Assembly: GCF_016313185.1 (NCBI RefSeq)
Contig: NZ_CP066218.1
Span: forward strand, 3,844,001 to 3,908,000
DNA from: Mycolicibacterium baixiangningiae
GTDB lineage: Bacteria > Actinomycetota > Actinomycetes > Mycobacteriales > Mycobacteriaceae
Direction of reading: 5' to 3'
DNA: 64,000 bases
Of this stretch, positions 1 through 64,000 are shown piece by piece. The translations under genes and the position numbers were made by a program. Every line of letters begins with the position of its first letter. The stretch's first letter is position 1. The notes below the pieces were generated by a model that worked only from the letters and a program-made list of their open reading frames with translations, was not told where the DNA came from and searched no databases.

Positions 1-2154
1 GTCGACGTGACGGTGTTCGACAGCCACCCGAGGCACGTCGGTCGAGAGGGGAAGATGATAGGCCGCGAACGTCGTCGACAGGGGTTGGCCGGCGTCGGAG
101 TACCGCCACTGCTCGAACAGCGCGCCGCCGAGCCCCTGCGCGACCCCACCGATGATCTGGCCTTCGACGATGCGGGGGTTGATTTCTCGACCGCCCTCGT
201 GGGACACCGCGTAGCGCAGCACCTTCACCAGGCCGGTGCGCCGGTGCACGCCGACGATCGCGGCGTGCACGCCCATCGTCCACGTCACGGTCTCCACCCG
301 GAACACGGCGGTGACGTCGAGGGCCTGCCCGCTCTCGGCGTCCCCGCCGACGGTTTGGGCGCGGGCGATCTCCAGCCAGCTCAGCGCGCGGGGCCCGGCG
401 CGGAACACGCCGTGCGCGTAGTCGATCGGGCCGTCCACGCCGAGCAGTCTCCGCACGTGTTCCACCGCGACCCCGACCAGTTTCCCGGCCGCCTCGTGCA
501 CCGCGGAGCCGGCCAGGATCGCCGAGCGGCTCGCGAACGTGCCCACCCCTTCGGGCAGCCGCTCGGTGTCCGACGGCACGTACCGTACGCACTCCATCGG
601 CACGCCCAGCGCCTCGGCCGCCACCTGCGCGAAAACGGTCTCGTGGCCCTGCCCTGCGGCGGCGGCGCCGGCGGTGACCTCGAATCCGCCGTCGGCGAGC
701 AGGCGGATGCGCGCGGTTTCATGCGGTCCGCGCCCGGTGGCCTCGAGGTACGAGGACAGCCCGTAACCGATGCGGTGGTCTGGATGTTCGGCGGCACACC
801 GATCAACCTCGTTGCGCGGCAGCAGATTCGACACCGACTCCAGGCAGGCGAGGTAGTCGCCGCCGTCGAAGGAGATAGGCACGCCGTCGCGGTACGGCAG
901 CGGACGGGAGTAGGGCAGGTCGGCGGCGGTGAGCAGATTGCGTCGCCGGATCTCCTCGGCGCTCAACCCGAGCCGGCGGGCGGCGGCGTCGAGGCTCCGT
1001 TCGAGGGCGAAGGTGGCCTCGGGTCGGCCCGCCCCGCGGTACTGCGCGGTGAGCGTCTTGTTGGTCAGCGCCGCCCGTCCCGTGATGTGGGCGGCGGGGA
1101 TCCGGTACGGGCCGAGCAGGTGGATCGCGGTGTTCGCCACGATTCCCGCCACCCATAGGCTGCCTGCGCCGATGTCGGCGACGAACGAGTCCTCCCACGC
1201 CAGGATGTGGCCGTCGGCGTCGAGTGCCATGCGGGTGTGGTGGATCTGGTCGCGCCCCTGGGCGCTGGCAACGAGGTGTTCCTGACGGTCTTCGACCCAG
1301 ATGACCGGGACGCCGGTGTGGCGGGCCAGCACAGCCAAGGCGATCTCTTCGGCGTAGACATTGGCCTTGGTGCCGAAACCGCCACCGACATCGGGTACCG
1401 CCACCGTGATGTCCTGCGGGGTCCAGCCCGTCACGGCGCAGATCGCGTCGCGCACGGTGTGGGGGATCTGGGTGGAGGTCAACAGCTCGACCCGCTGCCG
1501 CTGGGCGTCGAATGCCGCGCGCACCCCCCGGCCTTCGAGCGGGATCGCCCCGTGGCGGTTCATCCGGTAGGTGCCCTCGACGACGTGCTCGGCACCGGAG
1601 AAAGCCAGTTCGGGCGCACCGAATGAGAACTCCAGGCGGGCCGCCTCATTCGAGCCCAGATGTCCGAAGAGCACGGCGCTGTCGGGGCCCAGGGCGTACG
1701 CCGGATCGGTGACCACGGGCAGCGGGGTGTAGTCGATGTCGATCGCTTCCAGCGCGTCCTCGGCGCGGTAACGGTCCTCGGCGATCAGCACCGCGATCGG
1801 CTGGCCGATGTAGTGCACCGTGTCGGCGGCGAGCACCGGCAGGCGCTGGTCGGCCAAGAAGCAGTTCGTCGCCGCGGTGAAAGCGGGGTTGGGGGTGGTC
1901 AGGGCGGGGATCGCCACGCCTGTCAGCCCGAGGTCGGCCGCGGTGTAGACCCCGAGGACACCGGGCATCCGGGCCGCGGCGGCGGTGTCGATGTGGTTGA
2001 TGCGGGCGTGCGCCTCACTGGACCGCACGAAGACCGCGTGGTGGGCGCCCGCCGCGCGGTCGGCGAGAAACCGGCCGTGCCCCGCGAGCATCCGGTCGTC
2101 CTCGCGGCGCCGCACCGACGTGCCGATGTAGCTCAATGTAGCCGTTTCTCCCAC
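1..2154 (-). CDS. Xanthine dehydrogenase/CO-dehydrogenase-family molybdopterin-binding subunit (3' end off window)
   Basis: I read one uninterrupted minus-strand frame of about 718 codons that leaves the window at its left edge. The N-terminus resembles the family opening (YIGTSVRRREDDRMLAGHGR). The molybdopterin-binding motif GGGFGTK is near residue 258, QYRGAGRPEA near 372 and GQGHET near 500. The usual length is about 770-790, so only the C-terminal ~60 residues are missing; these should carry the catalytic Glu motif. QYRGAGR is the form II/aldehyde-oxidase type, unlike the AYRCSFR loop of true aerobic CO dehydrogenase (family knowledge), so CO is an unlikely substrate. The start is uncertain: GTG at 2154 or 2160, or TTG at 2136, all overlapping the permease stop at 2133-2135. 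That overlap implies translational coupling to the importer. FeS and FAD subunits may lie beyond the left edge. Confidence 0.88.
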   Translation of the reverse strand, partial: MGETATLSYIGTSVRRREDDRMLAGHGRFLADRAAGAHHAVFVRSSEAHARINHIDTAAAARMPGVLGVYTAADLGLTGVAIPALTTPNPAFTAATNCFLADQRLPVLAADTVHYIGQPIAVLIAEDRYRAEDALEAIDIDYTPLPVVTDPAYALGPDSAVLFGHLGSNEAARLEFSFGAPELAFSGAEHVVEGTYRMNRHGAIPLEGRGVRAAFDAQRQRVELLTSTQIPHTVRDAICAVTGWTPQDITVAVPDVGGGFGTKANVYAEEIALAVLARHTGVPVIWVEDRQEHLVASAQGRDQIHHTRMALDADGHILAWEDSFVADIGAGSLWVAGIVANTAIHLLGPYRIPAAHITGRAALTNKTLTAQYRGAGRPEATFALERSLDAAARRLGLSAEEIRRRNLLTAADLPYSRPLPYRDGVPISFDGGDYLACLESVSNLLPRNEVDRCAAEHPDHRIGYGLSSYLEATGRGPHETARIRLLADGGFEVTAGAAAAGQGHETVFAQVAAEALGVPMECVRYVPSDTERLPEGVGTFASRSAILAGSAVHEAAGKLVGVAVEHVRRLLGVDGPIDYAHGVFRAGPRALSWLEIARAQTVGGDAESGQALDVTAVFRVETVTWTMGVHAAIVGVHRRTGLVKVLRYAVSHEGGREINPRIVEGQIIGGVAQGLGGALFEQWRYSDAGQPLSTTFAAYHLPLSTDVPRVAVEHRHVD

Positions 2155-2912
2155 TGCCACAACGCCACCGAGATCGCGAACGAGATGGTGATCAGCAGCA
2201 TGATCGTCGCCACCATCGATGGATAGTCCCCGTGGCTGTAGGACTGCAGCACCACCCGGCCGAGCCCGCGGCGCGTGGCGAAGAACTCGGAGAGCACCAC
2301 ACCTACGACGGCCAGGCTGACGGCCAGCCGGATACCGGTGAGCAGCGGCCGCCGGATCGCCGGGAAGATGATGTGTACCAACGTCTGCCATGCGTTCGCC
2401 CGCACCGAGCGCGCCAATTTCCAGTACACCCGCGGGATCTCCTGCACACCGGTGGAGACGTTGATCAACACCGGGAAGAGCGCGAACAACACGCCCATCA
2501 CGACTTTCGATCCGCTCAGGCTGAAGATGGGCAGCAGCACCGGGTACAAGACGATCTTCGGAATGCCGTTGAGCATGATGATCAGCGGCTCGAGCAGCCG
2601 GCGCATCAACGATGACAGACCCAGCAACAGACCGATGCCGCCGCCGACGGCGGTGCCGATCACGAACGCCAGGAACACCGCCTGCGCGGTCACCCGCAGA
2701 TCGAACAGATAGCTGGGGTCCGACAGGTTCTCGACGAGCACCGTGAGGGTCTGCACCGGAGACGGGATGACGAAGGTGAGGCTGGACATGATCTCCCAGC
2801 CGATCGCCACCACGACGGCCAGCGCGACCGCGCCGACGAACTGATTGCCCAGCAGCGAGCGGGCCCGCCGGGACTTCGGTGCGGCCTCGCTGCGCGGCAG
2901 TGTGGCGGTCAT
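2133..2912 (-). CDS. ABC transporter permease, NitT/TauT (SsuC) type
   Basis: This 259-residue inner-membrane permease has about six hydrophobic segments and a BPD_transp_1 domain. An EAA-like loop (KLARSVRANAWQTLVHIIFP) near residues 165-185 should contact the ATPase. The ATG at 2912 overlaps the TGA of the preceding permease by four bases (ATGA), so I prefer it to the longer open frame upstream. It is the last importer gene before the molybdenum hydroxylase. With the neighbouring permease it probably forms a heterodimeric channel. The family imports sulfonates, nitrate, taurine, pyrimidine or thiamine precursors and similar small molecules; the substrate cannot be read from this sequence. 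Confidence 0.88.
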   Translation of the reverse strand: MTATLPRSEAAPKSRRARSLLGNQFVGAVALAVVVAIGWEIMSSLTFVIPSPVQTLTVLVENLSDPSYLFDLRVTAQAVFLAFVIGTAVGGGIGLLLGLSSLMRRLLEPLIIMLNGIPKIVLYPVLLPIFSLSGSKVVMGVLFALFPVLINVSTGVQEIPRVYWKLARSVRANAWQTLVHIIFPAIRRPLLTGIRLAVSLAVVGVVLSEFFATRRGLGRVVLQSYSHGDYPSMVATIMLLITISFAISVALWQWEKRLH

Positions 2913-3760
2913 GCCTTCCTCCCCCGCAGCAGGACCCGCTCGACGAGCGCGAGCAGCACTGTCAGGATCATCGACAGCGCCAGCACCACGGCGATGTAGG
3001 CGAACATCAGTGTGTTGTCGAAGATTTCGTACAGGTATCGGATGCGGTAGCCGAGCCCGGCCTGGGCGGTGGTGAACTCCATCGCGATCGTGCCGATCAG
3101 CGCGTACACCACGGCCAGGCGCAGCCCGGCGACGATGAACGGCCCGGCCGCCGGGACCGCGATGGCGAACAGGGTCTGGCGCGGGGAGGCATTGAGCGAT
3201 CGGGCCAGCTTCATGTACACCGGCGGCATCGTGTTCAGGCCGACGGCGGTGTTGAGCGCCATCGGGATGGCGGCCATGATGGTCGCCAGGATGATCACCG
3301 ACATCGCATTGATGCCGACGAGCACGATCATCACCGGATAGAACAGCACCATCGGCACCGCGTAGAACGACACCAGGTAGGGCTCGAACACCCGGCCCAC
3401 CAACGGCAGCTTCCAGAACGTCAGACCCGCGGCGAAGCCCAGCAGGCTGCCCGCCACGATCGAGACGGCGACCTCCATACCGGTGCGGCGGGCGTCCAAC
3501 CAGAACTGGGAATCGCCGAACAGCACGGGCAGTTCGCCGAAGATGGTCGACGGCGCAGGCAGCACCCGCTCGCTCCACCAACCCGCTGCCGCCCCGATCT
3601 CGGCGAACACGATGAACAGTGCGATCAGCGCAACGGTGGACAGGACGCTGACCAGCGCGTCGCCCATCTTCCGCGGACGGCGGGCGGGGCCGGGCCCGGT
3701 GGAATGTGGTGGCATGGTCTCGGTGGGCAGATCGTCTTCGGCCAGGGACGACGCCGTCAT
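2909..3760 (-). CDS. ABC transporter permease, NitT/TauT (SsuC) type
   Basis: This 283-residue permease has a hydrophilic N-terminal ~35 residues, then about six membrane segments. Its EAA-like loop (KLARSLNASPRQTLFAIAVP) is in the usual place, between residues 185 and 205. The ATG at 3760 overlaps the ATPase stop (ATGA), and its own stop overlaps the next permease start in the same way, so three importer genes are translationally coupled. It is clearly homologous to the neighbouring permease but diverged, consistent with a two-permease channel rather than a recent duplication. Confidence 0.88.
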   Translation of the reverse strand: MTASSLAEDDLPTETMPPHSTGPGPARRPRKMGDALVSVLSTVALIALFIVFAEIGAAAGWWSERVLPAPSTIFGELPVLFGDSQFWLDARRTGMEVAVSIVAGSLLGFAAGLTFWKLPLVGRVFEPYLVSFYAVPMVLFYPVMIVLVGINAMSVIILATIMAAIPMALNTAVGLNTMPPVYMKLARSLNASPRQTLFAIAVPAAGPFIVAGLRLAVVYALIGTIAMEFTTAQAGLGYRIRYLYEIFDNTLMFAYIAVVLALSMILTVLLALVERVLLRGRKA

Positions 3761-4563
3761 GTGGCCGCCGTCTCCTGCTGGCGGAACCCGCGCATCGACT
3801 CGGCCTGCAGCGAACCCCAGATGCGGTTGTGCAGTTCGTTGAAGCGGGGGGTCGACACCACGCCGGCGTCCCGTTCCGCCGGCAGGTCGATGTCGACGAC
3901 GTCGATGATCGAACCCGGCCGGTAGGACATCACCCAGACCTGCTGTGACAACAGGATCGCCTCGCTGATGTCGTGGGTGACGAAGACGATCGTCTGGTGC
4001 GTGCGAGCCCAGATCTGGCGGACCTCGGCGCCGAGGAAGAGCCGGGTCTGCTGGTCGAGTGCGGCGAACGGCTCATCCATCAGAACCACCTCCGGCTGGA
4101 CCGCCAGCGTGCGCGCGAGTGCGACGCGCTGCCGCATTCCGCCGGAAAGCTGTGAAGGATACGACTTCTCGAACCCACTGAGGCCGACCAGGTCGACGGC
4201 CTCCTTCGCGCGCTGGCGGCGTTCGGCCTTCGGGGTGCCGATCATCTCCATGGCGAAGCTGACATTGTCCTCGACGGTGCGCCACGGCAACGTCGAGTCC
4301 TCTTGGAAGACAACGCCGATTTTGGGGTCCGGTCCCGTCACCGTCTTGCCCGCCACACTGACATGGCCGGCGGTGGCCCGCTGCAGACCGGCGATGACGG
4401 CGAGCAGCGTGGACTTGCCACAACCGCTCGGCCCGACGATGGACACGAAGCTGCCGTGGGACACGTCCTGGTCGATGCCGGTGACGGCGGTGACCTCGCC
4501 CGCCGGGGAATCGAACACCACGGACACGCCTCGCATCTCGATGCCCTTGGAAGTCGCGTTCAC
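3757..4563 (-). CDS. ABC transporter ATP-binding protein, SsuB/TauB/NrtD type
   Basis: This 268-residue ATPase has every catalytic motif: Walker A GPSGCGKST near residues 42-50, Q-loop FQEDSTLPW near 85-93, signature LSGGMRQRVALA near 137-148, Walker B VVLMDEPFAALD near 158-169, and switch His in VTHD near 194-197. It should power import by the two permeases encoded just downstream. The start is a GTG at 4563 with a GGAG ribosome site a few bases upstream. It lies 38 bp after the substrate-binding protein gene. Confidence 0.92.
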   Translation of the reverse strand: MNATSKGIEMRGVSVVFDSPAGEVTAVTGIDQDVSHGSFVSIVGPSGCGKSTLLAVIAGLQRATAGHVSVAGKTVTGPDPKIGVVFQEDSTLPWRTVEDNVSFAMEMIGTPKAERRQRAKEAVDLVGLSGFEKSYPSQLSGGMRQRVALARTLAVQPEVVLMDEPFAALDQQTRLFLGAEVRQIWARTHQTIVFVTHDISEAILLSQQVWVMSYRPGSIIDVVDIDLPAERDAGVVSTPRFNELHNRIWGSLQAESMRGFRQQETAAT

Positions 4564-4601
4564 GAGTCTCCGATCGTGGTCAGGTGCGGTGACGGTCTTG
4601 G

Positions 4602-5585
4602 TCAGAATTCTGTGCGGGCATCCTCGGGCAGGTACTGCTGATCGAGCACCGTCGCCCAGTCGACGGGCTCGGAGATCTGTCCGGCGGCGACCATGAGATC
4701 GGACAGGTTCTTCAGCCCCGCCGGATCGACGGTGAGCGAGTAGCCCTTCTCGATGTCGGGGGTGTTGCGCAGCGCATCGGTCATCACCTGCGGGCTCACC
4801 CCGACCAGGGGGCCGAGTTCGGCGCCGGCCTCATCGGGGTTCTCGACCACCCACTTGTTGAGGCGGTCGGCGACGCGGAAGAAGGCCGTGAGGTTCTCTC
4901 CGTTGGCCTCGGCGTAGTCGCCGTTGACGGCCACCAGGTCGGCGGGCATGTCGCCGATGACGTCCCGCGACTTCACCAGGACCTCGGCGTTGTCGGTGGC
5001 CTGCTTGTCGGCGATGAACGGCTGCATGGCCCACCCGGCGGTGATCTGGCCGGCCTTGGCGGCGGTCCAGTTGTCGCCCATCGGGCCGACGGCCTGGGCC
5101 TTGACGCCGAGCTTCTTTTCAAGGGCCTTGACCACGAGCTCCGTGGACGAGCCCGCCGAGCTGAAGCCGAGCGTGGCGCCCTCGATCGTGCGTCCGGGCG
5201 GCGAGATCCACGAGAAGTCGTTGACCTGGAACCACGGCGCGACGACTTTCAGGTTCGAATCCGCCTGCTTGGCGGCCAGCAGCACCGAGGTGTTGCCGGC
5301 GATTGCCATGTCAGCGTCACCGCTGGTGACGACGCGCATCGTGTTGCCGCCACCACCGCCGGAGTAGAGGTCGACCTTGAGGCCCTCCTCCTCGAACCAG
5401 CCCTTGTCGATGCCGGCCTGCAGAATGGCCATGAACGGCAGGCTGTCGACGCCCGTCGCCGAGATACTCAACTCGTCGGTGCCCTGGGCGGCGGGTTCGG
5501 CGGATTCATCGGCGCACGCGGTGGCTCCCAGAAGGAGCGCGCCGGCGGCGAGGAGGGCGGGAAGAGCTTTGGGGGACCAGATCAT
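4602..5585 (-). CDS. ABC transporter substrate-binding lipoprotein, NMT1/THI5-SsuA type
   Basis: This is a 327-residue secreted binding protein. A signal segment ends in a lipobox-like GATAC, so Cys near position 25 is probably lipidated. The mature part has the NMT1/SsuA-like look (SISATGVDSLPFMAILQAG, GDADMAIAGNTS). I place the start at ATG 5585 because GGAGGT lies six bases upstream; a TTG at 5591 is the in-frame alternative. It heads the importer operon and follows a copy of the operator-like 17-mer at 5610-5626. The ligand is unknown. Family members bind aliphatic sulfonates, taurine, pyrimidine precursors or aromatic compounds. Confidence 0.87.
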   Translation of the reverse strand: MIWSPKALPALLAAGALLLGATACADESAEPAAQGTDELSISATGVDSLPFMAILQAGIDKGWFEEEGLKVDLYSGGGGGNTMRVVTSGDADMAIAGNTSVLLAAKQADSNLKVVAPWFQVNDFSWISPPGRTIEGATLGFSSAGSSTELVVKALEKKLGVKAQAVGPMGDNWTAAKAGQITAGWAMQPFIADKQATDNAEVLVKSRDVIGDMPADLVAVNGDYAEANGENLTAFFRVADRLNKWVVENPDEAGAELGPLVGVSPQVMTDALRNTPDIEKGYSLTVDPAGLKNLSDLMVAAGQISEPVDWATVLDQQYLPEDARTEF

Positions 5586-5609
5586 CGACAACCTCCGGTA
5601 AACTGAATA

Positions 5610-5626
5610 TTGGATACAGCATACGA
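5610..5626. promoter_or_regulatory. Operator-like 17-mer, copy 1 (importer promoter)
   Basis: TTGGATACAGCATACGA lies 25 bp upstream of the binding-protein ATG. The left half TTGGATAC is shared exactly with the copy at 8851-8867 and differs by one base from the copy at 6953-6969; the right half is a degenerate inverted copy. I infer a site for the GntR regulator encoded at 8098-8829. Confidence 0.6.
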
Positions 5627-5642
5627 TCAGGTGTGATCTAGG

Positions 5643-5939
5643 TCAACATTTCACGCCTGGGGACCGGCGTGCCAACACACCGGCGAGTTCGAGTCCTGCG
5701 GCGATCCCGACCATGGCGGCCGCCGCTGTCCACCGGGGCGCAACCGAACGCCCCGATCCGTCACGCGAATCTTCTTGCGGGCGCACCGCAGAAGCCGTCC
5801 CGCCGCTCGGTGACGCGCCCTCCGGGATGATCGCCGCACCGTCAGCCGGCGTCAGCGCGCGCTTCAACGGCGGCGGAGCGCCCGGCACCGGACTGCCCGG
5901 CGCCGGGTGATGCGCGTCCGCGTCGCCGGACTGTGTCAC
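5643..5939 (-). CDS. Small Pro/Ala-rich protein with C-terminal membrane helix
   Basis: This 98-residue frame starts with a GTG whose last two bases form the start of the monooxygenase TGA (GTGA overlap), the coupling style used throughout the cluster. Residues 1-70 are low-complexity and Pro/Gly/Ala-rich. Residues about 70-88 are a hydrophobic stretch (WTAAAAMVGIAAGLELAGVL) followed by Arg-Arg, so it resembles a tail-anchored protein. I recognise no family. The CoxG-like protein encoded across the divergent gap ends with a similar hydrophobic tail. It could be a real accessory anchor, or merely open frame in GC-rich DNA. Confidence 0.45.
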   Translation of the reverse strand: MTQSGDADAHHPAPGSPVPGAPPPLKRALTPADGAAIIPEGASPSGGTASAVRPQEDSRDGSGRSVAPRWTAAAAMVGIAAGLELAGVLARRSPGVKC

Positions 5940-6934
5940 CGCCCCGATCCGTCCACGATCTCGGCGAAGGTGCGGATGGTCGGCGCACGACTCTGTCCGG
6001 GCCGGACGAACGGCACGATCGACACCTGGTCAACCCCGAGCGACTCGATCTCCTTGAGCCGCTGGGCACACTCGGCGGGGGTGCCCGCCAGCGCGAACAG
6101 GTCGACCAGTTCGTCGGGCACCAGATCGGCGTGCGACGCCTCGGTGTTCATGTGCTCGTAGTAGTTGTAGCTCTCGCGGATGCGGTCGATCGCCTTCTCC
6201 AACGTGGGCTCCACCTTGGCCGGCAGCGGCCTGATCGCGACCCGGGAGACGTGCGCGCGGACCAGATCCCGCGCCTCGGAGCGATCCTCGCTGATCGCCG
6301 TGGGTGTCCAGAGCACGATGTGCAGGTCGTCAAGCGTGCGCCCGCTCTCCGCCGCACCGGCTTCGATCGTCTTGAGCGCCGCCTCGATGAAATGCGGTGC
6401 GGTGCCCACCAAGACGATGACACCGTCGGCGATGCGGCCGGATATGCGCAGGATCTTGGGCGCCGACGCCGCGATGTAGACCGGGATGTCCAGCGGCTCG
6501 GACAGATAGTTGAGATGGAAGTCGGCCCCGCTGGTCGCCTCCACCACCTTCTCGCCGCGGAACAGCGCGCGCAGCTGGCGGATCGACTCCTCCAACTCGG
6601 CGAGCTTCTGCGGTTTGAGGCCCATGGTGCGCAGCGACGAGTCGCCCGTGCCGATGCCCAGCGCCACCCGGCCGCCGGTGAACTCGGCCAACGTCGCCCA
6701 CGTCGAGGCCAGCAGCGACGGATGACGGGTGACGGCATTGGTGACGCCGGTCCCGAACACGATGCGCTCGGTGCCCACGGCGGCCGCACCCATCACCGTC
6801 GAGGACTCACGCCAGATGTTCTGCGAGTCGCCGAACCACACGTTGTCGTAGCCGAGCGATTCGCACAGCTGCACGTATTCGCACATGGCCCCGACGGGTT
6901 CGGTGGGGAAGAGACCGACTCCCTTGCTCAACAC
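5936..6934 (-). CDS. Luciferase-family (LLM) flavin/F420-dependent oxidoreductase, Mer-like
   Basis: This 332-residue TIM-barrel protein belongs to the bacterial luciferase-like superfamily. GIGTGDSSLRTMGLKP near residues 92-107 and the N-terminal GVGLFPTEP resemble methylene-tetrahydromethanopterin-reductase-like, F420-using members common in actinobacteria, but the cofactor (F420 or FMN) is not proven by sequence. The start is GTG 6934, with AGGAGG eight bases upstream at 6943-6948; that ribosome site overlaps the palindromic operator-like element. Beside a molybdenum hydroxylase and a RidA-like protein, a ring- or side-chain-oxidising step is plausible. Confidence 0.85.
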   Translation of the reverse strand: MLSKGVGLFPTEPVGAMCEYVQLCESLGYDNVWFGDSQNIWRESSTVMGAAAVGTERIVFGTGVTNAVTRHPSLLASTWATLAEFTGGRVALGIGTGDSSLRTMGLKPQKLAELEESIRQLRALFRGEKVVEATSGADFHLNYLSEPLDIPVYIAASAPKILRISGRIADGVIVLVGTAPHFIEAALKTIEAGAAESGRTLDDLHIVLWTPTAISEDRSEARDLVRAHVSRVAIRPLPAKVEPTLEKAIDRIRESYNYYEHMNTEASHADLVPDELVDLFALAGTPAECAQRLKEIESLGVDQVSIVPFVRPGQSRAPTIRTFAEIVDGSGR

Positions 6935-6946
6935 CTGCTCGACCTC

Positions 6947-6975
6947 CTACGGTTGGATATCGTATCCAATCGTAG
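6947..6975. promoter_or_regulatory. Operator-like palindrome, copy 2 (divergent monooxygenase/coxG gap)
   Basis: A near-perfect 29-bp palindrome with arms CTACGGTTGGATAT and GTATCCAATCGTAG around a central C at 6961. Only two mirrored position pairs are mismatched. Its 17-bp core at 6953-6969 aligns with the sites at 5610 and 8851. It sits between two divergent genes and overlaps the monooxygenase Shine-Dalgarno sequence, so a bound repressor could block both directions. Confidence 0.7.
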
Positions 6976-7034
6976 GGTGGCTCCCCCGGACCCACAACCG
7001 GAACGGGCGAACTCGTTCAGAAGAGGAGATGCAG

Positions 7035-7637
7035 ATGCGACTCGTCAACGAGTTCTCGGTGGACGCCCCACTCGACGCGGCCTGGGCGACGCTGACCGAC
7101 ATCCCCAAGGTGGTCGAATGCATCCCCGGCGCCGGACTCGACCGCCGCGACGGTGACGACTACCACGCCAGCGTCGCGGTGAAAGTGGGTCCGGTGGGGA
7201 TGACGCTGGCCGGCACGGCCACCGTGGTCAGCCGACGCGACGACACCCACGAGATGGTGGTGCGTGGGCACGCCCGCGACCGCAAGGGCAACGGCTCGGC
7301 AGAGGCGACGGTGACGATGAGCGCTCGCGAGTCGGCCGCCGCCGGCCATTCCGATGTCACGGTGGTCACCGACCTCGAATTGGGCGGGCGCATAGCGCAA
7401 TTCGGCAGCGGCGTCATCTCGCAGGTGAGCAACCGGATCCTCGCGCAGTTCGTCAAACGGTTGAACGCGCTCATCACCGGGGGCGCCGATGAGAAGGACG
7501 TGGCCGCGTCCGCGTCCGAACCCGCACCCACGGACTGGCGGCCGGCAACCTCGGATACCGCGTCGCTGCTGGCGACGATGCTCGCCGGGGTGCTGCTCGG
7601 GCTGGCGATCGGGCGGACGGCACACCGGCTTCGATGA
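7035..7637 (+). CDS. CoxG-like SRPBCC protein with C-terminal membrane anchor
   Basis: This protein has about 200 residues. Residues 1-150 match the CoxG/SRPBCC fold (MRLVNEFSVDAPLDAAWATL; IPGAGL). A polar linker follows, then a hydrophobic helix near residues 178-195. In CO-oxidising bacteria CoxG helps attach the molybdenum hydroxylase to the membrane (family knowledge); the same job for the hydroxylase encoded here is inferred. I choose ATG 7035 because GAGGAG lies six bases upstream; ATG 7029 directly abuts that site. It is divergent from the monooxygenase and convergent with the RidA-like gene, only two bases separating their ends. Confidence 0.85.
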   Translation: MRLVNEFSVDAPLDAAWATLTDIPKVVECIPGAGLDRRDGDDYHASVAVKVGPVGMTLAGTATVVSRRDDTHEMVVRGHARDRKGNGSAEATVTMSARESAAAGHSDVTVVTDLELGGRIAQFGSGVISQVSNRILAQFVKRLNALITGGADEKDVAASASEPAPTDWRPATSDTASLLATMLAGVLLGLAIGRTAHRLR

Positions 7638-7639
7638 CC

Positions 7640-8101
7640 TCAGCGGTCGACCGCGGCGACCAGTTCGAGTTCGACGCAGGCGCCGCCCGGCAGGGACGCC
7701 ACGCCGATCGCCGTGCGGGCATGCGCACCGCAGTCGGCCCCGAACACCTCGAGCATGAGTTGCGACGCCCCGTCGATCACCGAAGGGTGAGCATCGAATT
7801 CGGTTGTCCCGCGGACATATCCACGTAGATGGACCAGGCCGCGCACCGCGTCGAGCCCGGCTGCCGCCTCGACGGCTCCGAGGAGGTTCAGCGCCGCCAG
7901 GCGGGCCTGCTCGACAGCCTGGCCGACCGTCACGTCGGCGCCGACGACCCCGCGCAGGCTCGGCGCACCGGGCCGCCGCGCGGTGGCACCGGAGATCCAC
8001 AGCTGATCGCCACACCACCGCGACGGGATGTAAGCCCCTTTGGGCGGTGGCGGTGCCGGCAGCTGTAACCCCAACGCCGTCAGCCGTTCTCGCGGTGTCA
8101 C
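7640..8101 (-). CDS. RidA/YjgF-YER057c-UK114 family protein
   Basis: This 153-residue RidA-like protein contains the characteristic block ARTAIGVASLPGGACVELEL near the C-terminus, keeping the Arg and Glu that enamine/imine deaminases of the family use. Catalysis is therefore possible but unproven. The GTG at 8101 overlaps the regulator stop (GTGA), so the two are coupled and probably co-transcribed from the promoter before the regulator. In pyrimidine and aromatic-amine catabolism RidA-type enzymes act beside flavin oxygenases on reactive intermediates. That precedent suggests a nitrogen-containing substrate for this cluster (inference). Confidence 0.8.
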   Translation of the reverse strand: MTPRERLTALGLQLPAPPPPKGAYIPSRWCGDQLWISGATARRPGAPSLRGVVGADVTVGQAVEQARLAALNLLGAVEAAAGLDAVRGLVHLRGYVRGTTEFDAHPSVIDGASQLMLEVFGADCGAHARTAIGVASLPGGACVELELVAAVDR

Positions 8102-8829
8102 AACTGCCGGTCGGCTTCCTCCCGGGCGAACACCTGGTGCAGGTGGTCGACCGCGTGCGAGCGGTGCAGGTGGTTGATCGCCACGGCCTGCTCGACGTCG
8201 CGGGCGACCATAGCCTCGACGAAGAGCACGTGCTCGCTGTTGACCTTCTCCAGATCCATCAGGTGCGCGTAGAGCGGACGGTATGCGTCGGCGGTGTTCC
8301 ACAGCTGGGTCACCAGCCGTCTGGTGCGGGCCATCCGACTCGCCTCGAACGGCAGGAAGTGGAAGCGGCGGTTGGCCACCCCGACCGCGATGAGGTCACC
8401 CGCAGTGGCGGCCCGGTCCATCTCGGCCATCTCGGCGCGCATCGCGTCGACCACGTCGTCGGTCAGCTGTGGCATCGCGTCGCGGATGAGCTCCTCTTCG
8501 AGGATGTCGCGCAGCCGGAAGACCTCGAGTAAGTCCTCCAAACCGAGCTTGGCCACCCGGTACCCGCTGTGCGGGACGTAGGTGATGTACTCCTCGGCCT
8601 CCAGCGTCTTGAGCGCCTCACGGACCGGGATGCGGGACATGCCGAACTGTTCGGCCAGGGTCTCCTGCACGATCCAGCTGCCGGGCGCGAGCTTGCCGGT
8701 GGTGATGTCGCGGCGCAGCGCCTCGGCCACCGCCTGCTGCGCGGTCTTCGGCCGCACGAAGTCCGCGCGCGGTGCCGCACCCGCGTCGGGGCCGACGGGC
8801 GTGCGCTTGGTCGCGGTGCGCGGAGGCAT
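8098..8829 (-). CDS. GntR family transcriptional regulator, FCD (FadR/VanR) subfamily
   Basis: This 243-residue regulator has a winged helix-turn-helix at residues 28-93 (LAEQFGMSRIPVREALKTLE is the recognition region) and an all-helical FCD ligand domain from about 98 to 225 with several His residues that could bind metal. It is the only regulator gene in the cluster. A copy of the operator-like 17-mer lies 21 bp upstream of its start, suggesting autoregulation. FCD regulators usually bind a pathway substrate or intermediate and release DNA. Confidence 0.9.
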   Translation of the reverse strand: MPPRTATKRTPVGPDAGAAPRADFVRPKTAQQAVAEALRRDITTGKLAPGSWIVQETLAEQFGMSRIPVREALKTLEAEEYITYVPHSGYRVAKLGLEDLLEVFRLRDILEEELIRDAMPQLTDDVVDAMRAEMAEMDRAATAGDLIAVGVANRRFHFLPFEASRMARTRRLVTQLWNTADAYRPLYAHLMDLEKVNSEHVLFVEAMVARDVEQAVAINHLHRSHAVDHLHQVFAREEADRQL

Positions 8830-8850
8830 GAGGGCTCCCTTTCGCCGATA

Positions 8851-8867
8851 TTGGATACTCTATGCGA
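8851..8867. promoter_or_regulatory. Operator-like 17-mer, copy 3 (regulator promoter)
   Basis: TTGGATACTCTATGCGA lies 21 bp upstream of the GntR gene. It shares ATATTGGATAC with the importer copy and the TTGGATAY half-site with the central palindrome. Position is consistent with autoregulation of the GntR-ridA unit. Confidence 0.6.
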
Positions 8868-8899
8868 CCGTTCCACGACGTGGCCAGTTTCGGCGCGCC

Positions 8900-9673
8900 T
8901 CACACCAGGTCGATGGCTTCGGCGATGGACGGCAGCACGCGGCTGGGCCGGAACGGGTACCTCTCGACGTCCTCGATGGACGTCGACCCGGTCAGCACGA
9001 GGATCGTCTCCAGCCCGGCCTCGATACCTGCGACGACGTCGGTGTCCATCCGGTCACCCACCATCACGGTGCTCTCGGAGTGCGCCTCGATGCGGTTGAG
9101 CGCGCTGCGGAACATCATCGGATTCGGTTTTCCCACGAAGTACGGCTCCCGCCCGGTGGCCTTGGTGATCATGGCGGCCACCGATCCGGTCGCCGGCAGC
9201 GGTCCCTCCGCGGAGGGACCGGTCACGTCCGGGTTGGTGGCGATGAACCGGGCACCCCTGAGAATGAGCCGGACCGCCTTGGTGATGGCCTCGAAGGAGT
9301 AGGTGCGCGTCTCGCCCAGCACCACGAAGTCCGGTCCGACGTCGGTCAGCGTGTACCCGGCCTCGTGCAGTGCGGTGGTCAGCCCGGCCTCCCCGATGAC
9401 GTAGGCCGACCCGCCCGGCAGCTGATCGGCGAGGAAGGTCGCGGTCGCCAACGCCGAGGTCCAGATCGCCTCCTCCGGCACGATCAGCCCGGAGCGCGCC
9501 AGGCGGGCGGCCAGATCGCGAGGGGTGAAGATCGAATTGTTGGTCAGGACCAGGAACGGCCGCTCCCGTTCGACGAGTCGGGCGAGGAACTCCGCTGCCC
9601 CGGGCAGCGCATGCTCTTCGCGGACGAGGACACCGTCCATGTCGGTGAGCCAGCATTCGGCATTCGCGCGCAC
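8900..9673 (-). CDS. HAD-IIA family sugar-phosphatase-like hydrolase (NagD type)
   Basis: This 257-residue HAD phosphatase has motif I DMDGVL at residues 11-16, motif II LTNNS near 44-48, and the C-terminal VGKPNPMMF and VGDRMDTDV motifs with the metal-binding Asp residues. It resembles NagD/AraL phosphatases acting on sugar phosphates or nucleoside monophosphates. The start is a GTG at 9673. It lies 70 bp beyond the GntR gene, on the same strand and upstream of it; no operator copy precedes it, so it need not belong to the catabolic cluster. Confidence 0.86.
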   Translation of the reverse strand: MRANAECWLTDMDGVLVREEHALPGAAEFLARLVERERPFLVLTNNSIFTPRDLAARLARSGLIVPEEAIWTSALATATFLADQLPGGSAYVIGEAGLTTALHEAGYTLTDVGPDFVVLGETRTYSFEAITKAVRLILRGARFIATNPDVTGPSAEGPLPATGSVAAMITKATGREPYFVGKPNPMMFRSALNRIEAHSESTVMVGDRMDTDVVAGIEAGLETILVLTGSTSIEDVERYPFRPSRVLPSIAEAIDLV

Positions 9674-9806
9674 CGGTTCAGTCTGTCACTGTGCCGCAGG
9701 TGTACCGGTTGAATCATGACCACGAGCCGGCCGCGGATAAGGTCGGCGGGGTGAATGTCCCGCCCGATCTGGATCGCCGACACCCTGGCCGAACTGCGGT
9801 GAGGGC

Positions 9807-10112
9807 CTACTCGGGCAGCCGCAGCTCCGGCTTCTCGACCTCTTCGATGTTGACGTCTTTGAAGGTGATCACCCGAACCTGTTTGACGAACCGGGCGGGC
9901 CGGTACATGTCCCACACCCACGCGTCGGCCAGCCGCAACTCGAAGTACACCTCGCCGTTGGCGTTGCGTGGCACCATCTCGACACTGTTGGCCAGGTAGA
10001 AGCGGCGCTCGGTCTCCACCACGTAGCTGAACTGCCCGACGATGTCCTTGTACTCCCGGTACAGCGACAGCTCCATCTCGGTTTCGTACTTCTCGAGATC
10101 CTCGGCGCTCAT
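9807..10112 (-). CDS. DUF2469 family protein (Rv2901c-like)
   Basis: This conserved 101-residue actinobacterial protein of unknown function opens MSAEDLEKYETEMELSLYRE and is strongly acidic at both ends. It is the leftmost gene of the segment syntenic with M. tuberculosis, downstream of rnhB as expected for Rv2901c. No catalytic motif or membrane segment is visible. Confidence 0.9.
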   Translation of the reverse strand: MSAEDLEKYETEMELSLYREYKDIVGQFSYVVETERRFYLANSVEMVPRNANGEVYFELRLADAWVWDMYRPARFVKQVRVITFKDVNIEEVEKPELRLPE

Positions 10113-10156
10113 CAGTGCTGCTGTCCTTCACGTCGGTATGGCACGGCCGGCGGTCC

Positions 10157-10177
10157 CTCGCGCAACCGGCTCATCGC
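10157..10177. repeat. Dispersed repeat, copy A (rnhB-DUF2469 gap)
   Basis: CTCGCGCAACCGGCTCATCG plus one base resembles the copies at 10925-10944 and 36613-36633 (core TCGCGCAAGCGGCTCATSGC; one internal change here). It fills much of the short gap between rnhB and the DUF2469 gene. Confidence 0.6.
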
Positions 10178-10186
10178 AATCCTCCC

Positions 10187-10912
10187 CTACCCGAGTTCAT
10201 AGCACTGCCCGGGTTCATCGTCGGTCAGCACACCGGCAACCTGAGGTGTACCCGCAGGAACCAGCCGGCGCACGTTGATGAACGAATAGCGGTGCTGGCT
10301 GGACGGCCCGAGCGCGGCGAGCGCGGCGGTGTGCGCCGGGGTGCTGTAGCCCTTGTGCTCGGCGAAACCGTACCCGGGATGCTCGCGTTCCATCGCCACC
10401 ATCAACCGGTCGCGGCTCACCTTGGCCAGCACGCTGGCCGCCGCGATGCAGGCTGCGGCCGCGTCGCCGCCGACCACCGGGAGTGACGGCGTCGGCAGCC
10501 CAGGCACCCGGAATCCGTCGGACAGCACGTAACCCGGCCGCAGCGGAAGACCCGCCACCGCCCGCCGCATTCCCTCGATGTTGGCGATGTGCACACCGCG
10601 CCTGTCGACTTCCTCCGAGGGGATGAACACCACGTGGTAGGCCAGCGCGTAGCGGCGGATCAGCGGGAACAGCCGTTCGCGCTCCTTCTCGCCCAGCTTC
10701 TTCGAATCGTCGAGCGCGGCGAGGCTTTCCAACCGGTTCGGACCCAGAACGCACGCCGCGACCACGAGCGGGCCGGCGCACGCGCCGCGGCCCACCTCGT
10801 CGACGCCGGCCACCGGGCCGAGCCCGTTGCGGTACAGCGCGGACTCCAGGGTGCGTAGACCGGATGCCTTGCGGATCACCGTGCGGGGCGGCCATGACGC
10901 CGGCAAGCTCAA
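10187..10912 (-). CDS. rnhB: Ribonuclease HII
   Basis: This 241-residue RNase HII cleaves the RNA strand of RNA-DNA hybrids and single misincorporated ribonucleotides. The acidic catalytic residues appear in [12 protein letters not shown] (near residues 37-48), LSDGF and SRDRLM. The N-terminus [20 protein letters not shown] matches mycobacterial orthologues. The start is TTG 10912, or TTG 10906 two codons later. It sits between lepB and DUF2469 as in M. tuberculosis. Short gaps on both sides carry a copy of the same dispersed repeat. Confidence 0.93.
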
Positions 10913-10924
10913 GCTCCCGGCTCG

Positions 10925-10944
10925 TCGCGCAAGCGGCTCATGGC
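10925..10944. repeat. Dispersed repeat, copy B (lepB-rnhB gap)
   Basis: TCGCGCAAGCGGCTCATGGC lies in the 55-bp gap between the lepB stop and the rnhB start. It matches the mutM-internal copy at 36613-36633 except near the right end. Confidence 0.62.
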
Positions 10945-10967
10945 GGATCTCCCACTGCGGGTTCGTC

Positions 10968-11807
10968 CTACTGGTTCGCGTCAGCGGTCTGCGGGTTCAC
11001 CGAGCCCACCCCGCCCCATCGGGACGGCGGCCAGGCGATGAACCGCGCCTTACCGATCACATTGTCCACCGGAATGGTGCCCGCTTCAGGGTCACCCGTG
11101 CACAGCAGACCGCGCTGCGCGTCGCCGGGCAGGTTGGTGCAGTGTGCGCGCGAATCGGCCGAATGGGTGCGATTGTCCCCCATCACCCACAGCTTGTCCT
11201 CGGGGACGGTGACCGGCCCGAACTCGTTGCCCAGACAGGGGTAGACGGCGGGGTCGGCCATCATCGTCTCGGGGTCCAGGTACGGCTCTTCGAGCCGTTT
11301 ACCGTCGACTGTCAGCCCGGTGGCCGCGCGGCATTCGACGGTCTGGCCGCCCACGGCGATCACCCGTTTGACCAGGTCGTTCTCATCCGGCGGGACGAAG
11401 CCGACCACCGACAGCGCGTTCTGCACGACGCGCAGCGCGGGGTTGTCCGACCGGATCGACTTGTAGCCGATGTTCCAGTTGGGCGGTCCCTTGAACACGA
11501 TCACGTCGCCGGGCTCCGGTTCGGTGAACCGGTAGGTCACCTTGTCAACCATGATGCGGTCGCCGACACAGCCCGGGCACCCGTGCAACGTGGGTTCCAT
11601 CGACTCCGAGGGAATCAGGTACGGCCGTGCGACGAACGTCAGCATCACGTAGTACAGGACGATCGCGATGGTGACCAGGATCGCCAGCTCCCGCAACGCG
11701 GAATGTTTGCGTTCGGGGGTGTCGTCCCGATCGTCGGCGTCCGGGTCGGCACCCGATTCGACCCTGCCGACGGTGTCCTCGGGCGACGACTCGGCGCTAT
11801 CGGTCAC
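10968..11807 (-). CDS. lepB: Signal peptidase I
   Basis: This 279-residue type I signal peptidase has an acidic cytoplasmic N-terminus (residues 1-38), one membrane helix at about 39-60, and an extracytoplasmic catalytic domain. The nucleophile Ser69 lies in [10 protein letters not shown], the general-base Lys147 in [11 protein letters not shown], and [12 protein letters not shown] is the conserved box near the C-terminus. It removes signal peptides from exported proteins at the outer face of the membrane. The GTG start at 11807 gives the family length. It lies between rnhB and rplS. Confidence 0.95.
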
Positions 11808-11859
11808 GGCTTCAGACTAGCCAGCGAACCGACCGACGCCTCGTCAGCGCCGACGCGGG

Positions 11860-12201
11860 TCAGCGCTTCTCCTTGATCTTCGCCTTCTTGCCGCGAAGCT
11901 CACGCAGGTAGTACAGCTTCGCGCGGCGGACGTCACCGCGGGTGACGACATCGATGTGGTCGATGTTGGGCGAATGCACGGGGAACGTGCGCTCCACACC
12001 GACGCCGTAGCTCTCCTTGCGAACCGTGAAGGTCTCGCGGATGCCCCCACCCTGCCGGCGCAGGATGACACCCTTGAAGACCTGGATGCGCTCTTTGGAG
12101 CCCTCGATGACCTTCACGTGCACATTGACGGTGTCTCCGGGGCCGAAAGCCGGGATGTCGTCGCGCAGCGACGCCTGATCGACGAAGTCCAGCGTGTTCA
12201 T
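11860..12201 (-). CDS. rplS: 50S ribosomal protein L19
   Basis: This is a complete 113-residue L19 starting [17 protein letters not shown] and containing the family signature [20 protein letters not shown] and the basic C-terminus [14 protein letters not shown]19 lies at the 30S-50S interface. ATG 12201 is the start, although the frame stays open upstream. Transcription probably starts near 12337 from the promoter-like element at 12344-12378, leaving a leader of about 136 nt. Confidence 0.97.
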
Positions 12202-12522
12202 CGGTGACACTTCCTTGTTGCTTGCGGCGTGGGCACGCTGTCCAGAACAGCACGTGCCGAGCCGGTGGGTACGGACGCTATCGGGGCGTATGTCGCAGCG
12301 GACCGCAGGGAGGTACCCCACGTCCAGCGCGGACAACTGCTCAATTGTGCCAGACGGGCACCGGTCCAGTGAAATCGCCGCTTCGGCGCACTCATTTCGT
12401 GACCCGTGCTGATCAGCGGCCGCACGGGGTACACGTTAGGCTGAAAACACCGATTCGCCCCGCACAGGTGCGCCGGATCGGTTCCCGCCATAGGCGCCCA
12501 CCAGCATCCGAGAAGGAGATCT
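12202..12522. other. 321-bp divergent intergenic region, rplS/lppW
   Basis: The longest gap in the window. I see no credible gene in it. It holds the rplS promoter-like element (12344-12378) and a small hairpin CGCCG-CTT-CGGCG at 12376-12388 that overlaps the upstream part of this element. The plus-strand promoter of lppW must also lie here; I could not assign it confidently. Confidence 0.7.
12344..12378 (-). promoter_or_regulatory. Putative rplS promoter (GCGATTTC-N15-GTCTGGCACAAT)
   Basis: Read on the minus strand, GCGATTTC is followed after 15 bases by GTCTGGCACAAT. The same two blocks at the same spacing lie upstream of rpsP. CACAAT is a plausible -10 hexamer, and TTCACT ends 18 bases before it. 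The element lies about 140 bp before the rplS ATG. Confidence 0.6.
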
Positions 12523-13449
12523 ATGCCACGGCCGTCGGTGCTGTGGACGGCCACCGCAGCGACGGTGGTCGCCGCAGTTGTCGTCTCGGGATGCGAGGCG
12601 CGTGTGCACGGCACGCCGCCGCCTCCCGACGGCCCGCATCTGACTGTCGTCGCACCTCAGGGCTCGATGGCCCCGCTCCCCGAAGCTCCGCCCGACCAGC
12701 CCGCCGCGGCGTTCGCCGGGCTCGACGACCGGGCCCGTCTGGCAAGCGACCAGGCAGCCGAAGCGGGTGCCGACATCACCGTGCTGGTCAAGGATCGCAA
12801 CACCGGCCAACTGGTCTCCAACGGCAACGGCCGCGGCATCGCCATCGCATCGGTGGTCAAGCTGTTCATCGCCGACGACCTGCTGTTCAGCGGCAAACCG
12901 CTGTCCCCGGAGGACCGTAAGTCGTTCGAGTCGATGCTGCGGTCCTCTGACGACAGCGCGGCCGAGGTCTTCTGGAACCGGGGCGGCGGCAGCGCCATCG
13001 TCACGCGCGTCGCGAAACGCTACGGCCTGGGCGACACCCGTCCTCCCGGCAACGGCCGGTGGTGGAACACCATCAGCACGGCCGACGACCTGGTGCGGTA
13101 CTACGACATGCTGCTGTCGGGTACCGGGGGCCTGCCGCAGGACAAGGCCGAGATGATCGTCAGCAATCTCGCCGCATCGACGCCCAACGGGATCGACGGC
13201 ACCCAGCCCGGTGGGGTGTACCCGCAACGCTTCGGCATCCCCGAGGGGTTGTACGCGATGCCGGTGGCGGTCAAACAGGGCTGGATGTGTTGCGTCAGCT
13301 CCGACTGGATGCACCTGTCGACGGGCATCATCGGCGCCGACCGCCGCTACATCATGGTGATCGGATCCGATCAACCGGCCGGCGCCGCCGAAGCCCGCGC
13401 CACCATCACCCAGGCGGTCAAGACGATGTTCCCGGACGGCCGGATCTAG
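12523..13449 (+). CDS. lppW: Lipoprotein LppW, beta-lactamase-like fold
   Basis: This 308-residue lipoprotein has a short signal ending in the lipobox VVSGC, with lipidated Cys near residue 24, then a Pro-rich linker and a domain like class A beta-lactamases/serine hydrolases. An SxxK-like IASVVKLFI near residue 110, a [11 protein letters not shown] block in the usual SDN position, and VKQGW where KTG would be suggest a degenerate penicillin-recognising fold. Enzymatic activity is uncertain. It lies between rplS and trmD as Rv2905 does. Its TAG stop shares the palindrome CTAG with the convergent trmD stop. Confidence 0.88.
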
Positions 13450-14129
13450 CTGTCGGTCAACAGGTCCGGGCGCCGCTCCCGGGTTCGCGTGAGCGCCTGT
13501 TCGTGCCGCCACGCCGCGACCTTGGCGTGGTCGCCGGACAACAGCACCCCGGGCACGTCCAGTCCGCGCCACGTCGGCGGTCGCGTGTAACTCGGTCCCT
13601 CGAGCAGACCGGCGGAGTGTGAGTCATCGGCGTGGGATTCGGGGTTGCCCAGCACGTCGGGCAGCAACCGCACGACCGCCTCGACCATCACCAGCGTCGC
13701 CGACTCCCCTCCGGTGAGCACATAATCGCCGATCGAGACTTCCGCCACCCGCATCCGCCGCGCGGCATCGTCGACGACGCGCTGATCGATGCCCTCATAG
13801 CGGCCGCAGGCGAACACGAGGTGCCGTTCGGCACTCCACTGGCGGGCGGTCGCCTGGTCGAACAGCCGCCCCGCGGGGGTCGGTACCACCAGCAGCGTGT
13901 CCTCGGTGCAGAGGTCGTCGAGCGCCGCGCCCCACACGGGCGCCTTCATCACCATGCCGGGCCCGCCGCCGTAGGGCGCATCGTCGACCGAACGGTGCAC
14001 ATCGTGGGTCCACCCGCGCAGGTCGTGTACCCCCAGCTCGACGCGCCCGGACTCGATTGCCTTGCCCGGCAACGACTCTCGTAATGGATCGAGGTAGCGC
14101 GGGAAGATGGTGACGACATCAATTCGCAC
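13446..14129 (-). CDS. trmD: tRNA (guanine-N1)-methyltransferase
   Basis: This 227-residue TrmD makes m1G37 in tRNAs to prevent +1 frameshifting. The trefoil-knot SAM-binding motifs are clear: [11 protein letters not shown] near residues 53-63, [11 protein letters not shown] near 109-119 and [11 protein letters not shown] near 132-142. It is the last gene of the rpsP-khpA-rimM-trmD operon, 14 bp after rimM. GTG 14129 is the start. Confidence 0.96.
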
Positions 14130-14143
14130 AGCTGCCCACCCTG

Positions 14144-14665
14144 CTACTCCAGATCCAGCAGACCCTCGGGCGGATCGATCTCCACCAGCCCCTCGGTGAG
14201 CGACACCCGCGGGACCATCGCCGTGACGAACGGCACAAGCACCTCGGCTCCTTCGGGCGTCTTCACCGACAGCAGTTCACCGGCCGCTGTGTGCAGAACC
14301 TCGGCCACCGTGCCGATGTCCGCACCGGCGACGGTGCGCACGCGCAGCCCTTCGAGCTGATGGTCGTAGAACTCGTCGGGATCGTCGATGGGCGGAAGCT
14401 CTCCGGTGTCGACGAGGAACAGGATTCCGCGCAGCGCATCGGCGGAGGCACGATCGGCCACCCCGTCGAGTCGCACCAGCAGCCGGCCGCCGTGCGGGCG
14501 CGCGGCGTCGATCACGAAGTGCCGCTCCGCACCGCCCTTCGACGGCCTCCCGCGCAGCTGCGCACCCGGGGTGAACCGGCTGTCAGGATCGTCGGTGCGG
14601 ACATCGACCACCAGTTCACCGGTGACGCCGTGCGCCTTGACGACCCGCCCGACTACGAGGTCCAT
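14144..14665 (-). CDS. rimM: 16S rRNA processing protein RimM
   Basis: This 173-residue protein has the RimM N-terminal beta-barrel ([20 protein letters not shown]) and a C-terminal PRC-barrel domain ([12 protein letters not shown] onward). It assists 30S head assembly through S19. It sits third in the S16 operon, between khpA and trmD, with 14-16 bp gaps. Confidence 0.95.
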
Positions 14666-14681
14666 GAACGCCGTTCGTTCG

Positions 14682-14924
14682 CTATTGGTCGGTGTCCACC
14701 ACGTCGACGCGGATACCCCGTCCGCCGATCCCGGCGACCAGGGTGCGCAGCGCGGTCGCGGTGCGACCGCCCCGGCCGATGACCTTGCCCAGGTCCTCGG
14801 GGTTCACGTGCACCTCGACCGTGCGGCCGCGGCGGTTGGTCACCAGATCCACGCGCACGTCATCGGGGTTGTCGACGATCCCGCGGACGAGGTGCTCGAC
14901 GGCGTCGACGACGACTGAGCTCAC
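14682..14924 (-). CDS. khpA: KH-domain RNA-binding protein KhpA
   Basis: This 80-residue single KH-domain protein contains the GxxG loop ([13 protein letters not shown]) near residues 48-60. KhpA-type proteins bind RNA, and in other Gram-positives act with KhpB. The GTG start at 14924 lies eight bases after the rpsP stop. It is the Rv2908c position within the rpsP-trmD operon. Confidence 0.94.
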
Positions 14925-14932
14925 GTCCGGGC

Positions 14933-15469
14933 TCAGCTCTCGGCCGGCGCGGGCTCGTCCGAGGAGCCTGCGGTGGCGCCGGCGATGGTGGCATCCTCGC
15001 CCTCAGCGGCGGGCTCGGACTTGTCGGCCTGCGGGGCGGGGTCGGCGGTCGCCTCGATGTCGGAAGCCGCCTTCTTCGCGGGCGCCTTCTTCTTCTTCGG
15101 CTGAGTGGCCTCGGCGCCGGGGCCGCCCTCGGCCTCTGCCAGCGCGGCATTGAACAGATCGAGCTTGCTGGGCTTGGGCTCCTTGACCTTCAGCGTGCCC
15201 TCCGCGCCCGGCAGACCCTTGAACTTCTGCCAGTCGCCGGTGATCTTCAGCAGCTGAAGGACGGGTTCGGTGGGCTGGGCGCCGACGCCGAGCCAGTACT
15301 GGGCCCGCTCCGAGTCGATCTCGATGAGGCTGGGCTCTTCTTTGGGGTGGTAACGGCCGATGACCTCGATGGAGCGGCCGTCGCGGCGGGTGCGCGCGTC
15401 GGCGACCGCGATGCGGTACTGGGGGTTGCGGATCTTGCCCAGACGGGTCAGTTTGATCTTGACAGCCAT
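14933..15469 (-). CDS. rpsP: 30S ribosomal protein S16 with long C-terminal extension
   Basis: Residues 1-~80 are canonical S16 ([20 protein letters not shown]). After residue ~110 comes a low-complexity extension, a [11 protein letters not shown] patch followed by Ala/Glu/Asp-rich sequence, giving 178 residues instead of the ~80-90 seen in many bacteria. Mycobacterial S16 proteins are known to be long. The tail is probably disordered. It heads the operon and is preceded by the same bipartite promoter-like element as rplS. Confidence 0.96.
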
Positions 15470-15592
15470 GGTGAAGCGTTCTCCTATGAGTTGCCACGCC
15501 GCAATTCAGCGATGCGGGCGGAATTGCCCGATCCGGTTTTGCCTCGCGTGTGTGACCACCCCACGGCCGGAGTCGCGGGCGGACAGCCGACC

Positions 15593-15627
15593 ATTGTGCC
15601 AGACCAGCGCCTCCGGCCGGAAATCGC
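15593..15627 (-). promoter_or_regulatory. Putative rpsP promoter (GCGATTTC-N15-GTCTGGCACAAT)
   Basis: On the minus strand GCGATTTC and GTCTGGCACAAT recur with exactly 15 bases between them, as before rplS, while the spacer sequences differ. It lies about 125 bp upstream of the rpsP ATG, implying a leader of roughly 117 nt. Confidence 0.6.
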
Positions 15628-15648
15628 TCGACGCGGCACACTCGAGAC

Positions 15649-16290
15649 ATGGCCTCACTTCGTCAGCGACTGCTCACCAACCTTGCCGGACAGCTGGGCC
15701 GTCCGCACGGCGCGCTCGGCGGAGTGGTCGCCGGCGCGCTCAACCGCGGGAACGGGCAGGCGATCGCGACGGCCGTCGCGGCGGCGCAGGTGCCGGCCGG
15801 CGGGGTCGCCGCCGACATCGGCTTCGGCGGGGGTGCCGGGTTGCGACTGCTCGTCGACGCCGTCGGCACCGGCGGCACGGTCCACGGTGTCGAGATCTCC
15901 GACGACATGCTCGACAGGGCGCGGCGGGCCTTCCGCCACGACCTCGACAGTGACCGGTTGCGGCTGACCCGGGGCTCGCTCACCGCGCTGCCCTTCGACG
16001 ACGCCAGCCTCGACGCCGCCATCACCGTCAACACCGTGTACTTCATCGACGACCTGGACGCCGTGGGGACCGAGCTCGCGCGGACACTGCGGCCCGGGCG
16101 CCGGGCCGCCATCGGGGTGGGCGATCCGGACGCCATGCGAGCGCTACCGATGACGCCCTACGGATTCCGGTTGCGTCCGGTGGCCGACATCGTCGCGGTG
16201 CTGGAGGCCGCCGGCCTGGCGGTGACGGTCGAGAGCAGGACCGACGGCCGGATGCCACGGCACACGATCACCGCGCAACGGGCGGGCTGA
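15649..16290 (+). CDS. Class I SAM-dependent methyltransferase
   Basis: This 213-residue methyltransferase has a Rossmann motif I (VAADIGFGGGAGL near residues 52-64), motif II (VHGVEIS) and the LPFDDASLDAAITVNTVYFIDD region typical of UbiE/COQ5-like small-molecule methyltransferases. The substrate is not identifiable. It is divergent from rpsP and convergent with the SnoaL-like gene, with three bases between their ends. Confidence 0.85.
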   Translation: MASLRQRLLTNLAGQLGRPHGALGGVVAGALNRGNGQAIATAVAAAQVPAGGVAADIGFGGGAGLRLLVDAVGTGGTVHGVEISDDMLDRARRAFRHDLDSDRLRLTRGSLTALPFDDASLDAAITVNTVYFIDDLDAVGTELARTLRPGRRAAIGVGDPDAMRALPMTPYGFRLRPVADIVAVLEAAGLAVTVESRTDGRMPRHTITAQRAG

Positions 16291-16293
16291 CGA

Positions 16294-16713
16294 TCACACC
16301 AGCTTGTCGAAGCACTTCTCCTCGACGCGCCGCGTCATCCGCCAACCGTCCGCGGTGCGGGCGAACTCGTCGACGTACCAAATGCCGACGAAGTACACCT
16401 GGCCGGCGTCCCCGCCCATCACCATCGGGTTGAAACAGATGGTCCGCGACGTCGCGGTGTCACCGGAGACCGTGACGTCGAAGTTGCCCACCAGGTGTGA
16501 ATACGCCGGGAAGTTGGGCAGCACGTCGGCCAACCACTTCTTCACGTCGGGGTAGGGGCCGTCGATGCCGCCGGTGGCGCGGTAGTCGATGTAGGCGTCC
16601 GGCGTGAACACCCCGTCGAGGTCGTCGAACCGGCGCTGGTCGATCGCCGAGGAGTAGTCGACCATCAGCTGCTGGATCTCCAGCCGGTCCGAGATTTCCG
16701 CCAGGCTCAACAT
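16294..16713 (-). CDS. SnoaL/NTF2-like protein (Rv2910c position)
   Basis: This 139-residue single-domain NTF2-like protein opens MLSLAEISDRLEIQQLMVDYSSAID and has the aromatic cone-fold pattern of SnoaL_4 members (RRFDDLDGVFTPDAYIDYRATGG). Such proteins may be small enzymes or ligand binders; no defining catalytic pair can be assigned. ATG 16713 is chosen because it gives the standard N-terminus. The gene corresponds by position to Rv2910c. Confidence 0.84.
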   Translation of the reverse strand: MLSLAEISDRLEIQQLMVDYSSAIDQRRFDDLDGVFTPDAYIDYRATGGIDGPYPDVKKWLADVLPNFPAYSHLVGNFDVTVSGDTATSRTICFNPMVMGGDAGQVYFVGIWYVDEFARTADGWRMTRRVEEKCFDKLV

Positions 16714-16743
16714 TGCTCGATTGAACACGATTAGGCTCCGCCC

Positions 16744-17619
16744 ATGCAGAGGCTCGCCATCGTGTTCGCCGCCGTCCTGGCCGCGCTCAGCGTCGCCGTC
16801 GCTCCGGTCGCGAGCGCCGACATCGACATCCAGCCGGTCGGCTCGGTGCCCATCCCCGTGGGACCCGCCGAGGCGTGGATCGTCGCCGACATGGACACCG
16901 GTCAGGTGCTCGCCGGCCGCAACGACGACGTTCGGTACGCACCGGCGAGCACGATCAAGACGCTGCTCGCCCAGGTCGTCCTCGCCGAGGTGCCGCTCGA
17001 CGCGACGATCGTCGCCGACGAAGCGGACACCAGGGTCGAGTGCAACTGCGCCGGGGTGGCACCCGGCCGCACCTACACCGCACGCCAACTGCTCGAGGGG
17101 CTGCTGCTGGTGTCGGGCAACGACGCGGCCAACACGCTGGCCCGCATGCTGGGCGGCACCGACGTCGCGGTGGCGAAGATGAACGCCAGGGCCGCCGCGC
17201 TGGGCGCCCATGGCACCAACGTCGTGACACCGTCCGGATTGGACGGGCCGGGGATGCCGTTCTGGTCCACCCCGCACGATCTGGCCGTGATCTTCCGCGC
17301 GGCGATGGCCGATCCGGTGTTCGCGCACATCACCGCCATGCCGACGGCGGTGTTCCCGGCCAAGACCGGCGACGTCGTCCTGGTCAACCAGGACGAGCTG
17401 CTGCACCGCTATCCCGGAGCCATCGGGGGAAAGACGGGCTTCACCGACATCGCCCGCAAGACCTTCGTCGGCGCGGCGCAGCGCGATGGCAGGCGGCTGG
17501 TGGTCGCGCTGATGCACGGGCTGGTCAAAGAGGGCGGACCCACGTACTGGGATCAGGCGGCCAGCCTGCTGGACTGGGGCTTCGCGCTGGACCGCAGCGC
17601 GAATGTCGGTGCACTCTGA
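16744..17619 (+). CDS. dacB2: D-alanyl-D-alanine carboxypeptidase (DacB2-like), first of a tandem pair
   Basis: This 291-residue low-molecular-weight penicillin-binding protein has a cleavable signal peptide (residues 1-25) and all three active-site motifs: S69-TIK72, SGN at 124-126 and KTG at 230-232. It should trim D-Ala from peptidoglycan stem peptides outside the membrane. A pair of Cys at 100 and 102 is shared with the downstream paralogue. It lies in the Rv2911 position. The C-terminus has no obvious amphipathic anchor. Confidence 0.92.
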   Translation: MQRLAIVFAAVLAALSVAVAPVASADIDIQPVGSVPIPVGPAEAWIVADMDTGQVLAGRNDDVRYAPASTIKTLLAQVVLAEVPLDATIVADEADTRVECNCAGVAPGRTYTARQLLEGLLLVSGNDAANTLARMLGGTDVAVAKMNARAAALGAHGTNVVTPSGLDGPGMPFWSTPHDLAVIFRAAMADPVFAHITAMPTAVFPAKTGDVVLVNQDELLHRYPGAIGGKTGFTDIARKTFVGAAQRDGRRLVVALMHGLVKEGGPTYWDQAASLLDWGFALDRSANVGAL

Positions 17620-17700
17620 GGTCGTTCCAAACACGATGTCATTGAGCCGCAACGCTTTCGAGACCGATTCGAGGCGTAGGCGCCGTTAGGCTCTGGCGCC

Positions 17701-18552
17701 GTGGCCTGTTCGCGTTCGAGTCGGTGGTCGCGAACGCTCATCGCGGGATGCGCGCTCGCGTTGACTTTGTCGTCGGTCGGGGTGGCCGTACCCAAGGCCG
17801 CGGTCGCGCAACCACAACCGGCGGGCGCGCTCACGCTCCCGGAGGGGCCCGCACAGGCGTGGCTCCTCGCCGACCTCGACACGGGCCGAATCCTCGCCAG
17901 CCGCAACCCGTATGAACGCCATGCCCCCGCGAGCACCATCAAGGTGCTGCTGGCAATGGTCGTCCTCGACCACCTGTCCCCCGACAACTTCGCCCGGGCC
18001 AACACATCCCACACCGAGGTGGAGTGTTCCTGTGTCGGGCTCGCACCCGGCCAGCCCTACACCACCCGCCAGCTGCTCGCGGCGCTGCTGATGGTGTCGG
18101 GTAACGACGCCGCCAACATGCTCGCCGACATGCTCGGCGGTCAGCGATCCGCGGTCGCGGCGATGAACCGCAAGGCCGCGGCCGTCGGCGCCAGGGCCAC
18201 CAGGGCCTCCTCGCCGTCCGGACTCGACGGTCCAGGATGGGAGTCGGTCACCACCCCTCACGATCTCGCGGCGATGTTGCGGGCCGCGCTGGCCTATCCG
18301 TTGATCGCCCAGATCATGCGCGCCCCGTCGGCCCAGTTCCCCGGTAAGACGATCACCAATCAGAACGAGTTGCTCACCCGCTATCCCGGTGACCTCGCCG
18401 GCAAGACGGGCTACACCAACCTCGCCCGCAAGACGTATGTCGGTGCGGCGCAACGAGGTAGCCGCCGCCTCGCGGTGGTGCAGATGTACGGGACCGGCGA
18501 CCTGTACGGCCAGGCGATCGGCCTGTTCGACTGGGGGTTCGGCCAGGCCTAG
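17701..18552 (+). CDS. D-alanyl-D-alanine carboxypeptidase (DacB2-like), second tandem copy
   Basis: This 283-residue paralogue of the preceding protein has a signal peptide to about residue 36, S78-TIK81, an SGN triad in MVSGNDAAN and a KTG in LAGKTGYTNLARK. Long identical stretches (the VSGNDAAN and GKTG/LARKT regions) indicate tandem duplication. The GTG at 17701 is preferred because it precedes the hydrophobic signal. M. tuberculosis has a single dacB2 here, so the second copy is a lineage difference. Confidence 0.9.
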   Translation: MACSRSSRWSRTLIAGCALALTLSSVGVAVPKAAVAQPQPAGALTLPEGPAQAWLLADLDTGRILASRNPYERHAPASTIKVLLAMVVLDHLSPDNFARANTSHTEVECSCVGLAPGQPYTTRQLLAALLMVSGNDAANMLADMLGGQRSAVAAMNRKAAAVGARATRASSPSGLDGPGWESVTTPHDLAAMLRAALAYPLIAQIMRAPSAQFPGKTITNQNELLTRYPGDLAGKTGYTNLARKTYVGAAQRGSRRLAVVQMYGTGDLYGQAIGLFDWGFGQA

Positions 18553-18587
18553 GCGCGCACTTTGCTCGCCTCGAGCGTGCCGCTATG

Positions 18588-19256
18588 TCAGGGCCCACCC
18601 TTCCAGTGGTCGATGCGGTTGTAATCGGGCGTGAAGCCGTGATCGACGCCCCACAACACGGCCTGGGTGCGGCTCGCCACCCCGATCTTGCGGTAGATGG
18701 TGCGGATGTACGACTTGACGGTGTTGGGGCTGAGATATGTCAACGCCGCGACGTCGGCGTTGCTCTTGCCCTGGGTGATGAGGGCCAGGATCTCAGCCTC
18801 CCGGTCACTGAGTCCCTCGCCGCGACCGGGCCAGTCGAGTCCAACAGCACTACGGGCCCGCGGCGGGACGTCGCTGATGACGGTCTCTCCGGCGTGCACC
18901 GCCTCGAGAGCGGCGACCAGTTCTCGCGCCGGCAGCGTCTTGGACAGGTACCCGTGGGCACCGTGTTGCCGGGCGCTGGCAATGAGATCGGGATGAAAGT
19001 TCCACGTGTAGACCACGACTCGGCGGGCGCGCGGATTGGCGACCAGGACGGCGATCTCGTCGTGATCGGACTCGGGCTGGGCGAAAGAGTCGTAGAGGAC
19101 GATGTCGACCGCGTCCTTCACACCCATGTTGGCGTCGAGCTCTGCCACGAGCACACGATCGCGATACCGGTCGAACATGTTGGCCACGCCCATCAGCACG
19201 ACGTCGTAGTCGTCGACGAGCGCGACGGTGATCGGCGAATGGGTCGGTGGTGCCAT
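18588..19256 (-). CDS. Response regulator, NarL/LuxR type
   Basis: This 222-residue regulator has a receiver domain with acidic D15/D16, phosphoacceptor D56 in DIVLYD, T84 and K106, followed by a LuxR helix-turn-helix (GLSDREAEILALITQGKSNADVAALTYLSPNTVKSYI onward in two blocks). No histidine kinase gene is adjacent, so it is an orphan. The promoter gap it shares with the GlsB-like gene holds a direct repeat ([CT]TAGGGGTGT[AT]G) that could be its own binding site. Confidence 0.9.
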   Translation of the reverse strand: MAPPTHSPITVALVDDYDVVLMGVANMFDRYRDRVLVAELDANMGVKDAVDIVLYDSFAQPESDHDEIAVLVANPRARRVVVYTWNFHPDLIASARQHGAHGYLSKTLPARELVAALEAVHAGETVISDVPPRARSAVGLDWPGRGEGLSDREAEILALITQGKSNADVAALTYLSPNTVKSYIRTIYRKIGVASRTQAVLWGVDHGFTPDYNRIDHWKGGP

Positions 19257-19274
19257 GAATTGAAGACTACCTAC

Positions 19275-19309
19275 CTAGGGGTGTAGCACCACCCCCCTTA
19301 GGGGTGTTG
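19275..19309. promoter_or_regulatory. Direct repeat [CT]TAGGGGTGT[AT]G in divergent promoter gap
   Basis: CTAGGGGTGTAG at 19275-19286 and TTAGGGGTGTTG at 19298-19309 start 23 bp apart, about two helical turns. The core AGGGGTG is the reverse complement of CACCCCT, one base from the NarL heptamer TACYYMT. The second copy also forms a CACCCC/GGGGTG hairpin. A perfect palindrome TGACGTCA follows at 19313-19320. Confidence 0.5.
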
Positions 19310-19390
19310 AACTGACGTCAGTGCCGAGCAACCGCCCGGCCGTACCGATCGAAGCGCACCGTCGGCGCTCACCCGGAAAGGCTCACAGCC

Positions 19391-19672
19391 ATGATCGGAC
19401 TCATCATCAGCCTCCTCGTCATCGGACTCATCGCCGGCGCTATTGCGCGCCTGCTGATTCCGGGCAAGCAGAACTTGTCGATCCCGATGACCATCGCCCT
19501 CGGGGTCGTCGGTTCATTCGTCGGCGGATTGCTCGGGTACCTGCTGTTCCACAAGGACGGTGCGGAGGGATTCTTCCAGCCGTCCGGGATCATCGGCTCC
19601 GTCATCGGTGCCGTCATCGTCCTCGCGATCTGGCTGCGCGTCGGTGGACGCAGGTCGGTCCGGTCGAGGTAG
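19391..19672 (+). CDS. GlsB/YeaQ/YmgE family small membrane protein
   Basis: This 93-residue protein is almost entirely membrane-embedded, with about three hydrophobic segments (residues 1-22, 31-53, 66-82) and Gly-rich packing motifs (GVVGSFVGGLLGYLL, GIIGSVIGAVI) typical of the transglycosylase-associated/GlsB family. The family is stress-linked in several bacteria; no enzymatic role is established. It is followed after 10 bp by an 18-bp inverted repeat that may end its transcript. Confidence 0.88.
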   Translation: MIGLIISLLVIGLIAGAIARLLIPGKQNLSIPMTIALGVVGSFVGGLLGYLLFHKDGAEGFFQPSGIIGSVIGAVIVLAIWLRVGGRRSVRSR

Positions 19673-19682
19673 GCCCACCCGT

Positions 19683-19732
19683 GCACAACAAAGATCGACC
19701 ATTCGCGCAATCTGGGTCGATCTCTGTTGTGC
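19683..19732. repeat. 18-bp inverted repeat (hairpin) between GlsB-like and STAS genes
   Basis: GCACAACAAAGATCGACC and GGTCGATCTCTGTTGTGC pair over 17 of 18 positions around a 14-nt loop. There is no U-run, so it is either a mycobacterial-type terminator for the GlsB-like gene or a copy of a dispersed palindrome. Confidence 0.65.
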
Positions 19733-19764
19733 GACCAGAACCGATTCGGCACCGATGGGACACG

Positions 19765-20160
19765 ATGGAGATGGACGACGAAACAGTCGATTGCAGTCTC
19801 GCCCACGGCGACGCCTTGGCAATCGAGCAGAGCTGGGTGGAGCGGACCGTGGTACTCACGGTCTCGGGAGACCTGGACATGCTGACCGCTCCTGCGCTGA
19901 CCGAAGCCATCCAGGCCGCAGCCCGACACGAGCCCACAGCGCTGATCGTGGATCTGTCGACACTGGAGTTCCTGGCGTCAGCGGGAATGACTTTGTTGAT
20001 CACCACCCAAGAAAAGCTTGCACCGGCGACCCGATTCGGTGTCGTCGCTGAAGGCCCCGCCACCAGCCGGCCACTGAGAATGGTCGGGGTGGACCGGCTC
20101 GTGCCCCTGTACCGGACCCTCCCCGACGCTTTGGTCGGCTCAGCTGACCAGGGAAAATAA
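19765..20160 (+). CDS. STAS-domain protein (anti-sigma factor antagonist type)
   Basis: This protein of about 131 residues consists of one STAS domain, with the family pattern VVLTVSGDLDMLTAPALTEAI, LIVDLSTLEFLASAGMTLLI and C-terminal RPLRMVGVDRLVPLY. The ASAG at the helix start replaces the D-S-S-G/A-type phosphorylation site; the Ser is kept. ATG 19765 and ATG 19771 are both possible starts. No anti-sigma kinase gene is adjacent, so its partner is unknown. Confidence 0.85.
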   Translation: MEMDDETVDCSLAHGDALAIEQSWVERTVVLTVSGDLDMLTAPALTEAIQAAARHEPTALIVDLSTLEFLASAGMTLLITTQEKLAPATRFGVVAEGPATSRPLRMVGVDRLVPLYRTLPDALVGSADQGK

Positions 20161-20301
20161 GGTCGCATCGCGGCCACGAATCCGGCCGGGCCGAGAATCG
20201 ACCTCCGGTAGGCGGACTCCGACCTCGCCGCTCCCATGGACACGTGGTGACCGTCACCCGGCCTCCGACGAGGGACGCCACCATCGCCGCTCTCAGCCAA
20301 G

Positions 20302-20320
20302 TAAGGTCGCCCTAACTTGA
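20302..20320. promoter_or_regulatory. IdeR-box-like palindrome before flavoprotein gene
   Basis: TAAGGTCGCCCTAACTTGA matches 12 of 19 positions of the mycobacterial IdeR consensus TTAGGTTAGGCTAACCTAA. The slightly wider AAGTAAGG...CCTAACTT is palindromic at most positions. It ends 15 bp before the ATG of the flavoprotein gene, next to its GGAGGGAG ribosome site. Confidence 0.4.
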
Positions 20321-20335
20321 TGGAGGGAGCGATCG

Positions 20336-21946
20336 ATGACGGGCCGGCCGGACTTCTCGCTGATCGTTGCCTTCGGCACCGACATGGGCAACGCCGAGGA
20401 CGCCGCCATGACGTTCGCCGAGGAATGCCAGGCCGTCGGCATCGACGTCGAGGCGGCCGAGCTCAACCAGGTCGACGTCGCGGACCTGCAGGCGACCACC
20501 CACTTCGTGGTGGTCACCTCCACATTCGGCGACGGTGACTTCCCGGACAACGCCACCCTGTTCTGGGAGGCCATCAGCGCCGAGACCCACCGGCTCGAGC
20601 ATCTGAGCTTCGCGGTCCTCGCCCTCGGCGACACCGCCTACGACCTGTTCTGCCACGCCGGAAAGCTCCTCGACGCACGGCTGGAAGCCCTCGGCGCGAC
20701 CCGGTTGGCCGAGCGCGTGGATGTCGACGGTTCATACGTGCAACCCGCCAAGGCGTGGACCACCGACGTCGTGAAGCTGCTGCAGGATGCTCTCGGCGAT
20801 CCCGGCAGGGCATTCGAGGCCGTCCCCGCATCCGAGCGCAGCGAACCGTCCGGCCGGGAGCGCCACCATCCCGTCACCACCCGGCTCACGGTCAACCGAC
20901 TGCTCACCGCAACGGATTCCGACAAGGAGGTCCGCCATTACGAGATGGACCTCACCGGATCCGGGATCCGCTACCGCGCAGGCGATTCGCTGGCCGTGCA
21001 CGCCACCAACGACCCCGAGCTGGTCGACGCCATCCTCACCCACCTCGGGACCGGTCCCGACCATGCCGTCCCCGATCACGACGAACCCCTCGGCGCCCTG
21101 CTCACCGAACACCTGGAGATCCGTACGCCATCGCGGGCGTTGCAGGCGCTGGTCGCCGCACGCACCGGCGACCCGGAGGCAGCGGCCGCCCTGCGCGTCG
21201 CGGCCACCGCGGCGCCGGGATCGTGGTGGTACGGCAAGGACGTACTCGACCTGATCAGGCTCGCGGATCTGGGCGTCGACGAGGTCGTCGACACGTTGCG
21301 CCCGTTGCAGTTCCGCGACTACTCGATCGCCTCGAGCCCCCTGGTCCACCCCGACAGCGTGCACCTGACCGTCGCGACGGTGCGCTACACCGCCGGGAAC
21401 CGCAGGCACGGCGGTGTGGCCTCGACCTTCCTGGCCGAACGCGGCGACACCCTCACGGTGCACCTGCGCCCCAACCACGCCTTCCGACTGCCCGCCGGTG
21501 ACGTGCCGATCATCATGATCGGCCCCGGGACCGGCATCGCACCGTTCCGGGCGTTCCTGCAGGAACGCCGAGCGACCGCCGCGCCCGGCAGGTCCTGGCT
21601 GTTCTTCGGGGACCGTCGCCGCACCACCGACTTCCTCTATGGTGACGAACTGCACGCGTTCGCGGAGTCGGGCACCCTGACCCGCCTCGATCTGGCGTTC
21701 TCGCGCGATACCGCGGCGAGACCGTATGTGCAGCAACGTATGCGGGAGAACGCGGCCGAACTCTTCAGCTGGCTGCAGGACGGCGCACACCTGTACGTGT
21801 GCGGTGACGCCGACCGGATGGCCAAGGACGTGGACGCAGCCCTGCACGAGATCGTCGCCCGCTGTGGCGGATTGGACGCCGACGGCGCCCACGCTTACGT
21901 CAACGACCTGATCAAGAGCCACCGCTACGTCCGCGACGTCTACTAG
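20336..21946 (+). CDS. Sulfite-reductase-alpha/CPR-like diflavin reductase
   Basis: This 536-residue protein carries an N-terminal flavodoxin domain (residues 8-~150; TSTFGDGDFPDN is the FMN loop) and a FAD/NADPH reductase module (RDYSIASSP FAD motif; GPGTGIAPFRAFLQER NADP motif; terminal RYVRDVY as in CysJ). It should pass electrons from NADPH through FAD and FMN to an unknown acceptor; no hemoprotein sulfite reductase gene is nearby. An IdeR-like box upstream hints at iron control. Its TAG shares CTAG with the convergent amidohydrolase stop. Confidence 0.88.
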   Translation: MTGRPDFSLIVAFGTDMGNAEDAAMTFAEECQAVGIDVEAAELNQVDVADLQATTHFVVVTSTFGDGDFPDNATLFWEAISAETHRLEHLSFAVLALGDTAYDLFCHAGKLLDARLEALGATRLAERVDVDGSYVQPAKAWTTDVVKLLQDALGDPGRAFEAVPASERSEPSGRERHHPVTTRLTVNRLLTATDSDKEVRHYEMDLTGSGIRYRAGDSLAVHATNDPELVDAILTHLGTGPDHAVPDHDEPLGALLTEHLEIRTPSRALQALVAARTGDPEAAAALRVAATAAPGSWWYGKDVLDLIRLADLGVDEVVDTLRPLQFRDYSIASSPLVHPDSVHLTVATVRYTAGNRRHGGVASTFLAERGDTLTVHLRPNHAFRLPAGDVPIIMIGPGTGIAPFRAFLQERRATAAPGRSWLFFGDRRRTTDFLYGDELHAFAESGTLTRLDLAFSRDTAARPYVQQRMRENAAELFSWLQDGAHLYVCGDADRMAKDVDAALHEIVARCGGLDADGAHAYVNDLIKSHRYVRDVY

Positions 21947-23031
21947 CGGAACGCCCTGCCCCGCAGGATCACCAGCGCCGGCTGGTTGACGACAGCCGCG
22001 CCGCGGCGCGGATCGTCGTCGTAACAGACCAGATCGGCGGGTGCACCGTCGGCCAGACCCGGGCGGCCGAGCCAGGCGCGCGCATTCCAGCACGCCGCGC
22101 CCAGCGCGTCGGTCGGGCTCATCCCGATCCCGTGCAGTGCGTCGATCTCGTCGCCGATGCGACCGTGCGCGATCGTGCTGCCTGCGTCGGTGCCCGCGTA
22201 GATCGGCACGCCGGCCTCACGTGCGGCGGCCACCCGCGGGTAGGACCGCTGGTAGAGGTCACGCATGTGGGCGGCGTAGGTCGGGTACTTGGCCGCCGAT
22301 TCCGCGATGCCCGGGAAGTTCTCGAGGTTGATCAGCGTCGGCACCAGCGCGGTTCCGTGCTGCACCATCAAGGCGATCGTGTCGTCGGTGAGCCCGGTGC
22401 CGTGTTCGATGCAGTCGATGCCCGCGCTGATCAGTCCGGGCAGCGCGTCCTCGCCGAAGACGTGTGCGGTCACCCGGGCACCGTTGGCGTGCGCTGCGTC
22501 GATGGCCTTCTTCAGGATCACGTCATCCCACAGCGGGGCCAGATCGCCGATCGACCGGTCGATCCAGTCGCCGACGAGTTTGACCCAGCCGTCGCCGCGG
22601 CGCGCCTGCTCGGCGACGATCTCGGGCAGGTGCGTCTCGTCCTCGACGTCGACGGCGTACCCGGCGAGGTAGCGCTTGGGTTTGGCGACATGGCGCCCGG
22701 CGCGGATGATCCGGGGCAGATCCGCGCGGTCGTCGAGGCTGCGGGTGTCCGTGGGCGAGCCGCAGTCCCGCAGCAGCAGGGCGCCGACGTCGCGTTCGGT
22801 CTCGGCCTGCGCGGCCGCCTCCTCGAGGCCCACCGCACCCCCGGGCACCGGCCCCAGCCCGACGTGACAGTGCGCGTCGACCAGGCCGGGCACCATCCAG
22901 CCGTGCTCGAAGATCGTCTCGGCGCCGCGCACCGGCTCAGAGCTCAGCAGACCGTTGACGATCCACCACTCGGCCGGCTGCTCGTCGGGCAGGCTGCGCC
23001 CTCTGACATGGAGGGGCGTGGAGACCACCAC
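21943..23031 (-). CDS. Metal-dependent amidohydrolase (Rv2915c-like)
   Basis: This 362-residue amidohydrolase-superfamily TIM barrel has metal ligands H54 and H56 in VDAHCHV, a Lys in GWVKLVG, His in TAHVFG and EHGTG, and the catalytic Asp in GTDAGST, so the set is complete. Related enzymes hydrolyse prolidase-like, imidazolone or cyclic amide substrates; the exact substrate is unknown. Its start lies two bases beyond the ffh stop, so it is probably the last gene of the ffh transcript. Confidence 0.9.
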   Translation of the reverse strand: MVVSTPLHVRGRSLPDEQPAEWWIVNGLLSSEPVRGAETIFEHGWMVPGLVDAHCHVGLGPVPGGAVGLEEAAAQAETERDVGALLLRDCGSPTDTRSLDDRADLPRIIRAGRHVAKPKRYLAGYAVDVEDETHLPEIVAEQARRGDGWVKLVGDWIDRSIGDLAPLWDDVILKKAIDAAHANGARVTAHVFGEDALPGLISAGIDCIEHGTGLTDDTIALMVQHGTALVPTLINLENFPGIAESAAKYPTYAAHMRDLYQRSYPRVAAAREAGVPIYAGTDAGSTIAHGRIGDEIDALHGIGMSPTDALGAACWNARAWLGRPGLADGAPADLVCYDDDPRRGAAVVNQPALVILRGRAFR

Positions 23032-23033
23032 GG

Positions 23034-24596
23034 TCAGTTCTTGGGGAACTTCAGCTTGCTCAGATCGAAGTCGGCCAGCCCCGGCGGAAGCTCGTCGAGC
23101 CCCTTCGGCATGTTCGACAGGTCGGGGAAACCCGCGGGCATCCCCGGCATGCCCGCACCGAGCGGGTTGCGGTTCTTCGGCGGCGTCGGCCCCTTGCGCC
23201 CCTTCTTGCCTGCCTGCTTGTTCTTGCCCTTGGCGGCCTTGCGGGTGTTCTTGCGGGCGAACGGCATTCCCATCTGGCCGGCCATCTGCGACATCATTTT
23301 GCGGGCGTCGAAGAACCGGTCGACGAGCTGGTTGACCTCGGCCACCGTCACACCGGAACCGTTGGCGATCCGCATCCGCCGGGAGGCGTTGATGATCTTC
23401 GGATCGGCTCGTTCGGCGGGCGTCATCCCGCGGATGATCGCCTGCACCCGGTCGAGCTGGGTGTCGTCGACGGCGGCCAGCGCATCCTTCATCTGGCCGG
23501 CGCCCGGCAACATGCCGAGCAGGTTGCCGATCGGGCCCATCTTGCGGATCGCCAGCATCTGCTCGAGGAAGTCCTCCAGCGTCAGCTCGCCGCTACCGAT
23601 CTTGGCTGCCGTCGCCTCGGCCTGTTCGGCGTCGAAGTGCTGCTCGGCCGCCTCGATCAGGCTGAGCACGTCACCCATGCCGAGGATGCGGCTGGCCATC
23701 CGGTCGGGGTGGAAGACGTCGAAGTCCTCGAGCTTCTCACCACTCGACGCGAACAGGATCGGGACGCCGGTGACCTCGCGCACCGACAGCGCGGCGCCAC
23801 CGCGGGCGTCGCCGTCGAGTTTGGTCAACACGACGCCGGTGAACCCGACGCCCTCGCGGAACGCGTCGGCGGTGGTGACGGCGTCCTGGCCGATCATCGC
23901 GTCGAGGACGAACAGCACCTCGTCGGGGTCGACGGCGTCGCGGATGGCCGCCGCCTGAGCCATCAGCTCCTCGTCGATGCCGAGGCGGCCCGCGGTGTCG
24001 ACGATGACGACGTCGAAGTGCTTCGCCCTCGCTTCGGCGAGGCCTGCGGCGGCGACGGTCACGGGATCAGCGGTTCCCTTGACCTCCGGGGCACCCGGAG
24101 CGGTCCCCGGATGCGGTGCGAACACCGACACACCGGCGCGTTCGCCGACGATCTGGAGCTGGCTGACCGCGCCGGGCCGCTGCAGGTCGCAGGCCACCAG
24201 GAGTGGGGTGTGCCCCTGCCCCTTCAGCCACTTCGCAAGCTTCCCGGCCAGCGTCGTCTTACCGGAACCCTGCAGGCCGGCAAGCATGATGACCGTCGGT
24301 GGGGTCTTGGCGAACGCCAGCGGACGGGTCTCACCCCCGAGAATGCCGACGAGCTCCTCGTTGACGATCTTGACGACCTGCTGGGCGGGGTTCAGCGCCC
24401 CGGAGACCTCGGCGCCCTTGGCGCGTTCCTTGATGCGCGCCACGAACGCGCGCACCACGGGCAGGGAGACGTCGGCCTCCAACAGCGCAAGCCGGATCTC
24501 CCGGGTCGTCGCGTCGATGTCGGCATCGGTCAACCGGCCTTTGGTGCGCAGGCCCTGCAGGGCACCGGTCAACCGGTCGGACAAGGATTCGAACAC
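23034..24596 (-). CDS. ffh: Signal recognition particle protein Ffh
   Basis: This 520-residue SRP54 GTPase has a helical N domain (1-~85), a G domain with GLQGSGKTT near residues 107-115, DTAGRLGIDEEL and TKLDGDARGG, and a Met-rich M domain from about 320 that binds 4.5S RNA and signal peptides. The C-terminal ~70 residues are a basic then Pro/Gly/Met-rich tail (KNTRKAAKGKNKQAGKKGRK). It targets nascent membrane proteins to FtsY, which is encoded 4.5 kb away on the same strand. Confidence 0.97.
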   Translation of the reverse strand: MFESLSDRLTGALQGLRTKGRLTDADIDATTREIRLALLEADVSLPVVRAFVARIKERAKGAEVSGALNPAQQVVKIVNEELVGILGGETRPLAFAKTPPTVIMLAGLQGSGKTTLAGKLAKWLKGQGHTPLLVACDLQRPGAVSQLQIVGERAGVSVFAPHPGTAPGAPEVKGTADPVTVAAAGLAEARAKHFDVVIVDTAGRLGIDEELMAQAAAIRDAVDPDEVLFVLDAMIGQDAVTTADAFREGVGFTGVVLTKLDGDARGGAALSVREVTGVPILFASSGEKLEDFDVFHPDRMASRILGMGDVLSLIEAAEQHFDAEQAEATAAKIGSGELTLEDFLEQMLAIRKMGPIGNLLGMLPGAGQMKDALAAVDDTQLDRVQAIIRGMTPAERADPKIINASRRMRIANGSGVTVAEVNQLVDRFFDARKMMSQMAGQMGMPFARKNTRKAAKGKNKQAGKKGRKGPTPPKNRNPLGAGMPGMPAGFPDLSNMPKGLDELPPGLADFDLSKLKFPKN

Positions 24597-24640
24597 GGCG
24601 TCCAGCCTAACTTCCCTGCCGCGAAACGCTCATCCGCGGC

Positions 24641-27142
24641 TCAGCTCGCGCGTTCGGCCGGTTTGGGAGGCGGCGGCGGGGTGGGCAGCACCGCGTAGAG
24701 ATCGCGTTCGAGTTCAGTCCGGATCGCCTGGCCGTCGGAGTCGCTCCCGGCGGCCAGTGCCGGCACCGCGATGCCGAACACGTCGACCACCGAGGACCCC
24801 AGCGTGGTCACCTTCGCCCAGGCGATGTCGACACCGTCGCGTTCGAAGACCGCGGTCAACCTCGCCAGCAGTCCGGTGCGGTCGATGGTGCGGATCTGTA
24901 CGACGAGCTCGCTCGGTGACTGGCCAGTGGACCACAGCACGCGGGGCGGGGCCGGGACGTGGTTGGCCGGGACCGCGGCCAGGATCTCCCCCGCCCGGGA
25001 TGTGCCGTACTGGGCGGCCTCGCGTTCGCGCCGCTCCAGCGCCGCCAGCACGTCGAGTTCCCCGTCGAGCGCCAGGATGAACTGCTGGCGCAGGAGTTCG
25101 GCCGCCGGTGGCGCACCGAAGTGCGGGGACACCACGAAGGTGTTGACGGCCGAGCCCTGATGGCTGTTCACCGAGGCGGAGTGCACCCGCAGCGAATTCA
25201 GCGCGAGCACACCTGCGGCCTTCGACAGCAGTCCGCGCCGGTCGGGCGCGATCATCGTCACCTGGTGGATGTGCGGGCTGTCGGCAGGAGTGAGCTCGAC
25301 GTGGACACTTACCGCACCGGCCAGTTCGAGGTGGCGTGGGTCGATTGGATCGGGTTGGGGCAGCGGCTCGCCCGCCATCACCAGTCGGCATCGCCGCACC
25401 AGGTCACCGATCAGCGAGGCCTTCCAGTCACCCCACACCCCCGGCCCGGTGGCCAACGAGTCCGCCTCGGCGAGCGCGTGGAGCAGTTCCAGCAGCACCA
25501 GGTCGCCGCCGAGTTTGTGCACCACGGCGTCGATGGTCTTGGGATCCTGCAGATCGCGCCGGGTCGCAGTGTCGGGCAGCAGCAGGTGGTAGCGCACCAT
25601 CTTCGACAGCACGTCGATGTCCGAGGGCCACAGCCCGAGCCGCGTGCCGATCTGATCGGCGAGTTCGGCACCGATGACGCTGTGGTCGCCGCCGCGTCCC
25701 TTGCCGATGTCATGACACAGCGCGCCAAGCACCAGGAGGTCCGGGCGTGATACACGGGTGGTGAAAGCGCTTGCCCACGAGACGGTTTCGACCAGATGAC
25801 GGTCCACCGTCCAAATGTGCACCACATCGCGCGGCGGAAGGTCGCGCACCGCACCCCATTCGGGGAAGAGCCGCCCCCACAGTCCGGTGCGGTCCAGCGC
25901 CTCGATGGTCGACACCACGGCCGGGCCCACCGCGAGCATCACGAGCAGATCCTTGAGCGCCTGACGCGGCCACGGCGTACGCAGTTCGGGAGCGGTTTCG
26001 GCAAGCCGGCTCAGCGTCGACACGGCCATCGGCAGCCCGGTGGTGGCCGACGCCGCCGCGACCCGCAGGATCAGCCCGGGGTCGCGCGCCGGGCGGGCGT
26101 CACGGGCGAGGATGACCTCCCCCGCGTACTCGACGACACCTTCGTCGAGCGGCCGGCGGACGGGCCTGCGCAGCGCGGCGAACCCGCGGCGCGGCAGCGC
26201 GTTGGCGGCGGTGCGCAATCCGGCGTCCACGTAGTAGCTGATGGTCCGGGCCGCGTCGGAGAGCATGCGGGCCAGGTCGAACCGGTCGCCGATGCGCAGT
26301 GCCGCGCCGATCTCGTCGGCGTACTGCGCGAGCAGCAGATCGCGACCGCGGCCCGAGATCCGGTGCAGTTCGGTGCGCACGTTCAGCAGCGCCAGGTGCG
26401 CCCCGCCCAGCGTGCCCGTCGGGGAGGCGAGCGCCGGGCTGGGATACACGTCGGCCAGCTGGGCGATGGCCAGCGCGTTGAGCAGCTGGACGTCGCGCAG
26501 TCCGCCGCGGCCTGATTTGAGGTCCGGTTCGGCACGGTGGGCGATCTCGCCGCTGCGGCGCCACCGCGCCTGTGTGTGGTCGACGAGTTCGGCGAAGCGC
26601 GGGGCGATTCCGGTGCGCCACTGCCTGCGCGCACCACCGACGAGCAGCGACGACAGATCCGCATCCCCGGCGATGTGGCGGACTTCGAGCATCGCGAGCC
26701 CGGCCGAGATGTCCTCACCGGCGACCTTCAGCGCCTCGGGCACGGTCCGCACACTGTGGTCGAGCCGAATGTTGGCGTCCCACAACGGATACCAGAGCAA
26801 TTCGGCGACCTGGCTGACGACGTCGGCGGGCATGTTGTCGTGCAGCAGCATCAGATCGAGATCCGAGTACGGCAACAGCTCACCGCGACCCAGACCGCCG
26901 GTCGCAACGATGGCGAATCCACTCGTTGCCGTGATCCCGATCTCGGTTGCCTTTGTGCCGAGCCAGAATTCGTGCAGATCCAGCAGCGCGTCACGCAGCG
27001 CGGTGGTGTCGAGTTGACGCGGTCCGCCGGTCAGGAGCTGCTGGGTCGCCCTGACCAGATCGGTGGCGGGCCGCAACGAGCCCGCCGCCGGCGCCGTCCA
27101 TCTGGGGGCGCCGGCGGCGGGTCGTGGTTGGTGTTCTGTCAT
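24641..27142 (-). CDS. glnD: [Protein-PII] uridylyl/adenylyltransferase GlnD
   Basis: This protein of about 833 residues has all GlnD domains: nucleotidyltransferase [18 protein letters not shown] at 82-99, an HD hydrolase motif ([14 protein letters not shown]) in the middle, and two C-terminal ACT domains ([32 protein letters not shown]). In actinobacteria it adenylylates the PII protein during nitrogen starvation. ATG 27142 is preferred, with GGGGGAGG nine bases upstream; the frame stays open for 31 more codons without a convincing ribosome site. It is the third gene of amt-glnB-glnD. Confidence 0.96.
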
Positions 27143-27209
27143 GTCGGAAGTCCTCCCCCGGACCAGTGAATGCTTGCGGTGTACAGCCGGGAGACGATCC
27201 CCTGGTCGA

Positions 27210-28922
<1,713 letters not shown>

Positions 28923-29009
28923 TTTGTGTGAACCTCCTCAGGAATTGCGCCGACGGATCGGCCTCCCGAGAAGACTCTTGTGCGCGGGTTTCGCTGGTGA
29001 TGCACTGGT

Positions 29010-29026
29010 GTTTCTGGAATGTGAAC
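29010..29026 (-). promoter_or_regulatory. GlnR-box match 1 upstream of amt
   Basis: On the minus strand GTTCAC-ATTCCA-GAAAC fits the mycobacterial GlnR pattern gnTnAC-n6-GnAAC exactly. It lies about 88-104 bp before the amt start. Confidence 0.65.
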
Positions 29027-29041
29027 GCAGCGGCCCATCTG

Positions 29042-29057
29042 GTTACGCTCATGTTTC
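29042..29057 (-). promoter_or_regulatory. GlnR-box-like match 2 upstream of amt
   Basis: On the minus strand GAAAC-ATGAGC-GTAAC contains two AAC half-sites with six-base spacing. It lies 15 bp upstream of the first box, so the two could bind GlnR side by side. Confidence 0.5.
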
Positions 29058-29097
29058 GGACGGGCCGACAGCGGTCGATCGGGCGGTCGGGGGTCCG

Positions 29098-30483
29098 TCA
29101 GCCGAGCAGCGCGTCGACGAATGCGGCGGGTTCGAACGGCGCCAGGTCGTCGGGCCCCTCGCCGAGGCCGACGAGCTTGACCGGCACGCCGAGTTCCTGC
29201 TGCACGCGGAAAACGATGCCGCCCTTGGCGGTGCCGTCGAGTTTGGTCAGCACAACGCCGGTGATCTTGACGACGTCGGCGAACACCCGCGCCTGCGGCA
29301 GGCTGTTCTGGCCGATCGTCGCGTCGAGCACCAGCAGCACCTCGTCGACGGCGGCGCGCTTCTCGACCACCCGCTTGACCTTGCCCAGCTCGTCCATCAG
29401 CCCGGTCTTGGTGTGCAACCGACCGGCGGTGTCGATGACGACGACGTCGGCGCCGCTGTCGATGCCCTTGGTGACGGCGTCGAAGGCGACCGACGCCGGG
29501 TCGGCGGCTTCCGGTCCGCGGACCACCTCGGCGCCGACACGCGACGCCCACGTCTGCAACTGATCGGCGGCCGCGGCACGGAAGGTGTCGGCGGCGCCCA
29601 GGACGACTCGGCGACCGTCGGCGACCAGGACGCGGGCCAGTTTGCCGACCGTGGTGGTCTTGCCGGTGCCGTTGACGCCGACCACCAGTAGCACCGACGG
29701 TTTGTCGGCGTGTGGCAGCGCCCGGATCGACCGGTCCATCTCGGGGTGCAACTCGGAGACGAGCACGTCGCGCAGCACCGCGCGGGCGTCGGCCTCGGTG
29801 CGCACCGCCTCACTGGCCATCCGGATGCGCAACGCCGCCACCACCGATTCGGTGACGACGGGGCCCAGATCGGCGATGAGCAGGGTGTCCTCGACGGCCT
29901 CCCACGACTCCTCGTCGAGGTCACCGCCACCGAGCAGGCCGAGCATGCTGCGGCCCAGGGCGTTCTGGGATTTGGACAGCCGGCCGCGCAGGCGGTCGAG
30001 CCGTCCGTGCACGGGTGCGATGACCTCGGCGGGTTCGGGCTCGGGTTCGGGTTCGGGTTCGGGTTCGGGCTCCGGTGTGGGCTCGGGCTCGAGCACTGGT
30101 GCCGGTGCCGGTGCCGGTTCTGCGGGGGCCTGCGGCGGGGCGGTCTCGACGGGCGGCTCCGGAAGCCGCACGTCGGCGATCGGGCGCTTTGGCGCATCCC
30201 GCGGGATCGTGGCGTCGTCACCGACGGCCGGCAACCCGCTGGTGTCGATGCGGTCCTTCGGCCGGACCGGCGGCGCCTCCGTCGTCCCTGACGATTGTGT
30301 GAACGTGAACCCGGAACTGGCCGTGTATCCGCCGGAGCGGTCGATCGGTGTGGCAGTGTCGGCGTCCGAGAGCCTGATCCGCCTGCGCCGGTAGCGGACC
30401 AGACCCACCACGAGCGCAACGACGAGAAGAACGGCGATGACCGCGATTGCGATCCACACAGCCAGCGAGAGATCCAGGGTCAC
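29098..30483 (-). CDS. ftsY: Signal recognition particle receptor FtsY
   Basis: This 461-residue SRP receptor has an N-terminal membrane helix (residues 8-30), a Pro/Glu-rich linker including an Ala-Pro run and an EP dipeptide run near 131-151, then the NG domain: [15 protein letters not shown] near 267-281, DTAGRLHTK and [10 protein letters not shown]. It docks Ffh-ribosome complexes at the membrane. The N-terminal helix is typical of actinobacterial FtsY. The EP run is encoded by seven tandem hexamers and may vary in length between strains. Confidence 0.96.
30031..30072. repeat. Seven tandem GGGTTC-type hexamers inside ftsY
   Basis: Five GGGTTC and two GGGCTC units lie head to tail. On the coding (minus) strand they give alternating Glu-Pro. 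Related hexamers continue imperfectly to about 30095. Confidence 0.85.
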
Positions 30484-30556
30484 CCCGCCATTGTCTCAGG
30501 GTGGCCAACCGGTGACGCTGTGGCCCGGTGGCAGCGCGACCGGTGCGGGCACCGGC

Positions 30557-31564
30557 ATGGAAACGCGCAAACGCCGCCACATCGACGTATGCCTGGACGG
30601 GCCGGTGGAGTATCAGACGGTCACGACCGGTCTCGAGCGCTACCGGTTGCCGTACAACGCGCTCACCCAGACCTCGCTGACCCGGCTCGAGCTGGGCACC
30701 GAATTCCTCGGTAAGCGGCTGTCCGCGCCGGTGCTGATCGGCGCGATGACCGGCGGTGCCGAACTGTCCGGCACGATCAACCGCAACCTGGCCGCCGCCG
30801 CACAACGCCTGGGCGTCGGCATGATGCTCGGTTCACAGCGGATCATGTTCGACAACGACGCGGTGGCGGCGAGCTTCGCCGTGCGCGACATCGCCCCGGA
30901 CGTGCTGCTCATCGGCAACGTGGGCCTGGCGCAACTGTCCGAACCCGTCATGCCTGTGCTGGAGCGCGCGCTCGACGACGTCGGTGCCGATGCGCTCGCC
31001 GTGCACACCAACCCGCTGCAGGAAGCCATGCAGCGCGACGGCGACACCGACTTCACCGGATCCATCGAACGGTTGCGCACGCTGGCGGCAACCCTGAAAC
31101 ACCCGGTGATGCTCAAGGAGGTCGGCCACGGCATCGGCGCCACGGCCGCCGCCGAGCTGGTGGGCTGCCCGCTCGCGGCCGTCGACGTGGCGGGGGCCGG
31201 TGGCACGTCGTGGGCCCGTGTCGAGCAGCTGGTCCGCTACGGCGAGATCCGCTCCCCGGCCCTGGCCGAATGGGGCATCCCCACCGCCCAGGCGCTCCTC
31301 GAGGTGCGCGACACCCTGCCGGGTGTGGCGCTGGTGGCCTCCGGCGGTATCCGCACCGGAATGGACGCCGCCAAGGCGCTCGCGATTGGGGCCGACGTGG
31401 TGGCCGTCGCCCGTCCGTTGCTCGCGCCCGCCATCGAATCGGCCGACGCGGTCGTGGAATGGCTGCTGCGATTCATCGACGAACTGCGGGTGTGCCTGCA
31501 CGGGTGCGGGGCCGCCGACCTGTCCGCGCTGCGGCGCGGCGGGGTGCTGCCCGCGCTGCCCTGA
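30557..31564 (+). CDS. fni: Type 2 isopentenyl-diphosphate delta-isomerase (FMN-dependent)
   Basis: This 335-residue TIM-barrel flavoenzyme interconverts isopentenyl and dimethylallyl diphosphate. The N-terminal [10 protein letters not shown], the [25 protein letters not shown] region, [24 protein letters not shown] and [21 protein letters not shown] match type 2 IDI. ATG 30557 gives the normal length. It sits alone on the plus strand between ftsY and smc, and ends seven bases before the smc stop. M. tuberculosis is known for a type 1 enzyme, so the type 2 enzyme here is a lineage difference. Confidence 0.9.
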
Positions 31565-31571
31565 CCGGCCG

Positions 31572-34500
31572 TCAGGGCTGGGTGCCGACCAACTCCTGGC
31601 CGCGCATGCGCTGGGAGATCACCTGCGTGATGCCGTCACCCTGCATCGTGACGCCGTAGAGCGCGTCGGCCACCTCCATGGTCGGCTTCTGGTGGGTGAT
31701 GACGATGAGCTGGGACCGCTCGCGAAGCTGCTCGAACAGGCTGATCAGCCGGCGCAGGTTGACGTCGTCGAGCGCCGCCTCCACCTCGTCCATCACGTAG
31801 AACGGCGACGGGCGGGCCCGGAAGATGGCCACCAGCATCGCCACCGCGGTCAGCGACTTCTCACCGCCCGACAGCAGCGAGAGCCGCTTGATCTTCTTAC
31901 CCGGCGGCCGGGCTTCCACCTCGATGCCGGTGGTGAGCATGTCGTCGGGATTGGTCAGCACCAGCCGGCCCTCACCCCCCGGGAACAGCGTCTCGAAGAC
32001 CTGGGTGAACTCGCGTTCGACGTCGGCGTAGGCCTCGGCGAACACCTGCAGGATGCGGTCGTCGACGTCGGCGATGACGTCGAGCAGATCCTTGCGGGCG
32101 GCCTTGACGTCCTCCAGCTGGGTGGACAGGAAGGTGTAGCGCTCCTCGAGCGCGGCGAACTCCTCGAGCGCCAGCGGGTTGACCCGGCCCAGTTCGCCGA
32201 GTTCCCGCTCGGCGCGTTTGGCGCGGCGTTCCTGGGTGGGCCGGTCGAACGGCATCGGGGCAGGCGCGATGACCTGTTCACCGCGCTCCTTGGCCTGCTC
32301 GTACTCCGCCATCTCCAGCTCTGTGGGCGGCAGTGCGGTGTGCGGGCCGTACTCGGCGATCAGGTCGGCGGGCGCCATGCCGAACTGGTCGAGCACGGTG
32401 GCCTCGAGCTGTTCGATGCGAAGGGCGGCCTGCGCCTTGGCGACCTCGTCGCGGTGCAGCGAATCGGTCAGCGCGGTGAGGCGGGCGCCGAGCTCGTTGA
32501 CCTCCTCGCGCGCCTTGCCCAGTGCCGCGGCGCGCTGCCGGCGTTCGGCGGCCAGGGCATCGCGACTGCGCGACGCCGCGGCGACCACCGCGCTCAACCG
32601 TGCGGCGACCTGCCTGCCGGATTCCGCTACCGCACCGGCGATGGCGGCGGCATGTTCGCGCGCCTGTTTGGCCCGCTGCGCGCGCATCCGGGCGTCCCGC
32701 TCGGCGGCCGCCGCGCGACGCAGCGAATCAGCCCGTCCGCGAACGGCGTTGGCGCGTTCCTCGGCGGTCCGCACCGACAGCCGCGCCTCCACCTCGGCGG
32801 CGCGGGCGGCGTCGGCGGCGGCCATCGTGGTCTGCCGGTCGACCGGTTCGGCGTCGAACATCGGCGCCTGTTGCGCGTTGTGCAGCCGGGTCTCGAGTTC
32901 GGTGAGTTCCGCGACGGTCCGGGTGCGGCCGGCTTCGAGTTCGTCGCGCTGTTTGATCAGCCGCTGCCATTCGACCGCGGCGGCGCGGGCGGTCTGGCCG
33001 AGCCGGCCGAGCTCCTCGTAGATGGCCGCGATGGCCGCGTCGGACTCGTTGAGCGCCGCCAGGGCGTGTTCGGCGGAATCCTGGCGGGCCCGCTGTTCGG
33101 CCAGCGCGCCGGAGAGTGCGGCGGCCAGTTCGCCGACCTGCTTCTCCGAGGCCGCCAGGTCCGCGCGCGCTTTGTCGATCTCCGACGCGATCTCCAGGGT
33201 GCTGGGTTTGCGATCGGAACCGCCGCTGACCCAGCCCGCGCCCACCAGGTCGCCGTCGGCGGTCGCTGCCCGCAGGTGCGGCCGGTCCGCCACCAGGTCG
33301 AGGGCGGCGGGGAGGTCGGCGACGAGGGCGACGCCGGAGAGCAGCGCGGTGACCGCGCCGCGCAAGCGTGGCGGGGTGTCGACCACCTCGACGGCCCACA
33401 CCGCGCCGGCGGGCAGCGCGGACGTGTCGGCGGAGGATGTCTCCGGCCAGTCGCCCAGCACGATCGCGGCCCGTCCGCCGTCGGACTCCTTGAGCGCGGC
33501 GACCGCGGCACGCGCTGCACCGGAGTTCTCCGCGGCCAACGCGTCCGCGGCCGCGCCGAGCACCGCCGCCACGGCCACCTCGTGGCCTGCACGCACCTTG
33601 ACCAATTCGGCGACGGATCCGAAAAGTCCTGCGCCGCCGTGGTTCTGCAGCAACCAGGCCGCGCCGTCGCGTCGGTCGAGGCCCACGGCGAGCGCGTCGA
33701 TGCGCGCCCTCAGCGAGGCCACCTGACGTTCGGCGGCCCGTTCGGCGGTCTGCAGTTCGGACACCCGCTCATCGGCCTGTCGCAACGCGGCCACCGTGCG
33801 GTCGTGCTGCTCGTCGAGTCCGAGCTCGCCGGCGTCGAGTTCAGCGATGCGGGACTGCACGGTCTCGAATTCCGCCTGGGCCTGCTCCGCCCTGGCGGCC
33901 GCCTCCTCGATGCCGACCGTCAGCCGCGCCACGGTCTCGTCGACCGATTCGACGCGGGTGCGCATGGTGTCGACCTGGCCGGCGAGCCGGGCCAGGCCTT
34001 CGCGCCGGTCCGCCTCGGCCCGCGCGGCGGCCATGTGCGCACGTTCGACGTCGGCGGCGACGCGCTCCCGCTCGGCCAGTTCGTCGCGCGTGGCCTCGAG
34101 GATCGCGCGCGACTCGGCCAGCTCGGCGAGCAGTTCGGCTTCATGGGCCGCCATGTGGTCGGCCTCGGCCTCCAGCTCCTCGGGATCGCGGCCGGTCGAC
34201 GGCTCCGGTTCGGCGTCGAGCAACTGCGTGCGCTCGGCGGCGATCCGGACGGTCGCGCTCACCCGTTCCGCGAGCGCCGACAGCCGGAACCAGGTCTGCT
34301 GCGCCGCCTCGGCGCGTTCGGTCAGCTCGGTGACGGCGACCTCGTGGCCGTCGAGTTCGGCGGTGGCGGCCTCGAGCCTCGTGGTGATCTCGTCGTGCTC
34401 GCGGCGGAGCATCGTCTCGGTCTGGTGGGTGTCGTCGAACTCCGAACGGCGGGTGACCAGGTCGTCGGCGGCCAGCCGCAGCCGGGCGTCGCGCAGGTCG

Positions 34501-35159
34501 GCCTGGATGGTCTGGGCCCGCCGCGCCATCTCCGCCTGGCGGCCGAGCGGTTTGAGCTGGCGGCGCAGTTCGGTGGTCAGGTCGGTCAGCCGGGCCAGGT
34601 TGGCCTGCATCGAATCGAGCTTGCGGACCGCTTTCTCTTTGCGTTTGCGGTGCTTGAGGACGCCGGCGGCCTCTTCGATGAAGGCGCGGCGGTCCTCCGG
34701 GCGGGACTCGAGGATCTCCGAGAGCTTGCCCTGCCCGACGATGACGTGCATCTCGCGGCCGATGCCGGAGTCGCTGAGCAGTTCCTGCACGTCCATCAGT
34801 CGGCAGTGGCTGCCGTTGATCTCGTATTCACTGCCGCCGTCACGGAACATCCGGCGCGTGATCGACACCTCGGAGTACTCGATCGGCAGTGCGTTGTCGG
34901 AGTTGTCGATGGTCACCGTCACCTCGGCGCGGCCCAGCGGCGCCCGCGACGATGTGCCGGCGAAGATGACGTCCTCCATCTTGCCGCCGCGCAGCGTCTT
35001 GGCACTGTGCTCACCCATCACCCAGGTCAGCGCGTCGACGACATTGGACTTACCGGAGCCGTTCGGGCCGACCACACAGGTGATCCCCGGCTCGAATCGC
35101 AGAGTCGTCGGCGCTGCGAAGGACTTGAAGCCCTTGAGCGTCAGACTCTTCAGATGCAT
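31572..35159 (-). CDS. smc: Chromosome segregation ATPase SMC
   Basis: This complete 1195-residue SMC has Walker [21 protein letters not shown] near residues 32-51, long coiled coils (about 170-500 and 670-1000), a Gly-containing hinge (about 505-665; [13 protein letters not shown]), the ABC signature [14 protein letters not shown] near the C-terminus and Walker [14 protein letters not shown]. It condenses DNA with ScpAB. It is upstream of ftsY as in M. tuberculosis, and 15 bp downstream of the acylphosphatase gene. Confidence 0.97.
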
Positions 35160-35174
35160 GACGTGCCAGACTAC

Positions 35175-35459
35175 CTAGCGCTCCAGGAATCCGGTGATCT
35201 GCTCGCGTGCATCCGACCAGTCGGCGATCACCTTGTCGACGCGGCCCGGCGTGTCACCGCCCTCGAGCAGGCCGAGTAGCTGCTCACAGGTCCCGCGCGG
35301 CCCCTGGGCGACCACCTCCACGCGGCCGTCGGGCTTGTTGGCGGCGAACCCCGTCAGCCCCAGCTCGAGCGCTCGCGCGCGCGTCCACCAGCGGAACCCG
35401 ACGCCCTGGACGTGGCCGTGCACCCAGGCGGTCAGCCGGACGTCAGGCGCGTCGGACAT
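35175..35459 (-). CDS. acyP: Acylphosphatase
   Basis: This 94-residue protein has the acylphosphatase signature [18 protein letters not shown] (residues 13-30) with catalytic Arg, and the Asn in [13 protein letters not shown]. It hydrolyses acyl phosphates. It overlaps the end of the OsmC gene by 17 bases, and smc follows 15 bp later, so the three are probably co-transcribed. Confidence 0.95.
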
Positions 35460-35868
35460 CGTGTGTCTCGAAGGTCACCGTGGTGCCGGATTTCAGCGTG
35501 CGTCCGACGGTGCACACCTGGTCGATCGCGCGTTCGACGACGATCAGCAGGCGGGCGACCTCGTCCTCGGACAGCCCGGACAGGTCGACCTCGAGTGACT
35601 CTTCGAGTAGCGGATACCGCTCCTGCTCGCGGTCGGCCGGGCCGGAGACGCGAATGGTCGCGGGATAGTCGTCGCCGAGCCGGCGGCGCAGCGGCTGATC
35701 GCTGCTCATCCCGCTGCACGCGGCCAGCGCGATCTTCATCAACTCGCCGGGGGTGAACACCCCGTCGACGTCCTCCGACCCGATCAGCACCTCGGCGCCG
35801 CGCGAGCTGTGCCCCGTATAGCGGCGCACGCCGGTGCGCTCCACCCACAGATCCGTCATGTCCCCCAT
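35443..35868 (-). CDS. OsmC/Ohr family peroxiredoxin-like protein
   Basis: This 141-residue OsmC-fold protein keeps the two catalytic cysteines, C51 in LAACSGMSS and C119 in DQVCTVG, used to reduce organic hydroperoxides. The ATG at 35868 is followed by a second ATG at 35859, which is also possible. It corresponds to Rv2923c by position between acyP and mutM. A perfect 15-bp inverted repeat lies just upstream. Confidence 0.92.
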
Positions 35869-35883
35869 CTTCGCCGACCGGCT

Positions 35884-35944
35884 CGCGAAACAGCATTCTT
35901 GGTCGTCGAGTCGGCCGCTTGAGAGCCGGGAATGCTGTTTCGCG
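35884..35944. repeat. Perfect 15-bp inverted repeat between mutM and OsmC gene
   Basis: CGCGAAACAGCATTC (35884-35898) and GAATGCTGTTTCGCG (35930-35944) are exact reverse complements around a 31-nt spacer. It begins six bases beyond the mutM stop and precedes the OsmC start by 15 bp. No U-run follows. Confidence 0.7.
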
Positions 35945-35950
35945 GCGAGG

Positions 35951-36841
35951 TCAGGTGCGCCGCACGCGCGGGCGGGGCTGACAGCGGGGGCAGTAGAACG
36001 ACGAGCGGTTCATGAACTTCTCGCGACGCATGACCGCACCGCAGCGCCGGCACGGCTCACCCTCACGGCCGTAGGCGTCCAGCGACCGGTCGAAGTATCC
36101 GGATTCACCGTTGACGTTGACGTAGAGCGAGTCGAACGACGTGCCGCCCTGCCCGAGCGCCTCGGTCATCACCTCGGCCGCCGCGTCGAGCACCTCGCCC
36201 AGCGCCTTACGCGTGAGCGAGGACGCCAACCGGGCGCCGTTGACCTTCGCCCGCCACAGCGCCTCGTCGGCGTAGATGTTGCCGATACCGGACACCACCG
36301 TCTGGTCGAGCAACTGACGCTTGATCTCGGAATCCTTGCGCCGCAACACCGTAACGACACCGTCGCGGTCGAAGCGCGGATCCAGCGGATCGCGGGCCAG
36401 GTGCGCGATCGGGCGCGGGACGTCGGTCCCGTCGACGGTGATCATGTCGGCGAGCAGCCATCCGCCGAAGGTCCGCTGGTCGACGAAGCTCAGCGCGGTC
36501 CCGTCGTCGAGCAGCGCGGCGATGCGCAGGTGATCCGCTTTCGGGATCGGTCCGAGCAGCATCTGCCCGCTCATCCCGAGGTGCACGACCAGCGCGGCGC
36601 TACTTTCTGCTCTTCGCGCAAGCGGCTCATCGCCGTCATCAAGGGTGAGCCACAGGTACTTTCCGCGCCGACCCGTTCCGCTGATGCGCGCGTTCAGCAG
36701 CCGCGCGGTCATATCGGCAGGCCCCGCTTCGTGGCGACGCACCGCCCGCGGGTGATGTACCCGCACCGCGGCGATCGCCTTGCCGGTGACGTGAGCGTCC
36801 AGCCCTCGCCGGACGACTTCGACCTCAGGTAGCTCGGGCAT
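35951..36841 (-). CDS. mutM: Formamidopyrimidine-DNA glycosylase (Fpg/MutM) with in-frame repeat insertion
   Basis: This 296-residue Fpg excises oxidised purines such as 8-oxoguanine. The catalytic N-terminus MPELPEVE (Pro nucleophile after Met removal), [24 protein letters not shown] and the C-terminal zinc finger (CRRCG ... CPRC) are all present. Residues about 69-81 ([13 protein letters not shown]) are not expected at this place in the family and are encoded by a copy of the dispersed repeat at 36613-36633. ATG 36841 overlaps the end of rnc by 17 bases. Confidence 0.95.
36613..36633. repeat. Dispersed repeat, copy C (inside mutM)
   Basis: TTCGCGCAAGCGGCTCATCG plus one base matches the intergenic copies at 10157 and 10925. 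Here it lies in coding sequence and is translated in frame. Confidence 0.65.
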
Positions 36842-37532
36842 CCGAACTGTCCAGCGCCGTCCACGCCGCCGCCGCGGCCTTGAGCTCGGCCTCCTTCTTG
36901 GTGCGGCCGACGCCCTTGCCGTATTCGATGTCGGTGACGAGCACCGAGGCGGTGAACTCCTTGTCATGGTCGGGACCCGTGGAGGTCACCACGTACGATG
37001 GCGCCCCCAGACCGCGGGCGGCGGTGAGTTCCTGCAGGCTGCTCTTCCAGTCCAGGCCGGCGCCCAACGTGGGCGCCGTGTCGAGCAGACCGGCGAACAA
37101 CCGCAGGATCACCTCGCGCACGACGGTGAGCCCGTGTTCGACATAGATTGCGCCGAGCAGAGATTCGACGCCGTCGGCGAGGATGCTCGACTTGTCGGCG
37201 CCACCGGAGTTCTCCTCACCCTTGCCCAGCAGAAGGTGCGCGCCCAGGCCGTCGTCGCTCAGTTTGCGTCCGACGTCGGCGAGCGCCTGGGTGTTGACGA
37301 TGCTGGCCCGCAGTTTGGCGAGGTCGCCTTCGGACCGCTCGGGGTGACGGTGGTATAGCTCCTCGGTGATCGTCAGTCCGAGTACCGCGTCCCCGAGGAA
37401 TTCGAGCCGTTCGTTGGTGGGCAGGCCGCCGTTCTCGTACGAGTAGCTGCGGTGGGTGAGGGCCATCGTGAGCAGATCGTCGGGCAGACTCACGCCGAGC
37501 GCCGCCAGCAGCGGCGAACGGTCCACCGTCAC
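36825..37532 (-). CDS. rnc: Ribonuclease III
   Basis: This 235-residue RNase III has the catalytic signature [14 protein letters not shown] near residues 40-53, a second acidic cluster ([15 protein letters not shown]) and a C-terminal double-stranded-RNA-binding domain (DWKSSLQEL ... [13 protein letters not shown]). It processes rRNA precursors and other duplex RNAs. GTG 37532 overlaps the DUF177 stop (GTGA). mutM follows with a 17-base overlap. Confidence 0.95.
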
Positions 37533-38098
37533 TTGTCGTCTCGTTCCACCAGTCCGGCGAGCTTCGCCCAGCGCGGGTCCACCTTGTCGTGATGGTGACC
37601 CGGTTCGGCGGTGTTGAGCGCGATACCGCAGTCGGCGCACAGCCCCGCGCAGTCCGGCCGGCACAGCGGCACGAACGGCAACGCCAGCCCGACCGCGTCG
37701 ATGATCGGCTGTTCGAGGTCGACCGTGTCGGGCACGCCGGCGGCGCCGACGCGACCCACCTCGTCGGCCTCGGTGGTGGCATCGGTGGTGCTGTCGGGAT
37801 AGGCGAACAGCTCGGTGAGATCGATCTCGACCTCACCGGTCAGCGGCGTCAGGCATCTGGCGCATTCCCCGGTCGTCGGCGCCGCCACCGTGCCGGTGAC
37901 GAGGACGCCCTCGGACACCGCCTGCACGAGCAGATCGAGCGTCAGCGGTGCGCCCTCGGCGATGCCGATCAGGTCCAGTCCGATCCGCATCGGACTCGCC
38001 ACAGTCTCCTGGAACGCCATCATCGACCCAGGTCGCCGGCCCAGCCGTGCGATGTCGAGCACGAGCGGCGATCGTGGTGTTCTACCGTGCCTCGCCAT
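37529..38098 (-). CDS. YceD/DUF177 family protein (Rv2926c-like)
   Basis: This 189-residue DUF177 protein has Cys pairs CARC near residue 80 and [13 protein letters not shown] near 145-157 that may bind zinc. In other bacteria members are linked to 23S rRNA or ribosome metabolism and lie beside rpmF. Here no rpmF follows; rnc is coupled instead. Start ATG 38098. Confidence 0.92.
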
Positions 38099-38154
38099 GC
38101 CCCGATCCTACGGCGCGGGCCTGCGCGGCCCGCGCGGCACCGGGTTTGGTGCGC

Positions 38155-38892
38155 TCAGCGGGCCGCGTAGTCGTGCGTCCCGGCGGCGGTGCGCAGCTGA
38201 TGGCGGCCGCGCCCGACCGAACGCAGCGTGCCGTTGAGGAAGTCCTCGAACTCGGCCAGTTTGCTGTCCACGTAGATGTCGCATTCTCCGCGCAACCGGT
38301 CGGCCTCGGCGTGCGCGGTGTCGATCAGGCGGGTGGCCTCGGCGGTCGCGGTCGAGACGATCTCGGTCTGCGACACCAGACGCTGTTGCTCCTTGATGCC
38401 TTCCTGCACGGCCTTCTCGTAGGCGAGGTTGCCGCTTTCGATCAGGCGATCGGCTTCGGATTTGGCCCGGCCGGTGCTGGCGTCGTACTCGCGCTTGGCG
38501 GTGGCCATGACGCGTGACGCCTCGTCGCGTGCTTCGCCCACCATGCGATCGCTGTGCTGGCGGGCCTCCCCGACCATGCGGTCGGCCTGCGCCTTGGCGT
38601 CGGCGAGCAGTCGGTCTGCCTCCGCGCGGGCGTGGTTGACCATCGACTCGGCCTCCGCGCGGGCGTTGCCGACCATCGACTCCGAATGCTCCTTGGCGTC
38701 GCGCAGCATGGCGTCGCGGGCGTCGAGCACGTCCTGGGCGTCGTCGAGTTCGCCGGGGATGGCGTCCTTGATGTCGTCGATCAACTCCAGGACGTCGCCG
38801 CGGGGAACGACACAGCCTGCCGTCATCGGCACGCCGCGGGCTTCTTCGACGATCGCGCCCAGTTCGTCGAGCGCTTCAAAAACTCGGTACAC
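38155..38892 (-). CDS. sepIVA: SepIVA, DivIVA-like septation coiled-coil protein
   Basis: This 245-residue protein has the DivIVA-like N-terminus MYRVFEALDELGAIVEEARG and a long Ala/Glu/Arg-rich coiled coil (about 60-215) with repeating ARAEAD/ADRM heptads. The length equals Rv2927c, the septation factor known as SepIVA in mycobacteria. GTG 38892 is supported by GGGAGGG eight bases upstream. It lies next to DUF177 and rnc. Confidence 0.92.
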   Translation of the reverse strand: MYRVFEALDELGAIVEEARGVPMTAGCVVPRGDVLELIDDIKDAIPGELDDAQDVLDARDAMLRDAKEHSESMVGNARAEAESMVNHARAEADRLLADAKAQADRMVGEARQHSDRMVGEARDEASRVMATAKREYDASTGRAKSEADRLIESGNLAYEKAVQEGIKEQQRLVSQTEIVSTATAEATRLIDTAHAEADRLRGECDIYVDSKLAEFEDFLNGTLRSVGRGRHQLRTAAGTHDYAAR

Positions 38893-39044
38893 GGCAACAC
38901 CCTCCCAGGCGTAGTTGTTGGTTACCAGTGTGCCTGGTGTTACGCCTGTGACTGGGCTTCCCGCACGGTGTGTCGCTTCTGCCAGGCACATCTGGCACGG
39001 TTCGGGATAATTCGAGTACCGAGGTTATGTCAAGTGCGTCGCGC

Positions 39045-39611
39045 TCAGCGCAGTGCGGCGCCGATGACGTCGCGCGCCCGGTCGATCATCGACGCGAACG
39101 GTCCGACCGCGAAGTTCAGTTTCGCCGACTCCACACCCGGATGCGGCCGGGTGGGGGCGATCGCCTCCGCCGCCCGCACCGCCGACGCGAGCCGTTTGAG
39201 CTCGTCGGCGTCGAGTTCGCGCTGGAGCTTGTCGAACTCCTCCTGCTCCTCACGCTCGGCGTGTTCGACGACGGCGTCCCGGAACGCGGCCAGCTCCTCG
39301 AGGAACTGAGCCGAGCCGAAGTCCATCCCCTCGAGCTTCGACAGCTGCTCCTTGGCGTCGTGCTCCTCGGCCAGCCGGGCGTCGACGACGTCGTCTCCCC
39401 CGTCGATCTCCTGGCGCGCCCGCGGATGGACGACCATCTCCTCGGCCGTCTCGTGCACCGCCAGGAGCTGGCGCAGTTCGGTGAACGCCTTCGCGCGCGC
39501 CTCATCCGAGGACGCCGAGAACACCTCCTCGAACATGTCCTTGATGAGGTTGTGCTGATCTTTGAGGAACCTGACGACGTCGTCGGTCGACTGGACGAAC
39601 GTTTCAACCAT
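39045..39611 (-). CDS. Hemerythrin-like (HHE) protein
   Basis: This 188-residue four-helix protein has candidate di-iron ligands H20, H53, E57, H62, H84, H117 and E121 in the HHE spacing. Mycobacterial hemerythrin-like proteins are linked to peroxide and nitric-oxide responses. M. smegmatis carries a similar gene beside coaD (recollection). Here it occupies the whole interval between sepIVA and coaD. A GGGTA on the minus strand about 65 bp upstream recalls a SigF -10, but I see no good -35. Confidence 0.9.
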   Translation of the reverse strand: MVETFVQSTDDVVRFLKDQHNLIKDMFEEVFSASSDEARAKAFTELRQLLAVHETAEEMVVHPRARQEIDGGDDVVDARLAEEHDAKEQLSKLEGMDFGSAQFLEELAAFRDAVVEHAEREEQEEFDKLQRELDADELKRLASAVRAAEAIAPTRPHPGVESAKLNFAVGPFASMIDRARDVIGAALR

Positions 39612-39691
39612 GGCGAGAACCTCCGCAGGTGGGCTGGGTCGGCGCAGGTGGGCTGGTGCGCCACCGCAGTCCTACCCCCGCTGTGTTCCGC

Positions 39692-40168
39692 TCAATCCCG
39701 CAGTTTGGCCTGTAACCGCACGTTCACCGCGTCGGGTAGCAGGCCCGAGACGTCACCGCCGAGCGTGGCGACCTCCTTGGCCAGAGACGACGACACGAAG
39801 GAGTACTGCGGGGTGGAGGCCACGAAGAACGTGTCCACGCCCGAGACGTGCTTGTTCATCTGCGCCATCTGCAGCTCGTATTCGAAGTCGGTGCTGCTGC
39901 GCAGACCCTTGACGATCGCGGTGAGCCCACGGGACCGGACGAAGTCGACGACCAGTCCCTGACCGAATTCGACGCGCAGATTGGGCAGATGCGCGCATGC
40001 CTCCGCGATCATCTCCATGCGTTCGTCGACGCTGAACATGCCCTTCTTGTTCGGGTTGACCAGCACCGCGACGACGACCTCGTCGAACTGGGCCGCGGCC
40101 CGTTCGAAGATGTCGACATGGCCGAGGGTCACCGGGTCGAACGATCCCGGACACACCGCGCCACTCAT
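39692..40168 (-). CDS. coaD: Phosphopantetheine adenylyltransferase
   Basis: This 158-residue enzyme makes dephospho-CoA from phosphopantetheine and ATP. The nucleotidyltransferase motif [15 protein letters not shown] lies at residues 6-20, [20 protein letters not shown] at 87-106 and SSSLAKEVA near 126-134 (the ISSTxVR equivalent). ATG 40168 is the start. It follows rsmD by 52 bp. Confidence 0.96.
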
Positions 40169-40220
40169 GGGTGACGACGGTACCTGATCACCACAGGCGT
40201 CACTTGCGCACCGCGCCCGG

Positions 40221-40790
40221 TCAGGGCGTCGGATCGTCGCGTTCGGCCATGTCCAGGCGGGTGTCGCCGTAGCGGCGTGAGGGCCACGGCGACCAACCGG
40301 GCGGCCACCGCAGGTCCGTGCCCGACGCGCGCCGCTCGATCACCGCGACCGTGCCCGCGCGCACCCACCCGCCGGCGGCCAGTGTCGCGAGCATCGACTC
40401 GACCTCGCCGTCGGGCACGTCGTAGGGCGGGTCGGCCAGCACCAGGTCGGCGGGCTGATCCGCCCCGCCGGCCAGTACGGTCGCCACCGGGGCGCGTCGC
40501 ACCTCAGCGGCGGCGCCGACGCCGAGCTCGGCGATGTTGCGGCTGATCGTGCGGGCGGCGCGGTGGTCCTGCTCGACGAACACCGCCCGCGCCGCACCCC
40601 GCGAAAGCGCTTCCAGGCCAAGGGCGCCCGATCCGGCGTACAGGTCGACGACCACCAGGCCGTCGAAGTCCAGCCGGGCGTCGAGCACGTTGAACAGCGC
40701 TTCGCGCACCCGATCGGCAGTCGGCCGGGTTCCCTTGGGAGGCACCGCGATCCGGCGGCCGCCGAGTGACCCGGCGATGATCCGGGTCAG
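40221..40790 (-). CDS. rsmD: 16S rRNA m2G966 methyltransferase RsmD (probable CTG start)
   Basis: RsmD methylates G966 of 16S rRNA. Motifs: [20 protein letters not shown] and the catalytic LADPPYDVP. The first ATG/GTG/TTG in frame is GTG 40745, but the conserved N-terminal block [15 protein letters not shown] is encoded upstream of it in the same frame, which is closed by a TGA shortly before. The only codon that fits as start is CTG at 40790, whose last two bases begin the overlap with the pyruvate carboxylase stop (CTGA). That gives 189 residues, close to family length. Confidence 0.9.
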
Positions 40791-43700
40791 CTGACGACCA
40801 CCAGCAGGTCACCGCCCTCGACCTGGGCGGTGGCCGCGACCGCGACACGGTCGACGGTGCCGGCCTTCGGCGCGGTGATCGCGGCTTCCATCTTCATCGC
40901 TTCGATGGTCGCGATGGTCTGCCCGGCGCTCACGGTGTCCCCGACCGTCACGCCGACGGTCACCACCCCGGCGAACGGTGCGGCGACGTGGTCGGCGTTG
41001 GTGCGATCGGCCTTCTCCGCCGTCGGCACATCGCTGGCGACGCTGTGGTCGCGCACCAGCACCGGGCGGAGCTGGCCGTTGAGGATGCACATCACGGTGC
41101 GCATCCCGCGTTCGTCTGGATCGGAGACGGCTTCGAGCCCGATGAGCAGCTCCACCCCGCGCTCGAGGACCACCCGGTGCTCGTCGCCCTGGCGCAGCCC
41201 GTAGAAGAACTGGTTCGCGCTCAATCGGGAAGTGTCGCCGTAGGTGTCGCGGTGCGCCTCGAACTCCTTGGTGGGCCCGGGGAACAGCAGCCGGTTCAGC
41301 GCCGCCTGCCGCTTGGTCCCGGGCTGCGCGAGCACCGCCTCGTCCTCGGGTGAGAGTTCCTCGACCGGTTTGGCCGGGGCGCGGCCCGCGAGCGCCTTGC
41401 TGCGCAGCGGTTCTGGCCACCCACCGGGCGGGTCACCGAGCTCGCCGCGCAGGAACCCGATCACGCTGTCGGGGATGTCGAAACGGGCCGGGTCGTCGGC
41501 GAATTCCTGGGCGGTGATCCCCGCGCCGACGAGAGCCAGCGCGAGATCGCCGACCACCTTGCTCGACGGGGTCACCTTGACGAGCCGGCCGAGGATGCGG
41601 TCGGCGGCCGCGTAGGCCTCCTCGATCTCCTCGAACCGGTCCCCCAGCCCGAGCGCGATCGCCTGCTGACGAAGATTGCTCAACTGGCCGCCGGGGATCT
41701 CGTGGCGGTAGACCCGTCCGGTCGGGGAAGGAGGGCCGGACGCCGCAACGTCGAAGGGGGCGTACACCTTCCGCAGCGCCTCCCAATACGGTTCGAGGTC
41801 GCACACCGCTTCCAGCGATACGCCTGTGTCGTATTCGGTGTGCGCCGCCGCGGCGACGATCGAACTCAGCGCGGGCTGGCTGGTGGTGCCCGCCAGCGGG
41901 GCCGCAGCCCCGTCGACCGCCGACGCACCCGCCTGCCACGCCGCGAGATAGGTGGCCAACTGACCGCCGGGGGTGTCGTGGGTGTGCACGTGCACCGGTA
42001 GATCGAAGCGCGAACGCAGCGCCGAGACGAGAGTGGTGGCGGCCTGCGGGCGCAGCAGCCCGGCCATGTCCTTGATCGCGAGCACATGCGCGCCCGCGTC
42101 GACGATCTGTTCGGCCAGTCGCAGGTAGTAGTCCAGCGTGTAGAGGTTCTCGGCCGGATCGGAGAGGTTGCCGGTGTAGGACATCGCGACTTCGGCGACG
42201 GCCGTTCCGGTTTCGCGCACCGCGTCGATGGCCGGGCGCATCGACTCGACGTTGTTGAGCGCGTCGAAGATGCGGTAGATGTCGATCCCGGTCGCCGTCG
42301 CCTCCTGGACGAATGCCGCGGTGACCGTTTCCGGATATGGCGTGTACCCGACCGTGTTGCGGCCGCGCAGCAGCATCTGCAGGCAGATGTTCGGCACCGC
42401 CTCACGCAGGGCGGCCAGCCGGTCCCACGGGTCTTCTTTCAGAAAGCGCAGTGCCACATCGTAAGTCGCGCCGCCCCAGCACTCGAGCGAGAGCAGCTGC
42501 GGGGTCATCCGCGCGATGTGCGGCGCGACCATCAGCAGGCCGGTCGTGCGGATCCGGGTGGCCAGCAGCGACTGATGGGCGTCCCGGAACGTGGTGTCGG
42601 TCAGCCCGACCGCCGGTGAATCGCGCATCCACCGGGCGAACCCCTCGGGCCCCAGCTCGACCAGCCTCTGCTTGCTGCCGCTCGGCGGTGTCGTCGTCTC
42701 GTCGAGGGGCGGCAGTTTGTCGTGCGGATACACCGAGGACTTGCGCGGCCCGTGCGGTTGGTTCACCGTCACGTCGGCCAGGTAGTTGAGGATCTTGGTG
42801 CCGCGGTCCGCCGGGGTGCGCGCGGTCAGCAGGTACGGCCGTTCTTCGATGAACGAGGTGGTGACGCGTCCTGCGCGGAAATCCTGGTCGTTGACCACGG
42901 CCTGCAGGAACGGAATGTTCGTCGACACTCCGCGCACCCGGAATTCGGCAAGGGCGCGGCGTGCCCGCGCCACCGCGGTGGAGAAATCACGGCCCCGGCA
43001 CGTCAACTTGACCAGCATCGAGTCGAAGTGGGCGCTGATCTCGGCGCCCAGCACGGTGCCACCGTCCAGGCGGATCCCCGCGCCGCCCGGCGACCGGTAC
43101 CCGGTGATGCGTCCGGTGTCGGGCCGGAAGCCGTTGGCGGGATCCTCGGTGGTGATGCGGCACTGCATCGCCGCCCCGCGGATCTTCAGCGAATCCTGGC
43201 TCAGGCCCAGGTCGGCCAGGGTCTCCCCGTCGGCGATCCGCATCTGCGACGCCACCAGGTCCACGTCGGTGATCTCCTCGGTCACCGTGTGCTCCACCTG
43301 AATACGCGGGTTCATCTCGATGAAGACGTGGCGGCCGCGCTCGTCGAGCAGGAACTCCACTGTGCCGGCGTAGCTGTAGCCGATCTGGCGTGCGAACGCC
43401 ACCGCGTCGGCGCAAATCCGTTCCCGCAGTTCGGGATCGAGGTTCGGTGCGGGCGCCAGCTCGATGACCTTCTGGTGACGCCGCTGCACACTGCAGTCCC
43501 GTTCGAACAGGTGCATGACGTCGCCCTGCCGGTCTGCGAGGATCTGCACCTCGATGTGGCGGGGGTTCACCACCGCCTGCTCCAGGTACACCGTCGGATC
43601 GCCGAACGCCGACTCCGCCTCCCGGCTGGCCGCTTCGATCGCCTCCGGCAGCGCATTCGGTTCGGTGACCCGCCGCATGCCGCGGCCCCCGCCGCCGGAC

Positions 43701-44179
43701 ACGGCCTTGACGAAGATCGGGAACTCCATGTCACCAGCCGCGGCCACCAGCTCGTCGACCGACGACGACGGGGCCGAGGACCGTAGCACCGGCAGGCCTG
43801 CGCCGCGCGCGGCCTCGATGGCCCGCGACTTGTTGCCGGTCAGTTCGAGGATCTCGGCACTCGGGCCGATGAAGGTGATGCCCGCCTCCGCGCAGGCGGC
43901 CGCCAGTTCGGGGTTCTCGGAGAGGAATCCGTAGCCGGGGTACACCGCGTCGGCACCCGCGTGTCGGGCGACCCGGATGATCTCGTCGACCGAAAGATAG
44001 GCCCGGACCGGGTGGCCCATCTCGCCGATCTGGTAGGACTCGTCGGCCTTGAGCCGGTGCAGTGAATTGCGGTCCTCGTACGGATACACCGCGACGGTGG
44101 CGATGCCCATCTCGTACGCGGCGCGGAACGCGCGGATCGCGATCTCGCCTCGATTGGCGACCAGGACTTTGGTGATCAC
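40787..44179 (-). CDS. pca: Pyruvate carboxylase
   Basis: This complete 1130-residue biotin enzyme converts pyruvate to oxaloacetate. It has biotin carboxylase (1-~455; [14 protein letters not shown] and [15 protein letters not shown]), carboxyltransferase (about 530-830; [16 protein letters not shown], metal-binding HTHDTPGG) and a C-terminal biotinyl domain with K1096 in EAMKMEA. Its stop overlaps the proposed CTG start of rsmD, suggesting coupling. ATG 44179 is the start. Confidence 0.97.
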
Positions 44180-44210
44180 GCGCTACCCTATCCCGCTGCC
44201 TCGGCACTTC

Positions 44211-44846
44211 CTACAAAAGGGTCGACCAGTAATCCCAGAACCGCACCAGAATCAGCAGGATCAACGCGGTGAACCACAAGGCAGTCAATGACCAGCGCCA
44301 CTGGTGGACGGCGCGGGCCACCGCGCTCCCGGCCAGCGGCCGCCGCAGCGCGATCGAGGCCGTCACGACCAGCAGCGGGATCGTCACCGCCCAGACCACC
44401 ATGCAGTAGGGGCACAGCGCGCCGATGCGATACAGGCTCTGGAAGATCAGCCAGTGCACGAACACCGTGCCGAGCAGTGTGCCGATGGCAAGGCCCGACC
44501 AGTACCACCGCGGCAGCCGGACGTTCGCGACGGCCAGCACGCCGGTCACCGTGACGACGGTGAAGCCGGCGATGCCGATGAGCGGGTTCGGGAACCCGAA
44601 CAGGGCGGCCTGCGGCGTGACCATCACCGATCCGCACGACAGGACGGGGTTCAGCGAGCACGACGGGGTGTACGAGGGATCGATCAAAAGCTCGATCTTC
44701 TCGATGGTCAGCGTGGCCGCGGCGACGAGGCCGACCACGCCGGCGATGAGAACCCACACCGCGCTCGCCCTGGGCACCGCGAGCCCGGCCGGCCGGTCGG
44801 CCGCGGAGGCGGTCGACGCGACCATGTCGGGCGCGGTGGCGGTCAT
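44211..44846 (-). CDS. Vitamin K epoxide reductase (VKOR) homologue
   Basis: This 211-residue membrane protein has four to five helices. The loop cysteines C63 and C71 and the active-site CPYC (C145, C148) are all present. Mycobacterial VKOR reoxidises the periplasmic DsbA-like oxidase and passes electrons to menaquinone. ATG 44846 overlaps the DsbA-like gene stop (ATGA), so the pair is coupled. Length and position match Rv2968c. Confidence 0.94.
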   Translation of the reverse strand: MTATAPDMVASTASAADRPAGLAVPRASAVWVLIAGVVGLVAAATLTIEKIELLIDPSYTPSCSLNPVLSCGSVMVTPQAALFGFPNPLIGIAGFTVVTVTGVLAVANVRLPRWYWSGLAIGTLLGTVFVHWLIFQSLYRIGALCPYCMVVWAVTIPLLVVTASIALRRPLAGSAVARAVHQWRWSLTALWFTALILLILVRFWDYWSTLL

Positions 44847-45601
44847 GACGCGGGAGCCGCCGCCGGACCGTCGAGCCCGGGTACCTCGCCGACGATCTCC
44901 TTGATCTTGGCGACCAGCGCGTCCGGGGTGGACGGGTCGTAGTCCTCACCGTTGATGCGCACGCTCGGCGTGGCGCGGATCTCGGTTGCCGCCGCCATGC
45001 CCTCCACCATGTCGACGTAGCGGCCCTTCTTGATGCAGTCGGGCACCCCGCCGCCGGCGCCGGCCTGACGTGCCAACTCGATGAGTTGTTCGTCGCCGGG
45101 GTAGGTGCCGCCACCCTCGGCGGGCTGGATGCCCTCGGTGAACAGCGCGGTGTGGAACCGGCGGAAGGCGTCCTTGTTCTCGTCGGCGACGCAGTACGCG
45201 GCGTTGCCGGCGCGCGAGGAGTAGCCGTCGCCCTGCGCGTCGAGGATCGAGACCATGTAGTAGTCAGCGGCGACCGCGCCGGTGTCGATCAGCTTGTTGA
45301 TCGTCGGCCCGAACTGCCGCTCGAAGTTGCCGCACGCCGGGCAGAGGAAGTCCTCGTAGAGCGACAGCACGGCCTTCGGCTCACTGGTGCCCTCCTTTGT
45401 GACCACGTTCTCCGCGGCCACCCGCACCGCGGTCGCCTCACCTGAGGCCGGCTTGTCCTCGGCCGACGTCACGATGTAGAGCACAAGCGCGACGGCGAAC
45501 ACCACGACGACAGCCGTCAGACCGATCTGAACGAACAGATTGCGCTTGCGATCGGCCGCCCTCAGGTCGTAGCGGGCGTTCTTCTTCGGTTTCGTGGCCA
45601 C
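44843..45601 (-). CDS. Membrane-anchored DsbA-like thioredoxin-fold oxidase
   Basis: This protein of about 252 residues has a short basic cytosolic end, one membrane helix (24-46) and an extracytoplasmic thioredoxin-fold domain with CPAC (C87, C90) and cis-Pro loop ATPSVRING. It introduces disulfides into exported proteins and is recharged by the VKOR encoded next. GTG 45601 is the start because it gives a positive-inside N-terminus and the family length; the frame stays open far upstream without support. Confidence 0.93.
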   Translation of the reverse strand: MATKPKKNARYDLRAADRKRNLFVQIGLTAVVVVFAVALVLYIVTSAEDKPASGEATAVRVAAENVVTKEGTSEPKAVLSLYEDFLCPACGNFERQFGPTINKLIDTGAVAADYYMVSILDAQGDGYSSRAGNAAYCVADENKDAFRRFHTALFTEGIQPAEGGGTYPGDEQLIELARQAGAGGGVPDCIKKGRYVDMVEGMAAATEIRATPSVRINGEDYDPSTPDALVAKIKEIVGEVPGLDGPAAAPAS

Positions 45602-45633
45602 GCGACCAGCGTACCGGCGGCCCCGGCGGCACC

Positions 45634-46683
45634 CTAGCCGCGGCTGAGGTGCGCGCGTAACGCCGAGATCATCGCCGCGGTGGCGGTGGCGCTGTCGCCG
45701 CCGAGCGGGAAGAAGTTGACGAACGCGTGGATCAGCGAGCGCTCCTGCCGCAGGTCGACGGCGACGCCCGCGGCGCGCAGCGCCTCGGCGTACCGGTTGC
45801 CCTCGTCGCGCAACGGATCGAATCCGCCGGTGACCACCAGCGCCGGCGGCAGCCCGGACAGGTCCTCGGCCAGCAGCGGCGACACCTCGGGATCGCGGCG
45901 GTCGACCGTCGACCCACCGAGGTAGAGGTCCATGAACCAGTCCATGTTGCGGGCGGTGAGGAAGTAGCCGTCGGCGAACAGTGTCTTGGAACGGGTCTCG
46001 CTGCACACGTCCACGACGGGGTAGATCAGTAGCTGCAGCGCGGGGAGGCGGACCCCGTCGTTGCGGGCCCGCTGCGAGACGACGGCGGCGAGGTTCCCGC
46101 CCGCACTGTCCCCTCCGACGGCGATGCGATCCGCGTCGACCCCCAGGTCGGCGGCGTGCTCACCCGCCCACCGGAACGCAGCGTAGGCGTCGTCGGCCGC
46201 CGCGGGCGCCTTGTGCTCGGGGGCCAGCCGGTAATCCACCGACAGCACGGTGATACCGCCGTCGCGGCAGATCAGCCGGCACAGCTGGTCGTGGGTGTCC
46301 ATGTCCCCGATCACGAACCCGCCACCGTGGTAGAAGACCAGCAACGCGGGGTCGGGTGTCGTCGGGCGGTACAGCCGCGCCGGTATCGCGCCCGCCGGAC
46401 CGGGAATGGACAGTTCCGATACGTCGGTCACGATCGCGCCGGGCAACATGGCCGCGGTGATGCGCAGTTGGCGGCGCGCGACGGCGACGTCGTCGCTGGC
46501 CACCAGGCCGCCGATCCCGGCCGCGCGCTGAGCGGCGAGCATCAGCTGCAGCGTGGTGTCGAGGGTGTTGCCGTCGACGGTGACGGAACGGAAGCCGAGC
46601 AGCGCCCGCTTGACGGAATCGGGAAGCAGCGGGAGGGTCCGCAGTGTCACCCGGGTACCCGCGTTGAGGACGGCGGGCCGCAT
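45634..46683 (-). CDS. lipN: Alpha/beta-hydrolase esterase/lipase, LipN-like (HSL family)
   Basis: This protein of about 349 residues belongs to the hormone-sensitive lipase family: oxyanion HGGGF at 119-123, nucleophile S193 in GGDSAGGN, Asp in GGFDPLRDEG and His in SLIHAFVNF. Mycobacterial LipN hydrolyses short-chain esters and shows this order next to the DsbA-like gene. Start ATG 46683 is likely; the frame is open to 46800 but that would overlap the divergent aldo-keto reductase start. Confidence 0.88.
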   Translation of the reverse strand: MRPAVLNAGTRVTLRTLPLLPDSVKRALLGFRSVTVDGNTLDTTLQLMLAAQRAAGIGGLVASDDVAVARRQLRITAAMLPGAIVTDVSELSIPGPAGAIPARLYRPTTPDPALLVFYHGGGFVIGDMDTHDQLCRLICRDGGITVLSVDYRLAPEHKAPAAADDAYAAFRWAGEHAADLGVDADRIAVGGDSAGGNLAAVVSQRARNDGVRLPALQLLIYPVVDVCSETRSKTLFADGYFLTARNMDWFMDLYLGGSTVDRRDPEVSPLLAEDLSGLPPALVVTGGFDPLRDEGNRYAEALRAAGVAVDLRQERSLIHAFVNFFPLGGDSATATAAMISALRAHLSRG

Positions 46684-46765
46684 CCGGCTCTTTCTCCGCG
46701 GAGCGCGGTCACCCCCGCGGGCGGTCGGCCCGGCGGGCGGTGCGGCGGCTGGCAGACTCGGCGGC

Positions 46766-47596
46766 ATGGGTGCTCCTCTGATCACGTTGAACGACGGCAA
46801 TTCGATACCTCAGGTCGGCCTGGGCGTCTGGCAGACACCGCCCGAAGACACCGAACGCGCAGTCGCGGCGGCGCTGGCCGCCGGCTATCGACACGTCGAT
46901 ACGGCCGCAGCGTACGGCAACGAAGAACAGACGGGCCGGGCGATCAAAGACTCCGGGCTGGACCGTTCGGAGGTGTACCTCGTCACCAAGCTGTGGAACT
47001 CCGAGCAGGGTTACGACGCGACGCTGGCTGCCTTCGACGCCAGCGTCGGCCGCCTGGGGGTCGACTACCTCGACCTGTACCTGATCCACTGGCCGGTGCC
47101 GGAGAAGAACCTCTTCGTCGAAACCTTCAAAGCCTTCGCCCATCTGCGTGAGCAAGGCCGCATCCGGTCGATCGGTGTGAGCAACTTCGAACCCGAACAT
47201 CTGCGTGTGCTGGTCGACGAGACGGGCATCGTGCCCGCGGTCAACCAGATCGAGCTGCATCCGCTGCTGCCTCAACAGGAGCTGCGAGATCTGCACGCGC
47301 AGTTGGGAATTGCGACAGAGGCGTGGAGTCCGCTGGGGCAGGGATCGCTGTTGACCCACCCCACCGTGGCCGCCGTCGCCGAATCACACGGGAAAACCGC
47401 CGCACAGGCACTGATTAGGTGGCATATGCAACTCGGTAATATCGTCATCCCCAAGTCGGTGAACCCGCAACGAATTGAGAGCAACTTCGACGTGTTCGAT
47501 TTCGAACTGAGCGAGAAGGACATCACGTCCATCTCGGCACTCGAGGACGGCACTCGAATGGGTCCTGACCCCCGAACCTTCAACTTCACAGGGTAG
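46766..47596 (+). CDS. Aldo-keto reductase, first of tandem pair
   Basis: This 276-residue AKR5-like NADPH-dependent carbonyl reductase has the catalytic Asp in [11 protein letters not shown], Tyr in AAYGN, Lys in LVTKLWN and His in LIHWP. The cofactor region [13 protein letters not shown] is near the C-terminus. The substrate is probably methylglyoxal-like or other aldehydes (family inference). ATG 46766 is the start. It is followed five bases later by a homologue, consistent with tandem duplication. Confidence 0.92.
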
Positions 47597-47601
47597 GTGA
47601 C

Positions 47602-48453
47602 ATGACGTCAACGCGCGGTGAGTCAGCCGGCATCCCCTCCGTATCCCTCAACGACGGCCACTCGATCCCGGTCATCGGGCTCGGCGTCGGTGAGCTGTCT
47701 GAGGCCGAGACCGAACGATCCGTGGCCACCGCGCTCGAGGCGGGTTACCGGTTGATCGACACCGCCGCCGTTTACGGCAACGAGGCCGCGGTGGGCCGGG
47801 CGGTCAACGCCTCGGGCATCCCGCGCGAGGAGATCTACGTGACCACCAAACTGGCGGTCGCCGATCAGGGTTTCGGAACGGCGCAGGACGCCGCCCGGGC
47901 CAGCCTCGAACGCCTCGGCCTCGACTACATCGACCTGTACCTCATTCACTGGCCCGCCGGTGACCACGGCAAGTACGTGGACAGCTGGGGTGGTCTGATG
48001 AAGGTCAAGCAGGACGGCGTCGTTCGCTCCATCGGAGTGTGCAACTTCAACGCCGAGCACCTGTCGAACATCATCGACCTGTCGTTCTTCACCCCGGCGA
48101 TCAACCAGATCGAGCTCCACCCGCTGCTCAACCAGGCCGAACTGCGGGAGATCAACGCCGGCTACGGCATCGTGACCGAGGCGTACGGACCGTTGGGCGT
48201 CGGCCGTCTGCTGGACCACCCCGCGGTGACCGGCGTCGCGCAGGCCCACGACAAGACGCCGGCGCAGGTGCTGCTCCGCTGGAGCATCCAGTTGGGCAAC
48301 GTGGTGATCTCGCGGTCGGCCACCCCGGAGCGCATCGTGTCCAACCTCGACGTGTTCGGCTTCGAGCTGACCGACGACGAGATGGCCACACTCAACGGCC
48401 TCGACGAAGGCAAACGGTTCCGCCCCGATCCGGAGACCTACACCGGCCCCTGA
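47602..48453 (+). CDS. Aldo-keto reductase, second of tandem pair (Rv2971-like)
   Basis: This 283-residue paralogue of the preceding protein has the same catalytic set ([23 protein letters not shown]) and cofactor loop [14 protein letters not shown]. Replacement of PKS by SRS in the NADPH-binding loop may change cofactor handling. Start ATG 47602 with GGTAGGTGA just upstream. It is the better positional match to Rv2971. Confidence 0.91.
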
Positions 48454-48473
48454 CGGGCCGCCGCGCGGGTGGC

Positions 48474-49184
48474 TCAGCCCCTCGGGCAGGTATCTGCCGC
48501 TTGCCGCAACGCCGGCGCCGACGGAGCGTCCACGGGTAATCCGTAGCCGCGCAGCACCGCGATGAACTGAATTGCGTACTGGCAGTGGAACGCCGCATTG
48601 GGCGGCATCCACCGCGCCGGCTCCTGGTCACCCTTGTCCTGGTTCACCTCCCCTTGCACCGCAAGGAGATTGGCCGGATCGTTGGCGAACCGCACCCGCA
48701 AGTCGTCCGGCCACCCGTGCGCTCCCTGGTCCCAGGCGTACGCGAGGGGCACGATGTGCTCGATCTGAACGGCCGCACCGGTCTGGTTGCCGCGGGTGAA
48801 CGAGATGACGACGTTGGTGTACGGGTCGTGCAGGACTCCGGTCGCCACAGCCGTCGGGCACCGGCTGATCGAGGTGTAGGTCTTGTCGACCAGATCCCGG
48901 TCGAGGATGTCGTTGCGGGTGTCGCATCCGTTGTGGCCGCCCGGGGCCCCGTTGTCGTCTGTCCAGGCGTCGCCGAACGCTGCCCGCCGGTAGTCGTGGC
49001 CGCGTAGCCGAGTCGGCACCACCGTCACGCCGGCCAGGACGTCGGCACCCGGTGCGACGGTGGGCACTTCGGCGTCGGCGACGAACTGCGCCGAACGCTG
49101 GGCCGTCGACGACACCGTCTGGAACGCGACGAGCACCGCGAGCACCGCGGCCAGCACCATCCACACCGTCCGCGTACGGCTCAC
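48474..49184 (-). CDS. Secreted HNH-type nuclease (DUF1524/GmrSD C-terminal-like)
   Basis: This 236-residue protein has an N-terminal hydrophobic signal/anchor (residues 7-25) and an extracytoplasmic domain. The core EHIVPLAYAWDQGA, NDPANLLAVQGEVNQDKGDQEPARWMPP is the His-Asn nuclease motif of the DUF1524/HNH group. Four Cys (CDTRND, SRCP, FHCQ, DTCP) could form disulfides. DNA cleavage outside the cell, perhaps for nutrient release, is inferred. Its ATG overlaps the recG stop (ATGA). It corresponds to Rv2972c. Confidence 0.9.
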   Translation of the reverse strand: MSRTRTVWMVLAAVLAVLVAFQTVSSTAQRSAQFVADAEVPTVAPGADVLAGVTVVPTRLRGHDYRRAAFGDAWTDDNGAPGGHNGCDTRNDILDRDLVDKTYTSISRCPTAVATGVLHDPYTNVVISFTRGNQTGAAVQIEHIVPLAYAWDQGAHGWPDDLRVRFANDPANLLAVQGEVNQDKGDQEPARWMPPNAAFHCQYAIQFIAVLRGYGLPVDAPSAPALRQAADTCPRG

Positions 49185-51406
49185 GATTTCTCCAGGTACT
49201 CGACGCGGTCGTGGTCGATGAACGGTGCGGCCAGCACGGCCATACCGGGATTGCGGGGCTCCTTCTCGTAGAGACCTTCACAGAGCTTCCGCGCCGTGAG
49301 GATCACCTCGAGATGGTCGGCCAGCGACAGGAACCGCAACGAGTTCAGATGCCCCGACTGCGTGAACCCCAGCACGTCGCCTTCGCGGCGCTCCCGCAGG
49401 TCCAGGTCGGCGAGCGCGAACCCGTCGAGCGTGCCCGCGACCGCCTTGAGCCGCCCGCCCGCCTTCGAACCCTCCGGCAACCGGGTTGCCAGCAGGCACA
49501 GGCTGGGGTGGCTCCCGCGGCCGATACGTCCACGCAGCTGGTGGAGCTGGCTGATCCCGAACCGGTCGGCATCCATCACCACCATCACGGTGGCGTTGGG
49601 CACGTCGACGCCGACCTCGATGACCGTCGTGCACACCAGCACGTCGATCTCCCCCGCCCGGAAGGCCGTCATCACCGCGTCCTTCTCGTCACCGGAGAGC
49701 CGGCCGTGCATCAGCCCGACGCGCAGCCCGGCCAGCGGGCCGGCACGCAGCGTGTCGTAGAGCGCGAGGACGGTCACCGGGGGCGGGCCCTGCTCGTTGC
49801 TCTGCGGTTTGTCGCTCTCGTCGATGCGCGAGGCCACCACGTAGGCCTGCCTGCCGGCACGGACCTCCTCGACGATGCGGGCCCACGCGCGGTCCAGCCA
49901 CGTCGGGTGCTGGGTGACGAAGATCGTGTTGCTGGTGATGGGTTGGCGGCCGCGCGGCAGCTCACGCAGCGTCGAGGTCTCCAGATCGCCGTAGACGGTC
50001 AGCGCCACCGTCCGCGGTATCGGCGTTGCCGTCATCACCAACAGATGCGGTGTGACACCGCCGCGGGCCTTGGCACGCAACCGATCCCGCTGCTCGACAC
50101 CGAAGCGGTGCTGTTCGTCGACCACCACCATGCCCAGGTTGTCGAATTCGACGGCATCCTGCAGCAGCGCGTGCGTGCCGATGACGATGCCGGCCTGCCC
50201 GGTGGCGACCTCGGTGCGGACCTGCCGCTTCTGCTGCGGGGTCATCGAGCCGGTCAACAACGCCACCCGGGTCGCGGATTCGGCGCCGCCGAGTTGACCG
50301 GCCATAGCCAACGGGCCGAGGATCTGACGGATCGACCGGTCATGCTGTGCGGCAAGGACTTCCGTCGGCGCCAGCATGGCGCACTGGTATCCGGCGTCGA
50401 CCATCTGCAGCATCGCGAGCACCGCGATGACGGTCTTACCGGACCCGACCTCGCCCTGCAGCATCCGGTTCATCGGGCGGGTCTCGGTCAGTTCGGTCGA
50501 CAGCACGGCCAGCACCTCGCGCTGACCGTTGGTGAGTTCGAACGGCAGCCGTTCGCGCATCCCGGCGACCAGTCCGTCCTGCATGAGGGGCGCAGGCGGG
50601 CCGGCCTCGACCAGCTCGCCGTAACGCCGTGACACCAGACCCCACTGCAGACCGACCGCCTCGTCGAAGGTCAACCGCTCCCGCGCCCTGTCGCGCTCGG
50701 CGTCGTTCTCCGCCAGATGGATCGCCCGCAGTGCAGCGTCTTCTGACATCAGATCATGTTCGCGCACAAAGGATTCCGGCAGCGTCTCGGGAACCGGGTC
50801 CAGCACGTCGAGGACCTGGCGCACGCACGCATAGATGTCCCAGCTCTGGACTTTCGCGCTGGCCGGGTAGATCGGGAAGAACTCGCGTTCGAACGCGGCG
50901 AGCAGATCGTCGCCCGTGGCGCCGGACGACGCCGCGATGGTCTTGAGCGATTTGGTGCCGATCTTCCTGGTCGCCGATGTCTCGAGGACGAGGAACGCCG
51001 GGTGGCTCAGCTGCAGGGTGCTGCGGAAGTACTTGACCTCTCCGGAGAGCATCAGCCGGGTGCCGACGGGCAGCTGGTCGATCATCCAGTCGGCGTTGAA
51101 GAACGTCGCGGTGACCATCGGGGTGCGCTTGCCGAGCGTCACCCGCAGATACTTCCTGGACCGCTTACCCGGCAACGCCTTCATCTGCCCCGTCTTGGTA
51201 TCGGTGATGACGTCGACGAACGTGACATGCTCACCCTCCTCGAGATCGAGGCTCTCGCCGTCGCCCCGCACGCTCATCCCGTCGCTGTACTTGCGCGGAT
51301 AGTGCCGCAGCAGATCGTTGACCGTCCGGATGCCGAACTGTTCCTCGAGCGCTGCCGCGGATTTGCCGCCGATGACGAAGTCGAGGCGGTCGGTCAGGGC
51401 GGCCAC
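49181..51406 (-). CDS. recG: ATP-dependent DNA helicase RecG
   Basis: This 741-residue RecG has an N-terminal OB/wedge domain (to ~200) for fork binding and helicase domains with Walker A GEVGSGKTVIAVLA, DEQH in VVVDEQHRFGVEQR, motif III TATPIPRT, and C-terminal motif VI QLRGRIGRGS. It remodels stalled replication forks. Start ATG 51406, one base after the DAK-domain gene stop at 51408. The secreted nuclease gene is coupled downstream. Confidence 0.96.
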   Translation of the reverse strand: MAALTDRLDFVIGGKSAAALEEQFGIRTVNDLLRHYPRKYSDGMSVRGDGESLDLEEGEHVTFVDVITDTKTGQMKALPGKRSRKYLRVTLGKRTPMVTATFFNADWMIDQLPVGTRLMLSGEVKYFRSTLQLSHPAFLVLETSATRKIGTKSLKTIAASSGATGDDLLAAFEREFFPIYPASAKVQSWDIYACVRQVLDVLDPVPETLPESFVREHDLMSEDAALRAIHLAENDAERDRARERLTFDEAVGLQWGLVSRRYGELVEAGPPAPLMQDGLVAGMRERLPFELTNGQREVLAVLSTELTETRPMNRMLQGEVGSGKTVIAVLAMLQMVDAGYQCAMLAPTEVLAAQHDRSIRQILGPLAMAGQLGGAESATRVALLTGSMTPQQKRQVRTEVATGQAGIVIGTHALLQDAVEFDNLGMVVVDEQHRFGVEQRDRLRAKARGGVTPHLLVMTATPIPRTVALTVYGDLETSTLRELPRGRQPITSNTIFVTQHPTWLDRAWARIVEEVRAGRQAYVVASRIDESDKPQSNEQGPPPVTVLALYDTLRAGPLAGLRVGLMHGRLSGDEKDAVMTAFRAGEIDVLVCTTVIEVGVDVPNATVMVVMDADRFGISQLHQLRGRIGRGSHPSLCLLATRLPEGSKAGGRLKAVAGTLDGFALADLDLRERREGDVLGFTQSGHLNSLRFLSLADHLEVILTARKLCEGLYEKEPRNPGMAVLAAPFIDHDRVEYLEKS

Positions 51407-51407
51407 G

Positions 51408-53033
51408 TCACTCCACCCCGATCAGCAGCGCATCGCCGCCGTGGCCGGTGTGATAGGTGACCAGTTCGGCGCCGAGATGGCTGCGGTGTACGTGGTCGCG
51501 CAGCGCGTGTCCGATCGCGCCGTCGACTCCGTCTCCGGTGAGTACGGTGACCAGTTCCCCACCCGAGAGCAGCAGCAGGTCGATCAGACCCGCCGCCGCG
51601 GCGGTCACATCAGGCCCGACGATGAGGACCTCGTCACCGGAGAGTCCCAGCCCGTCGCCGGGTGTGCAGGCACCCGCCCACGTCAGCGCCTCCTCGGTGG
51701 CCATCCGCACGGCGCCGTGCCGCGCGCCTGCCGCGGCACGCGCCATGGTGTAGCCGTCGTCGACGGCCTGGCGCGCGGGATCATGCACGGCCAGAGCCGC
51801 CAACCCCTGCACCATCGACCCCGCGGGTACAGGCACGACGTCGATCCCCCAGCCGATCGCGGCGGTGCACCCGGCGACCAGTTCCTCCGCGGCGACATAA
51901 CCGTTGGGCAGCACCATGACCTGCCCGGCCCCGGTGTCGACGAGCGCGCGCAGCAACTGTTTGGCGCTGACCTGCGCATCCGGCTCGGGCCGCAACACAT
52001 GGGCACCCTCGCCGGCGAACAGCTCGGCCGCGCCGGATCCGTCGACGACCGCCAGCACGGCGCGTGCGCGGCTCCAGCTGCCCTGCGGGCGGGTGGTGGC
52101 GGCACCGGCGAGCGCGGTGATCTGGATCCGGCTCGGGACGCCGACCGCCAGACCGGCCTCCACGGCGGCGCCGGCATCGTCGGAGTGCACGTGCACCGAG
52201 TACTGGCCCGGTGTGCCGGAGCCCCCCGCCGCCGCGATCACGATGGAGTCCCCGAGATGGTCGAGCCGCCGGCGCAGCTGCTCCACCCCGTCCGGGCCGC
52301 AGCCGCCGAGCAGGTACATGACCTCGAACTGCGGGGCGGAGCAGGTGTCCGCGGGCGCGGACGGCGCGGCGGGCCGGTAGGTCTCCCGGCGGGGGGCGCG
52401 ACCGGTGAGGGCGCGGGTCAACGCGTCGAGCAGCACCAACAGCCCGCGCCCGCCCGCGTCGACGACACCGGCGTCGGCCAGTACGGCGAGTTGCCGGGGG
52501 GTCTGGTCCAGCGCGACGGCCGCGGCCTCGGCTGCGGCGGCGACCACCTGGGGCAGCAGGGCGGCATCGGCCACCTCGGTGTCGGCCGCCCCGGCCGCGG
52601 CGGCGAGCACCGACACGATGGTGCCCGGCTTCGCGTCCAGTGCGGCGTCGACGAGTTCGACGGCGTGCCGCAGCGCATCGGCGAACAGCCCGCCGTCGAC
52701 CTCGGCCAGCGTGCCGCCCCGGCGGGCGGCGGCTGCGGCGGCGACCTCGGCCACGCCGCGCAGGATCTGCGAGAGGATCACCCCGGAATTGCCGCGGGCG
52801 CCGTGCAGGGCCCCGGCCGCCAGAGCCGCCGCCACGGCCGCGACGTCACCGGCACAGTCCTGAGCCTCCGACCAGGCCGAACGCATCGTGAACAGCATGT
52901 TCGTGCCGGTGTCGGCATCGGGCACCGGGAAGACGTTCAACCCGTTGATCTCATCGGTGTGCGAGATCAGGTCCTCGACCGCCGCGTGGGCCCAGCCGCG
53001 CAGCACCGCCGCGTCGAGTCGCCCAGCCGCCAT
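51408..53033 (-). CDS. DAK phosphatase-domain protein (FakA/YloV-like), intact
   Basis: This 541-residue protein has an N-terminal Dak2-like domain (INGLNVFPVPDADTGTNM at ~30-47; ALHGARGNSGVILSQ near 90) and a C-terminal FakA-like domain. FakA-type kinases phosphorylate fatty acids bound to FakB/DegV proteins (family knowledge); no degV gene is adjacent. ATG 53033 is supported by AGGAGGTGAG immediately upstream. In M. tuberculosis the corresponding locus is annotated as two shorter genes (Rv2974c/Rv2975c), so the intact form here is informative. Confidence 0.9.
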   Translation of the reverse strand: MAAGRLDAAVLRGWAHAAVEDLISHTDEINGLNVFPVPDADTGTNMLFTMRSAWSEAQDCAGDVAAVAAALAAGALHGARGNSGVILSQILRGVAEVAAAAAARRGGTLAEVDGGLFADALRHAVELVDAALDAKPGTIVSVLAAAAGAADTEVADAALLPQVVAAAAEAAAVALDQTPRQLAVLADAGVVDAGGRGLLVLLDALTRALTGRAPRRETYRPAAPSAPADTCSAPQFEVMYLLGGCGPDGVEQLRRRLDHLGDSIVIAAAGGSGTPGQYSVHVHSDDAGAAVEAGLAVGVPSRIQITALAGAATTRPQGSWSRARAVLAVVDGSGAAELFAGEGAHVLRPEPDAQVSAKQLLRALVDTGAGQVMVLPNGYVAAEELVAGCTAAIGWGIDVVPVPAGSMVQGLAALAVHDPARQAVDDGYTMARAAAGARHGAVRMATEEALTWAGACTPGDGLGLSGDEVLIVGPDVTAAAAGLIDLLLLSGGELVTVLTGDGVDGAIGHALRDHVHRSHLGAELVTYHTGHGGDALLIGVE

Positions 53034-53245
53034 CTCACCTCCTGCACCGCACCCCGGTCGTGCGCGCCAGCCTAACGACAGCCCCGGACACCGACCCGGC
53101 GCCGAGGCCGCCTGTGGATGGCGCTCGCGGGCGGTTTTGGCGATCACCCACCCGGCCGGTATCCTGATCAGGTTGTCGGGTCAATCCGCGCTCGCCGCGG
53201 CCCAGGGACCCGAATCCCCACGTACTGATCCAAGGAGTTCTCGAT

Positions 53246-53440
53246 ATGGCTGCCGTGTGCGATGTCTGCGGAAAGGGCCCCGGCTTCGGCAAGTCGGTGT
53301 CGCACTCCCATCGCCGGACCAGCCGTCGCTGGAATCCGAACATCCAGCTGGTGCGCGCCGTGACCCACCCGGGCGGCAACAAGAAGCGTGTGAACGTGTG
53401 CACCTCCTGCCTCAAGGCCGGCAAGGTCTCTCGCGGCTGA
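53246..53440 (+). CDS. rpmB: 50S ribosomal protein L28 (zinc-binding C+ type)
   Basis: This 64-residue L28 opens [20 protein letters not shown] and has two CxxC pairs (CDVC and CTSC), the zinc-binding C+ form. Mycobacteria also have C- paralogues used under zinc limitation, so this is the zinc-replete copy. ATG 53246 follows AAGGAG. A TATCCT at 53160-53165 could be its -10 with a weak -35 19 bases earlier. Confidence 0.96.
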
Positions 53441-53496
53441 CCGTCCGCGGCTGAGCCCGGCGGTTGGGTTCTGCGCCGCCCGGGTAGCCCAGCGGC

Positions 53497-53850
53497 ATGT
53501 CCTCACCCGAGAAGAGTAGGTCTGCGCTGTTCGCCGCCACCGCGGCTGTTGCCGTCGGCATGCTGGTCACCGGATGCGGCGGGGATTCCGCCGAAGGCGG
53601 CGATACCTCCAGCACCGAGACGACGTCCACCACCGAGACGACGTCGGTGACGGTCAGCACCCCGGTCGAGACATCCGTGCCGGAGTCGACCACCCCGGCA
53701 CCGGGGGCACCCAGCCCGACTGAGGGCGAGGGCACCGTGGAGATCCCCTCACCTCCGGCGATTCCTTCACCTCCGGCGATCCCCTCGCCTCCGGCGATCC
53801 CGTCGCCGCCGGACATCCCGGCACCGCCGCCGATTCCCGGGCTGCCCTGA
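53497..53850 (+). CDS. Pro/Thr-rich putative lipoprotein with IPSPPA repeats
   Basis: This 117-residue protein has a signal with lipobox LVTGC (Cys near 27), then a Thr/Ser/Glu-rich stretch (30-65, possibly O-glycosylated) and a Pro-rich tail of four six-residue repeats based on IPSPPA, ending IPAPPPIPGLP. I recognise no domain. It resembles cell-wall spacer lipoproteins of mycobacteria. It lies between rpmB and ung, with its stop six bases before the ung stop. Confidence 0.8.
   Translation: MSSPEKSRSALFAATAAVAVGMLVTGCGGDSAEGGDTSSTETTSTTETTSVTVSTPVETSVPESTTPAPGAPSPTEGEGTVEIPSPPAIPSPPAIPSPPAIPSPPDIPAPPPIPGLP
53743..53814 (+). repeat. Four 18-bp tandem repeats in lipoprotein gene
   Basis: Units ATCCCCTCACCTCCGGCG, ATTCCTTCACCTCCGGCG, ATCCCCTCGCCTCCGGCG and ATCCCGTCGCCGCCGGAC are in tandem, encoding IPSPPA/IPSPPD. 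Most changes are silent, suggesting protein-level selection. Confidence 0.9.
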
Positions 53851-53856
53851 CGGGCC

Positions 53857-54540
53857 CTACGGCAGCCGCCAGTCGATCGGTTCGGCGTCCATCTGGGCCA
53901 GCAATTCGTTGACGCGGCTGAACGGTCGCGATCCGAAGAAGCCGCGGGACGCCGACAGCGGGGACGGATGCGGCGACTCGATCGCCACGCACGCCTCACC
54001 GGTCAGCATGGGCTTGAGGGTCGCGGCGTCGCGTCCCCACAGCACGGCCACCATCGGTTCGTTCCTGGCGACCAACGCCCGGATCGCGCACTCCGTCACC
54101 GCCTCCCAGCCCTTGCCGCGATGTGACGCCGGTGTGCCCGGTCGTACAGTCAGCACCCTGTTGAGCAGCACCACACCGCGCTCAGCCCACGGGGTGAGGT
54201 CGCCGGTGCTCGGTTGTGGGTGACCGAGGTCGGCGGTGTACTCGGTGAAGATGTTGGACAGGCTGCGCGGCAGTGGCCGCACCTCCGGGGCCACCGAGAA
54301 GCTCAGACCGACCGCGTGGCCGGGCGTCGGATACGGATCCTGGCCCACGATGAGGACGCGGACGCGGTCGAACGGGAACGAGAACGCCCGCAACACGTTG
54401 GCACCCGCGGGCAGGTAGCGGTGACCGGCGGCCAGTTCGGCCCGCAGGAACTCCCCCATCTGTGTCACCTGCTCGTGCACGGGCTCCAATGCCTTCGCCC
54501 AGCCCTGGTCTACGAGTTCGGAGAGCGCGCGTGCAGTCAC
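53857..54540 (-). CDS. ung: Uracil-DNA glycosylase
   Basis: This 227-residue family 1 UDG has the catalytic Asp68 in [11 protein letters not shown], uracil-binding FS in GLSFSV, and the His loop [13 protein letters not shown] near the C-terminus. It removes uracil from DNA. Start is GTG 54540. thiL ends 28 bp upstream. Confidence 0.96.
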
Positions 54541-54568
54541 GAAACGCCAACTTAGCGTGCGGTGTTCG

Positions 54569-55525
54569 TCAGAACGACTGCCAGCCCCGGTTTCCGCTCC
54601 ACTCGCCGCCGTCGACCAGCACCTCAGCGGGACCGGCGGCCACCCGCCCGATCACCCGCCACCCGGCCGGCGGCGGGCCGGGAAAGGTCGCGACCAGCGC
54701 ATGGTCCTCGCCGCCGGAGAGCACGAACTCCCACGGATCGCCGCCGACGGCGGCCGCGGCGCCCGCCACCGCGGCATGATCGGCGTGCAACCCCGCCCGG
54801 TCCACGCCGATCCGGCACCCCGACGCATCGGCGATGTGTCCGAGATCGGCCAGCAGCCCGTCGGAGACGTCGGTCATCGACGTCGCACCGGAGTCGGCCG
54901 CGGCGCGGCCCTGTCCGTAGGGCGGCACCGGAACGAGGTGGCGGCGGCGCAGTGGTTCGAAATCCTCGATTTCGTTGTGCCACAACGCATATCCGGCGGC
55001 CGACCGGCCCAGTTCGCCACTGACGGCGACGATGTCACCGGGGCGGGCGCCGTCTCGGCGCACGGGCGCCCTGCCGGCGAGGTCACCGAGCACGGTCACC
55101 GCGATCACCCACTGCGGGGCGCGGACCAGGTCACCGCCGATGATGCCCGCGCCCATCGCCGCCGCTTCGTCCCACATACCGTCGTTGAGCCCCAGCGCGG
55201 AGGCGGCCGGGGTGTCGGCGGGGGCACCGAACGCCACCACGAATGCGGTCGCCGCGGCGCCCATCGCCTCGACATCGGCAGCGTTCTGCGCGATCGCCTT
55301 GCGCCCCACCTCGTGCGGCGCCGACCAATCGAGCCGGAAGTGCCTGCCCTCGACCAGCATGTCCGTCGACACCACGGTCCGACCGTCACCGCGGGACAGC
55401 ACGGCGGCATCGTCACCGGGCCCGATCAGCACCGACGGTGGTTGCCGTCTGCCGCGCACCAGCGCATCGATCACCGCGAATTCACCGACGTCGGCCATGC
55501 TCTCGGCCGGGTCGAACGGGGCCAT
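54569..55525 (-). CDS. thiL: Thiamine-monophosphate kinase
   Basis: This 318-residue ThiL phosphorylates thiamine monophosphate. Metal and ATP motifs of the PurM/SelD fold are present: [10 protein letters not shown] near 34-43, [21 protein letters not shown] and [16 protein letters not shown], plus [11 protein letters not shown] at the C-terminus. It corresponds to Rv2977c. It is divergent from the RAM-domain gene. Confidence 0.95.
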
Positions 55526-55624
55526 GTCACCTCCACCCGGCCGCCGTCACGACGCGCAGCACCGGCTCCACCTGCGGTACGTTTGGTCCCCGGAGTCTAT
55601 GGGGCGGGACGGAGGCGAACACGG

Positions 55625-55867
55625 GTGGTCGAGGCTTTCATGCTGATCCAGACCGAGGTCGGCCGCGCCGAAGTCGTGGCGGCGAGGTTGGCCGAACTGC
55701 CCGGTGTTCGGTCCGCGGAGTACGTCACCGGCCCCTACGACGTGGTGGTGCGGGTGGGCGCCGACAACCTCGACGACCTGCGCTCCGGCATCGTCCCCAG
55801 TGTGCAGGGCGTGGACGGGATCACGCGGACGCTGACCTGCCCGATCGCGGACGGCGCGCACCCATAG
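55625..55867 (+). CDS. Stand-alone Lrp/AsnC ligand-binding (RAM) domain protein
   Basis: This 80-residue protein consists of one RAM domain (MVEAFMLIQTEVGRAEVVA; VTGPYDVVVRVGADNLDDL) without a DNA-binding helix-turn-helix. Such proteins usually form dimers or octamers that bind amino acids; partners are unknown. GTG 55625 has GGAGG nine bases upstream. It lies 10 bp before the DUF3515 gene. Confidence 0.85.
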   Translation: MVEAFMLIQTEVGRAEVVAARLAELPGVRSAEYVTGPYDVVVRVGADNLDDLRSGIVPSVQGVDGITRTLTCPIADGAHP

Positions 55868-55877
55868 GCTTGTTCGG

Positions 55878-56465
55878 GTGACGCCCGACGATCCGCAGCG
55901 AGCACTCCGCGACGGCCCGCCGCGAACATTGATGATCGCGGCCATCCTGGTGGCCGTCGCGGCGCTCGTGGTGGTGCTCGGCATCGCGGCCGTACGCCAG
56001 GGCCGGCCCGAGCAGCAGCCGGTGGCGATCGCGTCGGTGCCTGCGCCGCGCGCCGACAGCCCGGAGTGCCAGGCCCTGCTGGGCGCGCTGCCGGAGATGC
56101 TCGGTGACTTCCGCCGCGCCCCGACGGCAGAACCGACGCCGGTCGGCGCCGCGGCCTGGCAGGCCGGCCCGGACACCGAGGCGATCATTCTGCGCTGCGG
56201 GCTGGACCGTCCGGTGGACTTCGTGGTGGGGGTGCCGATCCAGATGGTCGATGCGGTGCAGTGGTTCCGCGTCGGGGAAGAGGCCGCCCCCGGGAGCCGA
56301 CAGGAGCCCCAGCAGACCCGCAGCACGTGGTATGCCGTGGACCGCCCGGTGTACGTGGCCCTCACACTGCCGCAGGATTCCGGTCCCACGCCGATCCAGG
56401 TCATCTCCCGGGTGCTGACCGACACCTTGCCGGCCCAGCCCCCCGCCCCCGGTCCGCCGCGCTAG
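55878..56465 (+). CDS. DUF3515 family membrane-anchored protein (Rv2980-like)
   Basis: This 195-residue protein has one N-terminal membrane helix (about 18-41) and an extracytoplasmic domain with two Cys ([14 protein letters not shown] and [14 protein letters not shown]) likely to pair. Members are actinobacterial and uncharacterised. Start GTG 55878. Its TAG shares CTAG with the convergent ddl stop. The same order is known from Rv2980-Rv2981c. Confidence 0.88.
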
Positions 56466-57577
56466 CGCAGGCCGGTCCCGCGGGCGACGGCCGTGTCCAC
56501 CATCGCCGCGAGCAGGGTCGGATAGTCCACCCCGCTGGCCGCCCACATCCGCGGATACATGGAAATCGTGGTGAAGCCCGGCATGGTGTTGATCTCGTTG
56601 ACGACGGGTCCGTCGTCGGTGAGGAAGAAGTCGACGCGCGCCAGACCCTGGCAGTCGATCGCGCGGAACGCCTGGATGGCGAGTCGGCGGATGTCGTCGG
56701 CCACGTCGTCTTCGATTTTCGCCGGCACGTCGAGCTCGGCGCCGTCGTCGAGGTATTTCGTCGCGAAGTCGTAGAACCCGTCCTCGCGGCCGCGCACGCC
56801 GGCCACCCGGATCTCGCCGACCGTACTGGCCTCGACACGGCCGTCCGGGTACTCCAGCACGCCGCATTCGAGCTCGCGGCCCGGTATCCCGGCCTCGATG
56901 ATCACCTTGGGGTCGTGCGCGCGGGCCAGGTCGATCGCGGCAGGCAGATCCGCCCAGTCCGCCACCCTGCTGACGCCGATCGAGGACCCGCCGCGGGCCG
57001 GTTTGACGAACACCGGCAGGCCGAGACGGTCGCGTTCGTCGAGCGTCATGTCCGCACGCCCGGGGCGTAGCACCACGTGGTCGCCCACCGGGAGCCCCTC
57101 GGCGATCAGCAGCTTCTTGGTGAACTCCTTGTCCATGCCCGCGGCGCTGGCCAGGACACCGGCCCCGACATAGGGCACCCCGGCGAGCTCGAGCAGGCCC
57201 TGGATCGTGCCGTCCTCGCCATAGGGCCCGTGCAGCACCGGGAACACCACGTCCACCGCGGCGAGGACCTCCCCTGCCTCGGTCTGGCTCAGCGACACCA
57301 GTTCGCCGCGGCGGCCCGGATCGGCGGGCAACGCCAGGGCTGTCCCGGACGCCGCGCTCACCTCGGGCAGCCGCCCGTCGGTGATGGCCAGCGTCTCGGG
57401 CCGCCCGTCGGTCAGCACCCAGGAACCGTCCGGGGTGATCCCGACGGCGAACACGTCGAAGTGCTCGGGATCGAGGTTGCGCAGGATGCTGCCCGCGGAG
57501 ACACACGAGATGGCGTGCTCGGAGCTGCGCCCGCCGTAGACGACGGCAACGCGGGTGCGCTGGTTGCGGGCGATCAC
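56462..57577 (-). CDS. ddl: D-alanine--D-alanine ligase
   Basis: This 371-residue ATP-grasp enzyme makes the D-Ala-D-Ala dipeptide for peptidoglycan. [13 protein letters not shown] (12-24), [48 protein letters not shown] are the conserved motifs. The product is what the DacB2-like enzymes encoded earlier trim. It is the target of D-cycloserine in mycobacteria (family knowledge). Start ATG 57577. Confidence 0.96.
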
Positions 57578-57623
57578 AGTCTGCAGAGGCTACCGTCCCG
57601 GCCGCGCCGGGGACGATTCGATA

Positions 57624-58727
57624 TCAGCCGAGCGCGGCGCTGAGGTCGGCGATGAGGTCGTCGGTGTCCTCGATGCCCATGGACAGGCGGGCGAATCCGT
57701 CGGGCACCGGGTCACCCCAGCGGGCGCGACGGTCGATCGAGGTGTGGATGCCGCCGAAGCTGGTCGAGGCGACGAGCAGTGCGCTGCGTTCGACGAGCGC
57801 ATGCACGGCCGGGGCGTCGGCGAGCTCCACCGAGACCAGCCCGCCGTACCGCCGCATCTGCCGCGACGCCACCGCGTGTGCGGGGTCCTCCGGTAGTCCG
57901 GGATAGCGCACGCCGCGTACGGCAGGGTGTCCGCGCAGCAGCATCGCGACCGCCTGCGCGTTCTGGCACTGCCGCTCGAACCGCAGGCCGGCACTGCCGA
58001 GGCTGCGAAGCACCAGCCACGCCTCGAACGGACCGAGGATGGGCCCGGCGAGCAGGCGGTCCCGTTCGAGCGCGGCCATCAGTTCGGGGTGACTGCCCGC
58101 GACGTAACCGGCGATCAGATCGCTGTGGCCGGAGAGCGCTTTGGTGGCGCTGGCCACCACGAGATCGGCGCCCAGCGACAGCGGTTGCTGCCCGAGGGGG
58201 GTCGCCGTGGTGTTGTCGACGATCAGGGTCGCGCCGCGCCCACGGCAGGTCATCGCCAGCCGGTGCAGGTCCACCACGTCCAACCCCGGGTTGGCGGGCG
58301 TCTCCGCCAGCACCACGTCGGCGTCGGCCGCCGCCGCGCACATGTCGGCCGTGCCGACTTCGAGAACTGTGACACCTTGTGGCGCAAGGTATTCGGTGGC
58401 ATAGCGGCGGACCTGGTAGTAGCCGTCGGCAGGAACGATCAATCGTTTCCCGGGGCCGGTCAGCACCCGCAGGGCCGAGGTGGTGGCCGCCATCCCGGAG
58501 CCGAAGGCCAGCGCCGTCGAGGCCCCTTCCAGCTCGGCCAGTGCCGCTTCCAGCCGCCGCCAGGTCGGATTCGAGCTGCGCCCGTAGGTGTCCAGCGGTT
58601 GGGCTTCGTCCGGCGACAGGTGATACGCCGAGACCGGCACCGGCGGTGTCGCCACGGGCTCTCCTGGAATCGCCTCGGCCCCAACGGCTTTGACGCTGCG
58701 TGTGGAATCGCCGTAGGCGCCTTCCAT
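57624..58727 (-). CDS. Cys/Met metabolism PLP-dependent enzyme (cystathionine gamma-lyase/synthase-like)
   Basis: This 367-residue fold-type I enzyme has the PLP-binding Lys196 in VASATKALSGHSD, the Asp in LIVDNTTATP and the Tyr/Arg pair in LDTYGRSSNPTWRRLE. The closest resemblance is to cystathionine gamma-synthase/lyase; beta or gamma elimination cannot be decided. ATG 58727 lies five bases after the gpsA stop, so the gpsA-PLP-ddl genes may be one transcript. Confidence 0.88.
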   Translation of the reverse strand: MEGAYGDSTRSVKAVGAEAIPGEPVATPPVPVSAYHLSPDEAQPLDTYGRSSNPTWRRLEAALAELEGASTALAFGSGMAATTSALRVLTGPGKRLIVPADGYYQVRRYATEYLAPQGVTVLEVGTADMCAAAADADVVLAETPANPGLDVVDLHRLAMTCRGRGATLIVDNTTATPLGQQPLSLGADLVVASATKALSGHSDLIAGYVAGSHPELMAALERDRLLAGPILGPFEAWLVLRSLGSAGLRFERQCQNAQAVAMLLRGHPAVRGVRYPGLPEDPAHAVASRQMRRYGGLVSVELADAPAVHALVERSALLVASTSFGGIHTSIDRRARWGDPVPDGFARLSMGIEDTDDLIADLSAALG

Positions 58728-58732
58728 GCCGG

Positions 58733-59731
58733 CTACTCCGGTTTGGTGCTGCGACCGAGCAGCAGCACGACGGCTTCGTCGACGGAAAGACCCTTGTGGC
58801 AGACGCGGTTGACCGCATCGGTGAGCGGCATCTCGACGTCGTAACTGGACGCCAGCGCCAGCACCGACCGGCACGAGGTGACGCCCTCGGCCACGTGTCC
58901 GCCCGCGGCGAGCAACGCCGATTCCATGGTCCCGCCCCGGCCCAACCGCTCGCCGAAGGTGCGGTTGCGCGATTGCACCGAGGTGCAGGTGGCAACGAGG
59001 TCGCCAACGCCGGCCAGCCCGGCCAGCGTCGTGGGTTTGGCGCCGAGCGCGATGCCGAGCCGCATGATCTCGGCCAGTCCACGGGTGATGATCGCCGCGA
59101 CCGTGTTCTCCCCCAGTCCGACGCCGACGGCCATTCCGCACGCCAGCGCGATCACGTTCTTGCACGCACCGCCGATCTCGGCGCCCACCACGTCGGCATT
59201 GGTGTAGGGCCGCAGATAGCCGGTGGCGAACGCGCGTTGCAGCGCGACCGCGCGACCGCTGTCGCTGCAGGCGACGACGGTGGCGGCAGGTTGTTCGTCG
59301 GCGATCTCGCTGGCGAGGTTCGGTCCGGTCACCACCGCGACGCGGGCCGGGTCGGCGCCGGTGACCTGCGCGATCACCTGGCTCATCCGCATGAGTGTGT
59401 CGAGTTCGATGCCCTTGGCCAGGCTCACCAGCGTGACGTCGTGGCCGATGAGGCCCTTCCACTGCTCGAGGTTGGCCCGCAGGCTCTGTGCGGGCACCGC
59501 CAGCACCACCGTGCAGGCGCCGGTGAGCGCCTCGGCCGGGTCCGAGGTGGCGTGAATCGTCGTGGGCAGAGCCACCTCGTCGAGGTAGCCGCTGTTGTGG
59601 TGGGTGGCGTTGATCTCGGCCGCGACCTCCGGCCGGCGCGCCCACAGCCTCACCGAGTTACCGGCGTCGGCGAGGACTTTGGCCGTTGCCGTGCCCCACG
59701 CACCGGAACCCATCACCGCCGCCGTCACCAC
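58733..59731 (-). CDS. gpsA: Glycerol-3-phosphate dehydrogenase [NAD(P)+]
   Basis: This 332-residue enzyme reduces dihydroxyacetone phosphate to sn-glycerol 3-phosphate for phospholipid synthesis. The Rossmann motif MGSGAWGTA is at residues 7-15, [17 protein letters not shown] carries the catalytic Lys, and [20 protein letters not shown] is the family signature. It matches Rv2982c (gpdA2) in position. The start is one of two adjacent GTG codons (59731 or 59728). Confidence 0.95.
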
Positions 59732-59744
59732 GCGTTCACCCTAG

Positions 59745-60476
<732 letters not shown>

Positions 60477-60530
60477 ACATCTCGCATACGCGGTGGCAGG
60501 ACGCCGCCGCCATAGGGGAGGATCGACTCC

Positions 60531-62690
60531 ATGACCGAAGCCGAGGCCGGGATCCGCGCGGAGAACGGTGAGCGGGGGCCCGAAGATTCGACCCCGGACG
60601 CGCCGCCCGCCGCGACGTCGCCTGCCGTCGACAACGCCCTGCCCGAGGACCGCTACCTCAACCGGGAACTGAGCTGGCTGGACTTCAACGCCCGGGTCCT
60701 GGCGCTGGCCGCCGACACGTCACTGCCGTTGCTGGAGCGGGCGAAGTTCCTCGCGATCTTCGCGTCCAACCTCGACGAGTTCTACATGGTGCGCGTCGCC
60801 GGTCTCAAACGCCGCGACGAGACGGGGTTGTCGGTTCGTTCGGCCGACGGGCTGTCGCCGCGGGAGCAGTTGCGCCGAATCAGCGAGCGCACCCAGCAGA
60901 TCGCCTCGCGCCACGCGCGGGTGTTCCTCGACTCGGTGCGCCCCGCGTTGGCGGGCGAGGGGATCGTCATCGTCACGTGGGGCGAACTCGACGAAGCCGA
61001 ACGCGCGCAGTTGTCGACGTACTTCCACGAACAGGTCTTCCCCGTACTCACCCCGCTGGCGGTCGACCCGGCGCACCCGTTCCCATTCGTCAGCGGACTC
61101 TCGCTCAACCTCGCGATCACCGTCCGGCACCCCGACGACGGCGGACAGCACTTCGCGCGAATCAAGGTGCCCGACAACGTCGACCGGTTCGTCCAGCTCG
61201 GCGCACGCGACAACAGCGGTGAGGTCGTGCGGTTCCTGCCGATGGAGGAACTGATCGCGGCGTTCCTGCCGGTGTTGTTCCCCGGCTTGGAGATCGTCGA
61301 GCACCACGCCTTCCGGATCACCCGCAATGCGGACTTCGAAGTCGAGGAGGACCGCGACGAGGATCTGCTGCAGGCGCTGGAACGCGAACTCGCCCGGCGG
61401 CGGTTCGGCTCTCCGGTGCGACTCGAGGTCTCCGACGACATGACCGAGAGCATGCTCGAACTGCTGCTGCGCGAACTCGACGTCGACCCGGGCGACGTGG
61501 TCGAGGTGCCCGGCCTGCTCGACCTGTCGGCGTTGTGGCAGATCTACGCCGTCGACCGCCCGGCGCTCAAGGACCGGCCCTTCGTGCCCGCCACCCCACC
61601 GGCTTTCGGTGAGCGGGAGACCCCGAAGAGCATCTTCTCGACGCTGCGCGACGGCGATGTGCTGGTGCACCATCCCTACGATTCGTTCTCCACAACCGTG
61701 CAGCGGTTCATCGAGCAGGCTGCTGCCGATCCGAATGTGCTTGCGATCAAGCAGACCCTCTACCGCACCTCGGGCGACTCCCCGATCGTCAACGCCCTCA
61801 TCGACGCCGCCGAGGCCGGTAAGCAGGTGGTGGCACTGGTCGAGATCAAGGCGCGCTTCGACGAACAGGCCAACATCAAATGGGCCCGCGCCCTGGAGCA
61901 GGCGGGCGTGCACGTCGTCTACGGGTTGATCGGGCTCAAGACGCACTGCAAGACCGCACTCGTGGTGCGCCGGGAGGGGTCGATGATCCGGCGCTACTGC
62001 CACATCGGGACCGGCAACTACAACCCGAAGACCGCACGCCTGTACGAGGATGTCGGTCTGCTCACCGCCGCCCCCGACATCGGCGCCGATCTGACCGACC
62101 TGTTCAACTCGCTGACCGGATACTCACGCAAGGTGGCCTATCGCAACCTGCTGGTGGCGCCGCACGGCGTGCGCAAGGGCATCATCGAGCGCATCGAACG
62201 GGAAGTGGCGGCCGCCCGCGACGGCGCCGAGGGCCGGATCCGGCTGAAGGCCAACGCCCTGGTGGACGAGCAGGTTATCGATGCGCTCTACCGCGCATCG
62301 CAGGCCGGTGTCCGTGTCGAGGTGGTGGTGCGCGGTATCTGCGCGCTGCGGCCCGGTGTGAGCGGATTCTCCGAGAACATCGTGGTGCGCTCGATCCTGG
62401 GCCGGTTCCTGGAGCATTCGCGCGTCATCCACTTCCGCGCCCTCGACGAGTACTGGATCGGCAGCGCGGACATGATGCACCGCAATCTCGACCGCCGCGT
62501 CGAAGTGATGGCCCAGGTGAAGGATCCGAGGCTGACCGCACAACTCAACGATGTGTTCGACTCGGCGCTGGACCCCGCAACGCGCTGCTGGGAACTCGGC
62601 TCCGACGGTCACTGGACGGCGTCACCGCGCGAGGGTGAGACCGTCCGCGACCATCAGGTGTCGATGATGCGCCGTCATCGCCACCCGTGA
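60531..62690 (+). CDS. ppk: Polyphosphate kinase 1
   Basis: This 719-residue Ppk1 polymerises ATP gamma-phosphate into polyphosphate. It shows the N domain [32 protein letters not shown], the His of [11 protein letters not shown] and the [17 protein letters not shown] loop. The first ~35 residues are an acidic, probably disordered extension. It follows fbiD by 54 bp and precedes mutT1, as in M. tuberculosis. Confidence 0.97.
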
Positions 62691-62731
62691 CGCTGCCCCT
62701 GCCGGGCCCGCACTGACCTGCAGGAGTTGAG

Positions 62732-63673
62732 GTGTCGAAAACCAAACCGGCGAATATCGTTGCGTCGCCTGCCAAGACCGTGCTCGCCGCCGGTGCCGTC
62801 TTGTGGCGGCCCAACGGCGATGCGTCGGCGCCCGAAGTCGCCGTGATCCACCGACCGCGATATGACGACTGGTCACTGCCCAAGGGCAAGGTGGACCCCG
62901 GAGAGACCGAACCGGTCACCGCGGTGCGGGAAGTGCACGAGGAGACCGGTTACACCTGCGTCCTCGGCCGGCGGCTGGCGTCGGTGAGTTACCCGGTCGA
63001 GCAGGGCGTCAAGAAGGTCCGCTACTGGGCCGCCCGCACCGTCGACGGGTCCTTCTCCCCCAATGACGAAGTCGACGAACTGATCTGGCTGCCCGTCCGA
63101 GAGGCGGTCGAACGCCTGGGTTATCCCCATGATCGGAAGGTGCTGCGAAGGTTCGCCAAGGTGTCGCCTGACACCCAGACGGTGCTCGTCGTGCGGCATG
63201 CGACCGCGGGGAGCAAGTCGCGATACCGCGGAGACGACCGCAAGCGGCCGCTGGACAAGCACGGTCGCGCGCAGGCGGAGTCGTTGGTCGGTCAGCTGTT
63301 GGCGTTCGGGGCCGACCGGCTCTACGCGGCCGACCGGACCCGTTGCGAGCAGACGATCGAGCCGCTGGCCGATGAACTCGGCGAGGCCGTGCACCCGGAA
63401 CCGGCACTGACCGAAGAGGCTTACGCCGAGGACAGGAAGACCGCGCGACGGCGGGTGCTCGAAATCGCCACCGAGGCGGGGCACGCCGGGTACACCCCGG
63501 TGATCTGCTCGCAGGGCAAGGTGATTCCCGACCTGATCGAGTGGTGGTGCGACCGCGACGGTGTCCGACCGGACAGGTCCCGCAACCGCAAGGGCAGCAC
63601 GTGGGTGATGTCACTCGCGGCGGGCCGACTGGTCGCCGCGGACCACATCGGCAGCCCGCTGGCCGGGAAGTAG
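62732..63673 (+). CDS. mutT1: Two-domain Nudix/histidine-phosphatase hydrolase MutT1
   Basis: This 313-residue protein fuses an N-terminal Nudix domain (box [18 protein letters not shown] near 55-72) to a C-terminal histidine-phosphatase domain (RHATAG near residue 154). Mycobacterial MutT1 hydrolyses 8-oxo-(d)GTP and diadenosine polyphosphates (family knowledge). Start GTG 62732. The stop is followed by a 12-bp perfect hairpin shared with hupB. Confidence 0.94.
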
Positions 63674-63679
63674 ACGGCA

Positions 63680-63714
63680 GAACCGCCGCGGATCGGCACG
63701 ACCCGCGGCGGTTC
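63680..63714. terminator. Hairpin terminator between convergent mutT1 and hupB
   Basis: GAACCGCCGCGG (63680-63691) and CCGCGGCGGTTC (63703-63714) form a perfect 12-bp stem with an 11-nt loop. There is no T-run, as is common in mycobacteria. It lies between two convergent stops and can serve both genes. Confidence 0.75.
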
Positions 63715-63729
63715 AGCGTTCGTCAGGCG

Positions 63730-64000
63730 TTACTTGCGGCCCTTCTTGGCCGGCGCCTTGCGGGCCGGAGCCTTGCTGGCCGTCTTCTTGGCGGCAGTGG
63801 CCTTTTTGGCAGGCGCCTTGGCCGCGGCCTTCTTGGCCGGTGCCTTGGTCGCAGCCTTCTTGGCCGGTGCCGTCTTCTTGGCTGCAGCAGTCGACTTCTT
63901 CGCCGGTGCCGACTTCTTCGCGGCGGCCGTCGTGGTGGTCTTCTTCGCAGCGGTCTTCTTGGCCGGTGCCGTCTTCTTGGCCGCAGCAGTCGACTTCTTA
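63730..64000 (-). CDS. hupB: DNA-binding protein HU (HupB), Lys-rich C-terminal tail only
   Basis: The visible 89 codons are entirely the basic tail of mycobacterial HupB, built of AAKK, PAKK and KSTAAAKK units and ending APAKKGRK. The tail binds DNA non-specifically and is acetylated in mycobacteria (family knowledge). The N-terminal HU fold lies beyond the right edge. Near-identical units (KSTAAAKKTAPAKK appears twice) reflect DNA repeats that may vary between strains. Confidence 0.93.
   Translation of the reverse strand, partial: KKSTAAAKKTAPAKKTAAKKTTTTAAAKKSAPAKKSTAAAKKTAPAKKAATKAPAKKAAAKAPAKKATAAKKTASKAPARKAPAKKGRK

Follow-up and report, generated by a model that had tools for sequence, protein, structure and literature searches.

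What is the substrate of an actinobacterial gene cluster that joins an ABC importer to a molybdenum hydroxylase, a Mer-like luciferase-family protein (LLM), CoxG, RidA and a GntR/FCD regulator? A sequence-only reading of the window, the 64,000-nucleotide stretch of Mycolicibacterium baixiangningiae DNA analysed here, had named these families and proposed that they take up and oxidize a nitrogen-containing small molecule. Pfam finds every one of the families where it had been placed, and the coupled stop/start overlaps remarked upon are seen as overlaps of 4 nt (GntR-RidA, ATPase-permease A, permease A-permease B, Mo-FAD and FeS-FUSC) or 8 nt (FAD-FeS), with start codons of our choosing. The cluster, a gene set common to many soil actinobacteria, is 18 kb long; the window holds its right-hand half, and the remainder reaches genome position 3834709, 9.3 kb past the window's left edge (window start 3844001). 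Reading further left, as had been advised, recovered both the FeS and FAD subunits of the hydroxylase, along with a FUSC-like membrane protein, an enamidase homologue, a glutaryl-CoA dehydrogenase, a fused 2-oxoacid dehydrogenase E1, a CoA-transferase and a thioesterase. We consider it probable that the cluster imports a pyridine-2-carboxylate and breaks it down reductively, picolinate being the likeliest candidate. Its features within the window are as follows.

1 to ~2226, continuing leftward beyond the window by 171 bases (L005:9830-12226, start approximate), minus strand: Mo-hydroxylase large (molybdopterin) subunit (Pfam MoCoBD_1/2)
2133 to 2912, minus strand: ABC importer permease B (Pfam BPD_transp_1; start codon our choice)
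2909 to 3760, minus strand: ABC importer permease A (Pfam BPD_transp_1)
3757 to 4563, minus strand: ABC importer ATPase (Pfam ABC_tran, 2.2e-33)
4602 to 5591, minus strand: ABC importer binding protein, NMT1/SsuA-like (Pfam NMT1, 2.6e-22)
5610 to 5626, no strand: weaker predicted copy of the operator ahead of the binding-protein gene, with 3 mismatches in this genome and 2 in several relatives
5936 to 6934, minus strand: LLM (Pfam Bac_luciferase), a proposed F420H2-dependent ring reductase
6953 to 6969, no strand: palindrome TTGGATATCGTATCCAA, a predicted operator in the promoter region from which LLM and CoxG diverge (0 mismatches; conserved in relatives)
7029 to 7637, plus strand: CoxG-family protein (Pfam COXG, 4.4e-15), with a hydrophobic C-terminal tail judged by eye
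7640 to 8101, minus strand: RidA/YjgF-family protein (Pfam PF14588 and PF01042), proposed to act in imine/enamine hydrolysis
8098 to 8829, minus strand: GntR/FCD transcriptional regulator (Pfam FCD, 3.1e-21; GntR, 4.5e-16)
8851 to 8867, no strand: predicted copy of the operator ahead of GntR-RidA, with 2 mismatches

The gene set is more than a chance grouping, since it recurs elsewhere. The enamidase neighbourhood was found at 38 loci, 37 of which are actinobacterial by title; an LLM gene lies near the enamidase gene at 31, and is missing from L040, L046 and L047. GntR, RidA and CoxG occur together in all 20 distinct mycobacterial genomes checked, with the RidA orthologue (66–82%) beside the other two. 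Among the 16 non-mycobacterial stretches, 9 lack RidA (one of the nine, L044, being incomplete). The palindrome at the LLM/CoxG promoter is the sole match in the genome with one mismatch or fewer. At two mismatches or fewer it precedes GntR-RidA in 18 of 20 relatives; at that threshold it is absent before GntR in L068 and L074, and before LLM in L076. Because one palindrome marks the cluster promoters, the sequence makes it likely that the cluster forms one regulon, and the GntR/FCD regulator presumably pairs with this operator. Co-occurrence and a common signal, on which the idea of a single pathway for an N-heterocycle depended, thus both speak for it, the latter as a predicted operator; the simply oxidative route envisaged in the same idea fares less well, as argued below.

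From the gene families, their conservation, the repeated palindrome, the F420 genes and the alternative 2-oxoadipate genes of relatives, all of them computed observations, we infer every reaction and substrate of the following scheme. Picolinate would be imported by the ABC importer and oxygenated at C6 by the three-subunit Mo-hydroxylase, yielding 6-hydroxypicolinate; the electrons would pass to menaquinone with the help of CoxG, whose proposed role we take to be quinone (menaquinone) supply to the Mo-hydroxylase. LLM and F420H2 would reduce the ring to 6-oxo-1,4,5,6-tetrahydropicolinate, and the enamidase homologue would hydrolyse the ring amide to give the enamine/imine of 2-oxoadipate, from which RidA would speed imine hydrolysis and the release of ammonia. 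The fused E1, sharing E2/E3 from elsewhere, would convert 2-oxoadipate to glutaryl-CoA, which glutaryl-CoA dehydrogenase would take to crotonyl-CoA, and the regulator would act on all units via the one palindrome. By a redox balance drawn up by hand, one hydroxylation and one ring reduction lead to 2-oxoadipate, and LLM is the only other core oxidoreductase. There are no E2/E3 genes in the cluster; five proteins with an E2 catalytic domain are encoded elsewhere in the genome. The closest solved relatives of the glutaryl-CoA dehydrogenase are 3sf6 (723 bits), 3swo (596) and the human enzyme 1siq (385), structure names being those of the depositors, and they bear out its assignment; it misses the NCBIfam equivalog cut-off of NF045552 (Des type; 213 vs 470), as the E1 and the CoA-transferase miss theirs. 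The CoA-transferase is similar to 2-methylfumaryl-CoA isomerase.

The identity of the substrate is best approached through the far end of the scheme. E1 is present at 21 of the 38 loci, and in its place stand either HglS, a 2-oxoadipate dioxygenase (four loci: L027, L034, L036 and L039), or a TPP enzyme with an aldehyde dehydrogenase (three loci). All four HglS proteins exceed the curated cut-off (NF050083, 697–719 vs 600 bits), and that of L036, the one checked for these residues, keeps the His that binds the metal and the Arg that binds the substrate in the P. putida enzyme, and retains the ERHGAIR stretch. According to the excerpt of PMC7286885, HglS was active on 2-oxoadipate alone among seven 2-oxoacids. 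Since these three alternatives all fit 2-oxoadipate, the ring carboxylate should lie beside the nitrogen, which favours picolinate over nicotinate. An exit gene for 2-oxoadipate is absent at 10 of the 38 loci (stretches L014, L031, L033 and L044 are incomplete). Such genomes were predicted to have HglS at another site, and this proved true of two (L029 and L041) of the nine checked, which were these two and L028, L031, L032, L033, L038, L043 and L044, L014 being left out; HglS also occurs elsewhere in five genomes with another exit module (L010, L013, L016, L042 and L045), and has no match in the host genome. Purines, pyrimidines and nicotinates had been suggested as compounds to try; the enamidase, glutaryl-CoA dehydrogenase and E1, with the HglS of relatives, point instead to a pyridine-2-carboxylate.

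The same chemistry might act on another 2-carboxypyridine or a related cyclic imine, though we regard this as unlikely. Candidates are picolinamide, 6-hydroxypicolinate, a piperideine-carboxylate from lysine degradation, and quinolinate, in which last case decarboxylation of the product would yield 2-oxoadipate. 2-Oxoadipate is also a lysine intermediate in the excerpt of PMC7286885. Related isochorismatase-like proteins lie near the enamidase gene in L040 and L041, which would suit such a substrate, the one in L040 matching amidases only, and weakly. Against this, we know of no lysine route to 2-oxoadipate that needs a Mo-hydroxylase or an enamidase, and the presence of an importer suggests that the substrate comes from outside. 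The model of its binding protein resembles thiamin-, taurine- and PLP-binding folds with no ligand singled out, and sequence and fold together give just the broad NMT1/SsuA/Thi5 class. The solved structures nearest the Mo subunit are those of 6-hydroxypseudooxynicotine dehydrogenase (455 bits) and quinoline 2-oxidoreductase (360 bits), entries 7dqx and 1t3q, whose substrates we take to be pyridine and quinoline rings.

Nicotinate was the first idea raised by the enamidase match, and was demoted once HglS, the TPP enzyme and E1 had been seen in enamidase loci. The homologue aligns over its full length with the Eubacterium barkeri enamidase 2vun (279 bits, residues 9–391 vs 4–383) and keeps the HxH, two later His and the Asp, which are presumably metal ligands. 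The stretches beside these ligands differ from 2vun, so the substrate may differ too. Distant homologues (33–39%) in L048 and L049 lie in other neighbourhoods, that of L049 with Rieske-type genes (names by eye). In an aerobic nicotinate pathway, the Mo-hydroxylase would form 6-hydroxynicotinate, and LLM reduction and the enamidase would lead to 2-formylglutarate and on to glutaryl-CoA. The sole characterised enamidase uses 6-oxo-1,4,5,6-tetrahydronicotinate, as given in the excerpt of PMC7356986, and glutaryl-CoA dehydrogenase would still fit. This pathway would, however, offer no role for E1, the TPP enzyme or the 2-oxoadipate-specific HglS, and the Mo subunit matches nicotinate dehydrogenase (3hrd) distantly, at 114 bits; we therefore hold the nicotinate route to be improbable, and picolinate remains our preferred substrate.

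LLM had been called a monooxygenase, and pyridine-ring cleavage by luciferase-family monooxygenases is known. The Bac_luciferase domain and the many FMN monooxygenases returned by Foldseek from rank 13 onward would suit an oxidative pathway of this kind. The nearest solved relatives of LLM by both sequence and model are nevertheless F420 enzymes, which would place it among the F420-dependent luciferase-like hydride transferases: Mer scores 140 bits, other F420 enzymes 42–62 and the FMN monooxygenase 7bip 32, and in Foldseek Mer fills ranks 1–8 and FGD1/Adf ranks 9–12, all F420 enzymes, ahead of a flavin monooxygenase at rank 13. An extra oxygenation, moreover, would not lead to 2-oxoadipate, the saturated product to which HglS and E1 point. 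LLM is thus probably an F420 reductase, in which case the route involves more than oxidation; an FMN-dependent monooxygenase seems very unlikely. Glu6 of Mer, which has a catalytic role (entry 8qq8 is the E6Q mutant), is not kept, the position aligning to Gly in the cluster's LLM family. CofD scores above cut-off in 22 of 22 genomes, and is common in these taxa, so that its presence is only permissive for F420 use; FGD is present in the host genome.

A CO dehydrogenase-type enzyme, or unrelated genes in no single pathway, would find some comfort in CoxG, CoxL superfamily similarity and a top NCBIfam model of the Mo subunit that is still of CODH type (602 vs a 950 cut-off), and is hardly credible given the conserved neighbourhood and palindrome, the CODH models below their cut-offs (TIGR02416, 365 vs 991 bits; NF040766, 602 vs 950 bits) and an active-site motif of AQYRGAGR in place of the AYxCSFR of form I CoxL. 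We have rejected CO dehydrogenase identity on the motif and the models. The description "CoxL-family" holds at superfamily level and no further, as CoxL (322 bits) ranks behind the two ring hydroxylases and a putative oxidoreductase (4zoh, 328 bits) among solved structures.

The picolinate scheme resembles several known systems in part. Nicotinate fermentation by E. barkeri uses a Mo-hydroxylase, 6-hydroxynicotinate reductase and enamidase, and shares with it hydroxylation, ring reduction and enamide hydrolysis by a homologous enamidase; the cluster's hosts, in contrast, are aerobic actinobacteria, an F420 reductase is proposed in place of the E. barkeri reductase, the predicted product is 2-oxoadipate rather than 2-formylglutarate, and the Mo-hydroxylase is distant from nicotinate dehydrogenase. 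The pic cluster of Alcaligenes faecalis JQ135 and Bordetella likewise begins with a dehydrogenase forming 6-hydroxypicolinate. The excerpt of PMC10142695 describes an oxidative continuation through 3,6-dihydroxypicolinate and 2,5-dihydroxypyridine to fumarate, the picolinate gene set found in print having been worked out in a Gram-negative strain, and counts Gram-positive Arthrobacter, Streptomyces and Rhodococcus among picolinate degraders. The PicB monooxygenase, PicC decarboxylase and PicD dioxygenase families are not represented among the annotated cluster genes. LLHT enzymes, which in the excerpt of PMC8498797 reduce the picrate ring with F420H2, resemble LLM as proposed here in being F420H2-dependent luciferase-like proteins that reduce an electron-poor aromatic ring; their substrates are nitroaromatics, whereas LLM would act on a hydroxypyridine. 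The lum operon of Nocardioides (riboflavin/lumichrome) also sets an actinobacterial xanthine-oxidase-type hydroxylase, a TPP enzyme and hydrolases to work on an N-heterocycle, but its TPP enzyme decarboxylates the ring itself, and Rieske and catechol dioxygenases follow, as outlined in the excerpt of PMC12746152. The HglS route converts 2-oxoadipate to D-2-hydroxyglutarate and has its HglS gene inside four relatives of the cluster; lysine is the source of 2-oxoadipate there.

Among the open-access matches listed, no reductive or F420-dependent picolinate pathway appears in the titles and abstract openings. The fullest version of our proposal, plausible though tentative as a joint claim, is a genetically undescribed aerobic reductive picolinate pathway in which F420H2-dependent LLM dearomatises 6-hydroxypicolinate, the enamidase opens the ring, and three non-homologous exit modules have been swapped in evolution: E1 with glutaryl-CoA dehydrogenase, HglS with D-2-hydroxyglutarate dehydrogenase, and a TPP decarboxylase with aldehyde dehydrogenase, with or without the CoA-transferase. 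If true, the proposal would in one step give substrates to an NMT1-type importer, a CoxL-like enzyme, a CoxG, a RidA and a conserved "enamidase", and F420 would gain a defined role in the everyday carbon and nitrogen nutrition of mycobacteria in soil and of their relatives.

Reading leftwards from the window for the FeS and FAD subunits of the molybdenum hydroxylase, as the sequence-only reading had advised, located both directly after the Mo subunit, and Pfam bore out each of the gene families that it had named. The genome is one contig of 6.18 Mb, in which the window spans G000:C1:3844001-3908000; the cluster is completed by one neighbouring stretch.

L005, genome positions 3834001-3853500: stretch left of the window, completing the cluster.

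Past the Mo subunit, L005 encodes in order a FAD subunit, an FeS subunit with eight cysteines, a FUSC/YccS-like membrane protein, an amidohydrolase, an acyl-CoA dehydrogenase, a fused 2-oxoacid dehydrogenase E1, a class III CoA-transferase and a TesB-type thioesterase. With start codons chosen by hand, neighbouring genes overlap by 4-31 nt or lie less than 40 nt apart at 12 of the 15 cluster junctions; the junction between permease PermB and the Mo-hydroxylase large subunit has an apparent 94-nt overlap because the latter's start is not fixed, and the remaining two are the gaps flanking the Mer-like luciferase-family protein (LLM). CoxG alone lies on the plus strand. Right of the cluster are a HAD-family hydrolase (Pfam) and then RNase HII-like and LepB-like frames, and left of it YifB-, DprA- and XerC-like frames, the frames being named by eye. 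YraN/YifB-like genes, also recognized by eye, follow the left end in relatives L011, L012, L015, L022 and L023, indicating that part of the relatives, though not the others, occupy a common chromosomal site.

The amidohydrolase scored 279 bits against the Eubacterium barkeri enamidase (PDB 2vun), with the next PDB match at 29 bits. That enamidase hydrolyses 6-oxo-1,4,5,6-tetrahydronicotinate (PMC7356986). Among 7991 candidates scored, 1906 proteins matched the cluster enamidase at E <= 1e-20, the best 120 of which are listed, and its distribution across whole genomes is patchy. In the family it was detected in 3/251 genomes (E <= 1e-40), namely this one and two at only 34-39% identity; in the class, 8/394 genomes matched (E <= 1e-50), and besides this one, identity is 81-83% in two of them and 38-39% in the other five, which probably represent another subfamily. 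A distant homologue (33%) at L049:7447-10693 adjoins frames that by eye are Rieske-dioxygenase- and ferredoxin-like, a neighbourhood that points to a different aromatic or heterocycle route.

One scan of genome contigs with a 22-sequence enamidase alignment yielded 38 loci, of which the record titles assign 37 to actinobacteria and one to Klebsiella pneumoniae. The proposal that the hydroxylase, importer, LLM, CoxG and RidA genes form a single pathway holds up at the level of sequence, in that they recur together in other actinobacteria: by tblastn, LLM is present in 31/38 loci (69-95% identity), the Mo subunit (at least 45%) and the binding protein in 30/38 each, CoxG in 27/38, E1 in 21/38, glutaryl-CoA dehydrogenase in 19/38, and CaiB and TesB in 11/38 each. 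Of the other seven, L027 has LLM next to RidA in its genome; stretches L011, L025 and L044 end too early to show LLM, and it was not found by tblastn within L040, L046 or L047. RidA occurs in 7/16 non-mycobacterial loci (tblastn). Mycobacterial RidA lies beyond the 10-kb flank of the loci and was therefore searched separately, through 21 handles representing 20 distinct genomes (the G256 and G624 rows are identical); an orthologue of 66-82% identity, with GntR and CoxG adjoining, was present in 20/20. In L077, from the same Mycolicibacterium porcinum genome as L020, the assembled RidA gene contains one in-frame TGA, and GntR, CoxG and LLM matches adjoin it. The Klebsiella-titled metagenome-assembled record, L044, has an enamidase 57% identical to ours and an F420 CofD above cut-off in its genome, which is odd for Klebsiella; the record is probably mislabelled or mixed. 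A small open frame of 98 aa with a hydrophobic C-terminal stretch (window 5643-5939, minus strand) lies between LLM and the binding-protein gene; it was missed by the gene caller in this genome but recurs in that position in 19/38 loci, mostly at 43-62% identity (tblastn).

The divergent LLM/CoxG promoter contains the palindrome TTGGATA-N3-TATCCAA, with no mismatch here or in 15 relatives and 1-2 mismatches in three more; it is found in 19/19 loci of the first set that include the LLM promoter. Within the RidA-centred stretches of the 20 mycobacterial genomes, at <=2 mismatches, it precedes LLM/CoxG in 18 (the exceptions are L076 and L075, the latter without an LLM in its stretch) and GntR in 18 (the exceptions are L068 and L074); most of the non-mycobacterial loci lacked it at this threshold. 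In several relatives, additional copies precede the binding-protein gene and, by ~40 nt, the enamidase gene; in this genome the corresponding sites are weak (3 mismatches) and degenerate, respectively. At <=1 mismatch the full palindrome has a single occurrence in this genome (reversed-pattern control, 0), and the window has three matches at <=3 mismatches versus 0.13 expected, a count reached by 1/100 shuffles. GntR is the putative binder of this putative operator, and the repeated palindrome makes it likely that the cluster units belong to one regulon.

The decisive clue to the substrate comes from relatives that have other genes instead of E1. In L027, L034, L036 and L039, a DUF1338 protein near the enamidase scores 697-719 bits against the 600-bit curated cut-off for 2-oxoadipate dioxygenase/decarboxylase (HglS), and that of L036 retains the ERHGAIR stretch of Pseudomonas putida HglS (6w1g), including the metal His and substrate Arg. 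HglS acted on 2-oxoadipate alone of seven 2-oxoacids, through this Arg (PMC7286885). The gene caller starts the L034 gene 63 nt past the enamidase stop, and the last 4 nt of that gene are shared with one similar to D-2-hydroxyglutarate dehydrogenase YdiJ (482 bits against a cut-off of 1350, which is not reached). HglS occurs in 11/33 genomes searched, in 13 copies, four of them in the enamidase locus. L037, L040 and L042 instead have an aldehyde dehydrogenase and a TPP enzyme, whose acetolactate-synthase/2-oxoacid-decarboxylase class derives from matches all below cut-off; L037 and L040 also have a CoA-transferase, and L037 a glutaryl-CoA dehydrogenase. One of the three modules is found in 28/38 loci, and none in the other ten, four of which are stretches cut short (L014, L031, L033, L044). 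Each module fits 2-oxoadipate disposal. A nicotinate-type ring would instead give 2-formylglutarate, leaving no function for HglS, E1 or the TPP enzyme, whereas a carboxylate next to the ring nitrogen gives 2-oxoadipate; from gene content, we therefore infer that the substrate is picolinate or a close relative. The Nocardioides daejeonensis variant cluster (L040:5240-16686) combines enamidase, RidA, TPP enzyme, aldehyde dehydrogenase and CoA-transferase with a different, 4-hydroxybenzoyl-CoA-reductase/XDH-like Mo-hydroxylase, a different importer and no close LLM, and possibly has another substrate or another reductase. Two loci of different genera each encode an isochorismatase-like protein close to the enamidase (L041:9292-9987 and L040:15964-16686; the latter gave weak matches when scanned). 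The two proteins are related to each other and could hydrolyse an amide to the corresponding acid.

By hand-worked stoichiometry, conversion of picolinate to 2-oxoadipate requires a single hydroxylation, a two-electron reduction of the ring and two hydrolyses. As the only core enzyme remaining, LLM is assigned to the ring reduction, which it would catalyse. Its nearest solved relatives by sequence are Mer (up to 141 bits) and then other F420 enzymes (42-62); the FMN monooxygenase 7bip reaches 32. A search with its AlphaFold model (mean pLDDT 90.5) placed Mer at ranks 1-8 and FGD1 and Adf at 9-12, with flavin monooxygenases appearing from rank 13; a profile search agreed, though FGD scores were raised by the presence in its alignment of an FGD-like protein of 28% identity. 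LLM is not Mer itself, having Gly at the position of Mer's Glu6. F420H2-dependent LLHT-family enzymes that reduce picrate in Rhodococcus, Nocardia and Nocardioides (PMC8498797) offer a precedent. CofD exceeds its cut-off in 22/22 genomes, which is only permissive because F420 is common in these taxa, and this genome has FGD (709 bits; cut-off 420). The F420-dependent G6P dehydrogenase model matches this genome 38 times, exceeding its cut-off once, which indicates a large set of luciferase-like proteins.

RidA proteins hydrolyse enamine/imine intermediates, an activity that fits the predicted enamidase product, and CoxG has a proposed menaquinone role. CoxG has also been linked to Mo-hydroxylase maturation (PMC4240915). 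Neither E2 nor E3 is encoded in the cluster; elsewhere in the genome there are five proteins carrying an E2 catalytic domain, one of them a 1290-aa frame. The nicotinate route of E. barkeri hydroxylates, reduces and opens the ring, as would the scheme predicted here, but the cluster has another proposed reductase, another predicted product and aerobic hosts. With the oxidative pic route (PMC10142695), the predicted route has only the first step in common. We found no such reductive route in the open-access literature searched, which does not prove its absence from print.

In conclusion, the cluster is real, conserved and coherent, and more specific than could be seen from the window alone, with a predicted chemistry and a predicted substrate.
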